In this document: piece after piece, positions 1-64,000 of the stretch
Layout of the letters: each line of letters begins with the position of its first letter
Numbering within the stretch: position 1 is the first letter of the stretch
NCBI RefSeq assembly: GCF_000735135.1
Contig: NZ_JPLZ01000006.1
Coordinates: forward strand, 744,001 to 808,000
DNA from: Chryseobacterium sp. FH1
GTDB lineage: Bacteria; Bacteroidota; Bacteroidia; Flavobacteriales; Weeksellaceae
Length of the DNA stretch: 64,000 bases
Direction of reading: 5' to 3'
Translations under genes and position numbers: made by a program
The notes under the pieces: model-generated
Told to the model about the DNA's origin: nothing
The model's database searches: none
What the model saw: only the letters and a program-made list of their open reading frames with translations

Positions 1-2
1 AA

Positions 3-3000
3 AAATTCTACAGTTATTGTTTGATGTTATTTCTGATATCAACAATCAACATTTATTCTCAAAATCAACAGGATTTCAGTAAGATTCAACAATCTTCCAA
101 CGTCAATTCTTTAAGATCGTTTTCCGAAAACAAACAAAAGAATTTCGAACTTAATTTCAATCGAGCCTATTCTTTGGCTGACAGATACCAATGGAGAAAG
201 GTGATCATAACAGATAGCACCTACTCCAGACTGATGGGTGTCACGGATGATCTGAAGCCTATCTATTACATTACGGAAAATCGAAATGCTGGGATTACAT
301 CACGTGCAGACAGGCTTTATACTGGTGGCAGTCTTGGACTTTCTATAGAAGGGCAAGGTATGCTTGCCGGCGTTTGGGATGCTGGAAGTCCGTTGCTCAC
401 ACATGAGCTGTTTTCCAGCCGACTTTCTCTGAGAGATAACTCGCCTTATATGCATCCTCATGCCTCTCACGTTGCAGGAACCATTATCGGAACAGACGCC
501 GTACAAAGTGGAAACGCAAGAGGAATGGCTTTCAAGGGAAGTGCAAATGCCTATGATTGGGACAATGACGTCGCTGAAGTTGCCAACGCGGCGGCCGCTG
601 GATTGTTGATTTCCAATCATTCTTACGGTTACAATCCTTCATTTCTAAATGTAGAAAGATTTGGAAAATATGATCAGAATTCAAAAGATTTTGATAATAT
701 CCATTTCAATGCACCTTATTATCAAATGGTTTGCGCTGCCGGAAATTCCAGGATTTATGGTGTAAACACGGGTAAAAATGGATTTGATCTTATTACTGGC
801 CACGCGCTTGGGAAAAATGTCATCACTGTAGCGGCGGTGCAAGAAGTTCTCAACTATACCAATGCTTATTCTGTAGTTATGTCAGAATTCAGCAGTTGGG
901 GGCCTTCGGATGATGGACGTATAAAACCGGATATTTCTGCAAAAGGAGTTGGTACATTTTCTGCGATCAACAATTCCAACAGTTCCTATGATTATTACAA
1001 TGGAACCTCTATGGCGTCCCCAAGTGTGGCTGGAACATTACTTCTTCTGCAACAGTATTATCATCAGGTAAATAATTCTTACATGAAGGCATCAACGCTA
1101 AAAGGGTTGATGATTCATTCTGCAGATGAAGCTGGAATTGCGCCTGGACCAGATTACAAATTTGGTTGGGGATTGATCAACGCAGAGAAAGCAGCGAATA
1201 TTATTAAAGATAAAAATCTTTTTTCTAAGATTGAGGAAAGTACACTTAATAATAATGAGACGAAAGATGTAATCATTAATAGCGATGGCGTAAATCCTCT
1301 TGTAGTCACTATTTCTTGGACAGATCCAGTTGGAAATTTGCCTTCTGATACTTTAGATGATGCAACGCCTAATTTGGTCAACGATTTGGATATTCTTCTT
1401 TCAAGAGACGGTGTTGATTATTTTCCATGGAAACTCAATCCTGCAAACGTAAATTCGCCAGCTGTAAAAGGTGTCAACAATGTGGATAATGTGGAGAAGA
1501 TTGAAATTAATAATCCAACTGCGGGCACCTACATTCTTAAAATCAAGCATAAGGGAACGCTTGCCAATCAGTCTCAAAATTACTCTCTGATTGCCTCTGG
1601 AATTGTTACAACGGATTATTGGTTTAATACAGCTCAAAGTCATATCAGTATCTGTAAAAGTTCGACTGATAATTATTCCGTTAACTTTGATTACTACGTA
1701 AAAAATGGTTTCTCAAGCGAAGTAAACCTGTCAGCGATTAATTTGCCTAATGGTTTATCTGCATCTTTCACGCCTTCAGTTCTATCCAACGAAAGTAATT
1801 TTGTACTTAACCTTAGTGGAATTAAGAACGTTCAAAAAGGAAAATATAATATTATTGTCAAGGGTGAAAATGGCGCAGATAGTTTTGAATTTCCTTTAGC
1901 GATTACAATTTATGATGATGCTCTTACAGCGCCCACTTTGCTAACACCAGCAAGTAACAATGTTGCTGTCAATTATTCTAATACCGAATTTACTTGGTCT
2001 TCGGACACTAACGCAGAATCTTATATATTAGAGATTTCCCAAGATTCAGATTTTTCTGTAAAAGAAACTATTACAACGCCGATCAATAGACATGCTCAAA
2101 ATCTAAACACAGGTACACAATACTATTGGAGAGTGAAAGCAGTCAACATTTGTGGAGAAAGCAGTTTTTCCCAAGTTAATACTTTTAACACTGTCTGCAC
2201 GGGTTTGAACTATGTGGAATTGGTAAATGCTGGAACTAATAGCCTTAATATTAGATGGAATACAAATGCTCTATCAGGAAAATGGGAAGTTGAGGTTGTT
2301 CCTACTGGACAAACGCCAAGCGGAGTCGGCGTTTTGGCTACCACAAATCCTTACACCATTACAGGTCTTACCAAAAATACTTGTTACGATGTTTACGTCC
2401 GTGTTGTCTGTGGCGTAGCGGGTAGCAATTCTGAGTGGGTCAAAGGAAGTAACTTTTGTACAACTGCAGACTATTGTGGCGGTGATCATTTTTACGATTC
2501 TGGTGGGGCTACAGGCAACTACCCACCATCCGAAAACTTTACAAAAACAATCTATCCGGAAAATGCAGGAGATCGTGTTACGGCTATTTTTAATAAATTC
2601 AAAGTAGAGACTTGTTGCTCATATTTTTACATTTTTGATGGACCTAATGAAGGATCTCCTATTATCTTTTCAGGTTCCAGTATGAGTCAATTGCCATACA
2701 CTTACAGATCTTCTCATCCTACTGGTGCCCTGACTTTTAGATTCTTCTCCTACGGAACTGGTGATGAGGGCTGGGATGCAACAATTCTTTGCGAGCCAAA
2801 GCCTGCCTGCCAGGTTATCCCAAAAAATATTTTATTAACATCATCTACGCCATCTTCCATTTCTTTTAACTGGGAAGATACTTCAAATGCCACACAATGG
2901 GAAGTAGAAATCGTACCGGAAGGATCTACACCTACAGGTGCTGGCTACGTAACTTCAGAAAAACAATTTACTCAGTCCGGGCTCACGAAGAATACTTGTT

Positions 3001-6000
3001 TTGATATTTATGTAAGATCTATCTGTGCTGGAGGGTATTCAGATTGGTCAAATCCTAGTAGACTTTGCACATCGCCAGATTATTGTGCGGGTGAACATTT
3101 CTACGACTCAGGAGGTGCGAATGGTAACTATTCAAATAATGAAGACTGGACAAAGACCATCTATCCATCGATTAGTGGTAACAGGGTAAGAGCTGTTTTT
3201 AACGAATTTTCTCTAGAATCTTGTTGTGATAGATTGACGGTTTATGACGGGCCTAATAAGACTTCACCAATTTTATTTTCTAGCGGATCTATGTCGGAGT
3301 TGCCTTCTGTCTTCAGATCTACTCATGCTTCGGGTGCATTGACTTTTGCCTTCAGATCAGATGGAAGTTCTGTGAGATCGGGTTGGGATGCTGAGATTTT
3401 CTGCGAGCCAGTTCCGGCATGTTTGGAATATCCAAAATCTATTGTTCTGCAAAATTCTGCACTTAATAGTCTTACTATTAATTGGACAGACAATTCAAAC
3501 GCTACTCAATGGGAAATTGAAACCGTAAAAGATGGTAGTTTGCCAACTGGTGCAGGGACAATTATTAATACAAAACCTTATACGATCCCAGGTTTGCAGT
3601 CCAACACAATGTACAAAGTTTACATCAGATCGTTATGTTCTGGTGGGACTTCGGAATGGAGTGTTTCTAAATTATTCACAACAGTAGCAGATTACTGCGG
3701 TGGTGATCATTTCTACGATTCAGGTGGTGTAGCGGGTGGTTACTCTAACAATTATGAATCCTATACAAAAACAATTTATCCTGCAAATAGTGGCGACAGG
3801 GTAAAAGCTATTTTTGAAATGTTTGATGTGTACCAATACGATCAATTTACAGTTTATAATGGTGCTAATGCCTATGGCAATAATGTCCTCTATAGTAGTT
3901 ATGGAAACTCAATACGACCGGGGACTTTAGCCTCAACTGATTTATCTTCAGGCGCCTTGACGTTTGTTTTCTATACATCTGGGAATAGTAATAATTACGC
4001 TGGCTGGGATGCGCAAATAATCTGCGAACCAATGCCTGCCTGCCCAAATGCACCGGGAGAAATAACACTTCAGACATCAAATCTGACTTCACTCCGTGTT
4101 ACTTGGCCCGAGAACTCCAACGCCACACAATGGGAAATTGAAGCGGTAAAAGATGGCGATGCTCCTACAGGAATTGGTACCATCATCTCTTCAAGACCTT
4201 ACACTATAACTGGACTTACAAGCAACACTTGTTATAAAGTTTATGTCCGTTCCATTTGTGCTGGTGGTAATTCTGAATGGACCGTTTCCAAATTGTTCTG
4301 TACTCAGGGCGACTATTGTGGCGGAGACCATTTCTATGATTCGGGTGGTGAATTAAGTGGGTATCCTACAACTTATGAAAATTATACAAAAACTATATAT
4401 CCTTCCGGTAATGGCAATAGGGTAAAGGCTGTCTTCGAAATGTTCGATATCAATCAATATGATACTTTTTCGGTTTATAATGGAACTAATACATCTAGCA
4501 GTAATCTTTTATATAATAGCTATGGAAACTCCACGCCACCTACAACATTATCATCAACAGATATTTCTACTGGTGCGTTGACCTTTTATTTCTATTCATC
4601 TGGTAACTCTAATAACAAAGCAGGATGGGATGCGAAAATAATTTGTGAGCCAATGCCTGCCTGTCCAAATCCGCCAAGCTCAATCTTATTACAAAATGCT
4701 GGCCTTAATACACTGAGAGTAAATTGGACAGATAATTCAAATGCAACGCAGTGGGAAATTGAAGTAGTAGCAGACGGAGGTTCACCTACGGGGATTGGAA
4801 CTATTGTTTCTACTCGTCCATACACCATTAGTGGTTTACAAAGGAATACATGTTATAAAGTTTATATCAGATCAGTTTGTACAGGAGGAAAATCAGAATG
4901 GGGTGTTTCTAGGCTTTTCTGTACGCAAGCAGATTATTGCGCTGGAGATCATTTCTATGATCTGGGAGGTGCTTTGAGTAATTATCCTTCTGGTGAATAT
5001 TTTACAAAAACAATTTATCCAACTGGTTCCGGTAATAGAGTAAAGGCTATTTTTGAGATGTTTGATGTTTATCAATATGATCAGTTTTCGGTTTATAACG
5101 GAACATCGACTTACGGAAGTACTTTGCTGTATACAAACTACGGAAATACTACACTTCCAGGTACTATAACATCTACAGACGTAGCAACTGGAGCGTTGAC
5201 TTTTGTTTTTAGTCCTTACTCTAGCAATATCAATAGGGCGGGGTGGGATGCACGGATTATTTGTGAGCCAATGCCACCATGTGCCAATAAACCAACACAA
5301 CTTCTCCTAGAGTCTTCCAGCGCAAATACGTTAAAGATCAATTGGGTGGAAAATTCTAGTGCAACGCAATGGGAAGTAGAAGCAGTACCAGCTGGTAGCT
5401 CACCAACGGGGCACGGAATCATTGTTAATAGCAAATCATATCTGTTATCAGGACTTTTATTTGACACTTGCTATGATGTATATGTGAGATCCATCTGTTC
5501 CAATGGAAACTCAGAATGGACCAAATCTTCTACTCCTTTCTGTACTATTCCGAATTATTGTGGAGATGCACATTTCTATGATTCTGGAGGTGCAAATGGA
5601 AATTATACAAATAATGAAAATTGGGTCAAAACAATCTATCCAATGTCTGCAGGAAAATTAGTAACTGCTACTTTTAATTTCTTCAGTTTGGAGTCTTGTT
5701 GTGATAGATTGACAATCCACAACGGACCAGATACACTTTCACCAGTTCTGTTTTCATCTGGAACTATGCCTGCTATTCCAAAAGTTTATAAGTCCTCCAA
5801 TCCTACAGGTGCGTTGACTTTTAAATTCACCTCGGATTCTAGTTCCACTTATGCAGGCTGGGATGCTATTATTAATTGTGAAGCAAGCCTATCTGTAGAA
5901 TCCAGTGAAAAGGAAAACATCAAAATATTTCCTAACCCGGTAACGACAGGAATTCTAAGCGTAAGTTCACCAATTGAAATCAAGAAGTACGAGATTTTTG

Positions 6001-6146
6001 ATGTCAGTTCAAAACTGATCATGCAAAAGTCCGTTTCAGATAAAAATCTAAAGATTGATATCAGCCAATTTGCATCAGGAAATTATGTGGTGAAGATTAC
6101 GGATCGTGATTCTGTAATTCATACATTCAAGATTATTAAAAATTAA
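3..6146 (+). CDS. T9SS-exported S8 subtilisin-like protease with six FN3/CUB-like pairs (5' end cut by window)
   Basis: Secreted serine protease. Counting from the TTG at 21, the triad is Asp120 (GVWDAG), His147 (HASHVAG) and Ser330 (NGTSMASP). A beta-sandwich follows, then six alternating fibronectin III-like and CUB-like modules (about residues 730-1965), then a type A T9SS sorting domain over the last 75 residues (FPNPV near its start). The frame is open to base 3 and reads KFYSYC just before the first Met, so the true start, probably an MKK-type signal peptide, lies a few codons upstream of the window. The protein should cross the outer membrane by T9SS and stay at the surface or be released. 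Substrate unknown. At over 2040 residues it is far longer than ordinary subtilases because of the repeats. Confidence 0.93.
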   Translation, partial: KFYSYCLMLFLISTINIYSQNQQDFSKIQQSSNVNSLRSFSENKQKNFELNFNRAYSLADRYQWRKVIITDSTYSRLMGVTDDLKPIYYITENRNAGITSRADRLYTGGSLGLSIEGQGMLAGVWDAGSPLLTHELFSSRLSLRDNSPYMHPHASHVAGTIIGTDAVQSGNARGMAFKGSANAYDWDNDVAEVANAAAAGLLISNHSYGYNPSFLNVERFGKYDQNSKDFDNIHFNAPYYQMVCAAGNSRIYGVNTGKNGFDLITGHALGKNVITVAAVQEVLNYTNAYSVVMSEFSSWGPSDDGRIKPDISAKGVGTFSAINNSNSSYDYYNGTSMASPSVAGTLLLLQQYYHQVNNSYMKASTLKGLMIHSADEAGIAPGPDYKFGWGLINAEKAANIIKDKNLFSKIEESTLNNNETKDVIINSDGVNPLVVTISWTDPVGNLPSDTLDDATPNLVNDLDILLSRDGVDYFPWKLNPANVNSPAVKGVNNVDNVEKIEINNPTAGTYILKIKHKGTLANQSQNYSLIASGIVTTDYWFNTAQSHISICKSSTDNYSVNFDYYVKNGFSSEVNLSAINLPNGLSASFTPSVLSNESNFVLNLSGIKNVQKGKYNIIVKGENGADSFEFPLAITIYDDALTAPTLLTPASNNVAVNYSNTEFTWSSDTNAESYILEISQDSDFSVKETITTPINRHAQNLNTGTQYYWRVKAVNICGESSFSQVNTFNTVCTGLNYVELVNAGTNSLNIRWNTNALSGKWEVEVVPTGQTPSGVGVLATTNPYTITGLTKNTCYDVYVRVVCGVAGSNSEWVKGSNFCTTADYCGGDHFYDSGGATGNYPPSENFTKTIYPENAGDRVTAIFNKFKVETCCSYFYIFDGPNEGSPIIFSGSSMSQLPYTYRSSHPTGALTFRFFSYGTGDEGWDATILCEPKPACQVIPKNILLTSSTPSSISFNWEDTSNATQWEVEIVPEGSTPTGAGYVTSEKQFTQSGLTKNTCFDIYVRSICAGGYSDWSNPSRLCTSPDYCAGEHFYDSGGANGNYSNNEDWTKTIYPSISGNRVRAVFNEFSLESCCDRLTVYDGPNKTSPILFSSGSMSELPSVFRSTHASGALTFAFRSDGSSVRSGWDAEIFCEPVPACLEYPKSIVLQNSALNSLTINWTDNSNATQWEIETVKDGSLPTGAGTIINTKPYTIPGLQSNTMYKVYIRSLCSGGTSEWSVSKLFTTVADYCGGDHFYDSGGVAGGYSNNYESYTKTIYPANSGDRVKAIFEMFDVYQYDQFTVYNGANAYGNNVLYSSYGNSIRPGTLASTDLSSGALTFVFYTSGNSNNYAGWDAQIICEPMPACPNAPGEITLQTSNLTSLRVTWPENSNATQWEIEAVKDGDAPTGIGTIISSRPYTITGLTSNTCYKVYVRSICAGGNSEWTVSKLFCTQGDYCGGDHFYDSGGELSGYPTTYENYTKTIYPSGNGNRVKAVFEMFDINQYDTFSVYNGTNTSSSNLLYNSYGNSTPPTTLSSTDISTGALTFYFYSSGNSNNKAGWDAKIICEPMPACPNPPSSILLQNAGLNTLRVNWTDNSNATQWEIEVVADGGSPTGIGTIVSTRPYTISGLQRNTCYKVYIRSVCTGGKSEWGVSRLFCTQADYCAGDHFYDLGGALSNYPSGEYFTKTIYPTGSGNRVKAIFEMFDVYQYDQFSVYNGTSTYGSTLLYTNYGNTTLPGTITSTDVATGALTFVFSPYSSNINRAGWDARIICEPMPPCANKPTQLLLESSSANTLKINWVENSSATQWEVEAVPAGSSPTGHGIIVNSKSYLLSGLLFDTCYDVYVRSICSNGNSEWTKSSTPFCTIPNYCGDAHFYDSGGANGNYTNNENWVKTIYPMSAGKLVTATFNFFSLESCCDRLTIHNGPDTLSPVLFSSGTMPAIPKVYKSSNPTGALTFKFTSDSSSTYAGWDAIINCEASLSVESSEKENIKIFPNPVTTGILSVSSPIEIKKYEIFDVSSKLIMQKSVSDKNLKIDISQFASGNYVVKITDRDSVIHTFKIIKN
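2190..5885 (+). repeat. Six tandem FN3 + CUB-like coding repeats
   Basis: Six copies of a module of about 610-620 bp lie inside the protease gene. The CUB-like parts begin with a DYC/NYC-GG-HFYDSGG signature near 2470, 3078, 3691, 4312, 4931 and 5554. Each follows an FN3-like part containing ATQWE(V/I)E. Copies 1, 2 and 6 carry a Cys-Cys pair before the YDGPN-like strand. Copies 3, 4 and 5 replace it with QYD and share NNYAGWDA-like ends. They are coding repeats, not a CRISPR array. Confidence 0.9.
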
Positions 6147-6152
6147 AGAGAG

Positions 6153-6180
6153 AAGGGAACATTTGAGTTCCCTTTTTTTT
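6153..6180 (+). terminator. Rho-independent terminator of the S8 protease gene
   Basis: The stem GGGAAC (6155-6160) pairs with GTTCCC (6167-6172) around a 6-nt loop and is followed by eight T. It lies 6 nt after the stop codon. Confidence 0.9.
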
Positions 6181-6205
6181 ATTTCAAAAAACTTCAAAAT
6201 TTATT

Positions 6206-6234
6206 TTGGAGTTTTAAAATAAGTTGTAGCTTTG
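6206..6234 (+). promoter_or_regulatory. Bacteroidota-type promoter for the 6253 gene
   Basis: TTG at 6206-6208, an 18-nt spacer, then TAGCTTTG at 6227-6234. This matches the Bacteroidota sigma consensus TTG-N17-23-TAnnTTTG. The start codon is 18 nt downstream. Confidence 0.75.
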
Positions 6235-6252
6235 TAATTCAAAGTTCTTTTT

Positions 6253-6870
6253 ATGGAATCGAAAAATTATCAGGAAGAGTTAGCGCACATCCGTCAGATG
6301 ATGGAACGCAGTTCGAGATTTATTTCATTGAGTGGCTTGTCTGGCGTGATTGCAGGAATCGTGGCTTTGCTGGGTTCCGTGTATGTGTATTTCGTTTTCC
6401 AGAGAGAAGGCATCGATTACTTTGATGGCGAACGCAATATCTACGGACCAGCTCTGGCAAAGGAATTATTCTTTGTCGCTTTGGTTGTTTTGGTGTTAGC
6501 GATTTCCAGCGGATATATTTTCACAGCAAGAAAAAGCAAAAAGAAGAATCTTAAGATTTGGGATTCGATTACGAAGAAGTTGTTGTTCAATTTTACAATT
6601 CCATTGGTTGCAGGCGGAATTTTTTGCATTGCGCTTTGGTACCATAACTTTTTTCCTTTAATTGCGCCGGCAATGTTGATTTTCTACGGATTGGCCTTGA
6701 TTAATGCTGAGAGATATACGCTAAGCGATGTCAAATATCTTGGGATTTGTGAAGTCGTTCTTGGAATGATTGCATTATTCTGGCTTGGTTGGGGATTGAT
6801 ATTTTGGGCGATTGGATTTGGGGTTTTGCATATTTTTTATGGGATTTTGATGTATAGGAAATATGACTAA
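6253..6870 (+). CDS. Polytopic inner-membrane protein of unknown function
   Basis: 205 residues with about six hydrophobic segments (near residues 24-50, 72-95, 113-133, 136-155, 165-185 and 186-202) and a short charged N-terminus. I recognise no enzymatic motif. It has its own clear promoter and is followed after 16 nt by another small membrane protein and then a winged-helix regulator, so the three probably form one transcription unit. Membrane proteins paired with a small winged-helix regulator are common in Flavobacteriia; the role here is unknown. Confidence 0.8.
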   Translation: MESKNYQEELAHIRQMMERSSRFISLSGLSGVIAGIVALLGSVYVYFVFQREGIDYFDGERNIYGPALAKELFFVALVVLVLAISSGYIFTARKSKKKNLKIWDSITKKLLFNFTIPLVAGGIFCIALWYHNFFPLIAPAMLIFYGLALINAERYTLSDVKYLGICEVVLGMIALFWLGWGLIFWAIGFGVLHIFYGILMYRKYD

Positions 6871-6886
6871 TAAGATTCTCTAATCT

Positions 6887-7420
6887 ATGTGGATGTTTTT
6901 TTCTCTTGCATTACTTCTCTTCCTGGGATTAATTACTTTGATGTTGTTATTAATCAATCATTTAACAAAGAAAAAAATATTTATAAAGCTGTCATTTGGA
7001 ATATGGATTTTGGTTGTCATATTATCTTTAATGATTATTTTAAGCAATTTTTTAAATAGTAAAACCAATGTTGAAAAAAATGATTATTACGGAACTTATA
7101 TTATTGACAATAATAAATTCAAAGGTGAAAATGCTGATTGGCAATACAATCATTACAGGTTTGAGATTACAAAGGACGATGAACTGAATTTATATGTCAC
7201 AGATAAAAATAAAGTATTAAAAGTTTATAAAAGAAAAATTGAATTTATAGAAGGAAGTGCAAGTCCACATTTGAAAATCATTAATGAAAATCCAAATTTT
7301 ATTTTAGATTCGGAGCCAACATTATACAGAAACTCTTGGGATTTTTATTTAGTTTTTAAAACCAAACCGTACTCCAATATGTTTTATAAGAAAGGAAAGT
7401 GGAAACCAATAAATAATTAA
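6887..7420 (+). CDS. Hypothetical membrane-anchored protein
   Basis: 177 residues. Two adjacent hydrophobic segments (about residues 1-22 and 30-54) precede a hydrophilic, Asn/Lys-rich domain probably facing the periplasm. No family motif is recognised. The coding sequence is noticeably richer in A+T than the gene before it. It ends 3 nt before the regulator at 7424, which suggests cotranscription and translational coupling. Start chosen at ATG 6887; no Shine-Dalgarno sequence is visible, as is usual here. Confidence 0.65.
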   Translation: MWMFFSLALLLFLGLITLMLLLINHLTKKKIFIKLSFGIWILVVILSLMIILSNFLNSKTNVEKNDYYGTYIIDNNKFKGENADWQYNHYRFEITKDDELNLYVTDKNKVLKVYKRKIEFIEGSASPHLKIINENPNFILDSEPTLYRNSWDFYLVFKTKPYSNMFYKKGKWKPINN

Positions 7421-7423
7421 GAA

Positions 7424-7714
7424 GTGTTAAACATCAATCAACTCAACAAAGAATTCGAAAGTCGTGTAAGATTGGGCATTATGTCCGTTCTTATGGTCAA
7501 CGATTGGGTTGATTTTACCGAAATGAAAAACCTTCTCAGCGCCACCGACGGCAATCTCGCCAGCCACAGCACAGCGCTGGAAAAAGCAGAATATATAGAA
7601 GTGAAGAAAGAATTCGTCGGCAAAAAACCGAGAACATCTTACCGCGTCACACAAAAAGGTCGAGATGCGTTCACAGAACATATCAATAACCTGGAAAAAT
7701 TGTTGGGAAGATAG
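7424..7714 (+). CDS. Small winged-helix transcriptional regulator
   Basis: 96 residues forming one winged-helix DNA-binding domain. The recognition region is LLSATDGNLASHSTALEKAEYIEVKKEFVGKKPRTSYRVTQKG in outline, with the wing near KPRTSYRVT, resembling the ArsR/MarR-like HTH_34 group. The start is GTG at 7424, 3 nt after the preceding stop; it keeps the family N-terminus LNINQLNKEFESRVRLGIM. It probably controls its own unit and the neighbouring membrane proteins. No ligand domain is present. Confidence 0.8.
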   Translation: MLNINQLNKEFESRVRLGIMSVLMVNDWVDFTEMKNLLSATDGNLASHSTALEKAEYIEVKKEFVGKKPRTSYRVTQKGRDAFTEHINNLEKLLGR

Positions 7715-7718
7715 ACAA

Positions 7719-7760
7719 TGGATTTTGCTCCCTGTAAGGTTGGGGAAAAAAAATTATTGG
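7719..7760 (+). repeat. CTCCCTTTAG-type intergenic repeat, copy 1 (diverged)
   Basis: CTCCCTGTAAGGTTGGGGAA at 7728-7747 matches the core of two copies flanking dapB (53704-53749 and 54479-54518). The outer arms here pair only imperfectly. It lies in the gap between the regulator and the metallophosphoesterase. Confidence 0.6.
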
Positions 7761-7789
7761 GATGATAACTCCCGATTTTTTTTGAAAAT

Positions 7790-7797
7790 TAACTTTG
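7790..7797 (+). promoter_or_regulatory. -7 element of the metallophosphoesterase gene
   Basis: TAACTTTG matches TAnnTTTG and lies 28 nt before the ATG at 7826. No TTG occurs at the usual 17-23 nt upstream. The following 14 bases, TTTGTAATTCAAAG, also occur at the promoter of the 6253 gene (6231-6244). Confidence 0.5.
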
Positions 7798-7825
7798 TAA
7801 TTCAAAGAACTTTATAAATAAAAAA

Positions 7826-8662
7826 ATGACTAGAAGAAAATTTATTACCAAGTCTTTACTCGCAACTGCAGGAATCTCATTATTCTACAGTTGGCAAGTC
7901 GAGCCATTTTGGTTGGAGTTTGTACATCAAGACTTACCAATCAAAAACCTGCCTTCAAAACTTCACAACAAAACGCTGATGCAAATCTCAGATTTACACG
8001 TTGGAAATAGATTCAACTACAATTTCCTGATTGATTCTTTCAAAAAAGCAAAAGCTTACAAACCAGACATCGTAGTTTACACCGGCGATTTTGTCTGCTG
8101 GGAAAATGACAAAGAACAATTCGAACAACTGAAAATCGTAATGAAAGAAGCTGTTCTGGGAACTCTCGGAACAAAGGCAATTCTCGGCAACCACGATTAT
8201 GGCGCAGAATGGAGAGAAGAATATGTCGCCGACGAAATCTCAAAAATCCTGACAGATTTCAACATCCAAATGCTGAGAGATGAAAAAGCTGACGTTTCCG
8301 GACTCAATATTTTTGGTTTCGAGGAAGTTTGGGGAACGAATTTCCATCCAGAAAATCTAACGAAAACCATCAATCCCGATGAAGCCAATCTCGTCCTTTG
8401 CCACAATCCCGACGTTTGCGATCTGGATGTCTGGAACGATTATCAAGGCTGGATTCTCGCGGGACATACACACGGCGGACAATGTAAACCGCCCTTTCTC
8501 CCACCATTAATTTTACCAGTTAAAAACCGAAAATATACTTCTGGAATCATCGATTTGGATGACGGGCGAATGCTTTACATCAACCGTGCTTTGGGACATT
8601 CTTACCAAGTTAGATTCAATTGCAGACCAGAGATTACAGTATTTACTTTGAAATCAATTTAA
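7826..8662 (+). CDS. Metallophosphoesterase, YkuE/YaeI-like
   Basis: 278 residues. The N-terminus TRRKFITKSLLATAGISLFY looks like a twin-arginine or uncleaved signal, placing the enzyme outside the cytoplasm or on the membrane. All calcineurin-like metal-binding blocks are present in order: DLHVGN (near residue 56), YTGDF, GNHDYG, CHNPD and GHTHGGQ. Relatives of YkuE hydrolyse phosphoester substrates, including UDP-diacylglucosamine-like lipids in some families; the substrate here cannot be told from sequence. It stands alone, with its own -7 box. Confidence 0.88.
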   Translation: MTRRKFITKSLLATAGISLFYSWQVEPFWLEFVHQDLPIKNLPSKLHNKTLMQISDLHVGNRFNYNFLIDSFKKAKAYKPDIVVYTGDFVCWENDKEQFEQLKIVMKEAVLGTLGTKAILGNHDYGAEWREEYVADEISKILTDFNIQMLRDEKADVSGLNIFGFEEVWGTNFHPENLTKTINPDEANLVLCHNPDVCDLDVWNDYQGWILAGHTHGGQCKPPFLPPLILPVKNRKYTSGIIDLDDGRMLYINRALGHSYQVRFNCRPEITVFTLKSI

Positions 8663-8667
8663 AAAAC

Positions 8668-8708
8668 CTTGTGCTCTTTGTGTAGACGTCCGTGCCCTCT
8701 GTGGTTAA
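8668..8708. repeat. Intergenic repeat with CTTTGTG/CTCTGTGG words
   Basis: The spacer holds CCTTGTGCTCTTTGTGT, then GTCCGTGCCCTCTGTGGTTAA. Its layout resembles the CCTTGCGAGCTTTGCGT half of the TTTGCG family (63181-63197) with C-to-T changes, and the TATGTGCCTATGTGGT arms at 10723. Likely a diverged relative; weaker than the other repeats listed. Confidence 0.45.
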
Positions 8709-8756
8709 GAAATCGCAAAAAATAAATTTATCAACTATTAAAAATCATTTATAATT

Positions 8757-10151
8757 ATGAAAAAACACCATCTTATTTTCATTACAGTTTTGGCAGTTGT
8801 CGTTCTTTTTTACAAAGAATACATCGCGCTCAATCTCGGGATTTTCGCAATTTTTCTGAGCATTTTAACTTTTACCCAAACCAAATCAGAGTTTCGGAAC
8901 AAAACGTTTCTTGCACTTTTTGTCACATCCATTTTCTCTTCGTTTGCATTTGCTTGGTTTGGCGATGCTATTTCTTTCGTTGCCGTTTTCGTTTCTGTAT
9001 TTTTATTAAGGTTTCAAGGCACTTATCCGAAACTTAAACCATTTCTTTATATCGAAGTTCTATTAATCAACCTTTTCTCTTTTTTGGGAAGAGTTTTCAA
9101 CACAGAACAATGGTATGAGAAGCCGAAAGAAGGGAAAAGCTTTGCCAAGAAACTCATCACTTTTGTTTTGATTCCAGGATTGTTTGTCACGATTTTCTTC
9201 TTCATTTACTCTTTTGGGAGCGACCATTTTGCTAATCTTTTCAACGATTCTGAATTGGATTTTGAACCACTTACAGTGATTATTCTTGCAGTTATCGGTT
9301 TCTACATTGGGTTTATTTTCTGGAATTCCGGTGTGGAAAGATTTATCTTCAAACAAAATCACCATTTGAAAGACGACTTTTTCGGCATCATCAAATTGGA
9401 AAAACCAACCTTTTCTTTCCTCGACATCGATTCCGAAAGAGTGAGTGGATTCATCTCATTGTCAGCGCTTAATATTTTGTTAATGATTTTCATTGTCACT
9501 TACAATTATGAGCAATTTTATGAGGTCACATCATCCGCAGACACTTTGAGCGCAGAAACGCACGATCGCGTGAATGCTGTGATAATGTCTATCATAATGG
9601 CAATTCTCGTGATTTTATTTTACTTTAAAAATGGATTTAATTTTGATGAAAAAGCCAAAACTTTGAAAATTTCCGCAAAAATATGGATTGTTCTGAATGG
9701 GACTTTGGTGCTTTCCGCAATCATCAAAAATGCAGAATATATCTCGGGTTTTGGTTTGACTTACAAGCGTTTGGGCGTTTATGCTTTTCTCACAATGGCT
9801 TTGATTGGATTGATTTTAACTTTCATCAAAATCCAGAAAAAGAAGACCAATGCATTCCTTTTCAACAAGATGTTTTGGGCATCGTATGGCTTGATTTTGG
9901 TTTGCAGTTACGTCAATTGGGGCGGAATCATCACCTTCAACAACATTCAAAGAAAAGATTTCGCGGACAATTACCATTTGGTTTCCATTAATTATAATGA
10001 AAAAATTTTGCTGGATTATGCAGAGAAATCTGGAAATACGGAAATGAAAAACAAACTGACAGAAAGAATCGAATCTTATCAACAAGAAACTTTCCTCTCA
10101 AAAATTTTATATTATGAAACGATTAATCTCGAAAAGTTCAAAAATGAATAA
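8757..10151 (+). CDS. DUF4153/DUF4173-like polytopic membrane protein
   Basis: 464 residues with about ten hydrophobic helices; only the last 65 residues are hydrophilic. The segment IIKNAEYISGFGLTYKRLGVY (split here by a helix end) contains the GLT-x-x-R pattern of the DUF4153/DUF4173 membrane family. Function unknown. The stop overlaps the start of the next gene by 8 nt, so the pair is translationally coupled. Confidence 0.75.
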   Translation: MKKHHLIFITVLAVVVLFYKEYIALNLGIFAIFLSILTFTQTKSEFRNKTFLALFVTSIFSSFAFAWFGDAISFVAVFVSVFLLRFQGTYPKLKPFLYIEVLLINLFSFLGRVFNTEQWYEKPKEGKSFAKKLITFVLIPGLFVTIFFFIYSFGSDHFANLFNDSELDFEPLTVIILAVIGFYIGFIFWNSGVERFIFKQNHHLKDDFFGIIKLEKPTFSFLDIDSERVSGFISLSALNILLMIFIVTYNYEQFYEVTSSADTLSAETHDRVNAVIMSIIMAILVILFYFKNGFNFDEKAKTLKISAKIWIVLNGTLVLSAIIKNAEYISGFGLTYKRLGVYAFLTMALIGLILTFIKIQKKKTNAFLFNKMFWASYGLILVCSYVNWGGIITFNNIQRKDFADNYHLVSINYNEKILLDYAEKSGNTEMKNKLTERIESYQQETFLSKILYYETINLEKFKNE

Positions 10152-10611
10152 CTTGAAATATTTGGCGCTAATCCCGTTGTTTTTGGTCGCTTGTAAAAAG
10201 GAACCAGAAGTAAAAGATACAAAGGTGGACACCCTCACGACGATTGAAAAACCAATCGATTCGCTTTCTACCATTTTAAAAACTGAGAAAGAATCCAACC
10301 AAAACATTATCACAGTCGATGCATCCGAAATGCCAATCCGACTCAATCTCGAAATCAAAAATCCGGATGACCAAATTATTTTGAAATTAGAAAATCTGAA
10401 TCAGTCCAAAATAAAAGGTTATTTAAAAACCGAAACACCAATGAATGTGAGATTCAATCAAATCAGAATGCCAGACAATACTTTTGACGGACCATTCGGA
10501 CCGACGATTGAATATGACACGAAACAGAAAGGAGAATATTGGCTAATCTTCGCCAAGAATAATATGGCAGATGGATCTCCAGTCGGAAAATTCTTTGTGA
10601 AAATTGAGTAA
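10144..10611 (+). CDS. Lipoprotein of unknown function
   Basis: An upstream in-frame ATG exists at 10114, but ATG 10144 gives a clean lipoprotein signal, MNNLKYLALIPLFLVACKK, with lipobox LVAC, and overlaps the previous stop by only 8 nt. The mature part (about 140 residues) starts with a charged linker and then a small beta-rich domain. No family is recognised. Cotranscribed with the membrane protein before it. Ends at the convergent spacer facing aroQ. Confidence 0.75.
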   Translation: MNNLKYLALIPLFLVACKKEPEVKDTKVDTLTTIEKPIDSLSTILKTEKESNQNIITVDASEMPIRLNLEIKNPDDQIILKLENLNQSKIKGYLKTETPMNVRFNQIRMPDNTFDGPFGPTIEYDTKQKGEYWLIFAKNNMADGSPVGKFFVKIE

Positions 10612-10618
10612 TATACGA

Positions 10619-10739
10619 ACCGCATAGGCACATAGAATTGTGATAAAAATGGTTGCTAAACTAAAAAAGAGAAAATAGAACATTTACTATTTTCTCTTTT
10701 TGTTTTTAAGACTGATAAAAATCTATGTGCCTATGTGGT
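10619..10739. repeat. Nested inverted repeat between convergent genes
   Basis: The outer arms are ACCGCATAGGCACATAG (10619-10635) and CTATGTGCCTATGTGGT (10723-10739), complementary at 16 of 17 positions. Inside is a separate terminator hairpin (10663-10701). The arms start right after one gene's stop and end 4 nt before the other's. Confidence 0.7.
10663..10701. terminator. Bidirectional terminator between lipoprotein gene and aroQ
   Basis: GAGAAAATAG (10669-10678) pairs with CTATTTTCTC (10687-10696). It is flanked by A6 upstream and T5 downstream, so it can end transcripts from both sides. Confidence 0.85.
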
Positions 10740-10743
10740 CAAA

Positions 10744-11151
10744 TTACTTCAAACTCAGAATTGCTAGTCTATAACCTTTCATTCCGAAACCAGAAATCAC
10801 AGCATCGCAACTTTCAGCCGTCACAGATTTCTTGCGAAATTCCTCACGTTTGTAGATATTGCTGATATGAACTTCAATTTTTGGTAGTTTGATATTCTTA
10901 AGGCAATCCGAAATCGCGTAGGAATAGTGCGTGAAAGCTCCAGGGTTGATCACCACAGCGTCGAAGTTATCTTCCTGCAAACGGTTGATCAACTCACCCT
11001 CGATATTGGATTGGTAGTAAAACAAATCATCAGATCCGAATTCATTTTTCAAATCCGAAAGATAATCTTCCATAGAAACCGAACCATATATTTCCGGCTC
11101 ACGCGTTCCGAGTAAATTAAGATTTGGACCGTTGATGATGAGGATTTTCAT
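10744..11151 (-). CDS. aroQ: 3-dehydroquinate dehydratase, type II
   Basis: 135 residues. Dehydrates 3-dehydroquinate to 3-dehydroshikimate in the shikimate pathway (cytoplasm, dodecamer in the family). The N-terminal block INGPNLNLLGTREPEIYG carries the catalytic Arg and Tyr. GAFTHYSYAI and EVHISNIYKREEFR carry the active-site histidines and substrate-binding residues. Slightly shorter than the usual 140-150 residues but complete. Monocistronic here, convergent with the lipoprotein gene. Confidence 0.96.
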   Translation of the reverse strand: MKILIINGPNLNLLGTREPEIYGSVSMEDYLSDLKNEFGSDDLFYYQSNIEGELINRLQEDNFDAVVINPGAFTHYSYAISDCLKNIKLPKIEVHISNIYKREEFRKKSVTAESCDAVISGFGMKGYRLAILSLK

Positions 11152-11181
11152 TGATTTTTTTTTAAATTAATGTAAAAATAA

Positions 11182-11209
11182 AAAATCCCCAGAGATTTCT
11201 AAGGATTTT
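11182..11209 (-). terminator. Terminator of the 11233-12456 minus-strand unit
   Basis: On the minus strand AAAATCC (11209-11203) pairs with GGATTTT (11188-11182) and is followed by a T-rich run. Confidence 0.7.
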
Positions 11210-11232
11210 ATAAAGATATGTTTGTATTGCAA

Positions 11233-11832
11233 TTATTTAAAAAGATTATTCAAATCCTTTTGAGCCTTATCAATTCTTTCGTTCGCTGCTTTTTTTGTTT
11301 CTTCAGTAGATTTTTTGAGGTCGGCCTTTACTTTTTCAGCTTCCACTTTCGCATCTGACACTTTTTTATTCGCATCTTCTACAAGTTTTGCTTTTTCAGC
11401 GTTCACTTTATCTTTTATTTCTTTTGCTGTATTGTCTATTTCAGCGTTTGTTTTTCCAGTGATGATGCTATCAGTTTTCTTAATTGCATTGCTTACGATA
11501 CCACTTGAAGTATTTCCTAAGATTTGGGTAGATGTTGCCAGATTGTTTTCATATTCGGCTTTCACCGTTCCACCTTCTGCTACATACACGTTTTTAGATT
11601 CCACATATTTGTCTTGTGCTTTTTGCAATTCGATTTTCGCCGATTCTATTCTGGCTGGGTCATTGCTTGCAACAGCTGCTTGATAATTTTGTTGAGCTGT
11701 CGCCAATGCCAAAGCCGCATCTTCATAAGATTGTGTGAAATCTATTTTTACATTTGCAGTATCATTTTTTTTGCAACTGTTGGCAGTCATAACAATTCCA
11801 GCTAACGCCAATGTTAAAAGTGTTTTTTTCAT
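11233..11832 (-). CDS. Alanine/lysine-rich coiled-coil lipoprotein
   Basis: 199 residues. The signal MKKTLLTLALAGIVMTANSCKK ends in a lipobox-like ANSC. The rest is almost entirely amphipathic helix (long stretches of A, K, E and D, for example KVSDAKVEAEKVKADLKKSTE), so a periplasmic coiled-coil rod anchored to a membrane is likely. No enzymatic motif. It lies 3 nt after the gene at 11836 and ends at a good terminator. Confidence 0.75.
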   Translation of the reverse strand: MKKTLLTLALAGIVMTANSCKKNDTANVKIDFTQSYEDAALALATAQQNYQAAVASNDPARIESAKIELQKAQDKYVESKNVYVAEGGTVKAEYENNLATSTQILGNTSSGIVSNAIKKTDSIITGKTNAEIDNTAKEIKDKVNAEKAKLVEDANKKVSDAKVEAEKVKADLKKSTEETKKAANERIDKAQKDLNNLFK

Positions 11833-11835
11833 AAA

Positions 11836-12456
11836 TTATGGTTTGTTCATTATTTGTTGTGTTAATTTTTGTAGCTCTTGGTTTTCATCAGACTCGGAGA
11901 TGTCTCCGTTCAGCCTTTTTATTTCGAGCGTGTTCACTTGTTTTGCAAGACTTAGGTAAGCCAAATACTTTTCCAAGATCTGCGTTTTTTTCTCTGCGCT
12001 TGCATTGGCGGCGTTGGCGCCTTTCACAAAAGTTTGCAGATTGTCGTTACACAAAATATATGCCTGAAAAGCATTGGACAGAAAATAATCGCTCACCAGA
12101 GAATTGGTTTCAAGATTAGTATAAAGCTTCGGTATTTCTATTGGTGAGTATTGGATGATCTCTGCAACGTCAACACCTTTTTTCGCAGGATTGAGATACA
12201 TTCCTTGGGTTTTCATTTCACTGTTTTCCAAAGAAAGATTTGTAGCATCTAATAGTTTAACTAGATTTTTTTTCTGATTGATGTCAGATAAAATGGTGTT
12301 AAGACTTAAGGCAAAAAAGAAACCGATAAAAGTTGAAATCAATGAAATGAAAAATTCCAAGGTTCTTCCTCGCTTGCTTCGGAAACCATCAAGCAAAGTG
12401 GAGTTGATGAGGAAGACAACAACTAAGATTAATAAGATAACGACTAAAATATACAT
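11836..12456 (-). CDS. Membrane-anchored hypothetical protein
   Basis: 206 residues with two N-terminal membrane segments (about 1-18 and 35-56), then a soluble helical domain. Family not recognised. The 3-nt gap to the lipoprotein at 11233 indicates one operon, so the two may act together at the envelope. Just upstream on this strand is only the tRNA-Glu terminator, so the promoter must lie in 12457-12545; no perfect TAnnTTTG was found there. Confidence 0.65.
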   Translation of the reverse strand: MYILVVILLILVVVFLINSTLLDGFRSKRGRTLEFFISLISTFIGFFFALSLNTILSDINQKKNLVKLLDATNLSLENSEMKTQGMYLNPAKKGVDVAEIIQYSPIEIPKLYTNLETNSLVSDYFLSNAFQAYILCNDNLQTFVKGANAANASAEKKTQILEKYLAYLSLAKQVNTLEIKRLNGDISESDENQELQKLTQQIMNKP

Positions 12457-12545
12457 AAGTGTTTTTTTTGATATTGAAAAATAATGGTAGAATTCAATTA
12501 ACTATCAACGATAGAAGAATCAAATTATTTTGTTTTTAAACCAAA

Positions 12546-12576
12546 AAAAATCCTTAGAATTTTTCTAAGGATTTTT
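12546..12576. terminator. Bidirectional terminator after tRNA-Glu
   Basis: A perfect 14-bp stem (12546-12559 with 12563-12576) around a TTT loop, with runs of A and T at its base. It ends the minus-strand tRNA transcript. Confidence 0.9.
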
Positions 12577-12579
12577 AAG

Positions 12580-12651
12580 TAGCCCGTAGGGGAGTCGAAC
12601 CCCTCTTACCAGGATGAAAACCTGAGGTCCTAACCGATAGACGAACGGGCC
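12580..12651 (-). tRNA. tRNA-Glu (UUC), copy 1
   Basis: Cloverleaf of 72 nt on the minus strand, starting GGCCCGT and ending ACGGGCTA. The anticodon loop is TTTTCAT with anticodon TTC, and the T-stem AGGGG/CCCCT is perfect. Position 1-72 is a G-U pair. Identical over its whole length to the copy at 12757-12828. No promoter is seen between the two copies. Confidence 0.97.
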
Positions 12652-12720
12652 TGATTAATTTTTCTGTTATTTATCATCTGCATTCTGATTGTAAAAGACA
12701 GATTTTAAATGTTTCATAAA

Positions 12721-12752
12721 AAATACCTTCAGAAAAATTAGTGAAGGTATTT
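12721..12752 (-). terminator. Terminator between the two tRNA-Glu genes
   Basis: AAATACCTTC (12721-12730) and GAAGGTATTT (12743-12752) form a 10-bp stem. On the minus strand it is followed by T-rich sequence. It lies just downstream of the rpsT-proximal tRNA. Confidence 0.85.
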
Positions 12753-12756
12753 TAAG

Positions 12757-12828
12757 TAGCCCGTAGGGGAGTCGAACCCCTCTTACCAGGATGAAAACCT
12801 GAGGTCCTAACCGATAGACGAACGGGCC
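12757..12828 (-). tRNA. tRNA-Glu (UUC), copy 2
   Basis: Identical 72-nt copy of the tRNA at 12580-12651. It begins 11 nt after the rpsT stop codon, with no terminator between, so it is probably cotranscribed with rpsT and released by RNase processing. Confidence 0.97.
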
Positions 12829-12839
12829 AAGGACTTATA

Positions 12840-13094
12840 TTAAGCTAAGCTGTTTACGTGCTTAGTTAATTTGCTTTTTAGGTTAGAAGCTTTATTCTTG
12901 TGAATAATGTTTCTTTTAGCTAATTTATCAAGTAAAGAGATTACTCTTGGTAATTGCTCTACTGCTACTGCTTTATTCTCCTCTGTTCTAAGAGTTTTCA
13001 AAGCTGTTCTTGCAGTCTTGTGGTTATATTTGTTACGAAGTCTTCTTACTTCGTTTTGTCTGATTCTTTTAAGTGCTGATTTATGATTTGCCAT
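12840..13094 (-). CDS. rpsT: 30S ribosomal protein S20
   Basis: 84 residues starting MANHKSALKRIRQ, the conserved S20 N-terminus that binds 16S rRNA. An in-frame ATG seven codons upstream (13115) is rejected because it overlaps the promoter at 13113-13142 and adds a non-family leader. The protein is Lys/Arg-rich and all helical as expected. A tRNA-Glu follows 11 nt after the stop. Confidence 0.97.
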   Translation of the reverse strand: MANHKSALKRIRQNEVRRLRNKYNHKTARTALKTLRTEENKAVAVEQLPRVISLLDKLAKRNIIHKNKASNLKSKLTKHVNSLA

Positions 13095-13112
13095 ATCGTT
13101 CAAATGTGGGTG

Positions 13113-13142
13113 CAAAGATAAAAACTATTTTTTAATTTGCAA
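13113..13142 (-). promoter_or_regulatory. rpsT promoter
   Basis: On the minus strand: TTG at 13142-13140, a 19-nt spacer, then TATCTTTG at 13120-13113. The start codon is at 13094, so the mRNA leader is about a dozen nt. Confidence 0.8.
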
Positions 13143-13317
13143 ACTTTTTTTAAAATTAATTTATATTGCCTGATCGAGGATAATCTATTCTTTAAATCAT
13201 TTTAATGATGACTATTGGGCATCATTCTTTTCTCCCGTAAGGCGATGCAAAAGTATGTATATTTTTTAAAATTCAAAATATTTTGAATGATTTTTATAGA
13301 AATTTTTAGAGTTAGAA

Positions 13318-14130
13318 TCAGATAGTTCCCATCACCACCATATTTTCCATCGTCGGAGATGTGCTACCTCCCTGCTTTTCAAGGGTTATGGCAAAGGCTT
13401 GTGCTTTTGGAATATTTGATAGAATAATGACAGAATCTTTCTCTTCTGAGTACATTCCTGCATCCACAGGCTTGCCATCTACCAATGCCCAAAGTTGATA
13501 TTGCATCCCTTTTGGTGCCTTTGGAAGATTTTCTGCGTTTAGATAAACGTTTTTGGATTCCTTGTTCCAATATACGATTGCTTTGGAATCAGGATGTTTT
13601 TCAACGCCGTTCAATGGAACTGAAAGAATATTTGGGTCAGTAAGAAGTGCTAATTTCTCTTGAGATTTCTGCAATGAGAGATCTTGGGTCTTCTTTTCGG
13701 ATTGCAATTGTGCGATTTCCTTTTTATTATCAGAAATATCACTGATCCAAAAGAAATTCCCTAAAATACTTATAAGGAACAATACAGAAGCCGCGATCGC
13801 ATATTTCTGCCAATTGATGGTTTTATTAGGATAGATCTCAGGATTTATTCCGTATGTTTTCTGCTCTTTTTTATCAGCTTCCAACTTGGCTACCTCCGAG
13901 TTTTGATCACTTTGCAATCTGTCCCAGATTTTGGTTTGCAAATCGTTAGGCGGTGTAACAGCTTGAGCTGTCGCCAGATCTTCCAAGGTTTTTTGTGCTT
14001 CCTCCAATGCTGTTTTTACCTCAGCATTATTCTTCATTACACACTCCAAGATGCTCGCCTCCTCAGGAGAAGCAAGACCTAGAATATAAGATTCTAAGAT
14101 TCCGGATGATATGTATTCTTCTATGTTCAC
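13318..14130 (-). CDS. RskA-family anti-sigma factor
   Basis: 270 residues. An N-terminal cytoplasmic helical domain (about 1-90) that should bind the sigma factor, one membrane helix (about 127-147, AIAASVLFLISILGNFF), a coiled-coil linker (150-180) and a C-terminal RskA domain with YQLWALVDGKP and DAGMY. In the family, regulated proteolysis of the anti-sigma frees the sigma factor after an envelope signal. It starts 1 nt after the sigma gene ends. No zinc-binding HxxxCxxC motif is visible. Confidence 0.9.
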   Translation of the reverse strand: MNIEEYISSGILESYILGLASPEEASILECVMKNNAEVKTALEEAQKTLEDLATAQAVTPPNDLQTKIWDRLQSDQNSEVAKLEADKKEQKTYGINPEIYPNKTINWQKYAIAASVLFLISILGNFFWISDISDNKKEIAQLQSEKKTQDLSLQKSQEKLALLTDPNILSVPLNGVEKHPDSKAIVYWNKESKNVYLNAENLPKAPKGMQYQLWALVDGKPVDAGMYSEEKDSVIILSNIPKAQAFAITLEKQGGSTSPTMENMVVMGTI

Positions 14131-14131
14131 T

Positions 14132-14650
14132 TTATTTATAATCTTTTAGTAGATCTTTCAGTTTGATTAGAGCTGTCCTCATTTTGGTCTTTATGGTACC
14201 TAGCGGAACATTCAGTTTTTCTGATATTTCGTTTTGAGTATAACCTTGATAATACGCTAAATTAATCATTTCTCGTTTATCAACGTCCAAATTCGCCAGA
14301 ACATCATTGAATCCGATAAAATCCGAAGACTTATTGGTCGTTGAAAGTTCCGTGCTGTTATATACGAATTCTGGCAGAGATTGGTTTTTGAGTTCGTTTT
14401 GGAAAGACTTGGATTTTAGATAATCAATCGCCGTATTTCTGGCAATATTGATCATCCAGGTGTAGAATCTGCCCTTGACAACGTCGTATTGATGGATGGA
14501 GTTCCATATTTTGACAAAGACATCTTGGATTATTTCTTCAGTATATTCTTTTGACTGTACTATCCTGAAAATAACACCATACAACGCACCGGAGTAGTGG
14601 TTGTATAAATATTTGAAACCTGTTTCGCTCTTTTTTCTGAGCAGTTCCAA
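14132..14650 (-). CDS. ECF RNA polymerase sigma factor (SigK/SigE-like)
   Basis: 172 residues from TTG 14650. Region 2 (about 15-85: GALYGVIFRIVQ, then EEIIQDVFVKIWNS, FYTWMINIARNTAIDYL) and region 4 (about 115-170: REMINLAYYQGYTQNEISEKLNVPLGTIKTKMRTAL) are intact. No ATG or GTG start exists in frame: the codons between the stop at 14687-14689 and TTG 14650 read QIIKTAYSEDEL, and the EDELLELLRKK stretch looks like family N-terminus, so an ATT start at 14683 is possible. Cotranscribed with the anti-sigma gene. Confidence 0.9.
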   Translation of the reverse strand: MELLRKKSETGFKYLYNHYSGALYGVIFRIVQSKEYTEEIIQDVFVKIWNSIHQYDVVKGRFYTWMINIARNTAIDYLKSKSFQNELKNQSLPEFVYNSTELSTTNKSSDFIGFNDVLANLDVDKREMINLAYYQGYTQNEISEKLNVPLGTIKTKMRTALIKLKDLLKDYK

Positions 14651-14698
14651 AAGTTCATCTTCGGAATAGGCTGTTTTGATAATCTGTTATTTTCAATC

Positions 14699-14706
14699 CA
14701 AATATA
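14699..14706 (-). promoter_or_regulatory. -7 element of the sigma/anti-sigma operon
   Basis: TATATTTG on the minus strand fits TAnnTTTG. A transcript starting about 7 nt downstream would begin near 14692, leaving only ATT 14683 or TTG 14650 as in-frame starts. No TTG lies at the usual upstream distance. Confidence 0.45.
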
Positions 14707-14785
14707 GAAAAATTATACCAATAATGATTTATTAATTCATTTTGTTAAATTTTGTTATCAGTGTCACATTGTTTTAAGAAATTTT

Positions 14786-14892
14786 GGGCGCCTTTATCCG
14801 CCCTCCACTCCCAATCTTTTTTGCTCCACCATTTCATTTGAGGTAAACTGTATCCTTATGCAAAAAAGGATTTCCGTTCAGGTCGGGGCGCG
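14786..14892. repeat. Long-hairpin intergenic element, copy 1
   Basis: ATCTTTTTTGC (14814-14824) pairs with GCAAAAAAGGAT (14860-14871). A basal stem GCGCC (14788-14792) can pair with GGCGC (14887-14891). Internal blocks ATCCGCCCTCCACT and CCGTTCAGGTCGGGGC match copy 2 at 56252-56362. It lies in the 348-bp divergent spacer between the ECF operon and msrB, which holds no gene. Confidence 0.75.
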
Positions 14893-14998
14893 CTTCGCAG
14901 AGGTGAAACATTTCATTTCCAATTTATAGTTTCCATAAATTACGGAACTAAAACCAATTTTTCTTCCAGCTCGTAAGTAATGATAAATATTTACGACA

Positions 14999-15514
14999 AT
15001 GAAAAAGCTTAAAAAAATATTCCTCGTCAGCTCCGTCGCCTTGATGCACGGAAACATCACCGCACAATCCGGAAACTTCAAAACCAAAAATCCATACTAT
15101 TCGAAAACCGAAACCTCAAAACTAAAGGTGAGCAACGAAGAGTGGAAAAAGATTTTGAAACCAGAACTATATCTGGTAGCAAGAGAAGCGGCAACAGAAA
15201 CCGCTTTCACAGGAAAGTTTTATGAATTTGACCAAAAGGGAACTTACTTCTGCGCTGTCTGTGGCAACGCATTATTCCTTTCCACTTCCAAATTTGCAAC
15301 TACTTGTGGCTGGCCATCATTCTACGAACCCATTCGGAAAACCAGCGTGATCTACAAAAAAGACACTTCTCATAATATGGAAAGAACGGAGGTGCTTTGC
15401 GGAAGATGCGATTCCCACCTTGGTCATATCTTCGATGATGGACCTGCGCCAACCGGAAAACGATTCTGTATGAATTCAGTTTGCTTGGATTTTGTTCCTG
15501 TCGCTAAAAAATAA
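14999..15514 (+). CDS. msrB: Peptide-methionine (R)-S-oxide reductase, secreted
   Basis: 171 residues. Reduces the R-sulfoxide of oxidised methionine in proteins. Signal peptide about 1-24 (MKKLKKIFLVSSVALMHGNITAQ), so it acts in the periplasm. Zinc-binding pairs CAVC and CGRC, substrate loop CGWPSFY, HLGHIFDDGP and the catalytic Cys157 in RFCMNS are all present. It faces the ECF sigma operon and precedes a fasciclin gene, fitting an envelope redox-stress role. Confidence 0.95.
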   Translation: MKKLKKIFLVSSVALMHGNITAQSGNFKTKNPYYSKTETSKLKVSNEEWKKILKPELYLVAREAATETAFTGKFYEFDQKGTYFCAVCGNALFLSTSKFATTCGWPSFYEPIRKTSVIYKKDTSHNMERTEVLCGRCDSHLGHIFDDGPAPTGKRFCMNSVCLDFVPVAKK

Positions 15515-15626
15515 TAGACTGATTATTAGTGGTTTAAAATAAATATTCAATTATTTCAATCCAAAAGTAAACTTTAATCGTAACTGCACTTAACACACAA
15601 AATATTAATATTAAAAAAATAAAAAA

Positions 15627-16196
15627 ATGAACCCAAGAACAAAAATCGCAGCTTTCGGAATGATCGCGTTATCATTCGCATTCAGCGGAAATGTGGCTGC
15701 ACAAGCTACGAAAGAAAAAACGGTAATGGTAGGTGGTGCTGCAATGTACCCTTCTAAAAATATTGTAGAAAATGCAATGAACTCCAAAGATCACACAACA
15801 CTTGTGACTGCAGTGAAAGCGGCAGGATTGGTAGAAACGTTGCAAGGGAAAGGTCCTTTCACGGTTTTGGCACCAACGAACGAAGCTTTCGCCAAACTTC
15901 CGGCAGGGACTGTTGAAAGTCTTGTGAAACCAGAAAACAAATCGACATTGACCAAAGTTTTGACTTACCACGTTTTAGCAGGAAAATACAATGCAAAACA
16001 AATCTGGGCAGCGGTAAAAGCCGGCAACGGAAAAGCAGCAATGAAAACTGTAGAAGGTGAAGAAGTAACATTTTGGACCAAAGGAAATGACCTCTATGTG
16101 AAAGATGGAAAAGGAACAAGCGCGAAAGTGACCATAGCAGACGTAAACCAATCCAACGGCGTGATCCACGTGATTGATACAGTTCTGATGCCTTAA
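15627..16196 (+). CDS. Secreted fasciclin-domain protein
   Basis: 189 residues. Signal peptide about 1-26 (ending NVAAQA), then one FAS1 domain: H1-like [17 protein letters not shown] and H2-like [11 protein letters not shown] with [10 protein letters not shown] between. FAS1 proteins mediate adhesion or surface interactions; in mycobacteria such genes (mpt70/mpt83) are controlled by SigK-RskA, whose counterparts sit about 1 kb away here. It has its own terminator. Confidence 0.92.
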
Positions 16197-16205
16197 TAAT
16201 GACTG

Positions 16206-16240
16206 AAACCAGCATAATAAATAATGCTGGTTTTATTTTT
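16206..16240 (+). terminator. Terminator of the fasciclin gene
   Basis: AAACCAGCAT (16206-16215) pairs with ATGCTGGTTT (16224-16233), followed by a T-rich run. Confidence 0.85.
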
Positions 16241-16266
16241 TTAAACCAAACTTTAAAAATAATATT

Positions 16267-16977
16267 ATGAAAAAAACAATCAGCGTGTCCAGTGGCTCAG
16301 CTACTTTGGATACCAACAGAAGAAACTTTTTGAAACTCAGTGGCGTTGGACTTGCGTTGGCAGGACTTGCACTGGTGGGTTGTAATGACGACGATGATTT
16401 CACAATCATTGACAACAGCGTTTTTGATCTAGGAAAAGGCGACGTAGGTGTTTTGAATTATGCTTATGCACTCGAGCAATTGGAGGCGGATTTCTACAGC
16501 AAAGTAGTTAACAGCTTCTACACAGGAGTTTCGGAGGCGGAAAGAACAATTCTTACAGATTTGTATCACCACGAGGTAATCCATAGAGATTTCTTCAAAG
16601 CGGCAATTGGTGGCGCGGCCCCGAACAGTATTCTGCCAACTCTGGAATTCCAATATCCTAACGTGGATTTTAAAAGTAGAACTTCTGTTCTTGCAACTGC
16701 GAAAGCACTAGAAGATACGGGTGTTGCCGCTTACAATGGTGCAGGGAAATATATTACCAATCCAGATTATCTTGTTTTGGCAGGGAAAATTGTTTCGGTA
16801 GAAGCAAGACACGCTGCTGCGATTCGTGATCTGATCAATCCAAAATCAGCAGATTTCTCTGGCGATGATGTGATCAACGCGATGGGATTGGATCTTGCAA
16901 AAGAACCGAAAGACATTGTGACTGTAGCAGCAGGCTTCATCAAAACGCCATTCACTTGGAAAGAGAGAGGTATTTAA
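16267..16977 (+). CDS. Ferritin-like domain lipoprotein
   Basis: 236 residues. The N-terminus has a twin-arginine motif (RRNFLKLSG, about 19-27) and then a lipobox LVGC at about 41-44, so it is probably Tat-exported and lipid-anchored. The four-helix ferritin-like domain shows iron-type ligands in LEQLEADFY, HHEVIHRDF, LEDTGVAAY and VEARHAAAI. Family PF13668-like. Peroxide or iron handling is an inference. Followed after 29 nt by a second ferritin-like gene. Confidence 0.88.
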   Translation: MKKTISVSSGSATLDTNRRNFLKLSGVGLALAGLALVGCNDDDDFTIIDNSVFDLGKGDVGVLNYAYALEQLEADFYSKVVNSFYTGVSEAERTILTDLYHHEVIHRDFFKAAIGGAAPNSILPTLEFQYPNVDFKSRTSVLATAKALEDTGVAAYNGAGKYITNPDYLVLAGKIVSVEARHAAAIRDLINPKSADFSGDDVINAMGLDLAKEPKDIVTVAAGFIKTPFTWKERGI

Positions 16978-17006
16978 TTCGTTATTAATTTCAAAAATTT
17001 ACTATT

Positions 17007-17816
17007 ATGAACATTCTTAAGATATTAGACAAGCTCTCTGATGACAAATTCTTCACAGGAGAAGCTTCAAGATTACAAACTTTAACTGGTATTGCTGACT
17101 TTGGAAAAAAAGCAGCCGTTGCATCTGTCCCACTTGGACTAGGCGTATTGATGTCAACACCAGCAAAAGCAGAAACTACAAGTACAAGCGCTACCGCATT
17201 CAAAACACCGCTGACGGACGCTTTGCAATTGGCACTGACATTAGAATATTTGGAAGACGAATATTATCGAATGGGCTTGGCAAAAGCAGGGCTTATCCCA
17301 ACTGCGGACAGAACTGTTTTCTCTCAAATTTCAAAACATGAGACGGCACACGTTGCATTTCTTAGAACAGCATTGACGTCATTAGGAACAACGCCAGCTA
17401 CAAAACCAACTTTCGATTTTACAGCTGGAGGAAATTTTGATCCGATGAATGACTACCAACAATTTATGATTTTGGCGCAAGCTTTTGAAGATACGGGTGT
17501 AAGAGCCTACAAAGGACAAGCTGGAAACGTAATGTCCAACAAAGATGTGTTGACTGCAGCTTTGCAAATTCACTCGGTTGAGGCAAGACACGCTTCGCAA
17601 GTTAGAAGAATGAGAGCGCAAAAAGGATGGATAGAATTGGCAAATGGCGGTAATATGCCAGCAGCAACAAATCCGGTTTATGCAGGAGAAGGTGTTACGA
17701 ACCAAGCTGGTTTCAACACGGCAACAGCATTTGGTGCGGAAGCAGGTTCTGCAGCTTATGACGAAGTAATGAGTGGTACAGATGCTGCGACAATTGCTGG
17801 ATTATTCATTGCATAA
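17007..17816 (+). CDS. Second ferritin-like domain protein
   Basis: 269 residues. The same ligand pattern as the preceding gene: LEYLEDEYY, KHETAHVAF, FEDTGVRAY, VEARHASQV. The N-terminus lacks a classical signal; a hydrophobic, Ala-rich stretch at about 35-55 ending PAKAE may act as an internal or non-standard one. Paralogue of the gene at 16267 and almost surely cotranscribed with it. Ends at a strong terminator. Confidence 0.85.
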   Translation: MNILKILDKLSDDKFFTGEASRLQTLTGIADFGKKAAVASVPLGLGVLMSTPAKAETTSTSATAFKTPLTDALQLALTLEYLEDEYYRMGLAKAGLIPTADRTVFSQISKHETAHVAFLRTALTSLGTTPATKPTFDFTAGGNFDPMNDYQQFMILAQAFEDTGVRAYKGQAGNVMSNKDVLTAALQIHSVEARHASQVRRMRAQKGWIELANGGNMPAATNPVYAGEGVTNQAGFNTATAFGAEAGSAAYDEVMSGTDAATIAGLFIA

Positions 17817-17845
17817 AATTATACATAAGTGGTGATAGTTTATTG

Positions 17846-17878
17846 ATCCTTTTCCTTTATTGGGAAAGGATTTTTTTG
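17846..17878 (+). terminator. Terminator of the ferritin-like pair
   Basis: A 10-bp stem (17846-17855 with 17862-17871) around a 6-nt loop, then a run of T. Confidence 0.9.
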
Positions 17879-17915
17879 TTTTAATTGATGATGGAAATCA
17901 GTTTAATCAAATAAA

Positions 17916-17943
17916 AAAGGATCAACAAAAATATTGATCCTTT
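17916..17943 (-). terminator. Terminator of the 17964 gene
   Basis: AAAGGATCAA (17916-17925) and TTGATCCTTT (17934-17943) form a perfect 10-bp stem, with a T-run on the minus-strand side. Confidence 0.85.
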
Positions 17944-17963
17944 ATAATAGATGACCTTAGATT

Positions 17964-19031
17964 TTAAGGAATTATTTTTTCTTCTTTTAATTTTCTAAAT
18001 AGATCTTTAAAGGAATCTAGTGTGCTTTGATAAGATGTAAATCCAAGTTTTCTGCTATTCGCCATATCCGTCATTACCTCGATTGGTCTTCCGAGGTCAA
18101 GATCTGTATGCCAAGCTGAGGCGATTTTTGACAGGTTATTTTCTTTGAGATGATATTTTTCAGAAATATTTTCCCAAAGCTCCTGATCATTTTGAAGTTC
18201 TTTTTCCAAAGGTCTGATATTATTATCAAAACCTTCAAACTCGATTTGAAAGTGATCTGCGATTTTTTCCCAAAGCCACTTCCATCGGAAGATATCTCCG
18301 TTTGTAATATTGAAAGCTTGATTTTTTGCACCTTCGGTTGTAGAAGCCCAAATCAATTGTTTGGCTAAGATTCTCGCATCGGTCACATCAGACAATCCAT
18401 TCCACTGTGCGGAAGATCCGGGAAAGATAAATTTACTGCCAGTTTCTTTGCAAATACTTGCGTAAATAGCCAATGTAGTTCCCATATTCATCAGGTTTCC
18501 AACGGCGTATCCAATAACGGTGTGTGGTCTGTGAATGCTCCAAGTAAAGCTGTCTCTTTCCGACGCTTCATAAACTGCATCTTCCTGAGCATAATAGAAA
18601 TTCGGATATTCCAATCGTGGTTGCTCCTCTCGAAGTGGTGTTTCTGGTAACGAACCCGATTTTGCATAAGCTTCAAATGGACCCAGATAATGTTTCAGTC
18701 CTGTAACCAAAGCAACGTGTTGAACAGATTTTTTGGGAGATAGAACATTTAAAAGATTTCTGACCAAGGCGCTGTTGACCTTGATGTTTTCTTCTTCGGT
18801 CTCATTTCGCATCCAAGTCGTAAAGAATATGTGGGTAGGAGAGATGTTTTCCAAGGCGACCTTTAGATTGTCCTCATCCAGCAAATCCGCTTTTACAGGA
18901 ATCAATCCTGATATGTTTGAATTGGGATTTCTTGCCAATCCGTATGTTGTCCAGCCATTTGTGACCAATTCCTGAGCAAGATTGCTTCCCGTGATTCCGG
19001 TGGCTCCGACAACTAATGCAATATTTTCCAT
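17964..19031 (-). CDS. NAD(P)-dependent SDR-type oxidoreductase (PRISE-like)
   Basis: 355 residues from ATG 19031. Start chosen there because MENIALVVGATGITGSNL places the Rossmann GxxGxxG at the N-terminus; an in-frame upstream ATG (19076) would add 15 unlikely residues and overlap a TAACTTTG box (19057-19050). FFTTWMRNE and FYYAQEDAVYE resemble the progesterone 5-beta-reductase/iridoid synthase-like group, with the YxxxE active-site region. Substrate unknown; probably an enone reductase or epimerase-type enzyme. Confidence 0.82.
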   Translation of the reverse strand: MENIALVVGATGITGSNLAQELVTNGWTTYGLARNPNSNISGLIPVKADLLDEDNLKVALENISPTHIFFTTWMRNETEEENIKVNSALVRNLLNVLSPKKSVQHVALVTGLKHYLGPFEAYAKSGSLPETPLREEQPRLEYPNFYYAQEDAVYEASERDSFTWSIHRPHTVIGYAVGNLMNMGTTLAIYASICKETGSKFIFPGSSAQWNGLSDVTDARILAKQLIWASTTEGAKNQAFNITNGDIFRWKWLWEKIADHFQIEFEGFDNNIRPLEKELQNDQELWENISEKYHLKENNLSKIASAWHTDLDLGRPIEVMTDMANSRKLGFTSYQSTLDSFKDLFRKLKEEKIIP

Positions 19032-19114
19032 AAAAAAATGATTTGATTGCAAAGTTAGAGACCTCAAACCCGACAAAACTTGATGTAGGTCATCAGTTTT
19101 AGTTAATTCAAATT

Positions 19115-19696
19115 TTATTGAAGGGAAATCTTTTTCCTGATTCTGCTGACTGTTTCGGGACTTAAACCAAGAAAAGAAGCGATCAGCGCGTGAGAAAGTT
19201 TCTGGGTTATTTTAGGATGGCTTTCGACCAATTGAAGATATTTTTCTTCTGCGGTGAAATTATTAGAAATGATCAATCTGTAATCTTTCGTCACCAAACT
19301 ATTTTGATAAAGAATTCTAAAATACCTGTCCATTATTGGAATTCGCAAAGTCAGTTCCTCGTAATTCTCCCGACTTATCATTAACAATTCTGAGTCTTCA
19401 ATCGCATCAATATTAAGAAAAGCTTTTTCGTGATTAAGGAAACTATTGAAATCTGAGATCCACCAACCGTCAAAAGCAAAAAGATTGATCCGTTGATTTC
19501 CTTTTTCGTCCAGGATATAAGACTTGAGAATGCCTTTGCTCACGAACGTCAGGTTTTTGCAAACTTCCCCTTCCTGTAGCAGATATTCTTTTTTATGAAG
19601 TCTTTTATGAGTGAAAAATGATTTTAACAATTCAATCTGATTTTCATCAATGTCAACTTTTTCTCGAATGTGGGATATTAAAACATCGAACATCAT
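19115..19696 (-). CDS. Crp/Fnr-family transcriptional regulator
   Basis: About 194 residues. The cyclic-nucleotide-binding fold is at about 20-120 (KKEYLLQEGEVCKNLTFVSKG), and the helix-turn-helix LSHALIASFLGLSPETVSRIRKK lies at the C-terminus. No Fnr cysteine cluster, so it is not an obvious oxygen sensor. Start at ATG 19696 or 19693; a longer in-frame start would run into tRNA-Glu. The oxidoreductase gene at 17964 follows 83 nt downstream and may be its target. Confidence 0.85.
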   Translation of the reverse strand: MMFDVLISHIREKVDIDENQIELLKSFFTHKRLHKKEYLLQEGEVCKNLTFVSKGILKSYILDEKGNQRINLFAFDGWWISDFNSFLNHEKAFLNIDAIEDSELLMISRENYEELTLRIPIMDRYFRILYQNSLVTKDYRLIISNNFTAEEKYLQLVESHPKITQKLSHALIASFLGLSPETVSRIRKKISLQ

Positions 19697-19757
19697 ATCA
19701 TTTAATGTAAATATATAACAAAAGCGCCTTAGAAAAGCGCTTTGTTGTTTTAAAATG

Positions 19758-19829
19758 TAGCCTATAGGGGAATCGAACCGCTGTTGCAAGAAAGAAAATC
19801 TTGAGTCCTAACCACTAGACGAATAGGCC
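19758..19829 (-). tRNA. Divergent tRNA-Glu (UUC) with unusual features
   Basis: 72-nt cloverleaf. Acceptor GGCCTAT/ATAGGCT (G1-U72 as in the other two copies), D-arm intact, anticodon stem CAAGA/TCTTG, loop TTTTCTT with anticodon TTC. Two oddities: position 37 is U, where a purine is nearly universal, and the T-stem AGCGG/CCCCT has a C-C mismatch at 51-63. A complete promoter precedes it, so it is probably transcribed. Confidence 0.85.
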
Positions 19830-19847
19830 GTTTGGCGTTGTGGACTG

Positions 19848-19878
19848 CAAAAATAGAGACTTTATACAGTTTAGGCAA
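19848..19878 (-). promoter_or_regulatory. Promoter of the divergent tRNA-Glu
   Basis: On the minus strand: TTG at 19878-19876, a 20-nt spacer, TATTTTTG at 19855-19848. The tRNA 5' end is 19 nt downstream. Confidence 0.75.
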
Positions 19879-19888
19879 ATGATTTTGT

Positions 19889-21172
19889 CTATTTCAATTT
19901 TTTCTCGATAATCGTATTTGTGATTCCTTTGCCCTCCAGATCTTTCTGAGCTTTGATAGCATCTTCCAGAGTTTTGTATTTTCCATGGGTATAATAGAAA
20001 ATGCCGTTTTCCTTGTTTCTGGTCATATCTGGAAGCGTTTTCATTATGATAGACTTAGAATCCAACTTGTCTTTTCCAGCGTAGATTTCCAATGTGTAAT
20101 AACCGCTTCCCAAAGATTGATTCGGAACAAAACTGATGGCCATGGAGTTTCTGAATCCTGCATCTTTAGCCGTTTTCAGATTCGTGTCTTTTACGGAGGC
20201 AAAGTTTGTGGTGCCATAATAATATTTGTAGAAACCATTTTCTTTGATTGGCAAGATATATTTCAAGCCTTTCAATGCTGGGTCTTCGTCTGTGTATTTT
20301 GTTGGCGAGCTCATCAGCAAGATTCTAAAATCATTTTTCAATGGTTGCTCCGCTGGTTTTTCTGGCTCAGGTTCTTTTTGGTTTCTGTCTACCAATTTTT
20401 TATAATTTACGATAGCGTTGAAGATACTCTCTGCAATGGACTGTTGCCCATCTTCTGTAGAAATGTATCTAGCATCGTCATAATTATTTACGAATCCAGT
20501 TTCGATAAGAATGGATGGCATTGCATTCATTCTCAAAACGTGCAGGTTGGCTTGTTTTACACCTCTGGATAGTCGTTTGTCTTTTTTAACAAAATTATCC
20601 TCGATCATTCCACCAATCGTGAGACTTGCTTCAAGATATTTGCTTTGCTGAATTTTTAGTGCAATTAGAGATTCCGGAGAACTGGGATTGTACGATGCAA
20701 AATTTTCCTTGTCCTTTTCGTCAAGGAAGATTACGTCGTTTTCTGCTTTTGCAACATCAAGATTGGCTTTGTTTTGATTCGGACCTTGTACGAAAGTCTC
20801 TGTTCCTTGCGCTGTTGCGGTTCTGCTTGGTGAAGAATTTACGTGGACTGAGATGAAAAGGTCTGCTTTGCTTCTGTTGGCAAGGTCGGTTCTGTAAGTT
20901 AACGATGGATATTCATCAATTTTTCTCGTGTAGATGACTTTGTAGTCTTTGTTTTTTTCCAACATTCGGCCAAGTTTGAGAACGATACCCAAGGTGACCA
21001 TTTTTTCCTGTACTGTTCCGATGTCCGAGTAGTTTCTATTGGCTCCTACATCGCTTCCACCATGACCTGCATCTAGGACAACCGTGAATTTTTTCTGCGA
21101 ATGGAGGCTACCAAAACCAATCAAAAATGTTAACAGAAAAAAAAATTTATTATAAAGTGTTGGCCTAATCAT
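19889..21172 (-). CDS. N-acetylmuramoyl-L-alanine amidase (Amidase_3)
   Basis: 427 residues. Cleaves the amide between MurNAc and the stem peptide. Signal peptide about 1-25. Zinc site and catalysis: DAGHGG (near 36), EKMVTLGIVLKLG, SVHVNSS and catalytic Glu in LIETGFVNN (about 225). The C-terminal 130 residues hold two SPOR-like segments (KYILPIKENGFYKYYYG and FYYTHGKYKTLEDA), which in other proteins bind denuded septal glycan. Divergent from lptD with only 42 bp between start codons. Confidence 0.92.
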   Translation of the reverse strand: MIRPTLYNKFFFLLTFLIGFGSLHSQKKFTVVLDAGHGGSDVGANRNYSDIGTVQEKMVTLGIVLKLGRMLEKNKDYKVIYTRKIDEYPSLTYRTDLANRSKADLFISVHVNSSPSRTATAQGTETFVQGPNQNKANLDVAKAENDVIFLDEKDKENFASYNPSSPESLIALKIQQSKYLEASLTIGGMIEDNFVKKDKRLSRGVKQANLHVLRMNAMPSILIETGFVNNYDDARYISTEDGQQSIAESIFNAIVNYKKLVDRNQKEPEPEKPAEQPLKNDFRILLMSSPTKYTDEDPALKGLKYILPIKENGFYKYYYGTTNFASVKDTNLKTAKDAGFRNSMAISFVPNQSLGSGYYTLEIYAGKDKLDSKSIIMKTLPDMTRNKENGIFYYTHGKYKTLEDAIKAQKDLEGKGITNTIIEKKLK

Positions 21173-21214
21173 TTTAATCTTTAAAATTTAATTAATTTTG
21201 AACCCAATTTCAGA

Positions 21215-23836
21215 ATGACTGCATTGGCTCGAAGTATTTTCAAAAGTATATTACTAATTTTAAATATCCTAATTTTTAACAATATTTTAGCACAAATTGT
21301 GCCTCAAAATACTGCTGGAAATAATGGTGTTCAAGATTCATTAAATATAACCAGAAATTCCGTTGGAATTAAAAAAGACACCATCATCCCAAAGGAACAA
21401 CTGGATGATGTCGTAAAGACCAGAGCTGAAAACAAAAGCAGTTCCTCCATCTCCAACAAGCAGACTTTCCTCAACAAAAAAGCGCAGATCATCTATCAGG
21501 ATATGCAGATAGATGCAGACTACATCCGTATCGATTGGGAAACCGGAAAGATCTACGCAAGAGGTGAGCAAGACGAAAAAGGAAAAATTACGACGCCCGC
21601 AATAGCTACACAAGGTGGCAAAAAATTTGAGTACAGCGAGGTGATCTATAACTTCAAAACCAAACAGGCCATTGCCTTCAACGCTAGAACGGAGGAAAGT
21701 GAAGGTGTCATCGTTGCAGAGCGAACCAAGAAGTATGATGACTCGGTTTTTGTAATGAGAAATGCGATGTTCACGACAGACGAATATTTCCTTAAGAAGA
21801 AAGATTCCCTCGCGGATTATCACATGTCGGCGCCCTACATCAAACTATTGAAAGGAAAAAACAGTTCTCAAATAGTGACTGGACCTATCCAAATGTACAT
21901 TGAGCAAGTTCCGACACCATTAATATTACCTTTCGCCATTCTTCCTTTTTCTGATAAACGATCAGCGGGGATTTTGATCCCGAGTTTTGGAGAAAGACAA
22001 GATGTTGGATTTTTCCTGAATGGATTAGGTTATTACCAACCAATCGGCGATCATTTCGATTTGAAGATTCTCGCAGATGTTTATACGAAAGGAAGTTGGA
22101 ATTTGAAACCAGAACTTAATTATCTCAAAAAATACAGATATTCCGGAAACTTCGCAGCGGATTACGGTTATACAGTCCGTGGAATCAAAGGCTTGGATGA
22201 TTATTCCAGAACCAAAACGTTCAGGATTGCGTGGCGGCATTCTCAGGATTCAAAGGCAAATCCGTATTTTACATTCAACTCGAGTGTGGATATTGTGAGC
22301 AGTAGATTCTATAATAATACAGTTAATAATAATTATATCTTCAACGAGAATGTTCTGAATACGCAACAGACTTCGAGAGTGAACGTCACCAAACGTTTCT
22401 TAAATCTTCCCGTGACGATAAGTGCGAGTATGGCTTATGCCCAGAATTTTGCTACTGGACTTACGGATCTTCGTTTGCCGGATATGACGGTGGCGATCAA
22501 TCAGTTTTATCTTTTCAAACCGAAGACCGGCGTGCGAACTGGTTTGTTGGAGAATATCAACGTGAATACTGGATTGGCATTAAGCAACTATGTGCAGACG
22601 ACAGAGGACAAGCTCTTCAAGAAAGAAATGTGGGACGAAATGAAAACCGGCGCGAAGAACAACATCTCGATGTCCACCAATACAACCGTTGCGAAATTTT
22701 TCACATTCTCGCTTAGTGCCAATGCAGACAATGTAGTGACGACCAAAACACTTGAGAGAAATTATAATCCAGTTACAAATGCTATAGAAGACAAATTTAA
22801 CAAAGGGATTGCCGCTTACTCCACATTCTCAGCGAGTACAAGTATGCAAACCGTTTTGTATGGGCAGAAAAACTTTAGCAAAAATTCTCCGATTGTCGCA
22901 ATTCGACATATGATCACGCCAAGTTTCAGTTTCACTTATTCTCCGGATTTTGGTGAGGCCAGTTGGGGTTATTTCAGAAATTATTCTAATTCGAGAGGGG
23001 AGATGGCTCCGTATTCTATATTTGACAATGGAATCTATGGAGCTCCAACTTCTGGACTTACGCAGAGTTTAGGATTTAATATTAATAATAATCTGGAGAT
23101 GAAGGTAAGATCCAAATCGGATTCTACGGGCGTGAAAAAAGTGAAGATCTTTGAAAACTTAAATATCTCTGGAGGCTACAACTTTGCAGCAGAAAGATAC
23201 AAATGGTCTGTCTTTTCTGTGAATGGACAATCTTCTTTCTTTGATAATAAATTGAATGTCAACACCAGCCTTACGATAGAACCTTACGAGATTGTTTTCC
23301 AGGACGGAAGTAATGTTGGCGAGAGAACGGAGAACTTTGGACATTTTAGTTTGCAGGGTTTCAATCTTCAATTGTCGTATCCAATGAGTGAAGCCATCTT
23401 CGGCAAAAAAGAAGAAGCCTCGAAAAAATATAAGAAGAAAGGTGAAATCCGAAATGAGAATTATTTCTTTGATGATGATAATTACTCCCACTATTCTCCA
23501 ACATGGACTTTGAACATCAACGGAAATTATTCCTACACAAGAGGATTGACTCGACTTGGTCAAAAAGTTGCAACGCTTGGTTTGGACGGAAGTATCAAAC
23601 TGACACCATATTGGAATATCAATGGAAGTACTAACTATGACATTCAAAACAAAGAGTTGGGCTACACACGACTGGGATTTGCGAGAGACCAGCGTAGTTT
23701 TACGATTACATTCAACTGGGTTCCGTTTGGGCAGTACAAGGTCTATGATTTCTTTATCGGAATCAAAGCCAACATCCTGAAAGATGCGGTGAAATATAAA
23801 GAAAGAAGTTTCACGCAACCCAACAGCAGTTTTTAG
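21215..23836 (+). CDS. lptD: LPS-assembly outer-membrane protein LptD
   Basis: 873 residues. Inserts lipopolysaccharide into the outer leaflet together with LptE. Signal peptide about 1-27, an OstA-like periplasmic N-domain (about 85-180: KAQIIYQDMQIDADYIRIDWETG) and a long C-terminal beta-barrel rich in aromatic, alternating strands. The upstream TAATTTTG at 21193-21200 fits a -7 box. Sharing a short divergent spacer with the amidase suggests coordinated envelope control. Confidence 0.93.
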   Translation: MTALARSIFKSILLILNILIFNNILAQIVPQNTAGNNGVQDSLNITRNSVGIKKDTIIPKEQLDDVVKTRAENKSSSSISNKQTFLNKKAQIIYQDMQIDADYIRIDWETGKIYARGEQDEKGKITTPAIATQGGKKFEYSEVIYNFKTKQAIAFNARTEESEGVIVAERTKKYDDSVFVMRNAMFTTDEYFLKKKDSLADYHMSAPYIKLLKGKNSSQIVTGPIQMYIEQVPTPLILPFAILPFSDKRSAGILIPSFGERQDVGFFLNGLGYYQPIGDHFDLKILADVYTKGSWNLKPELNYLKKYRYSGNFAADYGYTVRGIKGLDDYSRTKTFRIAWRHSQDSKANPYFTFNSSVDIVSSRFYNNTVNNNYIFNENVLNTQQTSRVNVTKRFLNLPVTISASMAYAQNFATGLTDLRLPDMTVAINQFYLFKPKTGVRTGLLENINVNTGLALSNYVQTTEDKLFKKEMWDEMKTGAKNNISMSTNTTVAKFFTFSLSANADNVVTTKTLERNYNPVTNAIEDKFNKGIAAYSTFSASTSMQTVLYGQKNFSKNSPIVAIRHMITPSFSFTYSPDFGEASWGYFRNYSNSRGEMAPYSIFDNGIYGAPTSGLTQSLGFNINNNLEMKVRSKSDSTGVKKVKIFENLNISGGYNFAAERYKWSVFSVNGQSSFFDNKLNVNTSLTIEPYEIVFQDGSNVGERTENFGHFSLQGFNLQLSYPMSEAIFGKKEEASKKYKKKGEIRNENYFFDDDNYSHYSPTWTLNINGNYSYTRGLTRLGQKVATLGLDGSIKLTPYWNINGSTNYDIQNKELGYTRLGFARDQRSFTITFNWVPFGQYKVYDFFIGIKANILKDAVKYKERSFTQPNSSF

Positions 23837-23965
23837 AAATGTAGTGCTAGAAATTCGAAGAATGTCAATTTATAAGTTGCTAAAATGCGGAATCAAGAAA
23901 ACTTCCGACATCTAACTTCCAACTTTCGACTAATTTATATAGTTTTGTAAAAATTAATATTAAAA

Positions 23966-24346
23966 ATGAAGAAAATCATTCATACATCAGAAGCTCCGGC
24001 TGCGATCGGCCCTTATTCTCAAGCAACTTTGGTCAATGGAACATTATACATTTCCGGACAAATTCCTGTAGATCCGGAAACTGGGAAATTGGTAGAAGGC
24101 ATCCAAAAAGAAACGCATCAGGTCATGAAAAACTTGAAAGCCATTTTGACTGCGACCGATATGGACTTTAGCAATGCCGTGAAAGCTTCTATCTTCCTTA
24201 AAAATATGGATGATTTTGCTGAGGTGAATGATATCTACGCTTCATACTTCGAAAACGAAATCTACCCTGCGAGAGAAACAGTTCAGGTTTCTTGTCTTCC
24301 GAAAAATGTGGACGTGGAAATCTCTATGATCGCTTTCAAAGATTAA
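23966..24346 (+). CDS. ridA: RidA family reactive enamine/imine deaminase
   Basis: 126 residues. Hydrolyses 2-aminoacrylate and related enamines to ketoacids and ammonia. Typical motifs: EAPAAIGPYSQA, LYISGQIPVDPETG, and ARETVQVSCLPKNVDVEISMIA with the conserved Arg of the active site. Preceded by TAGTTTTG (23940-23947), a -7 match. Followed after 1 nt by a membrane protein gene, so translationally coupled. Confidence 0.96.
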   Translation: MKKIIHTSEAPAAIGPYSQATLVNGTLYISGQIPVDPETGKLVEGIQKETHQVMKNLKAILTATDMDFSNAVKASIFLKNMDDFAEVNDIYASYFENEIYPARETVQVSCLPKNVDVEISMIAFKD

Positions 24347-24347
24347 A

Positions 24348-24812
24348 ATGAATTTCTGTAGGAATACTTTAGGTGTTTTGGCTGGCTTGGTGGTCGCTGC
24401 TCTCATTATCACGTTGGGGATAAAGATTGATTCATCGTGGATCACCTACAAGCAGTTTGCGCCGTTTGAGCATTGGGAAACCTTGCTTCGGTCTGTGCAG
24501 CACAAAAATTCCTTCTTCGTTGCGCTTTTGTTTTTCGGTGGATTGGGAGTGACTTTTGGTGGCGTTGTAACGGCAGTGATTGTAAAATATGCGAAGGTTG
24601 CCTACGCTATTTTAATAGGCTTCATTATGTTGTTCATTGCGATGTTGGATATTATCATTTATCCTTATCATCCTGTGTTCTACAAAATATCCATCTTCCT
24701 CATCTTCTTCCCATTCTCCTGGATCGGCGGAAAAATTACCGAAGTCATCTACGAAAGACGAAAGAAAAGAGAAAAGCAATTGTTACTAAAAAATAAAAAA
24801 CCACAAGTCTAA
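24348..24812 (+). CDS. Four-helix membrane protein of unknown function
   Basis: 154 residues with hydrophobic segments at about 8-24, 53-75, 83-104 and 108-128 and a basic C-terminal tail (RRKKREKQLLLKNKK). No known motif. Its start is 1 nt after the ridA stop. The terminator hairpin overlaps its stop codon. Confidence 0.7.
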   Translation: MNFCRNTLGVLAGLVVAALIITLGIKIDSSWITYKQFAPFEHWETLLRSVQHKNSFFVALLFFGGLGVTFGGVVTAVIVKYAKVAYAILIGFIMLFIAMLDIIIYPYHPVFYKISIFLIFFPFSWIGGKITEVIYERRKKREKQLLLKNKKPQV

Positions 24813-24826
24813 TACTTGTGGTTTTT
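24800..24826. terminator. Bidirectional terminator between ridA unit and asnB
   Basis: ACCACAAGT (24800-24808) pairs with ACTTGTGGT (24814-24822), with A-run and T-run at the two bases. It overlaps the stop codon at 24810-24812. Confidence 0.88.
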
Positions 24827-24849
24827 CTTTGTAGTTAGTGTATGTTAGT

Positions 24850-26511
24850 TTAATAAGCCGTCTCGTGCACTTTCACCGCTCTTCCGCTTGGATCATTGGC
24901 ATTTTTGAAAGCTTCATCCCATTCCAAAGCAACGGGCGTAGAACAAGCTACTGATGGAACAGATGGAACACAACTTGCGGCAGAATCACTTGGGAAATGA
25001 CTTTCGAAGATCGTTCTGTATCTGTATTCCTCTTTGCTCATTGGCACATTGATTGGAAATCTGAATTTCGCATTCGCCATCATTTCGTCTGTGATTTCAT
25101 CTTCAGCAACTTGTTTCAAAGTGTCGATCCAAGAGTAGCCGACACCATCGCTGAACTGCTCTTTCTGTCTCCACGCAATACTTTCTGGCAACAAGTCTTC
25201 GAACGCTTTTCTAAGGACCCATTTTTCCATTCTTTCCGGCGTGATCATTTTATCTTTTGGATTGATTTCCATTGCAATGTCCATAAATTCTTTATCTAAG
25301 AAAGGAACTCGCCCTTCAATTCCCCAAGCCATCAGAGATTTGTTGGCTCTAAGACAATCATACAAGTGAAGTTTTCCGAGTTTTCTCACAGTTTCTTCGT
25401 GGAAAGCTTGTGCAGATGGCGCTTTGTGAAAATAAAGATAACCGCCGAACAATTCATCCGATCCTTCGCCGGAAAGAACCATTTTGATTCCCATCGATTT
25501 GATGACTCTTGCCAAAAGATACATTGGTGTGGATGCTCTGATTGTTGTAACGTCATAAGTTTCCAAATGGTAGATCACATCTTTGATAGCGTCCAAACCT
25601 TCTTGAACTGTATATTTAATTTCGTGGTGAACAGAACCGATATGATCTGCCGCTTTTCTTGCCGCTGCCAAATCTGGCGAACCTTCCAATCCAACTGCAA
25701 AACTGTGCAATCTTGGATACCAAGCTTCTTGAGTATCGCCACTTTCGATTCTTTGTCTTGCATATTTTGCCGTAACAGATGCGATAATAGAAGAATCCAA
25801 ACCTCCGGATAGCAAAACACCGTAAGGCACATCGCTCATTAATTGTCTGTGGACAGCTTCTTCCAAACCTTTTCTGATGGCTGCGATGTCGGTCGGATTA
25901 TCTTTTACATTGTCGAAATCTGTCCAATCTCTTTTGTACCATTGTTGAAGTTCCTGTCCTTCTTTGCTGTAAAGAAAATGTCCAGGCAGAAATTCTTCAA
26001 TCTTGTTGCAAACGCCTTCAAGAGATTTCAGTTCGGAGGCTACGTAGAAACTTCCGTTTTTATCCCAACCCATGTATAATGGAACGATTCCCATATGATC
26101 TCTTCCGATGAGGTAAGCGTCATTTTCTTCGTCATACAAAGCAAATGCGAAAATTCCGTTTAGTTTTTCTAAGAAATTTTTGCCGTCTCTTCTATATAAT
26201 GCCAAAATCACTTCGCAGTCAGATTGAGTCAGGAATTCATAATCCGGGAATTCTAATCTCAATTCTTGATGGTTGTAAATTTCACCATTCACAGCTAATG
26301 CGACTTTATTATCTTTTGTGAACAAAGGTTGTTTTCCAGATGTTGGATCCACGATTGCCAATCTCTCGTGAGAGAAGATCACATTGTCGTGTTGGTAGAT
26401 CCCTGACCAGTCCGGACCTCGATGTCTGATTTTTTTTGACATTTCCAGTATCTGAGGTCTTATAGATTCGTTTTTTTGTTTAGTGTCAAAAACACATACA
26501 ATTCCGCACAT
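24850..26511 (-). CDS. asnB: Asparagine synthase B (glutamine-hydrolysing)
   Basis: 553 residues. Makes asparagine from aspartate, ATP and glutamine. Cys2 of MCGIV is the glutaminase nucleophile; RLAIVD, NGEIYNH and SDCE mark the N-terminal domain. The synthase domain has the PP-loop SGGLDSSII (about 235-243) and LSGEGSDELFGGY. The length equals that of E. coli AsnB; the C-terminal 50 residues are variable. Preceded by a well-formed promoter. Confidence 0.97.
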   Translation of the reverse strand: MCGIVCVFDTKQKNESIRPQILEMSKKIRHRGPDWSGIYQHDNVIFSHERLAIVDPTSGKQPLFTKDNKVALAVNGEIYNHQELRLEFPDYEFLTQSDCEVILALYRRDGKNFLEKLNGIFAFALYDEENDAYLIGRDHMGIVPLYMGWDKNGSFYVASELKSLEGVCNKIEEFLPGHFLYSKEGQELQQWYKRDWTDFDNVKDNPTDIAAIRKGLEEAVHRQLMSDVPYGVLLSGGLDSSIIASVTAKYARQRIESGDTQEAWYPRLHSFAVGLEGSPDLAAARKAADHIGSVHHEIKYTVQEGLDAIKDVIYHLETYDVTTIRASTPMYLLARVIKSMGIKMVLSGEGSDELFGGYLYFHKAPSAQAFHEETVRKLGKLHLYDCLRANKSLMAWGIEGRVPFLDKEFMDIAMEINPKDKMITPERMEKWVLRKAFEDLLPESIAWRQKEQFSDGVGYSWIDTLKQVAEDEITDEMMANAKFRFPINVPMSKEEYRYRTIFESHFPSDSAASCVPSVPSVACSTPVALEWDEAFKNANDPSGRAVKVHETAY

Positions 26512-26548
26512 TTCTTTATTTGTTTTTGTTTTGATTAAAATTATAATG

Positions 26549-26577
26549 CAAAAATAGGTGAGTTAATTCAAAATCAA
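26549..26577 (-). promoter_or_regulatory. asnB promoter
   Basis: On the minus strand: TTG at 26577-26575, an 18-nt spacer, TATTTTTG at 26556-26549. About 38 nt before the start codon. Confidence 0.75.
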
Positions 26578-26910
26578 AATTATATTTGCTTTTATATTAA
26601 AAAAATTAATATAAATATTTAAATTTAATTATTAAATTCCGATTAAGTATTGAAATACATTAATCTTCTTTATATTTTATATTAATAATAGTTTGATTTG
26701 GAATTTATTCAAGAAAAATGTAAATGTATTATTACTTAATGCAATAAATTAAAAACTTCAAAAAGAACAAAGTGTATATTTATGTGGTTTTGTGTTTAAA
26801 ATTTTAAAAATAAAAGATTATTGTATTAATTTATTCAAGTGATATGAAAATTTATTGTTTTTTCTTAGGATATATTGTAAAAAATGTACGATTTTTGCTC
26901 CGAAAATTGT

Positions 26911-26961
26911 ATTGTAAATGTGGGATAAGAAATTATCTCAATTGCATTTATAATTTTTTTT
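26911..26961 (+). terminator. GAAA-capped hairpin followed by eight T
   Basis: ATTGTAAATG (26911-26920) pairs with CATTTATAAT (26945-26954). The inner stem GGGATAA (26922-26928) pairs with TTATCTC (26933-26939) across a GAAA tetraloop, with an asymmetric internal loop between the two stems. T8 follows at 26954-26961. Confidence 0.6.
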
Positions 26962-26978
26962 CATCATTTGTGTTTTTG

Positions 26979-27010
26979 CCCTCTTATTTTCATCGATAAG
27001 AGGGTTTTTT
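26979..27010 (+). terminator. Intrinsic terminator upstream of purA promoter
   Basis: CCCTCTTAT (26979-26987) pairs with ATAAGAGGG (26996-27004), followed by T6. It ends just before the purA promoter, so it would stop transcripts entering from upstream. Confidence 0.85.
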
Positions 27011-27022
27011 GTGCAATCGATT

Positions 27023-27052
27023 TTGTCATGCAGTATTTAAGATTTAACTTTG
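27023..27052 (+). promoter_or_regulatory. purA promoter
   Basis: TTG at 27023-27025, a 19-nt spacer, TAACTTTG at 27045-27052. It lies inside the longest possible ORF for purA and so fixes the real start at 27079. Confidence 0.82.
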
Positions 27053-27078
27053 TAAATAATCTAATAAAAAAGAAAAAT

Positions 27079-28365
27079 ATGTCAACTTACGTAGTTGTAG
27101 GTCTTCAATACGGAGACGAAGGAAAGGGAAAAATAACAGACGTTTTATCGGCGAAGTCAGATTACGTGGTGCGCTTCCAAGGTGGCGACAACGCTGGTCA
27201 CACGGTTTACGTGGGCGATGAGAAGTTTGTATTGCACCTTTTGCCATCCGGCGTTTTGCAATGCAAAGGGAAATGTATCATTGCAAATGGCGTTGTTGTA
27301 AACCCGAAGGCATTCGTGAAAGAGATCAACCAAATCGAGAGCAAAGGTTTGCGAACAGATCACGTTTTCATCAGCAGAAGAGCGCACGTGATCATGCCAT
27401 ATCACATTTTGCTTGATACCTACAGAGAGGAGGAACAAGGCGGAACACAGATCGGAACTACAAAAAAAGGAATCGGACCTTGCTACGAAGATAAGATTGC
27501 AAGAATAGGAATCCGAATGATCGATCTTTTGAACCCGGAAGTGCTAAGAGAAAAAATCGAGAAAAACCTTAAGACAAAAAATTCACTTTTCGAAAAATAT
27601 TTCGAGAAACCAACTTTGGATGTTGAAGAGATCTATCAGGAATTCATCGCGTTGGGAGAGTTGTTGAAAGACAGAATCGTTGACACCGAATTGGAAATCA
27701 ATGAAGCCATCAAAGATGGTAAAAATATCCTTTTCGAAGGTGCACAAGCTTTGATGCTGGATATCGATTTCGGAACTTATCCTTACGTGACTTCTTCTTC
27801 GCCTTCTACAGGCGGTGTTTGTACTGGCGCAGGCGTTCCACCAACAGCGTTGCAAAACTTGATTGGGGTTGCAAAAGCGTACACGACAAGAGTAGGAAAC
27901 GGACCTTTCCCAACGGAATTGGACAATGAATTAGGCGAGAACATCAGACAAATCGGAGCGGAATTCGGCGCTACAACTGGAAGACCAAGAAGAACCGGCT
28001 GGTTGGATCTTGTTTCTTTGAAGCACGCTTGTATGATCAATGGGATCAATAATTTGGTGATTACTAAATTAGACGTTCTGACAGGAATTCATCCTTTGAA
28101 AATCGCTACAAAATACAAAACAGAAGACGGAAAAATCATTGATTATTTTACATCTTCAACAACTAAATTATACGATTACGAACCGCAATATGAAGAGTTG
28201 GAAGGTTGGGACGAAGATATTACCAACGCAAGAACTTACGACGAACTTCCTGTGAATGCAAAAAAATACATCGAGTTTATCGAGGAGCATTTGGGAATCA
28301 ATGTTTACTTGGTTTCAGTTGGGCCAGAGCGTTCGCAAAACATCATCAGAAAAGAACTTTTCTAA
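27079..28365 (+). CDS. purA: Adenylosuccinate synthetase
   Basis: 428 residues. Joins IMP and aspartate with GTP to adenylosuccinate, the first step to AMP. Start MSTYVVVGLQYGDEGKGK places the GDEGKGK phosphate loop at about 12-18 as in the family; the in-frame upstream extension runs through the promoter and is rejected. GDNAGHTV, FEGAQALMLDIDFGTYPYVTSS and TTTGRPRRTGW-like motifs are intact. Monocistronic with a terminator. Confidence 0.97.
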   Translation: MSTYVVVGLQYGDEGKGKITDVLSAKSDYVVRFQGGDNAGHTVYVGDEKFVLHLLPSGVLQCKGKCIIANGVVVNPKAFVKEINQIESKGLRTDHVFISRRAHVIMPYHILLDTYREEEQGGTQIGTTKKGIGPCYEDKIARIGIRMIDLLNPEVLREKIEKNLKTKNSLFEKYFEKPTLDVEEIYQEFIALGELLKDRIVDTELEINEAIKDGKNILFEGAQALMLDIDFGTYPYVTSSSPSTGGVCTGAGVPPTALQNLIGVAKAYTTRVGNGPFPTELDNELGENIRQIGAEFGATTGRPRRTGWLDLVSLKHACMINGINNLVITKLDVLTGIHPLKIATKYKTEDGKIIDYFTSSTTKLYDYEPQYEELEGWDEDITNARTYDELPVNAKKYIEFIEEHLGINVYLVSVGPERSQNIIRKELF

Positions 28366-28387
28366 GATTTCAAAAAATATATTTACA

Positions 28388-28415
28388 AAGCTTTCTCTTT
28401 TGGGAAGGCTTTTTT
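28388..28415 (+). terminator. purA terminator
   Basis: AAGCTTTCTC (28388-28397) pairs with GGGAAGGCTT (28402-28411), with two G-U pairs, a TTTT loop and a T-run. Confidence 0.85.
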
Positions 28416-28507
28416 GCTTAACAAACTTTAACAGCGAATTTAATTTTTGGAATAATAATTGAAAAGACTAATTCAATAATTCACTTTTTGTGATAAAATG
28501 AATGATT

Positions 28508-29065
28508 ATGAAAAAGTTATTTTTAACAGGATTCGCAGCTGCATTGATTTTGACATCTTGTAACAAGGATGAAAAGATTCAGACTGCTTCTCTTGAACAG
28601 CAAAAATTAGATTATCAAGCCAGACAAATTGATATTGAAAAACAAAAACTGGCAATCGAAAAAGAGAAAATAAACTTCGAAAGACAAAAAGATAGTCTCA
28701 ATAAAGTAACAGAAGAAAAAGAAGCTGAGAGACAAGCTGAAGCCAATAGAGTTGCCAGAAAATCTACACCTAAGAGAAGTTCATCATCTGGGAACTCAGG
28801 TGGAGGAAGCTCATCTTCATCAGGATCAACTGCATCGAATTCCGGAACGTCTAGCTCTGCAGGAACGACTGCAAATCAGAAAAAAGGATGGAGTGGCGCT
28901 GCAAAAGGAACCGTAATTGGAACCGTTGGGGGAGCCGCAGCGGGAGCTATTATTTCTAAGAAAAATCCAGGTCTAGGCGCTGTAATCGGCGGTGTTGCAG
29001 GTGGTGCGACTGGATACACAATTGGTCGTGCAGAGGATAGAAAATCTGGACGCGTTCAGAAGTAA
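28508..29065 (+). CDS. Glycine-zipper lipoprotein with coiled coil
   Basis: 185 residues from ATG 28508; ATG 28502, two codons earlier, is also possible. Lipoprotein signal MKKLFLTGFAAALILTSCNK with lipobox LTSC. Then a charged helix with heptad-like Lys/Glu/Gln repeats (about 25-80), a Ser/Gly-rich linker (about 90-122) and a glycine-zipper segment (GTVGGAAAGAIIS, GAVIGGVAGGATGYTIG) that could insert in a membrane. Outer-membrane integrity role is inferred only. Confidence 0.8.
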   Translation: MKKLFLTGFAAALILTSCNKDEKIQTASLEQQKLDYQARQIDIEKQKLAIEKEKINFERQKDSLNKVTEEKEAERQAEANRVARKSTPKRSSSSGNSGGGSSSSSGSTASNSGTSSSAGTTANQKKGWSGAAKGTVIGTVGGAAAGAIISKKNPGLGAVIGGVAGGATGYTIGRAEDRKSGRVQK

Positions 29066-29091
29066 ATTCTTCATATATATATTTAACACGG

Positions 29092-29123
29092 AAAGATTGC
29101 TTATTTTTAGGCAATCTTTTTTT
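29092..29123 (+). terminator. Terminator of the glycine-zipper lipoprotein gene
   Basis: AAAGATTGC (29092-29100) pairs with GCAATCTTT (29111-29119), then T4. The T-run touches the ATG of the next gene at 29124. Confidence 0.85.
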
Positions 29124-30731
29124 ATGATTTTTATTTTACTCACTGTTTTTTCACTGTTGGCGATCAATTTCGGAAACGGATTGATCGTCAGAAATATCCT
29201 CAAAATCGAGACTCGAAGTTTTGTTTTGATTTCGTTTTTGGGAATGATGGGTATTACAATGTTTGAGACGATTCTCGCGTTCTTTTTTCCGCTGGGTTCA
29301 ATGATAGAATTAATTTTTATCACAATTGGATTGCTTGGAATCATTTGGTTTTTGAAAAGCGAAAGATTGTCATTGTCAAATTTCAAATTCAATTTTTGGT
29401 TTTACTTTTTTTCCTTAGTTATTCTTTTTTCTGCTTCGTTTTCGCCGTATTTGTTTGATCATCAGAGTTATTACGTTCCAACGATTTCTTATTTGAAGGA
29501 ATTTGGTTTTGTGAAAGGCATTTCCAACCTTGATTTGTTGCTGGGACAAACTTCATTTTGGCATATTTACCAAGCTGGATTTTCTCATTTTGTTGATCCG
29601 TTTTTAAAGATCAACGCCTATTTGTCAATCCTTTTTCTGATTTATATTTATGAGCGAAAGCAATATTTTTTATTGATTTTCCTTCCCATTTTTTTATTGT
29701 TCGTTCAACAGCCAAGTCCCGATTTACCGATTCTGATTCTCACTTTAATAGTTGTTAACGAATCGATTAACAAACAAGAAAGTCCAATAATTCTTTATTT
29801 GGCACTTTTTGCATTTTGCATCAAACCGATTGTGTTTTGGTTGCCACTTTTTGTTATTTTGAATTTTGTTTATCAGCATAAATTCAATTTTAAAGTTCTT
29901 ATTCCAATAGTTATTTTCGGAAGTTTATCTGTTGTGAAGAATCTCTGGCTGTTTGGATTTCCAATTTTCCCGGTTTCTTTTGTCGATTTCAATTTGCCTT
30001 GGAAACCGAGTCAGGAGATTTTGACCTATTCCTCACAGATTGGTCTGATGAAAACTTATGATATGAAATATTCCTATCAACAAGTTATAGAATTTAATTT
30101 TTTTGATAAAATATACCATTGGTTTACAATTGGTTACAAGTCTGTTTTGAATGTTGGAATCATCGTTTCTTTAATGATCATTTCAATTTTTACAATTAGG
30201 GAAAAGAATAAATTTTATTATCTATTATTAATTTGTATAATCTTAAAAACAATTTTAATAATTTCATTTTCAGCGCAGTATCGCTTTTTCATTGATGTTT
30301 ATTTGATCGCCATATTTTTAATTTTTAAGAATATTTCAGAAAATAATTCTGTTACGATTGCCGTTTGTCTTTCCGTATTTATTTCTGTGATCTTTACATT
30401 TCCCGGATTTCTTCAGCAGTTCAATATCGGAAAACGACTTTCAGATTTTAGTTGGTCTCAAATTTATAAACCAAAAGTCAGTTCTGTAATGAACTTCAAT
30501 TCAGACTATCAAATAGGAAATTTCAAATTTGATGTCCCAAAATATCCATTTGAGAAAGATTTTTTTCCTTCCATCAATATCTATGATTTGAAACTTTATG
30601 ATTATTACGGAGTCTTCCCGCAACAGATGGGGAATGATTATAAAGATGGACTTTATCAAAGAAAATTAACAGCCGAAGAGAAAATCCAATTGAAAAAAAT
30701 CATCACCGAAACCGAAAATTACCAACCATAA
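29124..30731 (+). CDS. Polytopic membrane protein, possibly LIC_10190/GT-C-like
   Basis: 535 residues with about eleven transmembrane helices and a soluble C-terminal tail. The loop YLKEFGFVKGISNLDLLLGQ after the third or fourth helix resembles the pattern in LIC_10190-type membrane proteins, which look like GT-C glycosyltransferases; no clear catalytic Asp pair was identified. Start: a longer in-frame ORF overlaps the previous gene, so ATG 29124 is preferred, but it abuts a terminator T-run, leaving the promoter and start uncertain. Confidence 0.65.
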   Translation: MIFILLTVFSLLAINFGNGLIVRNILKIETRSFVLISFLGMMGITMFETILAFFFPLGSMIELIFITIGLLGIIWFLKSERLSLSNFKFNFWFYFFSLVILFSASFSPYLFDHQSYYVPTISYLKEFGFVKGISNLDLLLGQTSFWHIYQAGFSHFVDPFLKINAYLSILFLIYIYERKQYFLLIFLPIFLLFVQQPSPDLPILILTLIVVNESINKQESPIILYLALFAFCIKPIVFWLPLFVILNFVYQHKFNFKVLIPIVIFGSLSVVKNLWLFGFPIFPVSFVDFNLPWKPSQEILTYSSQIGLMKTYDMKYSYQQVIEFNFFDKIYHWFTIGYKSVLNVGIIVSLMIISIFTIREKNKFYYLLLICIILKTILIISFSAQYRFFIDVYLIAIFLIFKNISENNSVTIAVCLSVFISVIFTFPGFLQQFNIGKRLSDFSWSQIYKPKVSSVMNFNSDYQIGNFKFDVPKYPFEKDFFPSINIYDLKLYDYYGVFPQQMGNDYKDGLYQRKLTAEEKIQLKKIITETENYQP

Positions 30732-30750
30732 TTCCTTTATTTTTTCATTA

Positions 30751-30815
30751 TCTTTGATTGATGATATACGTCAAGAATTATCATTTATCAAACATCATTC
30801 ATCAATTATTTACAA
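30751..30815. repeat. ATGATAATTGAT-type repeat, copy R1
   Basis: On the minus strand 30809-30794 reads ATAATTGATGAATGAT, a 16-mer found exactly at 37353-37368 and 63946-63961. It lies just upstream of the ruvB start. Confidence 0.65.
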
Positions 30816-30818
30816 ACA

Positions 30819-31841
30819 ATGCCCGATTTTTTACATCCCGATAAGGAGAATTATTCCAATGACGACTTGATTCAGGAAGAAAAAATTCGTCCGCAGAGTT
30901 TCCAGGATTTTGCCGGACAAAGAAAAACGCTGGACAATCTGGAAGTTTTTGTGGCGGCAGCGAAGAATCGTGGTGGTGCTTTGGATCACGTCCTTTTGCA
31001 CGGTCCGCCAGGTTTGGGAAAGACAACTTTGGCAAACATCATTGCGAATGAGTTGGGTGTTGGTTGCAAAATCACTTCCGGTCCCGTTTTGGATAAACCA
31101 GGGAGTTTAGCTGGATTATTGACCAATCTTGAGGAAAATGACGTGCTTTTTATCGATGAAATCCATCGCCTTTCGCCGATCGTTGAGGAATATTTGTACT
31201 CCGCGATGGAAGATTACAAGATTGATATTATGCTGGAAACCGGTCCCAATGCACGTTCTGTCCAAATTGGACTGAATCCGTTCACATTGGTTGGCGCAAC
31301 GACACGTTCCGGAATGTTGACCAAACCGATGCTCGCAAGATTCGGAATCCAAAGCCGACTGGAATATTACACCATTGAACTTCTTGGAATGATCATCGAA
31401 AGAAGTGCACGAGTTTTAGGCATCAAAATATACGAAGACGCCGCATTAGAAATAGCACGAAGAAGCCGAGGAACACCCAGGATTGCGAATGCACTTTTGA
31501 GAAGAGTTCGTGATTTTGCCGAAATCAAAGGAAACGGTGAAATAGAAATTGAGATCACAAAATACGCACTTAATTCGTTGAACGTGGATGAGTTTGGTTT
31601 GGATGATATGGACAACAAGATTATGCGCGTGATGATTGAAAACTTCCGTGGGAAACCGGTGGGAATTTCAGCTTTGGCAACTTCCATTGGCGAAAACCCT
31701 GAAACTTTGGAAGAAGTTTACGAACCATTTTTGATTCAGGAAGGTTTCATTATCCGAACGCCACGAGGAAGGGAAGTGACGGAAAAGGCGTATAAACATT
31801 TGAATATTGCTGTGCCAAGAAGACCGGATCAATTGTTTTAA
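30819..31841 (+). CDS. ruvB: Holliday junction branch-migration helicase RuvB
   Basis: 340 residues. Hexameric AAA+ motor of the RuvAB complex. Walker [10 protein letters not shown] (about 62-70), Walker [10 protein letters not shown], sensor 1 GATTRSG, arginine-finger region, and C-terminal winged helix ending [18 protein letters not shown]. Start matches the family. ruvA and ruvC are not in the window. Confidence 0.97.
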
Positions 31842-31915
31842 TTGAAATTGTTAGGTCATTAATTGTAATTCTAAATGTCAAAATAGAATATACACTTTTC
31901 AATTTAAATTAAAAT

Positions 31916-32533
31916 ATGTTCATCCCCAAAATATACAAAAGCCAAGACCAGGAATTGATGAAGAAAATCATCAGTGAAAATGCTTTTGCGCTTTTGATTT
32001 CGGATAAAGAAAAATTATCGGCGACTCATTCGATGTTTTTGTTGAATGAAGATAATGATGGCTTTTATCTTGAAACGCATATTTCCAAAGCGAATTTTCA
32101 GGCGAAAGTTTTGAAAGATGATGATGAGGTTTTGTGTGATTTTCTCGGAGCGCATTCTTATATTTCATCGTCGTGGTACGAGAAAACGAATGTTTCAACT
32201 TGGAATTATGAAGCTGTTCAAATTCGAGGAAAAGTGAAGTTGATGAGTGATGATGAGTTGTATAAACATTTGACAAAGTTAACTTTCAAATATGAAAAAA
32301 CTCAGAAATGCCCGATGTTTGTTGAAAATATGGGCGATGAAATGGTGAGAAAGGAAATGAAAGGCGCTTTTGGAATTAATATCATTCCGACAGAAATTTT
32401 TATCGCCAATAAGCTAAGTCAAAACCGAAATGAATTTGATTTTGAAAATATTATTCTTAATTTAGAGCAATCAGATTCAGCCAACGAAAAAAAAGTTGCA
32501 GAGCTGATGAAGAAAAATCGAAGTTCGCTTTAA
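31916..32533 (+). CDS. FMN-binding negative transcriptional regulator, PaiB-like
   Basis: 205 residues with a split-barrel flavin-binding fold. MFIPKIYK at the start, ETHISKANFQ, HSYISSSWYEK and VSTWNYEAVQIRGKV are the typical PaiB-family blocks. In Bacillus PaiB represses sporulation and protease genes; here the role is unknown. The HTH of the family is not obvious. No partner N-acetyltransferase (PaiA) is adjacent. Confidence 0.85.
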   Translation: MFIPKIYKSQDQELMKKIISENAFALLISDKEKLSATHSMFLLNEDNDGFYLETHISKANFQAKVLKDDDEVLCDFLGAHSYISSSWYEKTNVSTWNYEAVQIRGKVKLMSDDELYKHLTKLTFKYEKTQKCPMFVENMGDEMVRKEMKGAFGINIIPTEIFIANKLSQNRNEFDFENIILNLEQSDSANEKKVAELMKKNRSSL

Positions 32534-32557
32534 AACTTTCTCAAAATAAAAATATTT

Positions 32558-33424
32558 ATGAAACTATATCCGATCCAGTGTGGAAAATTTAAATTAGATG
32601 GTGGCGCAATGTTTGGCGTGGTCCCAAAAACGCTTTGGGAAAAAACAAATCCAGCAGACGAAAGAAATCTGATTGAACTTGGAACGCGTTCTCTTCTTGT
32701 GGAAGATGGCAAAAAATTAATTTTAATCGATTGTGGGCTCGGTGACAAACAAGACGAGAAATTCTTCGGACATTATTCACTTTGGGGCGATGATTCTTTG
32801 GATAAGAATTTGAAAAGATATGGTTTTGTGAGAGATGATATCACGGATGTTTTTCTCACGCACCTTCACTTCGATCATTGCGGTGGTGCAGTGGAGTGGA
32901 ATGATGATAGATCCGGTTACAGACCAGCGTTTAAAAATGCACATTTCTGGACCAACGAAAACCATTGGCAATGGGCAACCGAACCCAACCCGAGAGAAAA
33001 GGCAAGTTTTTTGAAAGAAAATATTCTGCCAATGCAAGAAAGTGGACAACTGAACTTTCTACCTTTGCCAACCACGGGAAATTATGGCTTTGCGCCAGAC
33101 TTGAAAATGGATGTCATTTTTGTGGATGGTCACACGGAGAAACAAATGTTGCCAGTTCTGCAATATCAAGAGAAAACCATTGTATTTGTGGCGGATCTGA
33201 TTCCGACTGCTGGTCACATTCCGCAGGTTTATGTGATGGGATATGACACGCGACCACTGTTGACAATGGAGGAAAAGGGAAAATTTTTGAAACAATGCGT
33301 GGACAATGACTATCTTTTGTTCTTCGAACACGATGCACACAACGAATTGGCGAGTCTGAAGATGACGGAAAGAGGCGTGAAGCTGGATCAGACTTTTAGT
33401 TTTAATGAAATTTTTGGATATTAA
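32558..33424 (+). CDS. Metallo-beta-lactamase-fold hydrolase
   Basis: 288 residues. The metal motif HLHFDHCGG (about 106-114) provides the dinuclear zinc site, with further ligands in VDGHTEKQM, VADLIPTAGH and FEHDAH. Resembles lactonase/YtnP-like quorum-quenching hydrolases, although the substrate cannot be assigned. It lies 24 nt after the PaiB-like gene and 3 nt before coaE, so one operon is likely. Confidence 0.88.
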   Translation: MKLYPIQCGKFKLDGGAMFGVVPKTLWEKTNPADERNLIELGTRSLLVEDGKKLILIDCGLGDKQDEKFFGHYSLWGDDSLDKNLKRYGFVRDDITDVFLTHLHFDHCGGAVEWNDDRSGYRPAFKNAHFWTNENHWQWATEPNPREKASFLKENILPMQESGQLNFLPLPTTGNYGFAPDLKMDVIFVDGHTEKQMLPVLQYQEKTIVFVADLIPTAGHIPQVYVMGYDTRPLLTMEEKGKFLKQCVDNDYLLFFEHDAHNELASLKMTERGVKLDQTFSFNEIFGY

Positions 33425-33427
33425 ATT

Positions 33428-34051
33428 ATGGACATACAAGATATAAATCAAAATCAGGAAGACATTCCTCCTCCCAGGATCATTGGGTTGACAGGCGGCA
33501 TTGGGTCAGGAAAAACTTCCGTTGCAAAATTGCTGGAGGAGAAAGGTTTTCCGGTTTACTATTCGGACGATGAGGCAAAAAATATTGTCAACAAAGATTC
33601 TGAATTGAAGGAAAAAATCATAGCACTTCTAGGCCAAGAAGCTTATCAAGATGGGAAATACAACAGAAGATTTGTAGCGAAGAAAGTCTTCATCGATTCT
33701 GAGGTTTTGAACGAACTCAATCATTTGATTCACCCAGCGGTTAGATTGGATTTTGAAAAATGGGTAAGTTCCCAAACTTCGGAATTCATTTTCAAAGAAA
33801 CGGCGCTTTTGTTTGAACTTAATCTGCATGAGCAATGTTACAAATCTCTTTTGGTAACGGCAGATGACAATCTAAGAATCAAAAGAACGATGGATCGCGA
33901 CAATAAAACCTACCGAGAAATTGAGGCGATAATGCACAAGCAAATGCCAGAAAAAGATAAGATAAAACTGGCGGATTATATCATTTACAACAATTCGGAT
34001 TGGGAAAATCTACAAAGCGAAACAAATGCTTTCCTTGATAAGTTGCATTAA
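33428..34051 (+). CDS. coaE: Dephospho-CoA kinase
   Basis: 207 residues. Phosphorylates the 3'-hydroxyl of dephospho-CoA, the last step of CoA synthesis. P-loop GGIGSGKTS at about 23-31, YYSDDEAK (substrate Asp), IHPAVR and the lid HKQMPEKDK. A 17-residue hydrophilic N-terminal extension precedes the usual IIGLTGG start, and no other Met is available. Follows the hydrolase by 3 nt; ends at a bidirectional terminator. Confidence 0.95.
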   Translation: MDIQDINQNQEDIPPPRIIGLTGGIGSGKTSVAKLLEEKGFPVYYSDDEAKNIVNKDSELKEKIIALLGQEAYQDGKYNRRFVAKKVFIDSEVLNELNHLIHPAVRLDFEKWVSSQTSEFIFKETALLFELNLHEQCYKSLLVTADDNLRIKRTMDRDNKTYREIEAIMHKQMPEKDKIKLADYIIYNNSDWENLQSETNAFLDKLH

Positions 34052-34106
34052 TCTCCATTGTTGTATGACCAAAATCTAATTACAATTTTTTTATAAATAC
34101 ACTCAC

Positions 34107-34137
34107 AAAAAATGCGTCAAATTTTGACGCATTTTTT
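34107..34137. terminator. Bidirectional terminator between coaE and glsB-like gene
   Basis: A perfect 14-bp stem (34107-34120 with 34124-34137) around a 3-nt loop; A6 and T6 at the bases. Confidence 0.92.
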
Positions 34138-34173
34138 AATAATTTCAGATTTTGTTGTAAATCTAATATCACT

Positions 34174-34425
34174 TTATTTATTTGTAACCATCCTGTATAA
34201 AAACAGTAATAGTACAGAACCTCCAATTGCAACAAGGAAACTAGAGAAATTGAATCCAGATACATCCACGCCCAAGAGCATAGAGCCTAACCAACCTCCG
34301 AGCATTGCGCCTAAGATTCCAATAATGATTGTTACTACCCAACCTCCAGGATCATTCCCTGGATGAATTGCTTTTGCGATTGCTCCGGCGATAAGACCGA
34401 AAATAATCCATGTTAAAATACCCAT
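34174..34425 (-). CDS. GlsB/YeaQ/YmgE-family stress membrane protein
   Basis: 83 residues. Three hydrophobic helices with Gly-rich packing and the family signature ILTWIIFGLIAGAIAKAI, then HPGNDPGGWVVTIIIGILGAMLGGWLG (split by a turn). These small inner-membrane proteins are induced by stress in other bacteria; mechanism unknown. Downstream of ftsY by 35 nt on the same strand. Confidence 0.9.
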   Translation of the reverse strand: MGILTWIIFGLIAGAIAKAIHPGNDPGGWVVTIIIGILGAMLGGWLGSMLLGVDVSGFNFSSFLVAIGGSVLLLFLYRMVTNK

Positions 34426-34460
34426 AGTTTAAATTTTTTAATGTTAATAGTGTGATTTGT

Positions 34461-35414
34461 TTATCTCTTTCTAAAGAATGAGTTTACAAATTCCATACCA
34501 TTAAAAATTTGAAGGTCTTGCATTTTTTCACCAACGCCAATATATTTTACAGGGATTTGAAATTGATCAGAGATGCCAATCACAACGCCTCCTTTTGCTG
34601 TTCCATCTAACTTTGTAACTGCCAGTGCAGTAACTTCTGTTGCGGCAGTAAATTGTTTTGCCTGTTCAAATGCATTCTGACCAGTTGAGCCATCCAAAAC
34701 CAATAAAACTTCGTGAGGCGCATCCGGTAAAACTTTTTGCATCACACGTTTTATTTTCGAAAGTTCATTCATCAAGTTCACTTTGTTGTGAAGTCTTCCT
34801 GCGGTGTCGATAATGACAACATCAGCATCCTGAGCAACCGCAGATTGTACGGTATCAAATGCCACAGAAGCGGGATCTGATCCCATCTCTTGCTTTACGA
34901 TCGGAACGCCAACTCTTTCGCTCCAGATTACCAATTGATCTACAGCGGCCGCACGGAAAGTATCTGCCGCACCAAGAACCACGTTCAGTCCTTGAGATTT
35001 GAATTGATGAGCAAGTTTCCCTATCGTAGTTGTCTTTCCAACACCGTTGACGCCTACAACCATGATGACGTAAGGTTTTTTACTAGTATCAATGTTATCC
35101 GTATCAAGATGTGGATTGTCTAGTAGTAGCGCAGAGATTTCTTCTTTAAGAATTTCGTCAAGTTCGCTTACGTTAACATATTTATCTCTTGCAACGCGTT
35201 CCTCGATTCTTTTGATAATCTTGATGGTCGTTTCTGCGCCTACGTCGGAAGCGATGAGAACTTCTTCCAGATTGTCAAGCACTTCGTCGTCCACTGTGTT
35301 TTTGCCGACAACGGCTCTGGATATTTTATCAAAAAAACCTTGGCTGGATTTTTCCAATCCTTTGTCAAGTGTTTCCTTATCTTCTTTTTTGAATATTTTT
35401 TTAAACCAACTCAT
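34461..35414 (-). CDS. ftsY: Signal recognition particle receptor FtsY
   Basis: 317 residues. SRP receptor GTPase that docks ribosome-nascent chains at the membrane. NG domain with helical N part (about 25-105), then G1 GVNGVGKTT (about 119-127), ADTFRAAA, DTAGR and TKLDGTAKGG. The acidic A domain of E. coli is nearly absent; only a short basic start (MSWFKKIFKKEDK), common in Bacteroidota. Confidence 0.97.
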   Translation of the reverse strand: MSWFKKIFKKEDKETLDKGLEKSSQGFFDKISRAVVGKNTVDDEVLDNLEEVLIASDVGAETTIKIIKRIEERVARDKYVNVSELDEILKEEISALLLDNPHLDTDNIDTSKKPYVIMVVGVNGVGKTTTIGKLAHQFKSQGLNVVLGAADTFRAAAVDQLVIWSERVGVPIVKQEMGSDPASVAFDTVQSAVAQDADVVIIDTAGRLHNKVNLMNELSKIKRVMQKVLPDAPHEVLLVLDGSTGQNAFEQAKQFTAATEVTALAVTKLDGTAKGGVVIGISDQFQIPVKYIGVGEKMQDLQIFNGMEFVNSFFRKR

Positions 35415-35453
35415 TTGATGTATAAATGATTAATGATAATCGATAAATGATTT
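35412..35453. repeat. ATGATAATTGAT-type repeat, copy R2 (diverged)
   Basis: The spacer upstream of ftsY is built from the same words: ATGATTAATGATAATCGATA followed by AATGAT. It lacks the exact 16-mer shared by copies R1, R3 and R4. Confidence 0.45.
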
Positions 35454-35475
35454 TACTGGAAACAAATATAACAAA

Positions 35476-35502
35476 AAAACTACCCTTAAAAAGAGTAGTT
35501 TT
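35476..35502 (-). terminator. Terminator of the rpmB-rpmG-DUF4295 operon
   Basis: AAAACTAC (35476-35483) and GTAGTTTT (35495-35502) pair; on the minus strand a T-rich run follows. Confidence 0.82.
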
Positions 35503-35525
35503 CTATATTGTATCCGGTTGAGAGA

Positions 35526-35681
35526 TTATTTTTTAAGATAAGCTTCAACTTCGTCAGCGTTCATTACTTTTTCTTCAAAAACGTAAGCTTCAGATTTAGA
35601 AGACTTCACCATTTTGATAACTTTGGTCATTTTTTTTGATCCAGCACCACCTTGAAGCGTTGCTACTACTTTTTTTGCCAT
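35526..35681 (-). CDS. DUF4295 family small protein
   Basis: 51 residues: begins MAKKVVATLQGGAGSKKMTK and ends NADEVEAYLKK. Short basic protein found in Bacteroidota directly after rpmG, as here (19 nt gap). The conserved linkage suggests a ribosome-associated role, but the function is unproven. Too short for many gene finders; supported by a full reading frame, the operon position and the terminator 24 nt after its stop. Confidence 0.92.
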   Translation of the reverse strand: MAKKVVATLQGGAGSKKMTKVIKMVKSSKSEAYVFEEKVMNADEVEAYLKK

Positions 35682-35700
35682 TGTAAAATATCTTTATAGA

Positions 35701-35883
35701 TTACTTAATTTCTTTGTGAACAGTATATTTCTTAAGAACTGGATTGAATTTTTTAAGCTCCAATCTCTCTGTAGTGTTCTTTTTATTTTTTGTAGTAATG
35801 TATCTTGACATTCCTGCTACACCGCTTTCTCTATGCTCAGTACATTCTAGAATTACCTGAACTCTGTTACCTTTTTTAGCCAT
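35701..35883 (-). CDS. rpmG: 50S ribosomal protein L33
   Basis: 60 residues: [21 protein letters not shown] then [21 protein letters not shown]. This form lacks the two zinc-binding CxxC pairs, so it is the zinc-independent type. Its start shares one base with the rpmB stop. Confidence 0.97.
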
Positions 35884-36131
35884 TACTTAGTAGTGTTTTT
35901 AATAAATCCATTTCTAGCTGCTCTTTCAAGCGCCTCCTCGATACCAATCTTATTGATAATTCTCAATCCGTGTGCAGAAACTTTCAGGGTTACTGATTTA
36001 TCTTGCTCAGGAAGAAAAAATTTCTTCTCTAGTAAATTAATTTCAAAACGTCTTTTCGTTTTGTTATTAGCGTGGGAAACGTTGTTTCCTACCATTGCAC
36101 GCTTACCTGTTATTTGGCAAATTCTTGACAT
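35883..36131 (-). CDS. rpmB: 50S ribosomal protein L28
   Basis: 82 residues, starting [21 protein letters not shown], the L28 signature. Zinc cysteines of some L28 proteins are absent apart from Cys5. First gene of the L28-L33-DUF4295 operon. Upstream TTATTTTG (36177-36170) with TTG 20 nt further up is a near-consensus promoter. Confidence 0.97.
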
Positions 36132-36227
36132 ATCTCGATGTTCTTTTGACTAATGAATATTTGAGAGTGCAAAATAAAGGATTATTTTCCGGATAGGCAA
36201 ATTATTTTAAAAATAATTCATAAAAAA

Positions 36228-36267
36228 ACAGACGTGGAATATTTAATAATTCATATTTCACGTCTGT
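36228..36267 (-). terminator. Terminator of the arsC-like gene
   Basis: ACAGACGTG (36228-36236) pairs with CACGTCTGT (36259-36267), extended by an AT-rich inner stem. On the minus strand T7 follows. Confidence 0.85.
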
Positions 36268-36289
36268 CTCTATGTTTCTTTATTTTGTC

Positions 36290-36640
36290 TTAATTCTCGA
36301 TAAAGAATTTTACGTTTTCCAACGGATTTCCCGGCATTGCGATCTTTCCTTTGATCAGGATAGGGCATTGTATCAATTCGGGATTCAAGGCGATGACTTC
36401 CAAGGCTTGCTCGTCATTCACAGATTCGGAGTCTGAGAAATATTTTTTGAATAGCTCTGTAGAATGTCTCAAAATCCGGCTTGGATTTTTGTTGAGTTTT
36501 TTGAAAAGTGTTCTCAGTTCAAAAAGGCTCAATGGATCTTTCTTGATATCGATGATTTGAAATTTGATATCGTTCTCGTCCAGATATTCCAAGATGGCTT
36601 TGGACTTTGGACAGCTGTTGTTGTGGATTACTTTTATCAT
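36290..36640 (-). CDS. ArsC/Spx-family thioredoxin-fold protein
   Basis: 116 residues. NNSCPKSKAILEYL has the single active-site Cys of ArsC-type proteins (CxxS), and QCPILIKGKIAMPGNPLENV matches the C-terminal block. The Arg triad typical of true arsenate reductases is only partly recognisable, so arsenate reductase, Spx-like or a glutathione-dependent reductase are all possible. No other ars genes are nearby. Confidence 0.8.
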   Translation of the reverse strand: MIKVIHNNSCPKSKAILEYLDENDIKFQIIDIKKDPLSLFELRTLFKKLNKNPSRILRHSTELFKKYFSDSESVNDEQALEVIALNPELIQCPILIKGKIAMPGNPLENVKFFIEN

Positions 36641-36715
36641 AACGGTGATGCTTTCAATTATAACTTTGGCGATTGTAATTTTTCAGATTTGTCAAACTAT
36701 TTCGCCAAAAATAAT

Positions 36716-37330
36716 TTAAAACAAACCGTTCAACTCTGCATCAATTCTTTCTAATATGTAACCGAAATCTTCCGGTCTTTCTACAAAATCCAGATCATCA
36801 ACATCAATAATAAGAAGTTTCCCTTCCTTGTAGTTTTCTATCCAGCTTTGGTATTTGTTGTTCAGTTTAGATAGATAATCTATGCTGATTCCGGCTTCAT
36901 ATTCTCGTCCTCTTTTGGAGATTTGTCTCACCAAAGTAGGAACGTCTGCTCTGAGGTAGATTAGCAAATCCGGTGCCGAAACGAAGTCTTTCATCAATGA
37001 AAAAACTGATAAATAATTGTTAAAATCACGTTCGGAAAGGAGATTCATCTCAGCTAGATTTTCTGCAAAAATGTGTGCATCTTCATAGATCGTTCTGTCT
37101 TGGATCACGTTTTTTCCACTCTCACGGATTTCCTTCACCTGTCGGAATCTGCTTCCCAAAAAGTAGATTTGAAGTGCAAAACTCCATTTTGACATATCAC
37201 CATAAAAATCGTCCAAATAAGGATTGTGATCCACGTCTTCGAATTGTGCTTCCCAATTGTAATGTTTTGATAACATCGTCGTGAGGGTTGTTTTTCCGGC
37301 TCCAATATTTCCTGTGACAGCGATATGCAT
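36716..37330 (-). CDS. Deoxynucleoside kinase
   Basis: 204 residues. Phosphorylates deoxynucleosides for salvage. P-loop GNIGAGKTT (about 7-15), the DRT motif in VIQDRTIYEDAHIF (about 90) and the lid region ISKRGREYEAGISIDYL. Resembles the dGK/dAK subgroup of Gram-positive and Bacteroidota enzymes; substrate base not predicted. No promoter box seen; the upstream spacer is repeat R3. Confidence 0.92.
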   Translation of the reverse strand: MHIAVTGNIGAGKTTLTTMLSKHYNWEAQFEDVDHNPYLDDFYGDMSKWSFALQIYFLGSRFRQVKEIRESGKNVIQDRTIYEDAHIFAENLAEMNLLSERDFNNYLSVFSLMKDFVSAPDLLIYLRADVPTLVRQISKRGREYEAGISIDYLSKLNNKYQSWIENYKEGKLLIIDVDDLDFVERPEDFGYILERIDAELNGLF

Positions 37331-37419
37331 TTCTAATTATAATTGATAGGTGATAATTGATGAATGATAAAATTGATAAACCGAAATTTTTAAATCATTT
37401 ATGAATTATCGATTATCAT
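37330..37419. repeat. ATGATAATTGAT-type repeat, copy R3
   Basis: Contains ATAATTGATGAATGAT at 37353-37368, exactly as in R1 and R4, and inverted words (ATTATCGATTATCATTTAT) at the other end, so it can fold back on itself. Confidence 0.65.
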
Positions 37420-38181
37420 TTATTTGGTGTAAAGATAAAGTTTGTCTTTTATGAGTGCCAAAAATCCAGAGTTATTTTTATCCACAATTTTTGCGCTTTC
37501 GTTTTGGAAGATTTGAGTAAGGTCTTTGCCGTCGAATTTGTGGATGCTTTGGCTTCCGAAGATCCAAATATCATTGTTGAATCTTCGAAGTTTTTTCGCA
37601 TTGGAAATAGGCGTGGAATAGAGTAGTGTGGACTTTGTGCTGTAAACTTCGAACGTGCTTTCGCGGAGAATATAGACTCTGTTGTTATACACCAAAAAAT
37701 CTTTGAGCGAAGTCAGATCGATGTTGAAAGGAAAAGAGCTGATCGTGGAAGTGCTTCGGAAATTGTATTGGATCAAGGTTTTGTTGCTCTCATCTATCAT
37801 CCATGCAAATTGTAGATCCTCTGCATAAACAGCTTTGATGAAACCGAAATTTAAACCCAGATTGATTTTCTGGATCTCATTAAGATTTTGGTCAACAAAT
37901 TTGATTTCCTGAGCATTTTCAGAAAACATGACGATATTCAGCGGATTTGTAACGCTTTGAATTTTGTAAGGGAAAGTCAACATCAGTTTTCCAAGTTGAT
38001 TTCCGAGTGAATCGTATTTTGTAAAACTAAGATCTTTGTTCTTATAAAGATAGATGCTTCCGTAGTCATCGCCTAACATTTCCTGAACGTCTTTGGTGTT
38101 CAAAGAATCGACGCCGATTTTCTTCTGAGAAAAAAATAGGGATGAAACCAGAATGAGAGTAATTGAAAAAAACTTCAGCAA
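37420..38181 (-). CDS. Secreted beta-propeller-like hypothetical protein
   Basis: 253 residues. Signal peptide about 1-18 (LILVSSLFFSQ). The mature part is repetitive in beta strands (IYLYKNKDLSF, IKFVDQNLNEI, NDIWIFGSQSIHKFDGK), suggesting a small beta-propeller. No catalytic motif. It follows the DUF6759 gene by 18 nt, probably in one operon. The function is not recognised. Confidence 0.7.
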   Translation of the reverse strand: MLKFFSITLILVSSLFFSQKKIGVDSLNTKDVQEMLGDDYGSIYLYKNKDLSFTKYDSLGNQLGKLMLTFPYKIQSVTNPLNIVMFSENAQEIKFVDQNLNEIQKINLGLNFGFIKAVYAEDLQFAWMIDESNKTLIQYNFRSTSTISSFPFNIDLTSLKDFLVYNNRVYILRESTFEVYSTKSTLLYSTPISNAKKLRRFNNDIWIFGSQSIHKFDGKDLTQIFQNESAKIVDKNNSGFLALIKDKLYLYTK

Positions 38182-38199
38182 AGTATATTTTTTGGGAGC

Positions 38200-38763
38200 T
38201 TATCTTTTTCCGCCATTTAGCGTAATGATCACGTCTTTTGTGAATGCTTTGTTTTGATTGTAGGCCGCATCGCAGATGGATGTCGTTACATTATAACTTC
38301 CCTTGTCCACCAAGATGTAGTTTTGTCCGTTGGCCGGAACAGTCAGGTTGTAAAATTTCTTACCACTTATTTTGATGATCAGGTTACACTGTGATTTGTT
38401 CACAAATTGTACGATTGCTTCTTTCTTATTTGGATTGTTACTGAAAAGGCTGGTTAGAACGGCCGCTGTATTTTTTGCTTGTTCCGATGGTTGACCTTTA
38501 GTAGATGATGTTCCAACGGTTGAGGTTCTTTCGATCCTGTTTTCCGTCATTTGGCTCACGCTTGGTTTTGCAACCTGGGAAGTTCCGCCATACTTTAGAG
38601 AAAGTGCTCTTTGTCTTAATTGAGGAACGGCGGGATGGTTTGGGTTTGCTTTGATGAACTTCTCAACTACGGCTCTGTCTGTTGTTTGCTTGGCTTCAAA
38701 AACGCTCTGTGAAAATGCAGAAATACCAATCGTGATGCATAAAAGTAAAAATATCTTCTTCAT
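38200..38763 (-). CDS. DUF6759 domain secreted protein
   Basis: 187 residues. Signal peptide about 1-18 (ending SAFSQ). The middle is low-complexity Ser/Thr/Gln; the C-terminal domain (about 110-187: QFVNKSQCNLIIKISGKKFYNLTVPANG) is DUF6759, known mainly from Chryseobacterium-type genomes. A paralogue sits at 44421. Function unknown; the conserved Cys pair (QC and IC) could form a disulfide. Confidence 0.8.
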   Translation of the reverse strand: MKKIFLLLCITIGISAFSQSVFEAKQTTDRAVVEKFIKANPNHPAVPQLRQRALSLKYGGTSQVAKPSVSQMTENRIERTSTVGTSSTKGQPSEQAKNTAAVLTSLFSNNPNKKEAIVQFVNKSQCNLIIKISGKKFYNLTVPANGQNYILVDKGSYNVTTSICDAAYNQNKAFTKDVIITLNGGKR

Positions 38764-38936
38764 TATAATAAATATCGTTGTGGTCTTTAAAACGTAAAAA
38801 TAAATTAAATCTTGTTAAATGATGTGAAATTTCTCATAATAAATTAGAAGTTCACCAATTTTTATTTAAGAAAAGACAGTCTGGCTTTGCATTTAATTAA
38901 GAATAATAATGTGCATTATTTTTTTATAAAAATCAC

Positions 38937-38944
38937 TATATTTG
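38937..38944 (+). promoter_or_regulatory. tsf -7 element
   Basis: TATATTTG fits TAnnTTTG, 57 nt before the start codon. No TTG is seen at the usual spacing. Confidence 0.55.
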
Positions 38945-39001
38945 CACGCTGAAAAACGTGAAAGCGTAAAATCAAAACAAATAATAAAAAATAATTTCAT
39001 T

Positions 39002-39826
39002 ATGTATACACCAGTAGCTGCAGATGTAGCAAAACTAAGAAACACCACAGGTGCAGGAATGATGGATTGCAAGAAAGCTCTTACAGAAGCTGAAGGAGAT
39101 TTCGAAAAAGCAATCGACATCCTTAGAAAAAAAGGACAAAAAGTGGCTGCAAACAGAGCAGACAGAGATTCTTCTGAAGGTGCAGTTATCGCAAGAGTAA
39201 ACCAAGACAACACATTGGGAGCGATCATCTCTCTTAACTGTGAGACTGACTTCGTTGCTAAGAATGATGCTTTCGTAGAATTGGCTTACGAATTGGCTGA
39301 GCAAGCTGTTGCATATTCTAACAAAGAAGAGTTTTTGGCTTCTGACTTCCACGGACAATCTGTTGCTGATAAATTGATCGAGCAAACTGGAATCATCGGA
39401 GAAAAAATCGAGATCGGTGCTTTTGAAAGTATCCAAGGTGCGTTCTTAGGTGCTTATATCCACGCTGGAAACAAAATTGCTTCTATCACTTCACTTTCTG
39501 CAAAAGTAGATGGGGCTGACGAAGCTGCAAAATCTGTTTCTATGCAAGTTGCTGCAATGAACCCAATCGCTCTAGACGAGACTCAAGTTTCTCAGGAAAC
39601 TATCGACAAAGAATTGGAGATCGAAAGAGAATTGTTGACAAAAGAAGGTAAACCTGCAAACATCATTGATAATATCCTTAAAGGTAAAATGCAGAGATTC
39701 TACAAAGACAATACTTTGGTACACCAGTCTTTCATCAAAGATGCTGGAATCAGTGTTGCTGACTATGTGAAGTCTGTGAACGGAGATCTTAAAGTAACAG
39801 GATTCGTAAGAGTTGCTCTTTCTTAA
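39002..39826 (+). CDS. tsf: Translation elongation factor Ts
   Basis: 274 residues. Nucleotide exchange factor for EF-Tu. The N-terminal UBA-like part reads VAKLRNTTGAGMMDCKKALTEAEGD; the core has CETDFVAKNDAF (TDFVA motif). Start at ATG 39002 (MYTPVAADVAKLR); the in-frame ATG at 38942 overlaps the -7 box. The gene usually follows rpsB, but here it stands alone between a divergent DUF6759 gene and a terminator. Confidence 0.97.
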   Translation: MYTPVAADVAKLRNTTGAGMMDCKKALTEAEGDFEKAIDILRKKGQKVAANRADRDSSEGAVIARVNQDNTLGAIISLNCETDFVAKNDAFVELAYELAEQAVAYSNKEEFLASDFHGQSVADKLIEQTGIIGEKIEIGAFESIQGAFLGAYIHAGNKIASITSLSAKVDGADEAAKSVSMQVAAMNPIALDETQVSQETIDKELEIERELLTKEGKPANIIDNILKGKMQRFYKDNTLVHQSFIKDAGISVADYVKSVNGDLKVTGFVRVALS

Positions 39827-39848
39827 TTGAGATTCAAATAAATAAATT

Positions 39849-39882
39849 AAATCCTGCTATATTTTTATGGCAGGATTTTTTT
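39849..39882 (+). terminator. tsf terminator
   Basis: AAATCCTGC (39849-39857) pairs with GCAGGATTT (39870-39878), followed by T-run. Confidence 0.9.
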
Positions 39883-39945
39883 GTGTTTATTATGGAATTT
39901 CGAAAAATAAAATAGACTAAATTTGTCGTCCTAATATTTAATATT

Positions 39946-42693
39946 TTGAAAAAGAGCTTTCGATTCTTATTACTTTTTATTTCGTCATTATTTTTTGCAC
40001 AGATGGATGTGGAGCATTGGTTTGCGCCTATGGCCAATAATTACGGATCGTCGAGTAGTAATTATCAAGCAGTCTATCTTTCTACAAAAGAAACAACACC
40101 TTTTTTAGTTGAAATCTACAGTGCTGGAAATCTGATAGGAAATGAAACGATAGCCAAGGGAAGTCCAGCAGTTTTTAAGATACCAAAACAATACATTGTT
40201 ACAAATGAAGATAGTGATAGATTGTCTGTTCTGAATAAAGGCTTGCACCTCGTTGGGTCTAAAAAGTTTTTTGCGAACCTTAGATTTTCCGTTACGAATC
40301 ATGCAGAGATTGTAACATCTAAAGGTTTGGGTGGCTTGGGAGAGCTGTTTTATCTTGGGATGCCCGAAGTGAATTTGGGAAGTCCCACTGCGAATTCTAA
40401 TCATACGGCAAGTGTAATTGCAACCGAAAACTCCACAACAGTTACATTGTCAGGATATGATGCTGGTCTCGGTTTTACAAACGATTATGCACCATCTGCA
40501 ACCAAAAGTGTAGTTCTCAACAAAGGAGAATCTTATATTTTTGAGATTAATAACAGTAGAAGTCAAGATTTTAAAAGAGGTCTAATTGGTTCAAAAATAG
40601 AAAGTGACAAACCTATAAGTGTTTCTAATGGTAGCTTTTCTGGGAGAATTGCTGATACTGGTATAGATATATTTATGGATCAGTCCATTCCGGTTAGTAA
40701 AACGGGACAAGAATTCATTGTAATGAATGGGAATGGCAATCTCAATTCTCCAACGCCATCCATAATGGAAAAGACACTCGTTATTGCAACAAAACCTAAT
40801 ACAAATGTTTTTTTAAATAATAACACAACATCAACTCCTGATCATACTTTGGCAAATGCTGGTGATTTTGTTTTCGTGGACAGTAATAAATATTTCCCCG
40901 TTGTGCCGACAGATAACATATTTGGGCTTTATGTACGAACTTCGGAAAATGTTTATGTATACGAATTATTGGCCGGAAGTTCTGCTAATGAAGAGGCTTC
41001 AGGTGGTATGAATCTTATTCCGGCCTTGTCTTGCTTCCTTCCGAGTAAAATTGATGAATTGAGTGCTGTTGATGAAAATGAAGTGAGTACGAATTTTGGA
41101 ACGTTTGTAAAACATGATGTTAAATTAAATATAATAGCACAAAAAGGAGCTGATGTTTATGTGAATGATTCCAAAACAGGTTTGCTTGGTCCCTATCCTG
41201 TTTTAGGAACTGCCGAATGGGAATTGTATTCTGTTCTTGCTGTAAAGGATGATATCACAGTTGAATCTAAAAACGGTAGTGCAATAACAGCTGGTATTGC
41301 TGGTGGCTCTACTAATGTAGGATTTGGAGGTTACTTTGCAGGGTTTAGTTCAGTTCCTGCTATTGCGAAAGTTGGAGATTGTGCCAAGGGGCAGGAGTTG
41401 GTAGTGGACGATATTTATGATCTTTATGAATGGACATACAGCCCAGATGATACACTTGGTTCTTATGTTCCTTATCCTGGATCAACTTATTTTATAAGTC
41501 CAGGTTTGAAATTTGGTTATTACAAGTGTAACGTAACCAAATATTCTTGTCTTCCCGCAAGAGAAACCAACGAGTTCAAATATTTGAAATGTGCAGAGCT
41601 TACTACCAGCAGTCCTTATACAATAGGAAACTGCATGAGTATTCCTACTATTGTGCCTACTTTTACCAAAGCTTCTGCAGGATCAATTGATGTTTCAAGA
41701 ACATTTATTTCGCAACATCCGGCGGGAGGCAGAGCATGGGTAGATAAGGCTACTGGCAATGTTTACTTTGATGCAGAAAATACCAGTTTGGAAAAAGTTA
41801 CTTTCAAATATTATTTTGAGAGTTTTGGAACTTTTCCTGATTCAGAAGAAGTGACGGTAACTGTTGATATTGCCCAAATAAAATTGACAAATATATCAGA
41901 TGTTCAATGTGTTAATTTTGATGGAAAAGGAATGTACAACCTGAAAGATATTTTTGAAAAACCAATCAATCAAGACGTTACCTATGATAAATATGAGTAT
42001 TTTAAAGATTCTGCACTGACACAAAAAATACCAGTTTCAGACCTTGAATATTACAAATCTGAACCTGACAAAACGGTTTATGTAATAGTTACAAATATCT
42101 ATGGCTGTAATAACAAATCCAAACCAGCACAGATTCTCCTTAAAACCTTTGAATTGCCCACTATTAATACAATTGATGTGGAAGGACAATATTCTGTAAC
42201 AGTAACTGTCAGCAAAGGAAATCCACCTTATTCATATTATCTTAAGAAAGATGGTGATTTAGACTATCTACCCGCTGATTCAGATTACAGCACACCCACA
42301 AACAGTTCTTCCTATACACTACCTATAAAAGATGGCAAAGGAACTTATACTTTATATGTAAAATCAGCGGATGATTGTAATCCAGTAGTTCAGGTATTTG
42401 CTGTTATCGAAATTCCTAACGTCATCACACCTAATAATGATGGGAAAAATGATAACATAGATATGTCTATGCTTTCTTACAAGCTAAATCCAAAATTTCA
42501 AATATTTGATAGAAATGGAAAAAAGCTTTTCGAGGGAAATGCTGTTAATCATTACATTTGGGATGGTAAAGAAAATGGAAATCCACTTTCGACAGGAACT
42601 TACTGGTACCTTCTTCAATGGCAGGACTACGAAGGTGCGCCACCAGATACATTGACAGGTTGGATCCTCCTCAAAAACAGAAACTCAGACTAA
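39946..42693 (+). CDS. Large secreted protein with T9SS type B sorting domain
   Basis: 915 residues from TTG 39946, which gives a normal signal peptide (KKSFRFLLLFISSLFFAQ). Beta-rich mature part with IgGFc-binding-like or adhesin-like stretches (about 20-480), a Cys-containing middle and a C-terminal gliding-motility-type domain (about 825-915: VITPNNDGKNDN, FDRNGKKLFEG, GTYWYLLQW). T9SS type B cargo usually stays on or near the cell surface. TAAATTTG at 39918-39925 is a likely -7 box. Probably an adhesin; not proven. Confidence 0.9.
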   Translation: MKKSFRFLLLFISSLFFAQMDVEHWFAPMANNYGSSSSNYQAVYLSTKETTPFLVEIYSAGNLIGNETIAKGSPAVFKIPKQYIVTNEDSDRLSVLNKGLHLVGSKKFFANLRFSVTNHAEIVTSKGLGGLGELFYLGMPEVNLGSPTANSNHTASVIATENSTTVTLSGYDAGLGFTNDYAPSATKSVVLNKGESYIFEINNSRSQDFKRGLIGSKIESDKPISVSNGSFSGRIADTGIDIFMDQSIPVSKTGQEFIVMNGNGNLNSPTPSIMEKTLVIATKPNTNVFLNNNTTSTPDHTLANAGDFVFVDSNKYFPVVPTDNIFGLYVRTSENVYVYELLAGSSANEEASGGMNLIPALSCFLPSKIDELSAVDENEVSTNFGTFVKHDVKLNIIAQKGADVYVNDSKTGLLGPYPVLGTAEWELYSVLAVKDDITVESKNGSAITAGIAGGSTNVGFGGYFAGFSSVPAIAKVGDCAKGQELVVDDIYDLYEWTYSPDDTLGSYVPYPGSTYFISPGLKFGYYKCNVTKYSCLPARETNEFKYLKCAELTTSSPYTIGNCMSIPTIVPTFTKASAGSIDVSRTFISQHPAGGRAWVDKATGNVYFDAENTSLEKVTFKYYFESFGTFPDSEEVTVTVDIAQIKLTNISDVQCVNFDGKGMYNLKDIFEKPINQDVTYDKYEYFKDSALTQKIPVSDLEYYKSEPDKTVYVIVTNIYGCNNKSKPAQILLKTFELPTINTIDVEGQYSVTVTVSKGNPPYSYYLKKDGDLDYLPADSDYSTPTNSSSYTLPIKDGKGTYTLYVKSADDCNPVVQVFAVIEIPNVITPNNDGKNDNIDMSMLSYKLNPKFQIFDRNGKKLFEGNAVNHYIWDGKENGNPLSTGTYWYLLQWQDYEGAPPDTLTGWILLKNRNSD

Positions 42694-42842
42694 TCAATTT
42701 GTTTTTAACAATTGTTTTAGAAAACAGATTATTATTAAAAGTACTTAACAAAAAGCCGACAAAGTTTAATAAAATTTTAACCTTATCAGCTTTTTTTTGT
42801 GCGTATTCTCTATTTTATTCTCTATAAATTTGCCGAATAATT

Positions 42843-43637
42843 ATGAGGAACATTTTTACCATTGCGCTATTGTTTTGCCTGTCGTCTGTTTACGGACAGG
42901 AATTGCAGGGCGAGATTTTTATCAGAGATAAATCCAGTCTGTATCTCAATCAGGTTTACGTTACCAATATCAATGCGCACAAAAGTGTTGTTGCAAATTA
43001 TAACGGCGAGTTCAAAATTGCTGTGAAAGAAGGCGATATCCTCAGATTTACATCCATCGCGACGGAGAGAAAAGATATCGAAGTGACTGCTCAAATGTTG
43101 GGAATGCGAAAAAACTTCATCGAGTTGCAGATTGCTTACTATGAGATTCAGGAAGTGATCATCAGCTCTTTCAAACCGACTGGGAATCTTAGACGAGATG
43201 TTGCAATGCTGAAAGGTTCCGAAAAAGCATTTGAACTCCGAAAAATGATTGGACTTCCAGAACCAAAAGGCGATGGCAATTCTCCGGAAATCCCTGTAAT
43301 GTCTTTCAACCAAGGTCTTAGTTTTAGTATCGATAGTATTTTTGATTTGATCTCTGGTGAGAAGAAGAAAAAAGAGCGCTATTATCAGTACGAGAGAATG
43401 GCAAAAAACATCAAAAATCTTCAGGATTATTATGGTGACGATTATTTTGTGAAAATGAAAATTCCAAAGGAATTAATTCCTAATTTCCTTCAATTTGTCT
43501 ACAGTTCGGATAATATTACGGACTATTTGGCGAATAATAATTACGAAGCAGCGAAAATTTATATCGAAAAATATCTTCCAATTTATCTTCGCAGATTGCA
43601 AAACTCTCATTTGATGCAGGTTACATCTCAAAATTGA
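42843..43637 (+). CDS. Secreted CarboxypepD_reg-like domain protein
   Basis: 264 residues. Signal peptide about 1-19 (SSVYGQ). An N-terminal Ig-like carboxypeptidase-regulatory-like domain (about 20-100: LQGEIFIRDKSSLYLNQVYVTN, NGEFKIAVKEGDILRFTSIA), as found before SusC-type receptors, but here without a barrel. The C-terminal half is helical and charged. Function unknown; probably periplasmic or outer-membrane associated. Confidence 0.78.
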   Translation: MRNIFTIALLFCLSSVYGQELQGEIFIRDKSSLYLNQVYVTNINAHKSVVANYNGEFKIAVKEGDILRFTSIATERKDIEVTAQMLGMRKNFIELQIAYYEIQEVIISSFKPTGNLRRDVAMLKGSEKAFELRKMIGLPEPKGDGNSPEIPVMSFNQGLSFSIDSIFDLISGEKKKKERYYQYERMAKNIKNLQDYYGDDYFVKMKIPKELIPNFLQFVYSSDNITDYLANNNYEAAKIYIEKYLPIYLRRLQNSHLMQVTSQN

Positions 43638-43747
43638 TAAACCTTATTTATTTTTATTAAATCTTAAATAAATCTTAATTATTTTTGTGACTTCAAGATT
43701 AATCTTTATTTTTATTGCGGTTTTAAAACAAAGAGAAAACTGACTTA

Positions 43748-44428
43748 ATGGGAAAGAATAAAGCAGCAAGATTCCGAGAGAACAAAATTTTACCAAATGT
43801 GATCCAACCGACAAGAGAAGAGGCGATCAGTAATTTTGAACACAAGGGAAAATGGAACGAATTTTTTGGTAACGATAATCCAATTGTTTTAGAACTTGGT
43901 TGCGGAAAAGGTGAATATTCCGTTGGACTAGCAAAATCTTTTCCAGATAAAAACTTTATCGGCGTTGATATCAAAGGTGCAAGATTTTGGTTTGGAGCCA
44001 AAGAAGCTATTCAGGATGATCTTAAAAACGTAGCATTTCTTAGAACTCAAATTGAATTGATCGACAATCTTTTTGCAGCGAAAGAAGTTTCCGAAATCTG
44101 GATCACCTTTCCAGATCCACAAATCAAATACAGAAGAACCAAACACAGGTTGACCAATCCGGAATTTCTGAAAATGTACAGAAGCATTCTGAAACCAGAC
44201 GGTGTTATGCATCTAAAAACAGATTCTGAATATTTGCATGGTTACACATTGGGACTTTTGCAAGGTCTAGGTCACGAGATATTGACTGCCCATCACGACA
44301 TTTACGGTGCTCCGGAGTATCAGCCAGATACGCCATTGCTTAGAGATATTAGAACTTATTACGAGGATTTATTTTCATCCAAAGGAAAAACCATTACTTA
44401 TATCAAATTCAGATTGAAAAATGAATAG
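43748..44428 (+). CDS. trmB: tRNA (guanine-N7-)-methyltransferase
   Basis: 226 residues. Methylates G46 in tRNA variable loops using S-adenosylmethionine. SAM-binding LELGCGKGEYSV (about 42-53), GVDIKGARFW, the catalytic block TFPDPQIKYRRTKHRLTNP and LKTDSEYL. Overlaps the DUF6759 lipoprotein gene by 8 nt, so the two are coupled. Confidence 0.96.
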   Translation: MGKNKAARFRENKILPNVIQPTREEAISNFEHKGKWNEFFGNDNPIVLELGCGKGEYSVGLAKSFPDKNFIGVDIKGARFWFGAKEAIQDDLKNVAFLRTQIELIDNLFAAKEVSEIWITFPDPQIKYRRTKHRLTNPEFLKMYRSILKPDGVMHLKTDSEYLHGYTLGLLQGLGHEILTAHHDIYGAPEYQPDTPLLRDIRTYYEDLFSSKGKTITYIKFRLKNE

Positions 44429-44915
44429 AATTTTTTTGCTTCTTCTTGGTGGTTGCTTAGTGAGTTGTGCATCTACCCAAACTCTTTCGCCGGTTTTCGG
44501 AGGTTCAAATGCCAGCGTCATGTTGGAAACCAATCACATGAAAACAAAGCATGTTCGATTACCCATCGAGAACAAAGCAATCTCATTGCTGAATCAACTT
44601 TTCAATTCTGATCCTTCAAATACAAATATGGTTTTGGTCATTAATAATGATTCTGACTGTGATTTCACAATGAACATTGTAGGAGATACAAGTCACAGCA
44701 TTCCAGTGGGCTCCAAAAAAACAGAAAGCGTTGTTCTTCCGCAGGGAGATTATGAGATGAGTTCCAATGTTTGCTCAAGCCAGTATTTGTCCCGTAAAAA
44801 GCTAGTGGAGAATACGCAAGTTGTTATCAGGCATTCTGTTATTAATACAACTTCCAATACGCCATTCAAGTTAGCAGACAATAATAGTTCAGGTAATAGT
44901 AATGTAACAAAATAA
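44421..44915 (+). CDS. DUF6759-like lipoprotein
   Basis: 164 residues. Signal MNRIFLLLLGGCLVSCAS with lipobox LVSC. The C-terminal domain (about 70-140: VLVINNDSDCDFTMNIVGDTSHSIPVGSK) matches that of the DUF6759 protein at 38200 in order and spacing, with the same Cys positions. Overlaps the end of trmB by 8 nt. Function unknown. Confidence 0.78.
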   Translation: MNRIFLLLLGGCLVSCASTQTLSPVFGGSNASVMLETNHMKTKHVRLPIENKAISLLNQLFNSDPSNTNMVLVINNDSDCDFTMNIVGDTSHSIPVGSKKTESVVLPQGDYEMSSNVCSSQYLSRKKLVENTQVVIRHSVINTTSNTPFKLADNNSSGNSNVTK

Positions 44916-44916
44916 A

Positions 44917-44945
44917 AAAGAAGCTTCATTTGAAGCTTCTTTTGT
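44917..44945. terminator. Bidirectional terminator after the DUF6759-like gene
   Basis: A perfect 12-bp stem, AAAGAAGCTTCA (44917-44928) with TGAAGCTTCTTT (44931-44942), 2-nt loop; runs of A and T at the bases. It also serves the convergent gene at 44972. Confidence 0.9.
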
Positions 44946-44971
44946 TTTATCATTAAGGTTTATTCTGAGAA

Positions 44972-45994
44972 TTATTTAATTGTGATCTCGTAGATTTTAT
45001 TCCAGTTCTTTCCTGTTACCAACATATTGTCACCTTTGAAAGCGATTCCGTTCAGGACATCATCGTTTCCGCTTGTATTTTGCTTTGCAATGTTGGTAAG
45101 GTCAATGATTCCTATGACTTCTCCGTTTGCAGGATTGATCTGTAGAATGATTGGTTTCTGCCAAACGTTGGCGTAGATAGAGCCGTTGTGATATTCCAAT
45201 TCGTTCAATTGATCATAGCCTTCTGTGTTGCTTGCAACTGCAATCGTACGCAGAACTTTTGAAGGATTTTCTGGATTGATGAAATATAGATTTTTGGTCC
45301 CATCGGACAAGATCAGTTCTTTCCCGTCATAAGTCAATCCCCAGCCTTCGCCTATCATATTGTCGTAAGGGAATTCGCTCACTAATTTCAAGGTGTTTTT
45401 ATCATAAATAAAACCTTTCTTGTTTTGCCAAGTTAATTGATAGACTTTATCACCAACTATTGTACTTCCTTCCGAGAAATATTCTGCAGCTTGTGGAACG
45501 CTGATGATAGGTTCTGTTGATCCAAGATTATATTTTATGATTCTAGATTGTCCCTGTTGTCCGTCAGATTCATAAACAGTATTGCCTTCTAATTGGAAAC
45601 CTTGTACAAAGTTTTTGGGATCGTGTGGATATTGGTTTATAACCTCATAAGATATTGTTCGGGCTTTTGCTTTTGCAAAAACATTGATGGTTGCATCTTG
45701 TTGTAACGTTTCACCACTTTTTGTTTTAATGTTAAAAGTGACGTCATTTTCACCTAAAGTAAAAAAGTTTGGGTCAATTGCCAGGTTATTGCTTTCCTTG
45801 TCTCCAAAACTAATGGTAATCGCTTCCGCATAATCCAAAACGTCTTGTGGGATTTGAAGTTTATCACCAAAGTTGTACCCTTTGTTTTGTTGGCTTAGGT
45901 TGTAATCATTCAAAGAATTAAGAATGTCTTTATCTTTATTACAGCTCACCAAGACCAAAAATGTAAAGGCAGATGCTAAAAAAATCTTTTTCAT
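44972..45994 (-). CDS. Glutaminyl-peptide cyclotransferase, lipoprotein
   Basis: 340 residues. Converts N-terminal glutamine to pyroglutamate. Lipoprotein signal MKKIFLASAFTFLVLVSCNK; an N-terminal beta-sandwich (about 20-115) precedes the five-bladed propeller of the plant/bacterial type: YPHDPKNFVQGFQLEG, YESDGQQGQSRI, GEGWGLTYDG, LNELEYHNGSIYANVW, LNGIAF. T9SS cargo in Bacteroidota often carries N-terminal pyroglutamate, which fits an outward-facing location here. Convergent with the DUF6759-like gene. Confidence 0.9.
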   Translation of the reverse strand: MKKIFLASAFTFLVLVSCNKDKDILNSLNDYNLSQQNKGYNFGDKLQIPQDVLDYAEAITISFGDKESNNLAIDPNFFTLGENDVTFNIKTKSGETLQQDATINVFAKAKARTISYEVINQYPHDPKNFVQGFQLEGNTVYESDGQQGQSRIIKYNLGSTEPIISVPQAAEYFSEGSTIVGDKVYQLTWQNKKGFIYDKNTLKLVSEFPYDNMIGEGWGLTYDGKELILSDGTKNLYFINPENPSKVLRTIAVASNTEGYDQLNELEYHNGSIYANVWQKPIILQINPANGEVIGIIDLTNIAKQNTSGNDDVLNGIAFKGDNMLVTGKNWNKIYEITIK

Positions 45995-46165
45995 GTGTAG
46001 ATTCTAATCGGATTTTATTTAAAATTAATTTTTTATGTTTCAATTTGTATCAATCAAACTCCAAACTTCAAAGTCTTTTAGCGTCCAAACTCCATAAACT
46101 TTGCCAAAAATACAAATTATGAGAACTAACATATCATAATTTTTTCTTAATTAAACATAAAAATG

Positions 46166-46173
46166 TAGTTTTG
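46166..46173 (+). promoter_or_regulatory. folA -7 element
   Basis: TAGTTTTG fits TAnnTTTG, 8 nt before the folA ATG, which implies a nearly leaderless mRNA. No TTG at the usual spacing. Confidence 0.45.
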
Positions 46174-46181
46174 TAGATATT

Positions 46182-46676
46182 ATGATTACGATAATTGCAG
46201 CAATAGGAAAAAACAACGCATTGGGCAAAGACAACCAACTGCTTTGGAAACTTCCAAAAGATCTGAAACATTTCAAATCGCTTACCGAAAACCATCCCAT
46301 TGTTATGGGAAGGAAAACCTTTGAAAGTATTGGCAAGCCCTTACCAAACCGAACCAACATCGTGGTAAGTAGAAAAGAAAATTGGTTCTCGGAAGATATT
46401 CTGATTGTTTCAAAACTGAAGGAGGCAATCAAATTTGCAAAGAAAATTGACGAGGATGTTTTTATCATCGGTGGAGGCGAGATTTATAATCAGACAATGG
46501 AATTAGCCGATCGATTGGAAATCACTTTTGTGGATGAGGATTTCGAAGCTGATACCTTCTTTCCAAAAATCGATTTGAAGATCTGGCAGAAAACTGATGA
46601 AGAATTCCACGAAAAAGACGAAAAAAACAATCATAACTTTTATTTCCAAACCTACGAGAAAATCAACAAAGACTAA
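46182..46676 (+). CDS. folA: Dihydrofolate reductase
   Basis: 164 residues. Reduces dihydrofolate to tetrahydrofolate with NADPH. MITIIAAIGKNNALGKDNQLLWKLP at the start, the active-site Asp in PKDLKHFK (about 27), MGRKTFESIG and FIIGGGEIYNQ (NADPH-binding) are all present. First of a folA-recR-glycosyltransferase run. Confidence 0.97.
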   Translation: MITIIAAIGKNNALGKDNQLLWKLPKDLKHFKSLTENHPIVMGRKTFESIGKPLPNRTNIVVSRKENWFSEDILIVSKLKEAIKFAKKIDEDVFIIGGGEIYNQTMELADRLEITFVDEDFEADTFFPKIDLKIWQKTDEEFHEKDEKNNHNFYFQTYEKINKD

Positions 46677-46717
46677 TACATCTAGACTCTTAGATCTATT
46701 GTCTTGTATCTTAAATT

Positions 46718-47329
46718 ATGGATTATCCAAGTAAAGTTTTATCGAAAGCTGTTGAAGAAATATCTGGTTTGCCTGGAATAGGGAAAAAATCGGCGCTTCG
46801 TTTGGCTTTGCACTTGTTGCGTCAGCCGGCTTCTCAAGGTATTTCTTTGGGGAACTCAATCCAAAAGCTTGTCACGGAAATCAAATATTGCAAAGAATGT
46901 CATAACTTTTCAGACTCGGAGGTTTGTGATATTTGCAACGACCATAAGCGAAATGATGATTTGCTTTGTATTGTGGAAGATGTTCGGGATGTGATGGCGA
47001 TAGAAAATACGGGAAAGTTCCGTGGAAAATATCTGGTTCTTGGTGGGAAAATTTCACCGATGGAAGGCATCGGACCAAGCCAGCTAAGAATCGGCAGTAT
47101 AGAAAAAAAACTAAACGATGGCGTGGTGAAGGAACTCATTTTTGCACTCAGCGCAACGATGGAAGGCGACACGACGGCATATTATATTTATAAAAAATTC
47201 AAAACTTTTCAGGTGATATTTTCCAGTATTGCCAGGGGGATTTCCGTAGGTGACGAGCTGGAATATGCAGACGAAATATCACTTGGAAGGTCCATTACCA
47301 ACAGAACTGTTTATAACGAAGCCAGCTGA
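46718..47329 (+). CDS. recR: Recombination mediator protein RecR
   Basis: 203 residues. Acts with RecO in RecA loading at gaps. Helix-hairpin-helix near the N-terminus (LPGIGKKSALRLA), zinc finger C-x2-C...C-x2-C (CKECHNF, VCDIC, about 57-72), Toprim motifs LCIVEDVRDVMAIE and GGKISPMEGIGP. Its stop overlaps the start of the next gene by one base. Confidence 0.97.
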   Translation: MDYPSKVLSKAVEEISGLPGIGKKSALRLALHLLRQPASQGISLGNSIQKLVTEIKYCKECHNFSDSEVCDICNDHKRNDDLLCIVEDVRDVMAIENTGKFRGKYLVLGGKISPMEGIGPSQLRIGSIEKKLNDGVVKELIFALSATMEGDTTAYYIYKKFKTFQVIFSSIARGISVGDELEYADEISLGRSITNRTVYNEAS

Positions 47330-48162
47330 TGAAAGTAAGTGTGATTATTGTACATTATCAGGTGAAGGATCTGTTGAGAAACTGTATTCTTTCCATTAAT
47401 AGATATTTTCAAGGGTTTGATTATGAAATCATTGTCGTGGATAATGATTCCCCCAATCCGGAGTGGAAAGTTTTGATTAATGAGTTTCATAATGTCCATT
47501 TTATTGAATTAAAAGAAAATCTTGGCTTCTCCAAAGCGAATAATATTGGTGTGAGATCTGCAAATGGTGAATATGTTTTTATCTTAAATCCGGACACAGA
47601 AATCGAAGGAGACTACTTTAAAGAGATTCTTGATTTCGCAGATTCTCAAAAGAAAATCGGAGCATTGGGATTGAGGATGCACGATACAGATGGTACGTTT
47701 TTGCCGGAGAGTAAAAGATCTGTTCCGGCATTGATCAATTCATTCGAAAAATTATTTACCAAGCTTAATAATGATTCCAAAACCTATTACAGAAACGATG
47801 TTGCAGAAACGGAAATCGCAGAAGTGGAGGTAATGACCGGTGCAAATCTCTTAATGAAAAAGTCTCTTTACGAGGAAGTTGGAGGTTTTGACGAGCGCTA
47901 TTTTATGTATGGCGAAGATATAGATCTCTGCTATACGATTTTGAGAAAAGGTTACAGAAATATCTATTACGGAAAGTATTCAATTCTTCATTATAAAGGT
48001 GAAAGTACGGTAAAAGATAAGGTTTATCTTGATAGATTCTTCGGAGCGATGGATATTTTCATCAAAAAATACTACAAGAAACAAAAACCATTTCAGTATT
48101 TACTAATGAAAATCGGATTGAAATTCAAACATTTTATAGAAGAAAAGAAAATCAAAAATTAA
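47329..48162 (+). CDS. Family 2 glycosyltransferase
   Basis: 277 residues. GT-A fold: VSVIIVHYQVKDLLRNCI at the start, DNDSPNP, the metal-binding NPDTEIEGD (about 87-95) and the acceptor block GGFDERYFMYGEDIDLCYTI. Similar to rhamnosyl- and other polysaccharide transferases; sugar not predicted. The ATG overlaps the recR stop, and the end overlaps the convergent gene by 4 nt. Confidence 0.9.
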   Translation: MKVSVIIVHYQVKDLLRNCILSINRYFQGFDYEIIVVDNDSPNPEWKVLINEFHNVHFIELKENLGFSKANNIGVRSANGEYVFILNPDTEIEGDYFKEILDFADSQKKIGALGLRMHDTDGTFLPESKRSVPALINSFEKLFTKLNNDSKTYYRNDVAETEIAEVEVMTGANLLMKKSLYEEVGGFDERYFMYGEDIDLCYTILRKGYRNIYYGKYSILHYKGESTVKDKVYLDRFFGAMDIFIKKYYKKQKPFQYLLMKIGLKFKHFIEEKKIKN

Positions 48163-48674
48163 TCTTCTTTTTCCACATGGAGCGTAGATTCTTCTGCAAA
48201 TCTCCTCAATAAACTCATTTCATATTTGGCTTTATGTTGCCCAAATCTCGCGCCTGCGTAAGTGACAGCAATCAAAAACAAAACGACAAACGAACATGGC
48301 AAACTCCAAGGGTAGTTGTCTGTTTTGATTTGTTTTTCGACATAATATAACGTGAAGAAAGTCATCCAAGAAACCGTCAGCAAAAAATAAAGAAACATAA
48401 AAAAAGTCCACACGGAAGCACTTGGCCCAAAAACACCTCGGATGACAGTTGTGTCGTCTTCCTTCTCAATTCTCAGCGAGAGGTTTGGTTTCCAGTAGTC
48501 GTCCAATTCTGTTCTCACAAAGATAGTTGCCACTTCCTTATTGATGTTTCCGTAAAACTGATCGTGATTTTTGTCGAGATAATCTTTCAGATTAGCCTCG
48601 TATTCTTCCAAAGAAAGATCCGTATAAAGCTTGAATCTCGGTCTGTTTCGGATGCTGTTCAAAGTTTCCTTCAT
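48159..48674 (-). CDS. Hypothetical two-helix membrane protein
   Basis: 171 residues. A soluble N-terminal part (about 1-85), two membrane helices (about 88-110 and 121-143), then a short tail. LRIEKEDDTTVIRGVFGPSASVW is a recognisable conserved-looking block, but no family name comes to mind. It shares 4 nt with the convergent glycosyltransferase gene, with no terminator between. Confidence 0.6.
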   Translation of the reverse strand: MKETLNSIRNRPRFKLYTDLSLEEYEANLKDYLDKNHDQFYGNINKEVATIFVRTELDDYWKPNLSLRIEKEDDTTVIRGVFGPSASVWTFFMFLYFLLTVSWMTFFTLYYVEKQIKTDNYPWSLPCSFVVLFLIAVTYAGARFGQHKAKYEMSLLRRFAEESTLHVEKED

Positions 48675-48707
48675 AATTATAGTTTATTGGTAATCACTTA
48701 GCAATTC

Positions 48708-50039
48708 CTATTCCTCAATATAGGGAATGGGATCTTCCAGTGTAAATTCAAATTTCATTGGAAGTCCGTTTCGTTGGATTTCCAGATTTATTTTTCGGCT
48801 GACATCCGTTTTCAGGATTTGATGGATTTTGTTTAAGGTCAAGTCTTTCGCAACTTTTCTATCGATGCTAATCAGTTTGTCATCTTTTAGAATTCCAGCT
48901 TTCTGCGCTGGTGAATCTTTACGCGTTCCAGACACTATGAAATTTGGTTTTAATGAGAATTTGTACTGGAAATTTTCTTGAATATTGGTTACGTGAGATT
49001 CATTATTTCCTACTTTTACTCGCACCGGTTCTATTCTCACTTCTTCTTTTTCCCAGAGCAATCCGTTTTGTTTGATTTCCAACCCGCTTCCGTCGATCAA
49101 AAAGGGATCTCCGATATGTTTATTGGATCTCATATAAATTTTATTATTAGGATAATCAAAAATAATGGTGAATCTCCGAAGAATCTCCGAGCCAATCGAA
49201 CCTTTTCTGTCCTTTACGATTTTCAAATGTTGAATAGAAAACTCGTCTGGCATTGATGCAATCGGTTTGTTAAGCGTAAATTTTCCAAAAGAAAGCGAGT
49301 TGATTCTGCTTCGTTTTCCAAAAATATCACCACTGAATCCGCGTCCCAAAAAATCATCAATATTCGGTCTATTGTAGATGAAATCCTTTATTAGTGCCGG
49401 GAAAAGCCAAACCGAATCTGTGTTTCCAAGATCCAAAAGCAGTTTCGAACTTTGTTTCTCGTGTTTCATTTCCACATCGGCGTTCATATAAGGTTTGTTC
49501 ATTTCCACGCTCATCGGGAACTCAGAAAATCGTTTTACTTTTTTTGGAAATTTGGATTGGTCTTTGTAAATGGTGATGGTTTTTTTAATATAATTAATTT
49601 CGATCGGATGATTTTTGAAAAAGTAATAACCAATGATTCCGTTGATGGGAACGCCAACATCCTGAGAAATATTAAATTCCTGATCCAAAACCAGAAAAAT
49701 AGTATGGGATTTATCCACAAAGTTTTTCCCGATGGTAATGTTGTTTTTGATAGATTTTAAAGCTTCGATGCTTACAGATTCTCCCAAACCTTTGAAAGTG
49801 ATTTTCTCTATATTTTTAAAATCGACATCTTTGTTCTCCAAACTGAAAAGCAAAGTTTCCGCCACACCCGAGTCCAAAAGAAAATTGAGTTCCACACCAT
49901 TTACGGTCATAGGAATGAAGATGAGGTTGTTGATTAATTTAAATTTGATAACAGTTTTCTCAGTATTCTCCAATACAAATCCATCCTGAGCCTTCGTCCA
50001 AAAACTTAAAAGTAAACTGATGATAAATAAGAATTTCAT
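48708..50039 (-). CDS. Retropepsin-like aspartyl protease with PDZ domain
   Basis: 443 residues. Signal peptide about 1-17. Two aspartyl-protease halves: FLLDSGVAETLLF (about 53-65) has the classic D-S-G, and LLDLGNTDSVWLF (about 212) has D-L-G. A C-terminal PDZ domain (about 350-435: GTRKDSPAQKAGILKDDKLISIDRK, split by strands) follows. Such Bacteroidota proteins are periplasmic or surface proteases; substrate unknown. Confidence 0.85.
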   Translation of the reverse strand: MKFLFIISLLLSFWTKAQDGFVLENTEKTVIKFKLINNLIFIPMTVNGVELNFLLDSGVAETLLFSLENKDVDFKNIEKITFKGLGESVSIEALKSIKNNITIGKNFVDKSHTIFLVLDQEFNISQDVGVPINGIIGYYFFKNHPIEINYIKKTITIYKDQSKFPKKVKRFSEFPMSVEMNKPYMNADVEMKHEKQSSKLLLDLGNTDSVWLFPALIKDFIYNRPNIDDFLGRGFSGDIFGKRSRINSLSFGKFTLNKPIASMPDEFSIQHLKIVKDRKGSIGSEILRRFTIIFDYPNNKIYMRSNKHIGDPFLIDGSGLEIKQNGLLWEKEEVRIEPVRVKVGNNESHVTNIQENFQYKFSLKPNFIVSGTRKDSPAQKAGILKDDKLISIDRKVAKDLTLNKIHQILKTDVSRKINLEIQRNGLPMKFEFTLEDPIPYIEE

Positions 50040-50286
50040 ACGGGTGATTTGAATTTTTTAAAGATCATTGAACTGTCAAATGTCTTTTGATTATGCAATC
50101 AATTTCATAACATTAAATTACATCTATTTCTGTGATTTCCAATTCTTCTGATAATGAATTTTATAAATATGTATGTTATTCATAATTTATTTGAAAAATA
50201 GTTTAAAATTTGGAATGTTGTTTGATGTGTTCTCAAACTATATTGAAATACTTTGCTAATTATTTAATTTAATACTTTTATTTATC

Positions 50287-51117
50287 ATGAAAAATTTTTC
50301 ATCTCTTTTCGCGAAAGACAATTTAGACGAGATTGTTTTCTCAAATAGAAATAAATCTTACGGTGCTTATGTTCTTAGAAACGAATACTCTGGCAACCTT
50401 ACAAAGGCAGTTTACATTGGTGTCGCCTTTTTTGCTTCATTGTCCATTGTTCCATTGGTAATTTCTGCATTTTCAACCACGGTGATTCCAAATGATATTA
50501 CTACGTATGAAAATCCTCGTAAATTGATAAGTGTAGAAATTCCTGACAAACCAAAGCCGGAAATTGCATCTACAGTTCCACCCGATATCAAAACAGTGGC
50601 TAGCCCGATTTTCAAACCAGTGAGAGAGGTGAAGAAAGAAACGCCAGTTCCAACCAAAAAAGATTTTGAAGGCGCTGCTATTGGGATAGAAACGAAGGCA
50701 GGAAGAGAAACTACGATTCCGTCGGCTCCTCCAATTGCAATAGCAGGTCCGCCATCTGTTCTTCCATCTGCGCCACCAGCAAAACCTGTAGATCCAAATG
50801 AAGTTTTCAATCCTAATAGTGTTGATGTTGCTGCAAATTTCAAAGGCGGAATCGATGCTTTTCGTCAAAAAGTAGCACAAGGTTTTGATACAGAATCTTT
50901 GGGTCAAGAAGGTGCAGTTGTTTCTGGCGTCATTACATTTGTGGTAGAGACAGACGGAAGTATTTCTAATATAAAAATATCTGGAACTAACTCAGATTTC
51001 AACAAAGAAGCAGAAAGAACAGTGAAGTCTATCAAATCAAAATGGACACCTGCACAATTAAAAGGCAAAGCTGTAAGATCTTCTTTCAGAATGCCGATTT
51101 CCATGAAAATTGAATAG
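50287..51117 (+). CDS. Energy transducer TonB
   Basis: 276 residues. Couples the proton motive force to outer-membrane receptors. One membrane helix (about 36-58), a Pro/Lys-rich linker (about 80-175) and a C-terminal TonB fold (about 200-276: ITFVVETDGSISNIKISGTN, PAQLKGKAVRSSFRMPI). A short N-terminal tail with NRNKSYGAYVLR is typical of Bacteroidota TonB proteins. ExbB/ExbD are not adjacent. Confidence 0.92.
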   Translation: MKNFSSLFAKDNLDEIVFSNRNKSYGAYVLRNEYSGNLTKAVYIGVAFFASLSIVPLVISAFSTTVIPNDITTYENPRKLISVEIPDKPKPEIASTVPPDIKTVASPIFKPVREVKKETPVPTKKDFEGAAIGIETKAGRETTIPSAPPIAIAGPPSVLPSAPPAKPVDPNEVFNPNSVDVAANFKGGIDAFRQKVAQGFDTESLGQEGAVVSGVITFVVETDGSISNIKISGTNSDFNKEAERTVKSIKSKWTPAQLKGKAVRSSFRMPISMKIE

Positions 51118-51163
51118 TCTGAAAATCAAGACTATGTAAATATTAAACATCACGTTTTTTATA

Positions 51164-51203
51164 ATTATCCACATTTTGTAATGAAATGTGGATAATTTTT
51201 TTT
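51164..51203 (+). terminator. tonB terminator carrying two DnaA-box sequences
   Basis: ATTATCCACATTT (51164-51176) pairs perfectly with AAATGTGGATAAT (51184-51196), followed by T7. Each arm contains the nine bases TTATCCACA (51165-51173 and, inverted, 51187-51195), the DnaA-box consensus. Confidence 0.9.
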
Positions 51204-51278
51204 GAAGTCAATCGTTTAATTAACAACACTTTAACGGCATTGGGGTTTTTAGAAATCTTTCTAAGTGCTAAAAAATCG

Positions 51279-51286
51279 TATTTTTG
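51279..51286 (+). promoter_or_regulatory. parA -7 element
   Basis: TATTTTTG fits TAnnTTTG, with GAGGA just after it. A transcript would begin near 51293, allowing ATG 51299 or 51305 as start. Confidence 0.5.
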
Positions 51287-51304
51287 AGGATTAAATTAAT
51301 GTTT

Positions 51305-52078
51305 ATGGCAAAAATTATAGGTGTTGCAAATCAGAAAGGTGGCGTTGGAAAAACTACCACAGCTGTCAATCTAGCTTCAGCTTTGGGCGTATTGGAAAAG
51401 AGAGTTCTCTTGATCGATGCAGATCCACAAGCTAATGCGAGTTCTGGTTTGGGTGTTGAAGAAATCAATTTTTCTACCTATCATTTGTTGGAGCACAGCG
51501 CAGAAGCAGCCAAATGTATTTTGCCTACAACTTCGCCAAACGTGGACATTATCCCTTCTCATATCGATTTGGTTGCGGCAGAAATAGAATTGGTAGATCG
51601 TGAAAACCGGGAGTATATGATGCGCGAAGCTTTGAAATCAATCAGAGAGGATTACGATTACATCATCATCGATTGTGCGCCGAGTTTAGGTTTGATCACC
51701 ATTAATGCCTTAACTGCTGCAGATTCTGTGATCATCCCGATCCAATGCGAATATTTTGCTTTGGAAGGTTTGGGCAAATTATTGAACACTATCAAAAATG
51801 TTCAGAAAATTCACAACCCAGATTTGGATATCGAAGGTTTGCTTTTGACGATGTACGACAGCCGATTGAGATTGTCCAATCAAGTTGTGGAAGAGGTAAA
51901 TTCCCACTTCCCAGAAATGGTTTTCGAAACAATCATCAGCAGAAATGTAAGATTGAGCGAGGCACCAAGTTTCGGAGAAAGCATCTTGAGCTATGATGCA
52001 GAAAGCAAAGGCGCCATCCAATACATCCAACTGGCAGAAGAAGTTTTGCTGAGAAACGAGAAATTAATAAAGAATTAA
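51305..52078 (+). CDS. parA: Chromosome-partitioning ATPase ParA (Soj)
   Basis: 257 residues from ATG 51305 (ATG 51299 adds two residues and is also possible). Deviant Walker A KGGVGKTTTA (about 11-20), Walker B-like IIIDCAPS, and MYDSRLRLSNQV. Works with ParB to segregate chromosomes. Followed 93 nt later by parB, with repeat S1 between. Confidence 0.96.
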   Translation: MAKIIGVANQKGGVGKTTTAVNLASALGVLEKRVLLIDADPQANASSGLGVEEINFSTYHLLEHSAEAAKCILPTTSPNVDIIPSHIDLVAAEIELVDRENREYMMREALKSIREDYDYIIIDCAPSLGLITINALTAADSVIIPIQCEYFALEGLGKLLNTIKNVQKIHNPDLDIEGLLLTMYDSRLRLSNQVVEEVNSHFPEMVFETIISRNVRLSEAPSFGESILSYDAESKGAIQYIQLAEEVLLRNEKLIKN

Positions 52079-52080
52079 AT

Positions 52081-52171
52081 AGCTTATTGCAGTTGGCTTT
52101 TAGCTAATTGTGGATAAAATTATAACATATTTAAAAAAGCAAAAAGCTATTAGCTAATTGCCATTTGCAAA
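52081..52171. repeat. TTAGCTAATTG-type spacer repeat, copy S1
   Basis: Holds TTGGCTTTTAGCTAATTG at 52093-52110 and a related word, AGCTATTAGCTAATTGCCA, next to the parB start. The reverse complement of copy S2 (54572-54609) carries TTGGCTTTTGGCAATTGG. A DnaA box (inverted TTATCCACA) lies at 52109-52117. Confidence 0.55.
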
Positions 52172-53062
52172 ATGAAAGACAAAACAAGAGCAATGGGTCG
52201 CGGTCTCGGCGCAATTTTGAATGCCGAAAGCAAGTCGAATATCAACTCCGCTTCGGATGAAGGTGCAAAATCTTTGGTAGGTAATATCGTAGAAATTTCC
52301 ATCGATGATATCTACCCAAATCCAAATCAGCCAAGAACTTACTTTGATGAGAAAGCACTGAATGACCTTGCCGAATCGATCAAAAGCTTAGGTATTATTC
52401 AGCCGATCACACTTAGAAAAGACGGACCGAAGTTCGAAATCATTTCTGGAGAAAGACGTTATCGTGCCTCTAAGATTGCAGGTTTGGAAACGATTCCGGC
52501 TTACATTCGTTTGGTTAATGACCAAGAATTGCTAGAAATGGCTTTGGTAGAAAATATTCAAAGAGAAGACCTTGATCCAATTGAAGTTGCTTTGACTTAT
52601 CAAAGATTATTGGACGAAGTTGGGATGACTCAAGAAAATCTGAGTCAACGTGTTGGAAAAGAGAGAAGTACGATTACGAATAGTGTTCGTCTTTTGAAGT
52701 TGTCTCCGGATATTCAAAAAGGCGTGAGAAGTGGTCAGATTTCTGCTGGTCACGGTCGTGCAATTATGGGATTGGATTCTGAAGAGAAACGTCAGATCTT
52801 GTTTGATCGAATCGTCAAAGAACAATTGAACGTGCGACAAGCCGAGCAGTTGGCTGGTCTTATGAAAAATGCTCAGGACACGGAAAAAGTTGCGAAGCAA
52901 TCCATCATCCCAAATCATTTCAAAAAAGCTCAGAAAAGTTTGTCAGATATTTTGAATGTAAATGTTGAGATCAAAACTTCGGCAAACGGGAAAAAAGGGA
53001 AGATTGTTCTCGATTTTAAAAATGAAGAAGAGCTGGAAAGCATTCTTGCACACATTAGATAA
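52172..53062 (+). CDS. parB: Chromosome-partitioning protein ParB (Spo0J)
   Basis: 296 residues. CTPase clamp that loads at parS. N-terminal ISIDDIYPNPNQPRTYFDEKALNDLAESIKSLGIIQP, the CTP-binding GERRYRASK (about 90-98), VENIQREDLDPIE and a helix-turn-helix (LSQRVGKERSTITNSVRLLKL, about 153-173). The end of the gene touches the start of the DUF5683 gene with no gap. Confidence 0.97.
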   Translation: MKDKTRAMGRGLGAILNAESKSNINSASDEGAKSLVGNIVEISIDDIYPNPNQPRTYFDEKALNDLAESIKSLGIIQPITLRKDGPKFEIISGERRYRASKIAGLETIPAYIRLVNDQELLEMALVENIQREDLDPIEVALTYQRLLDEVGMTQENLSQRVGKERSTITNSVRLLKLSPDIQKGVRSGQISAGHGRAIMGLDSEEKRQILFDRIVKEQLNVRQAEQLAGLMKNAQDTEKVAKQSIIPNHFKKAQKSLSDILNVNVEIKTSANGKKGKIVLDFKNEEELESILAHIR

Positions 53063-53692
53063 ATGCAGAAATTACTCACACTTTTTTTGTTCTTTTCTTT
53101 CAGTTTTGCTTTTTCGCAGGTGAATCCCAACGATACGATTCGTGTGGAAAATCATCCTAAAGACAGCATTCCTGCTGCGAAACCAACTTCTGAAGCTCAG
53201 ATTTTGAAAGACATCGATCAGAAAAATGCACCTTTGAAAGTCACAAAATTAAGTCCTGCGAAAGCTGGTCTCTACTCTGCTGTTTTACCTGGATTGGGAC
53301 AATTCTACAATAAGAAATATTGGAAAATCCCGATTGTTTGGGGCGCAGTGGGAACCGGGATTGGAGTTGCACTTTGGAATGAAAATCAATATAAACGTTA
53401 CAGAAATGCCTTTGTTTCTGAACTTAATGGACTTCCTCACGAGTTTTCCGGAATTAACGGAATTGACAAAAACGTGCTGGGAAATGCACAAGACAGATCC
53501 AAAAGACAGCGAGATTACGCCATCGGAATTTCCGCTCTGATTTACATTCTAAATATTGTAGATGCCGTTGTAGATGCACATTTGTACGAAGGTCGGAATG
53601 ATCCGGATCTTGCCGTGATGCCGACCATCATCAATGATCAATTTACAAATTCCTACGCACGAGCTGGATTGAGCCTTAATTTTAGATTTTAA
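53063..53692 (+). CDS. DUF5683 domain-containing secreted protein
   Basis: 209 residues. Signal peptide about 1-19 (FSFAFSQ), a linker, then the DUF5683 domain with LYSAVLPGLGQFYNKKYWKIPIVWGAVGTG (about 70-100) and two hydrophobic helices. The name-giving domain is found after parB throughout Flavobacteriia. Function unknown; starts directly after the parB stop. Confidence 0.88.
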   Translation: MQKLLTLFLFFSFSFAFSQVNPNDTIRVENHPKDSIPAAKPTSEAQILKDIDQKNAPLKVTKLSPAKAGLYSAVLPGLGQFYNKKYWKIPIVWGAVGTGIGVALWNENQYKRYRNAFVSELNGLPHEFSGINGIDKNVLGNAQDRSKRQRDYAIGISALIYILNIVDAVVDAHLYEGRNDPDLAVMPTIINDQFTNSYARAGLSLNFRF

Positions 53693-53703
53693 TTAAAATA
53701 CTT

Positions 53704-53749
53704 AAAATAAAATTTCTCCCTTTAGAGTTGGGAAAACGAATTTTATTTT
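53704..53749. repeat. CTCCCTTTAG-type hairpin repeat, copy 2
   Basis: AAAATAAAATT (53704-53714) and AATTTTATTTT (53739-53749) form a perfect 11-bp stem. The core CTCCCTTTAGAGTTGGGAAAA (written here without its last base: CTCCCTTTAGAGTTGGGAAA) sits between. It lies in the DUF5683-dapB spacer. Confidence 0.75.
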
Positions 53750-53771
53750 CCATTACAAATAATAAAGAAAA

Positions 53772-54470
53772 ATGAAAATAGCATTGGTAGGTTACGGGAA
53801 AATGGGAAAGATCATCGATGAGATTTCTCAAAGTCGTGGTCACGAGATCGTTGCGAGATTGCGCGAAACACCAACTACCGAAAACTTAAACAATCCCGAT
53901 GTTGTCATAGAATTTTCCAATCCGGAAGTTGCTTTTGAAAACATCAAAACTTGTCTTGAGAATAAAATTCCTGTCATTTGCGGAACAACTGGTTGGCTGG
54001 ATCAAAAACCAGAAATCGAAAGGATTGCTCTGGAAAATAATACAGCGTTTTTGTACGGCTCAAATTTCAGTTTAGGCGTGAATTTGTTTTTCGCTTTGAA
54101 TGAAAATCTGGCTAAAATGATGAGCAAATTCTCTGAATATAATTGTCAGTTGGAGGAGATTCATCACATTCACAAATTGGATGCGCCGAGTGGAACAGCG
54201 ATTTCTCTGGCAGAAGGCATCATCAACAATTCAAATTTCGAAGCTTGGAAACTGGAGGAGACCAAAGAAAAAGAATTAGGTATTTTTGCCATTCGCGAAG
54301 ATGAGGTTCCAGGAACACACAGCGTTTTTTACAGATCCGAAGTAGATGAAATCGAAATCAAACATACCGCCTACAATAGAAACGGATTTGCTTTAGGCGC
54401 CGTGATTGCCTCAGAATGGATTGTTGATAAAAAAGGGATTTTCACAATGAAAGATGTTTTAGGATTGTAA
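53772..54470 (+). CDS. dapB: 4-hydroxy-tetrahydrodipicolinate reductase
   Basis: 232 residues. NAD(P)H-dependent step of lysine and diaminopimelate synthesis. N-terminal Rossmann motif VGYGKMGKII (about 6-15), CGTTGWL, ELHH-like EEIHHIHKLDAPSGTA with catalytic His and Lys, and a C-terminal tetramerisation part. Short for the family (often 240-270) but complete. Flanked on both sides by the same hairpin repeat. Confidence 0.96.
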   Translation: MKIALVGYGKMGKIIDEISQSRGHEIVARLRETPTTENLNNPDVVIEFSNPEVAFENIKTCLENKIPVICGTTGWLDQKPEIERIALENNTAFLYGSNFSLGVNLFFALNENLAKMMSKFSEYNCQLEEIHHIHKLDAPSGTAISLAEGIINNSNFEAWKLEETKEKELGIFAIREDEVPGTHSVFYRSEVDEIEIKHTAYNRNGFALGAVIASEWIVDKKGIFTMKDVLGL

Positions 54471-54478
54471 TATTTTTG

Positions 54479-54518
54479 AAATTAATTCTCCCTTTAGGAT
54501 TGAGGGGAAAATTAATTT
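54479..54518. repeat. CTCCCTTTAG-type hairpin repeat, copy 3
   Basis: AAATTAATT (54479-54487) and AATTAATTT (54510-54518) pair perfectly. The core CTCCCTTTAGGATTGAGGGG lies between. The outer arms differ from copy 2 on both sides yet still pair. Confidence 0.75.
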
Positions 54519-54571
54519 CATCAAGTTATTTCTGTAACAAAAACCATACATCAAAAACTAATAATAAAAAT

Positions 54572-54609
54572 CAGCAAAAGGCGAACAGCCAATTGCCAAA
54601 AGCCAATAT
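54572..54609. repeat. TTAGCTAATTG-type spacer repeat, copy S2
   Basis: GAACAGCCAATTGCCAAAAG and the following bases are, on the reverse strand, the same words as S1 in front of parB. The copy ends at the lepB start codon. Confidence 0.5.
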
Positions 54610-56244
54610 ATGAATTACATCATTACCTATACCATTTATGTCCTCATCCTGAGTGTATTGATGGGACTTACAACTTGGAAGTTATTCAAAAAGATGGGTT
54701 ATAATCCATTGCTTTCTTTCGTTCCTTTTTATAATTACGTTATTATTCTAAAAGAAACCAACCATTCAAAATGGTGGGCGATTTTAGCTTATTTGCCAAT
54801 TGTAGGACCTATTATGATGTCTGTTTTCCACATTTTTCTAATGAAGAAATTTGGGAAAAGAGGCGCTGTAGATGCATTCTTGACGGTGATCTTGCCATTT
54901 ATCTATATGGCGACGGTAAACTATGGAAAAGATCCACAAGTAGAAACTGAAGAAGAGGAGGAAGAAGGCAAAAAGAAAGAAACATTCTTGGGTTCTGTGA
55001 CTTTTGCAGTCGTTTTTGCAACCATCATTCATACTTTCATTACGCAACCTTTCGGGATTCCGACGGGATCTATGGAAAGAACTTTGTTAGTTGGAGATTT
55101 CTTATTCGTTAACAAATGGGCTTACGGTTACAGAATGCCGATGAGACCAGTGGCTTTGCCATTTTTACAAGGAACTATTTTCGATACGGGACAAAAAGGA
55201 AATCCAAAAGACGATCCGAAATCTTATGTTGATGCGGTGAAATTACCTTATTTAAGATTGCCAGCTTATGACGAGATTAAAAGATACGACATCGTTGTTT
55301 TCAACTACCCACAAGATTCCGTTCATACTTCTATCGACAGAAAAGATCCTTATGTGAAAAGATGCGTCGGGATTCCTGGCGATGTGATCGAGTTTCGTGC
55401 AGGAAGATTATTTGTAAACAACGCACCAGAGAAAATCCTAGGCGATGAGTACCAGCAACACGGTTATCTTGTGAAGTCAAATTCTCAATTAGATATTCTT
55501 CAATTATACAAGGCTTATGGTTTTCTTCCAGCTCAGGAAAATCAAACCAACGAAGGATTTGTTTACGCTTTCCAAGGTTTAACGGATCAAACAGCCAAAG
55601 AAATCAAAGAACTTCCGGGCGTGACAGAGATGACCGAAATCGTCGAAGAAAAAGGAGAAGGCGCAGTAAGGTACAAAGTGAATGCAGATAAAACAGCTTA
55701 CACAAAAAACATAGACACAACCAATTCCATCTATCCAGTCAACAAACCGTGGAACCAAGACTGGTACGGACCACTTAGAATTCCCAAAAAAGGAGATGTT
55801 GTAAAATTGGATCAGGAAACACTTCCAATGTACAAATGGATCATTTCCGAGTACGAGCACAACAAATTGGAGAACAAAAATGGAAAAATATTTGTTAACG
55901 GTCAGGAAACCAGCCAGTATACCATCAAACAAAATTATTATATGATGATTGGAGACAACCGCGATGCTTCTTTGGATGCAAGATTTTTCGGAGTCGTTCC
56001 AGAGGAAAATATCGTTGGTCGTCCAATGTTTACTTGGCTGAGTGTTGAAGGTTTATTCGCAGATGCGAATTCCACGTACCAAGCGCCAGGAAAAAAGATC
56101 CGTTGGGACAGAATGTTCAAAGCGACCAATACAGGCGAGGCGAACAAAACCTCATATTGGTGGGTTGCAGTAGCTATTTTGGTGCTGTTTTTCGGATGGG
56201 ATTTCTTCGCAAATCTCTTCAAAAAGAAAAAAGAAGAAGATTAA
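54610..56244 (+). CDS. lepB: Signal peptidase I with N-terminal DUF5684-like part
   Basis: 544 residues. Removes signal peptides from exported proteins. The catalytic Ser154 (TGSMERTL) and Lys250 (DPYVKRCVGIPGD) are in place; GDNRDASLDARFFG is the third conserved block (about 450). An extra N-terminal membrane domain (about 1-95: MGYNPLLSFVPFYNYVIIL) resembles DUF5684, and a roughly 170-residue insert separates the Lys block and the GDNRDAS box. A C-terminal membrane helix (about 517-535) follows. Long Bacteroidota form. Confidence 0.94.
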   Translation: MNYIITYTIYVLILSVLMGLTTWKLFKKMGYNPLLSFVPFYNYVIILKETNHSKWWAILAYLPIVGPIMMSVFHIFLMKKFGKRGAVDAFLTVILPFIYMATVNYGKDPQVETEEEEEEGKKKETFLGSVTFAVVFATIIHTFITQPFGIPTGSMERTLLVGDFLFVNKWAYGYRMPMRPVALPFLQGTIFDTGQKGNPKDDPKSYVDAVKLPYLRLPAYDEIKRYDIVVFNYPQDSVHTSIDRKDPYVKRCVGIPGDVIEFRAGRLFVNNAPEKILGDEYQQHGYLVKSNSQLDILQLYKAYGFLPAQENQTNEGFVYAFQGLTDQTAKEIKELPGVTEMTEIVEEKGEGAVRYKVNADKTAYTKNIDTTNSIYPVNKPWNQDWYGPLRIPKKGDVVKLDQETLPMYKWIISEYEHNKLENKNGKIFVNGQETSQYTIKQNYYMMIGDNRDASLDARFFGVVPEENIVGRPMFTWLSVEGLFADANSTYQAPGKKIRWDRMFKATNTGEANKTSYWWVAVAILVLFFGWDFFANLFKKKKEED

Positions 56245-56251
56245 ATTTAAC

Positions 56252-56362
56252 TAGGAGCTAATCCCGCTATCCACTATATCTTTTTTGCTTTCAGAACATT
56301 TGTAGTCAAAACAAGATTTTTAAAAAAGCAAAAAAGGATGCCGTTCCTATCGGGGCTATGGG
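56252..56362. repeat. Long-hairpin intergenic element, copy 2
   Basis: ATCTTTTTTGC (56278-56288) pairs with GCAAAAAAGGAT (56328-56339). AGC (56256-56258) at the base can pair with GCT (56355-56357). Blocks TCCCGCTATCCACT and CCGTTCCTATCGGGGC correspond to copy 1 at 14786-14892. The rest of this 390-bp lepB-wbqC spacer holds only the TTTGCG repeat at 56521-56600. Confidence 0.75.
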
Positions 56363-56520
56363 ATTTGTCATCCAAATAAAATTTCCAAACTTGATTGACG
56401 TTTCTTGACATCAAACAAGTTTTAAAAAATCACCACTTTGTCAAAGTTTCAAACCTTTGACAAAGTTTTTTAGTTTTAAAGAACATCCGAATTTTTATGC
56501 TAATTTAAAATCATTCCTAT

Positions 56521-56600
56521 CTTTGCTGAGTTTTACGTCCTTGCGAACCTTTAAACATTTAGTAATTAAAAAAAAATCTTTGCGGACTTTGCGTTTAAAT
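56521..56600 (+). repeat. TTTGCG-family intergenic repeat, copy A
   Basis: ACGTCCTTGCGAA (56535-56547), then AACATTTAGTAATT and TCTTTGCGGACTTTGCGTTT (56577-56596). It matches copy B (63125-63202) along its full length in the same orientation and ends 35 nt before the wbqC start. Confidence 0.8.
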
Positions 56601-56634
56601 TTCAAAGTGATAAAAAGATGGTCTTACAACAAAT

Positions 56635-57252
56635 ATGAATAACAAGATTCTTTTACCCATATTTTATTTGCCACCAATCTCGTGGTTTTCAGTTTTTTTA
56701 GATTCAGAAAACGAAACAACGTTTGAGCAATTCGAGAATTTTCCAAAACAAACGTACAGAAACCGCGCAGTGATCTATGGTGCCAACGGAAAATTACCAC
56801 TTATCATTCCCATCAAACACACAGGAAAGAGAGAACTCAGAGACATTGAGATTTCTTATGCAGAAGATTGGCAAAAACTCCATTGGAAATCCATCAAAAC
56901 CGCTTATCAAAGCACACCTTATTTCGAATATTACGAAGACAAACTGAGATCCATCTTCGAAGAGAAAATCGATTCTTTGGTAGCCTTCAACCTCAAAGCT
57001 TTGAAAGTGGTTCTCGCTATTCTTAAATCCGAAAAGGAATTTACATTTAGCGAAGAATATTTCAAAAATCCAGAATCAGAAGATTACAGAGAAAAATTCT
57101 CCGCAAAAACGGAAACTGAGATAGAAATGGCACAATATTATCAGAGCTTCTCCGACAAAAATGGCTTTCTCAAGGATCTCTCGGTTTTAGATTTGATTTG
57201 TAACATTGGTCCAGAAAGCTTGACTTATATTAAAAATATCAAAATCAATTAA
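56635..57252 (+). CDS. WbqC family protein
   Basis: 205 residues. WbqC-like proteins occur in O-antigen clusters of some bacteria; biochemical role not settled. Typical blocks: ILLPIFYLPPISWFSVFL at the start, QTYRNRAVIYGANGKLPLIIPI, WKSIKTAYQSTPYFEYYED. In Flavobacteriia this gene regularly follows lepB, as here. Followed after 10 nt by an S8 peptidase. Confidence 0.88.
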   Translation: MNNKILLPIFYLPPISWFSVFLDSENETTFEQFENFPKQTYRNRAVIYGANGKLPLIIPIKHTGKRELRDIEISYAEDWQKLHWKSIKTAYQSTPYFEYYEDKLRSIFEEKIDSLVAFNLKALKVVLAILKSEKEFTFSEEYFKNPESEDYREKFSAKTETEIEMAQYYQSFSDKNGFLKDLSVLDLICNIGPESLTYIKNIKIN

Positions 57253-57262
57253 AAGATAGTAA

Positions 57263-58954
57263 ATGAAAAAATTATTGATAGCAGCTGCTTTTTATGGCAG
57301 TTTTGCAATGATAGCAGCACAAACAGTTGCGCCAGAAAATGACAAAGATCTTAAAACCTGGTATCACAAAGATTTTTCTAAAACAAAAGTTTACGGAGTC
57401 AATACAGAAAACGCTTATAAGTTTTTAGAATCCAAAGGTCTTAAACCAAAGTCTGTGGTAGTTGCAGTTTTGGATAGTGGCGTAGAAGTGGATCATCCAG
57501 GATTGTTGAAAAATATGTGGAAAAATCCAAACGAGATCCCAAACAACGGAAAAGATGACGACGGAAATGGATATATCGATGATGTTTATGGCTGGAACTT
57601 CCTAGGTGGAAAAAACGGTGACATCGACGTTGATAATATGGAAGTGACGAGAGTTGTTAAAAAATACAAACCACTTTTTGAAGGCGATGATTCCACGAAA
57701 AATAAAGAGAATCAAGCCAAGATGCCTGATGAGTTTTCGATGTATATGAAGTCTAAGCAACTTTTCACAGAAAAGAGTGAAGAGGCAAGACAAAGGCTAC
57801 AACTTTATACAATGATCAATAATTCGATTCCAGATATGATCAAATTGTTGAATGGAAAAAACTTGACAAAGGAAACTCTGGCAAGCATCAAACCATCAAC
57901 TCAGCAAGAAGCGATGGCAATGCAAGTACTTGCTCAGGCTGTCAATGATCCAGAAATTACAGGAAAACCTGCCCCAGAAGTAGAAAAGTATATGACAGCT
58001 CAAATGAAAGAAGGGTTGGATCACTTCAAACCTCAAGCAGAAAAGAGTTATAATTTAGATTTCGATCCTAGAAAAGAAATCGTTGGAGATAATTACGATG
58101 ACTATTCAGAAAAAAGCTATGGAAACAACCACTACGAAGGCCCAGATGCAAAACACGGAACGCACGTTGCGGGAATCATTGCAGGATTGGCAAATGGATC
58201 AGAAACCCAGTATGGTGTCGCTTCCAGAGTTGCAAAAATTATGACTGTAAGAGCAGTTCCAGATGGTGACGAGAGAGATAAAGATGTTGCAAACGCAGTA
58301 AGATATGCAGTTGACAACGGTGCTAAAATCCTTAATATGAGTTTCGGGAAACCAGTTTCTCCAGGGAAGAATGTGGTTTGGGATGCCTTCAAATATGCGG
58401 AAAGCAAGGGTGTTCTTCTTGTAAAAGCAGCAGGAAATGAAAATGAAAATATCGCTGAACATCAATATTATCCTACCAATTTCAAATCTCAGTCAGACGA
58501 GAAACCATTCATCAATAATATGATTGTTGTAGGAGCAAACACCAACAATGCTGAGATGTTGAAAGCAGGATTCTCCAACTTTGATGCGAAGATGGTAGAT
58601 GTTTTTGCGCCAGGAGATAAAATTTATTCCACAGTTCCAGACGGAAAATATGAATACTTGCAGGGAACTTCTATGGCTTCACCTGTTGTAGCCGGAGCTG
58701 CAGCGGTAATGTTAGCTTATATGCCAAATCTTAAGCCTGAACAAATCATAGAATCTTTGGTCAAAACATCCAATGTTACTGCAACAAACGGATTTGATAA
58801 ATTATCAAGATCTAATGGTGTTATAGATGTTGCGAAAGCGTCAGAATATGCGTACAGTAATTTTTACAAAGCAGATTCGTCTTCAAAATCTACAAAGAAA
58901 CCTGCAACGCAAAAGAAAAAATTGAGCAAAACGATTGATAGAAGCAAACTTTAG
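57263..58954 (+). CDS. Secreted S8 family serine peptidase
   Basis: 563 residues. Signal peptide about 1-20 (FAMIAAQ). Triad Asp71 (AVLDSGVEVDHPG), His298 (KHGTHVAGIIAG), Ser470 (GTSMASPVVAGAA). Between Asp and His lies an insert of about 200 residues with charged helices, unusual for subtilases but common in this Bacteroidota group. No T9SS sorting domain; the C-terminus is a Lys-rich tail. Probably periplasmic. Ends at a strong terminator. Confidence 0.93.
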   Translation: MKKLLIAAAFYGSFAMIAAQTVAPENDKDLKTWYHKDFSKTKVYGVNTENAYKFLESKGLKPKSVVVAVLDSGVEVDHPGLLKNMWKNPNEIPNNGKDDDGNGYIDDVYGWNFLGGKNGDIDVDNMEVTRVVKKYKPLFEGDDSTKNKENQAKMPDEFSMYMKSKQLFTEKSEEARQRLQLYTMINNSIPDMIKLLNGKNLTKETLASIKPSTQQEAMAMQVLAQAVNDPEITGKPAPEVEKYMTAQMKEGLDHFKPQAEKSYNLDFDPRKEIVGDNYDDYSEKSYGNNHYEGPDAKHGTHVAGIIAGLANGSETQYGVASRVAKIMTVRAVPDGDERDKDVANAVRYAVDNGAKILNMSFGKPVSPGKNVVWDAFKYAESKGVLLVKAAGNENENIAEHQYYPTNFKSQSDEKPFINNMIVVGANTNNAEMLKAGFSNFDAKMVDVFAPGDKIYSTVPDGKYEYLQGTSMASPVVAGAAAVMLAYMPNLKPEQIIESLVKTSNVTATNGFDKLSRSNGVIDVAKASEYAYSNFYKADSSSKSTKKPATQKKKLSKTIDRSKL

Positions 58955-58976
58955 TCGATCACATTATCTTAAAATT

Positions 58977-59005
58977 AAAATCTGAGAATTCCTCAGATTT
59001 TTTTA
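58977..59005 (+). terminator. Terminator of the S8 peptidase gene
   Basis: AAAATCTGAG (58977-58986) pairs with CTCAGATTTT (58992-59001), then T-run. Confidence 0.88.
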
Positions 59006-59058
59006 TTTTTGTCTTTGGCATACTTTTTATAATACTTAACTGTATTAAATTTACAACT

Positions 59059-59553
59059 ATGAAAAAAATATTATTTATAGGACTGGTTGGTGGCTCATTG
59101 ATAGCAACCTCGTGTTCTTCCAACAAGAGTGGAGTAAGTGCTGGTGAGGCACAAGCTGTACGTGCTGATGTAATGAAACTAAAAGGGCAATGGGATATTG
59201 CTAATATAGATTATGATAAGAACTACAGCGTAAAACCTTTTGACGAAGGTGTAAGCATCAGCTGTTTCGTTGGGAGCTCTTGGACTTTGATTCCAAATAA
59301 TTACTCAGGAACTTACGCATTGCACGGAAGTGCGGCTTGTCCTGAAAAAACCCAGCCTATTACTTTCAGTGTAGATAAAAACAGTGTTGTATCTATCAAA
59401 AAATTAGGTGAAGGTGAAAAAGCTAAAAGAGTGACCAGTGGTTACAAATTAATGTTGGAAAACCCAACTGCAAACAACTTTACTTTGGTTCAATCTGTTA
59501 ACGCGGATGGAAAATCAATGGACATCCGTTACAATTTTGTAAGAACTAAATAA
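59059..59553 (+). CDS. Lipocalin-like lipoprotein
   Basis: 164 residues. Signal MKKILFIGLVGGSLIATSCSS with lipobox ATSC. The mature part begins LKGQWDIANIDYDKNY and runs through antiparallel strands (SWTLIPNNYSGTYALHG, QPITFSVDKNSVVSIKKL), consistent with a small lipocalin-like barrel. One Cys pair (ISC, AAC) may be bridged. Followed after 19 nt by an OmpA gene, so one operon. Confidence 0.8.
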   Translation: MKKILFIGLVGGSLIATSCSSNKSGVSAGEAQAVRADVMKLKGQWDIANIDYDKNYSVKPFDEGVSISCFVGSSWTLIPNNYSGTYALHGSAACPEKTQPITFSVDKNSVVSIKKLGEGEKAKRVTSGYKLMLENPTANNFTLVQSVNADGKSMDIRYNFVRTK

Positions 59554-59572
59554 TCAATAAAATAAAATTCAA

Positions 59573-60265
59573 ATGAGACTTAATAAAATTAAAATTGCAG
59601 CATTCTTCATCTCAGGTTCACTATTGATGACAAGCTGTGAAGCTGTACAAAATGCTAATAACACACAAAAAGGAGCAGCGATAGGAACAGCAGCGGGTGC
59701 AGTTCTTGGAGGAATCCTTGGAAACAACTTGGGTAAGGGTGGTAATGCACCATTGGGAGCTGTTCTAGGTGGCGTAGTTGGTGGTGTTGCTGGTGGTGTC
59801 ATTGGTAACAAAATGGACAAACAAGCCAAAGAAATTCAAGATACATTGCCAGGTGCAGAAGTAGAGAGAGTAGGAGAAGGGATTAAGGTGACGCTTAATG
59901 AAAATACGGTTAACTTCGATTTCAATTCTTCAAATTTGACTGCTCTTGCTAAAACTAACTTGGACAAATTAGTGACTGTACTTAAAAATAATCCTGATAC
60001 AAATATTAACATCTACGGTCATACGGACAGTGTTGGTAGCGATGCTGTAAACTTAAGAATCTCAGGACAGAGAGCTGCCGCAGTAAAAAATTATTTTTCT
60101 GCACAAGGCGTTTCTGCTTCTAGATTGTTCACAGAAGGCTTGGGGAAATCTAGTCCTGTAGCTTCTAATGATACTGACGCAGGTAGAGCTAAAAACAGAA
60201 GAGTTGAGTTCGCAATTACAGCAAATGAAAAAATGATTCAAGACGCCGCACAGTCTGGAAATTAA
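59573..60265 (+). CDS. OmpA-family lipoprotein with glycine zipper
   Basis: 230 residues. Signal ends in a lipobox TSC (about 20-22). A glycine-zipper stretch (about 35-82: GAAIGTAAGAVLGGILG and GAVLGGVVGGVAGGVIG) precedes the OmpA C-terminal peptidoglycan-binding domain (about 110-222: NTNINIYGHTDSVGSDAVN, LSxxRA-like RISGQRAAAVKNYF, KNRRVEF). Tethers the outer membrane to peptidoglycan. Confidence 0.93.
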   Translation: MRLNKIKIAAFFISGSLLMTSCEAVQNANNTQKGAAIGTAAGAVLGGILGNNLGKGGNAPLGAVLGGVVGGVAGGVIGNKMDKQAKEIQDTLPGAEVERVGEGIKVTLNENTVNFDFNSSNLTALAKTNLDKLVTVLKNNPDTNINIYGHTDSVGSDAVNLRISGQRAAAVKNYFSAQGVSASRLFTEGLGKSSPVASNDTDAGRAKNRRVEFAITANEKMIQDAAQSGN

Positions 60266-60291
60266 TATTCATTCATTTTCAAATAAATACC

Positions 60292-60314
60292 AAACCGCAA
60301 TTTGCGGTTTTTTT
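60292..60314 (+). terminator. OmpA gene terminator
   Basis: AAACCGCAA (60292-60300) pairs with TTGCGGTTT (60302-60310), 1-nt loop as drawn (larger in practice), then T-run. Confidence 0.85.
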
Positions 60315-60332
60315 ATTTTAATAGTACTTTTG
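60302..60332 (+). promoter_or_regulatory. Promoter of the ubiA-dprE1 unit
   Basis: TTG at 60302-60304, a 20-nt spacer, TACTTTTG at 60325-60332. The -33 box lies inside the 3' arm of the preceding terminator. Confidence 0.7.
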
Positions 60333-60353
60333 CAGGATTATTAAAAACTATTG

Positions 60354-61244
60354 ATGAAAAACTATTTAAAATTAATAAGGGTAGAACAGTGGGTTAAGAA
60401 TCTATTTGTTTTTGCCCCATTATTTTTCTCTGGCTATATTGCAGTCCCAATTTTATTTTATAAAAGCGTTTTTGCGTTTATCATATTCTCTATTACTGCT
60501 AGTTCAATTTACATCATCAATGATTATTTTGATATAGAATCCGACAAAAAGCACCCTGAAAAAAAGAACCGACCTTTAGCAAGTGGCGCTATTTCCAAAA
60601 CCAGTGCTAAAGTTTTATTTGGATTTTTGGTTGCGCTTTCAATATCGCTTATTTTTTTAGGAAGTTATATTTTCGAGACTAATTATTGGAAGTTTGGAAT
60701 CATCATCGCTGCTTATTTTGTAATGAATATTTTCTACACATTCAAACTAAAGCACGTTGCGATCGTTGATATCTGCATTATCGCTTCAGGTTTTGTATTG
60801 AGGATTTTAGCAGGTGGATATGCCGCGGATATCCAAACCACGCAATGGGCGATTTTATTGACGTTCGTTTTGGCTTTGGTGCTAGCAATCGGGAAAAGGA
60901 GAGGAGAATTGATCAATGCACAAATCTCAGGAAAGACAAGGAAATCTTTGGATGGTTATAATGTTCAGTTTGCTGATATTGCATTGTCGATTTCTGTGAC
61001 TTTGGCAATTATCTGTTATTTGATGTTTACATTGTCACCGGAGATTCAGAAGAAATTTCACCCGAGGGTTTTTTACACCGTGATTTTCGTGGTATTCGCA
61101 TTTCTAAGATATTTGCAACAAACCTTAGTTTATAACAAAACCGAATCACCAACCAAGATCGTTTACAAAGACCGATACATCCAGATTACAGTTGTGCTTT
61201 GGGTCATCGTTTTTCTATTGCAAATCTATTTTAAAAAAGAATAA
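60354..61244 (+). CDS. Decaprenyl-phosphate phosphoribosyltransferase (UbiA family)
   Basis: 296 residues from ATG 60354. Transfers 5-phosphoribose from PRPP to polyprenyl phosphate, first step to polyprenyl-phosphate arabinose (Rv3806c-like). LIRVEQWVKNLFVFAPLFFSG, the metal-binding NDYFDIESDKKHPEKKNRPLASG (about 57-79) and DICIIASGFVLRILAGGYA (second Asp motif) are intact; about nine membrane helices. Followed by dprE1- and dprE2-like genes, which supports this specific role over ubiquinone-type prenyltransfer. Confidence 0.88.
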   Translation: MKNYLKLIRVEQWVKNLFVFAPLFFSGYIAVPILFYKSVFAFIIFSITASSIYIINDYFDIESDKKHPEKKNRPLASGAISKTSAKVLFGFLVALSISLIFLGSYIFETNYWKFGIIIAAYFVMNIFYTFKLKHVAIVDICIIASGFVLRILAGGYAADIQTTQWAILLTFVLALVLAIGKRRGELINAQISGKTRKSLDGYNVQFADIALSISVTLAIICYLMFTLSPEIQKKFHPRVFYTVIFVVFAFLRYLQQTLVYNKTESPTKIVYKDRYIQITVVLWVIVFLLQIYFKKE

Positions 61245-61271
61245 TCACTAAAAGAGAAAAAACATAAAACA

Positions 61272-61325
61272 ATGATGAAGAGATTATGGGGATTAACTTT
61301 GACCTTAAAAAATACTAGCAGATGA
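61272..61325 (+). CDS. 17-codon open frame overlapping dprE1 start (tentative)
   Basis: Starts ATGATGAAG and ends in a TGA that overlaps the ATG of dprE1 as ATGA. It could be a leader peptide giving translational coupling, a decayed remnant of a gene, or chance. MMKRLWGLTLTLKNTSR is not like any protein I know. Confidence 0.2.
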   Translation: MMKRLWGLTLTLKNTSR

Positions 61326-62638
61326 AACCGAATTTTGTTCAAAAAGTCACCAATTGGGGAAATTTTCCAGTGGTAGAAAAAGAAATGAAGTCAGATGATT
61401 CTGTTTCGAAAATCAAACAATTTGTAAGAGATAATAATGAGGTCATCGCAAGAGGAAACGGACGTTGCTATGGCGATGCTTCTCTTGGCGAACATATTTT
61501 CTCAACCAAAAGACTCAATAAATTTATTTCTTTTGATAGACTCAATGGCGTTATCGAATGTGAAGCGGGCGTTTTGCTGTCAGAAGTTTTGGAGATTTCT
61601 GTTCCGCAAGGTTATTTTCTTTACGTGACGCCGGGAACCAAATATATTTCTATTGGAGGCGCAATCGCATCCGATGTTCATGGGAAAAACCACCATGCAG
61701 AAGGTTGCTTTTCGGAATATGTAATTGAATTTAAATTGGTGAACGAAAATGCCGAAGTCATCACTTGTTCACGTGAAGAAAACTCAGATAAGTTCTGGGC
61801 AACTATTGGCGGAATGGGATTGACGGGAATTATTCTCTCAGCCAAATTTAAACTGAAAAATATAGAATCTGCTTATATCAAACAAGAAAGCATCAAAGCT
61901 GAAAATCTGGATGAGGTTTTCCGATTGTTCGACGAAAGTGAAGATTGGACCTACAATGTTGCTTGGATCGATTGTTTCCAAAAAGGAAAAAATTTAGGTC
62001 GTTCAATTTTGATGAGAGGAGAACATGCTTTGAAAGCCGAATTGCCATCCAATCTTCAAAAGAAAACTTTGAAGCTGAAAGAGAAACCAAAACCAACGAT
62101 TCCATTTTATTTTCCTGGATTTGTATTAAATTCTTTGAGTATTAAGATCTTCAATTTCCTTTATTACAACAAGCAGACTAAGAAGCAACTCAATAATTTC
62201 ATTGATTACGAAACATTTTTCTATCCATTGGATGTCATTAATGATTGGAACAAGATCTACGGAAAAAGTGGCTTCATCCAATATCAAATGGTCATCCCGA
62301 AAGAAAATGGAAAAGAAGGAATGCGACAAATCCTTAATACCATTGCAAAAAGTGGAAACGGTTCTTTCTTAGCAGTTTTAAAGTTGTTCGGAAAAAACAA
62401 TCCACAAGCCTACAATTCTTTTCCAGTTGAAGGTTACACTTTGGCTTTAGACTTTAAAGTCAACAAAGGACTTCGAAAGCTGGTTGACCAACTCGATACA
62501 ATTGTCGAGAATTTTGGTGGAAAAATATATTTGACCAAAGACAGTATGAGCCGTTCATCTCTCACGAATTATCTTCAAAACGTTGATTCTTCGAAGTTTG
62601 TTTCACTTCAGTATAAGAGAATTGTCAGTGGAAATTAA
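61322..62638 (+). CDS. dprE1: Decaprenylphosphoryl-ribose 2-oxidase-like FAD enzyme
   Basis: 438 residues. Oxidises polyprenyl-phosphate ribose at C2. FAD-binding motifs GNGRCYGDASLGEHIF (about 43-58) and GGAIASDVHGKNHHAEG (about 116-132); the C-terminal block FGGKIYLTKDSM keeps the active-site Lys of DprE1. Where mycobacterial DprE1 has the benzothiazinone-reactive Cys387, this protein has Ala375 (TLALDF, codon 62444-62446). Works with the dprE2-like gene at 63224; separated from it by a GxxExxY gene and two repeats. Confidence 0.88.
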   Translation: MKPNFVQKVTNWGNFPVVEKEMKSDDSVSKIKQFVRDNNEVIARGNGRCYGDASLGEHIFSTKRLNKFISFDRLNGVIECEAGVLLSEVLEISVPQGYFLYVTPGTKYISIGGAIASDVHGKNHHAEGCFSEYVIEFKLVNENAEVITCSREENSDKFWATIGGMGLTGIILSAKFKLKNIESAYIKQESIKAENLDEVFRLFDESEDWTYNVAWIDCFQKGKNLGRSILMRGEHALKAELPSNLQKKTLKLKEKPKPTIPFYFPGFVLNSLSIKIFNFLYYNKQTKKQLNNFIDYETFFYPLDVINDWNKIYGKSGFIQYQMVIPKENGKEGMRQILNTIAKSGNGSFLAVLKLFGKNNPQAYNSFPVEGYTLALDFKVNKGLRKLVDQLDTIVENFGGKIYLTKDSMSRSSLTNYLQNVDSSKFVSLQYKRIVSGN

Positions 62639-62709
62639 ACGCAAAGTGCGCAAAGAATATTCTGATTATTGAAAATAGTCGATACGCAAAGACGCTTCGC
62701 TCATCAAAG
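62634..62709 (-). repeat. TTTGCG-family intergenic repeat, copy C (inverted)
   Basis: Minus-strand sequence begins CTTTGATGAGCGAAGCGTCT and ends with TCTTTGCGCACTTTGCGTTT. The first 29 positions match copy B at 25, and the last 22 at 18; the AT-rich middle is not conserved. It overlaps the dprE1 stop codon and lies 15 nt before the GxxExxY gene. Confidence 0.78.
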
Positions 62710-62724
62710 AAAAAGCACAAGATC

Positions 62725-63105
62725 ATGACTGAAAATGAAATTTCTAAAATTATTTTTGATGCTGGTCTCAAGATTCACAGAAAAATTGGGACTGGACTTT
62801 ACGAAAGGGTTTATGAGGAATGTCTCTATTATGAGTTGAAGAAGTCAGGACTAAAAGTTGAAAGACAAAAAAGTTTATCAATACAATATGAAGAGCTGAT
62901 GATTCCAGACGCTTTTCGAGTTGATTTGCTAATTGAAGAAAAGGTGGTTGTTGAATTAAAATCAGCCTTAGAATCTGGACAATCAATCTTTGAAGCTCAA
63001 TTATTAAATTATTTGAGATTAGGAAAATATAAACTAGGGATGGTTCTGAACTTTAATCTTCCTTTTTTCAAAGATGGTGTAAGGAGAATTGTAAACGGAC
63101 TATAA
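62725..63105 (+). CDS. GxxExxY protein (PD-(D/E)XK-like)
   Basis: 126 residues. The naming motif is G-L-Y-E-R-V-Y (about 27-33). A nuclease-like pattern follows: Asp in RVDLLIEEK and E-x-K in VVVELKSA (about 66-80), as in the PDDEXK_3 group. Activity unproven. The gene interrupts the dprE1-dprE2 order and is bracketed by inverted copies of the TTTGCG repeat, which suggests that gene plus repeats moved in as one unit. Confidence 0.88.
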   Translation: MTENEISKIIFDAGLKIHRKIGTGLYERVYEECLYYELKKSGLKVERQKSLSIQYEELMIPDAFRVDLLIEEKVVVELKSALESGQSIFEAQLLNYLRLGKYKLGMVLNFNLPFFKDGVRRIVNGL

Positions 63106-63124
63106 AAAATATAATATCAATTAA

Positions 63125-63202
63125 CCTTGATGAGCAAAGCGTCCTTGCGAATCTTAAAACATTAGTAATTCAAAAAAAATCCTTGCGAGCTTTGCGTTAA
63201 AG
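63125..63202 (+). repeat. TTTGCG-family intergenic repeat, copy B
   Basis: Begins CCTTGATGAGCAAAGCGTCC, has AACATTAGTAATTC in the middle and ends CCTTGCGAGCTTTGCGTTAA. Same orientation as copy A, opposite to copy C. It lies 21 nt before the dprE2 start. Confidence 0.8.
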
Positions 63203-63223
63203 TCAGCAAAATATATAACCATA

Positions 63224-63949
63224 ATGATAGTATTAGGCAGTAATTCCGAAGTTGCACAGGCGTTTGTAGAAGAATGTTTGGCGAAAGGCGAAAAATTCTC
63301 AACCATTTATCTCCTAAGTTCCAATCCGGAAACTACGGAGAAATTCGCTGGACATATTCAGGTGAAGTTTTTTCAGGATTCCGAGATTATTCCTTTGGAT
63401 CTGATGAATGACATCGATTATAAAACTCTGGAAAATATCAATTCTGATGTTCTGTTTTGCGCGACTGGCTATCTTGGTTTGGGAACTGAGGAAGGACTTT
63501 ACGATGATGAAAATACGGAAAGAATTATTGATGTGAATTATGCGAAATTAGTTCCTGTCCTCAACTTCTTCGCCAAAAAAATGGAATCCAAAAGAACTGG
63601 AACAATGATTGTGCTCTCATCTGTCGCAGGCGAAAGAGGAAGACAAAGTAATTTCATTTATGGTTCTGCGAAAGCAGCTTTAACAGCTTATTTGAGTGGG
63701 CTGAGAAATTATCTTTTCGATAAAAAAGTCCACGTGTTGACCGTGAAGCCAGGCTTTATAGATACCAAAATGACAGAAGGCTTACCACTGAATCCAGCTT
63801 TGACAGCAAGTCCGCATAAAGCGGCCGAAGGAATTTACAAAGCTTTTAAGAATAAAAAAGATGTCTCCTACGTTTTACCAATTTGGGCGATCATCATGCT
63901 AATCATTAGAAATATTCCTGAGTTTATTTTTAAAAAACTTAAATTATAA
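63224..63949 (+). CDS. dprE2: Decaprenylphosphoryl-2-keto-ribose reductase-like SDR
   Basis: 241 residues. Reduces the 2-keto intermediate to polyprenyl-phosphate arabinose with NAD(P)H. Short-chain dehydrogenase: VLGSNSEVAQAF at the N-terminus (DprE2-like variant of the glycine motif), FCATGYLG, VLSSVAGERGR with catalytic Ser, YGSAKAALTAY with Tyr/Lys, and VKPGFIDTKM. A hydrophobic C-terminal helix (about 220-240) fits membrane association. The assignment rests on the dprE1/ubiA context. Confidence 0.85.
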   Translation: MIVLGSNSEVAQAFVEECLAKGEKFSTIYLLSSNPETTEKFAGHIQVKFFQDSEIIPLDLMNDIDYKTLENINSDVLFCATGYLGLGTEEGLYDDENTERIIDVNYAKLVPVLNFFAKKMESKRTGTMIVLSSVAGERGRQSNFIYGSAKAALTAYLSGLRNYLFDKKVHVLTVKPGFIDTKMTEGLPLNPALTASPHKAAEGIYKAFKNKKDVSYVLPIWAIIMLIIRNIPEFIFKKLKL

Positions 63950-63985
63950 TTGATGAATGATAGATGATAATTGATTCAATTCTGA
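63946..63985. repeat. ATGATAATTGAT-type repeat, copy R4
   Basis: ATAATTGATGAATGAT at 63946-63961 is identical to R1 (inverted) and R3. It overlaps the dprE2 stop codon; related words continue to about 63985. Confidence 0.6.
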
Positions 63986-64000
63986 GATAGAAAAGCGATG

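Follow-up and report, generated by a model that had tools for sequence, protein, structure and literature searches.

Inverted Repeats Bracket a GxxExxY Gene Between Two DprE-like Genes

The window analysed here, a stretch of 64,000 nucleotides of Chryseobacterium sp. FH1, contains a gene for a 126-residue protein of the PD-(D/E)XK nuclease type (62725..63105, plus strand), which was assigned to the GxxExxY family by matches to the TIGR04256 and PF13366 profiles, by conservation and by a structure model. The genome is taken here as Epilithonimonas, and a near-identical locus is present in E. xixisoli. Upstream lies a DprE1-like gene (61322..62638, plus strand), identified by profile score and junction comparison, which hosts the insertion site, and downstream a DprE2-like gene (63224..63949, plus strand), identified by profile score. 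The preliminary description had named these neighbours dprE1 and dprE2; the likeness stands, but their scores, 395 of 500 bits and 142 of 250 bits, are both under the NCBIfam equivalog cut-offs. A UbiA-like prenyltransferase gene, recognized by eye, is found just upstream of the DprE1-like gene (60351-61244).

Two repeats of ~78 nt bracket the GxxExxY gene in inverted orientation inside the DprE1-DprE2-like pair. The left one, copy C (62634..62711, minus strand), belongs to the CGCAAAG family, which we call F1, and abuts the dprE1 stop codon; it matches our F1 repeat profile R1, built from 12 copies, with 39.9 bits (E 2e-11). The right one, copy B (63124..63202, plus strand), scores 69.9 bits. 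A solo F1 copy, A (56519..56600, plus strand, 73.9 bits), has a lepB-like gene on one side and a WbqC-like gene on the other, a junction that we compared across 23 genomes. The profile search recovers exactly the three copies first noticed by reading (A 74, B 70, C 40 bits), with no other strong copy in the window. The arms of B and C are complementary at 24/27 inner and 21/27 outer positions, close to the 25/29 and 18/22 outer-block matches reported earlier. When the 250-nt flanks of the gene are aligned, the local score is 34, beyond all of 5000 first-order Markov shuffles (mean 12.3, maximum 28), and this alignment together with the repeat profile confirms that inverted repeats flank the gene.

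The whole unit, brackets plus gene, folds as RNA with z = -4, the brackets pairing and the gene sitting in the loop. The word 'structured', applied to the repeat at the outset, therefore fits the pair but not the single copy. No Rfam match covers the repeats, and a known RNA family was rejected as their identity. A Flavo-1 RNA (RF01705; 56256-56361, minus strand, 69 bits against a cut-off of 42) shares the lepB-wbqC intergenic region with copy A. The window also holds, by pattern match, an unstranded inverted doublet of a second family, F2 (ACCGCATAGGCACATAG ... CTATGTGCCTATGTGGT; 10619..10739), whose cognate gene is located elsewhere in the genome (G000:C6:1104340).

The GxxExxY Protein Is a Predicted Nuclease under Purifying Selection

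The window protein matches TIGR04256 with 123 bits (cut-off 35) and PF13366 (PDDEXK_3) with 122 bits (cut-off 22). The latter is its sole domain match at E values up to 1, with neither the Y1 domain PF01797 nor S23 detected. Across 138 GxxExxY genes, the invariant or near-invariant residues are G22xG..E27..Y30, D67, E77-x-K79 and Q92-x3-Y96, with conservation of 1.00 for D67, 0.99 for both E77 and K79, and 99-100% for Q92. In the structure model (pLDDT 93), a D ... E-x-K triad lies in a restriction-endonuclease-like core. The best structural match is Cas4 (SSO0001, Pcal_0546; Foldseek E 8e-4, Z 8.8), followed by lambda exonuclease and Hjc, and restriction-enzyme folds are matched too; the PDB contains no convincing close sequence relative.

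The likeness to Cas4, lambda exonuclease and archaeal Hjc extends to the fold, the D-E-x-K triad and the Q-x3-Y helix. However, the conserved GxxExxY residues include no Fe-S cysteines, the gene has no CRISPR or recombination neighbours, and the protein is only 126 aa long. It models as a minimal Cas4/lambda-exonuclease-like predicted nuclease with an intact active site. The median dN/dS of 0.066 over 117 pairs indicates purifying selection and thus a working enzyme rather than a relic. The initial assignment to the PD-(D/E)XK-like proteins is borne out by the profiles, the conserved triad, the model fold and this selection. To our knowledge, GxxExxY/PDDEXK_3 proteins are widely annotated and have no known role.

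Brackets Accompany GxxExxY Genes and Follow the Protein Subfamily

GxxExxY genes are present in 22 of the 23 genomes of the genus, the exception being G015. All five in the present genome have inverted brackets, and the words are different for each gene (CGCAAAG, CACAAAGG, CGCAAAGGCGG, CGCAGATTTTGCAGAT and CCACATAGNCACATAG). We scored the brackets of 138 distinct GxxExxY genes from the genus and a wider sampling, mainly Bacteroidota, with 275 neighbouring genes and mismatched flank pairs as controls. The median inverted flank score is 27 for GxxExxY genes, compared to 13 for control genes (maximum 24; p 4e-43) and 15 for mismatched flanks. A bracket scoring above 20 is found at 76% of the 138 genes versus 4% of the 275 controls (p~1e-43). 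The bracket ends are built of tandem ~9-nt words with a frequent core, C-R-C-A-N-A-G, and CRCANAG words at GxxExxY genes point inward 295 times and outward 107 times, compared to 24 and 25 at control genes.

The repeats are also matched to their proteins. Within eight genomes that have several GxxExxY genes, 32 of 42 genes find their best match, by row and by column alike, in their own partner. The closer two proteins are in identity, the more alike their repeats (Mantel r 0.52, 0/2000 permutations), which is also true of genes at different genomic places (Mantel r 0.22, 0/2000 permutations), and cross-end repeat similarity stays at background below ~60% protein identity and climbs above it. 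It had been proposed to ask whether TTTGCG repeats flank GxxExxY genes more often than random genes. The enrichment of brackets is there, but each subfamily has another word family, so the brackets are not one TTTGCG repeat. There is good support for an association between the gene, its bracket and the dispersed repeats.

The same bracket design occurs in Ignavibacteria and on a Gemmatirosa plasmid, where the gene (L326, 1000-1800) has complete GC-rich CCGCAGAGG hairpins on both sides and, with a score of 73, the strongest bracket of all. In records from Sphingomonas, Treponema and Fusobacteria, brackets are missing or one-sided. On a Sphingomonas plasmid (L325, 1130-1680), the GxxExxY gene lies between fabD and fabG, a conserved gene pair, with CGCGAAG-type words upstream only. 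The gene is mostly chromosomal, with 8 plasmid records, and a phage origin was rejected, as the gene is matched in none of 50,697 phage records and in one viral contig.

The Gene Mostly Stays While Repeat Units Come and Go

We compared the dprE1-dprE2 junction in 22 genomes: the gene is present in four, gene-less remnants are left in three, and 15 have neither. The remnants (G018, G019 and G022) have lost the gene but kept the outer end on each side, and one of them has an other-family unit nested inside. The 15 remaining junctions contain other word repeats or are short. In G008, G013, G015, G009, G017 and G005 (L173, L175, L177, L181, L188 and L189), the words are of the TTGATGG/TTGTCGG type and resemble those beside S23 genes; since they fill the junction where other genomes have the GxxExxY unit, intergenic sites swap repeat families. 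Unit-free junctions in sister strains had been named as something to look for, and these comparisons supply them.

Orthologous ends at the dprE junction score 23-119, mostly 66-119, against each other, versus 31-52 when the left and right ends of a single unit are compared. Because orthologous ends are far more alike, the gene-bearing unit is old there and inherited, and its recent hopping at dprE was rejected. Across the 23 genomes compared, copy A is missing at the orthologous place in relatives that include G008, G004, G013, G012 and G020; a different clade has units of F1 or of another family at this site. Copy A had been described as a gene-free relative of the gene unit, and its gain or loss among close relatives fits that description. 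The idea that gene plus repeats form a small mobile unit survives in part: the repeat units come and go, but the gene mostly stays. A gene that is old and inherited at its own site points to a RAYT-like arrangement, in which a stationary gene accompanies spreading repeats, rather than to a hopping gene.

F2 Copies Are More Numerous Where Their Gene Is Present

The F2 family (ACCACATAGNCACATAG) consists of ~100-nt inverted doublets. In G005, the one genome counted, 52 of 63 F2 copies (83%) are inverted doublets, mostly with 72-103-nt spacing, and none are divergent. The doublets contain an inner inverted pair, and in the gene-bearing unit, the loop of this palindrome contains the gene. Genomes with the F2-linked gene carry 22-63 F2 copies and those without it 0-22; per Mb, the ranges are 8.5-18.8 and 0-6.2 (p 1e-4), although the genomes are related and the statistic ignores kinship. 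Sister-type contrasts run in the same direction, with 42 copies in G007 versus 12 in G003 and 63 in G005 versus 2 in G017. Cross-family controls gave no significant link.

We looked up ten solo F2 units of G007 in relatives. At seven of the ten sites, the whole unit is missing from some relative together with ~20-30 nt of DNA at either end, L264, L270 and L263 being the clearest cases, so whole pieces of ~140-165 nt are gained or lost at unrelated sites. At one site, L261, three species have three different units, and because families replace each other there, the site is not tied to any one family. The aligned sites showed, by eye, neither a target-site duplication nor an exact boundary.

For the other families, the copy-number picture is different. 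F1, the family of the window, has 29-93 copies in each of the 23 genomes, including 43 in G015 despite the lack of any GxxExxY gene, and its copy number has no link to presence of the dprE-type gene (p 0.55). F1 solos are single ends and not doublets. Being abundant independently of the GxxExxY gene, F1 was dropped as copy-number evidence for it. For F6 the link is weaker (p 0.005, a value from before L070 in G012 was recognized as an F6-type gene), and F5 has almost no dispersed copies, too few for the test. The link is thus shown for F2 only, and as the genomes are related, the p values are not fully independent.

Comparison with Known Repeat Systems

RAYT genes are flanked by inverted repeats (Nunvar 2010, PMC2817692), REP doublets are the spreading unit (Bertels and Rainey 2011, PMC3116915), and REPINs are more numerous where a RAYT is present (PMC8049555). 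The GxxExxY genes share the plan of a small, mostly chromosomal gene flanked on both sides by its own dispersed repeat in inverted orientation, with repeat and protein co-diversifying. Inverted doublets are seen here for F2, and higher copy number where the gene is held is seen for F2, weakly for F6 and not for F1 and F5. However, the enzyme is PD-(D/E)XK and not a Y1 HUH transposase (PF01797 is not matched), and its repeat ends are tandem CRCANAG-like ~9-nt words, whereas the RAYT repeat is a GTAG-tagged GC-rich hairpin. Lacking both a Y1 domain and repeats of the REP form, the GxxExxY system would work like RAYT/REPIN without being a member. Genuine RAYTs occur alongside these genes in the genus, and their repeats are different. 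The Y1 (RAYT-type) genes of Epilithonimonas have their own GTAG-style inverted hairpin brackets (median score 33; loci L330-L359), strong enough to show that Bacteroidota do contain true RAYT systems. These loci serve as a positive control, and none of the families F1, F2, F3 and F6 occurs at the Y1 genes in the 27 loci examined.

S23 genes (TIGR02436; L195-L224), ~5 per genome in the genus, also have inverted brackets, made of 7-nt words such as TTGTCGG, AGAATAA and GATAGAC. These are weaker than those of GxxExxY genes, yet above controls (median 19, p 3e-6). The S23 protein is unrelated in fold and lacks a nuclease motif. Like a 23S rRNA intervening sequence (IVS), the unit in the window carries a short ORF in the loop between its inverted repeats, and the S23 word brackets of the genus recall the heptamers that accompany the S23 ORF in the IVS of Coxiella (PMC4990558). 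The differences are that S23 words have 7 nt and GxxExxY words ~9 nt, that the IVS is located in rRNA, and that the window ORF matches PF13366 only and is not an S23 four-helix bundle. MITEs of DDE transposons offer another parallel, in that gene-less F2 copies retain the two ends seen in the gene-bearing unit. However, there is no DDE gene inside the window unit, no clear target duplication, and the gene is largely stationary.

A Two-Part Model for GxxExxY Genes and Their Repeats

Taken together, these observations suggest a previously undescribed repeat-spreading system that resembles REP/RAYT but uses an unrelated nuclease. We consider it probable that GxxExxY genes and their bracketing repeats form a two-part, RAYT/REPIN-like system in which the gene is stationary and gene-less units spread in trans. 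A vertically kept nuclease gene would occupy the loop formed by two inverted repeats, and its protein would recognize the tandem ~9-nt end words, with their C-R-C-A-N-A-G core, or the hairpin that they form. By cutting these, the protein may promote copying into new intergenic sites, so that units of the same family that lack the gene are distributed through the genome in trans; solo copies would then be gene-less derivatives and decaying remnants. The GxxExxY protein is most likely the spreader of the repeats, a movement that we infer from the comparative pattern.

The explanation that competes best, though we think it unlikely, is that the repeats are MITE- or REP-like elements moved by a RAYT or another transposase, with GxxExxY genes as cargo or chance settlers. 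RAYT-type Y1 genes do occur in 21 of 23 genomes, F1 thrives in G015, and the gene is apparently not hopping at its own site. However, cargo predicts neither a repeat type that tracks the protein subfamily nor the F2 copy-number link, and G001 has the most F6 copies yet no Y1 gene. As the 27 Y1 loci are bracketed by their own GTAG-type hairpins instead of the GxxExxY families, we rejected RAYT as the mover.

Somewhat less plausible again is a role in the service of the host, in which the word repeats, whether as DNA or as RNA hairpins, are bound or cut by the protein as part of regulation, the processing of mRNA or the upkeep of the genome, and the repeats spread by ordinary recombination and slippage. 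The strong purifying selection would suit such a role, as would the pairing of the brackets in RNA around the gene (z -4), which is reminiscent of the S23/IVS units excised by RNase III (PMC4990558). Against it, whole ~140-165-nt units are gained and lost at unrelated sites, and the gene is patchy between close relatives and absent from G015. Homing, in which the nuclease would cleave unoccupied intergenic sites and recombination there would copy in the gene-bearing unit, is very improbable: the nuclease fold and the alternative units at the dprE and lepB-wbqC junctions of different species would suit it, but F2 units lie at dozens of unrelated sites, the spreaders are gene-less units, and families replace one another at the L261 site.

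If the two-part model is extended beyond this genus, GxxExxY could represent a second class of repeat-disseminating enzyme that evolved independently, built on PD-(D/E)XK and acting on subfamily-specific ~9-nt word arrays whose hairpins are copied in trans. Such a class would span several phyla, its design being found in Gemmatimonadota and Ignavibacteria, and would be the source of many unexplained intergenic repeats. We put this forward tentatively, at rather less than even confidence. In the open-access literature (subscription papers lay outside the search), we found no account of such a system and none of the repeat words, and GxxExxY/PF13366 is scarcely mentioned.

The cognate repeats give GxxExxY/PDDEXK_3 a testable function, and the matched gene-repeat pairs inside one genome make recognition specificity directly testable. 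The link to GxxExxY also suggests where many of the dispersed intergenic repeats of Bacteroidota, for which we found no named mobilizer, may come from. If the model is true, these genes and their repeats would be a system convergent with RAYT/REPIN on an unrelated nuclease.
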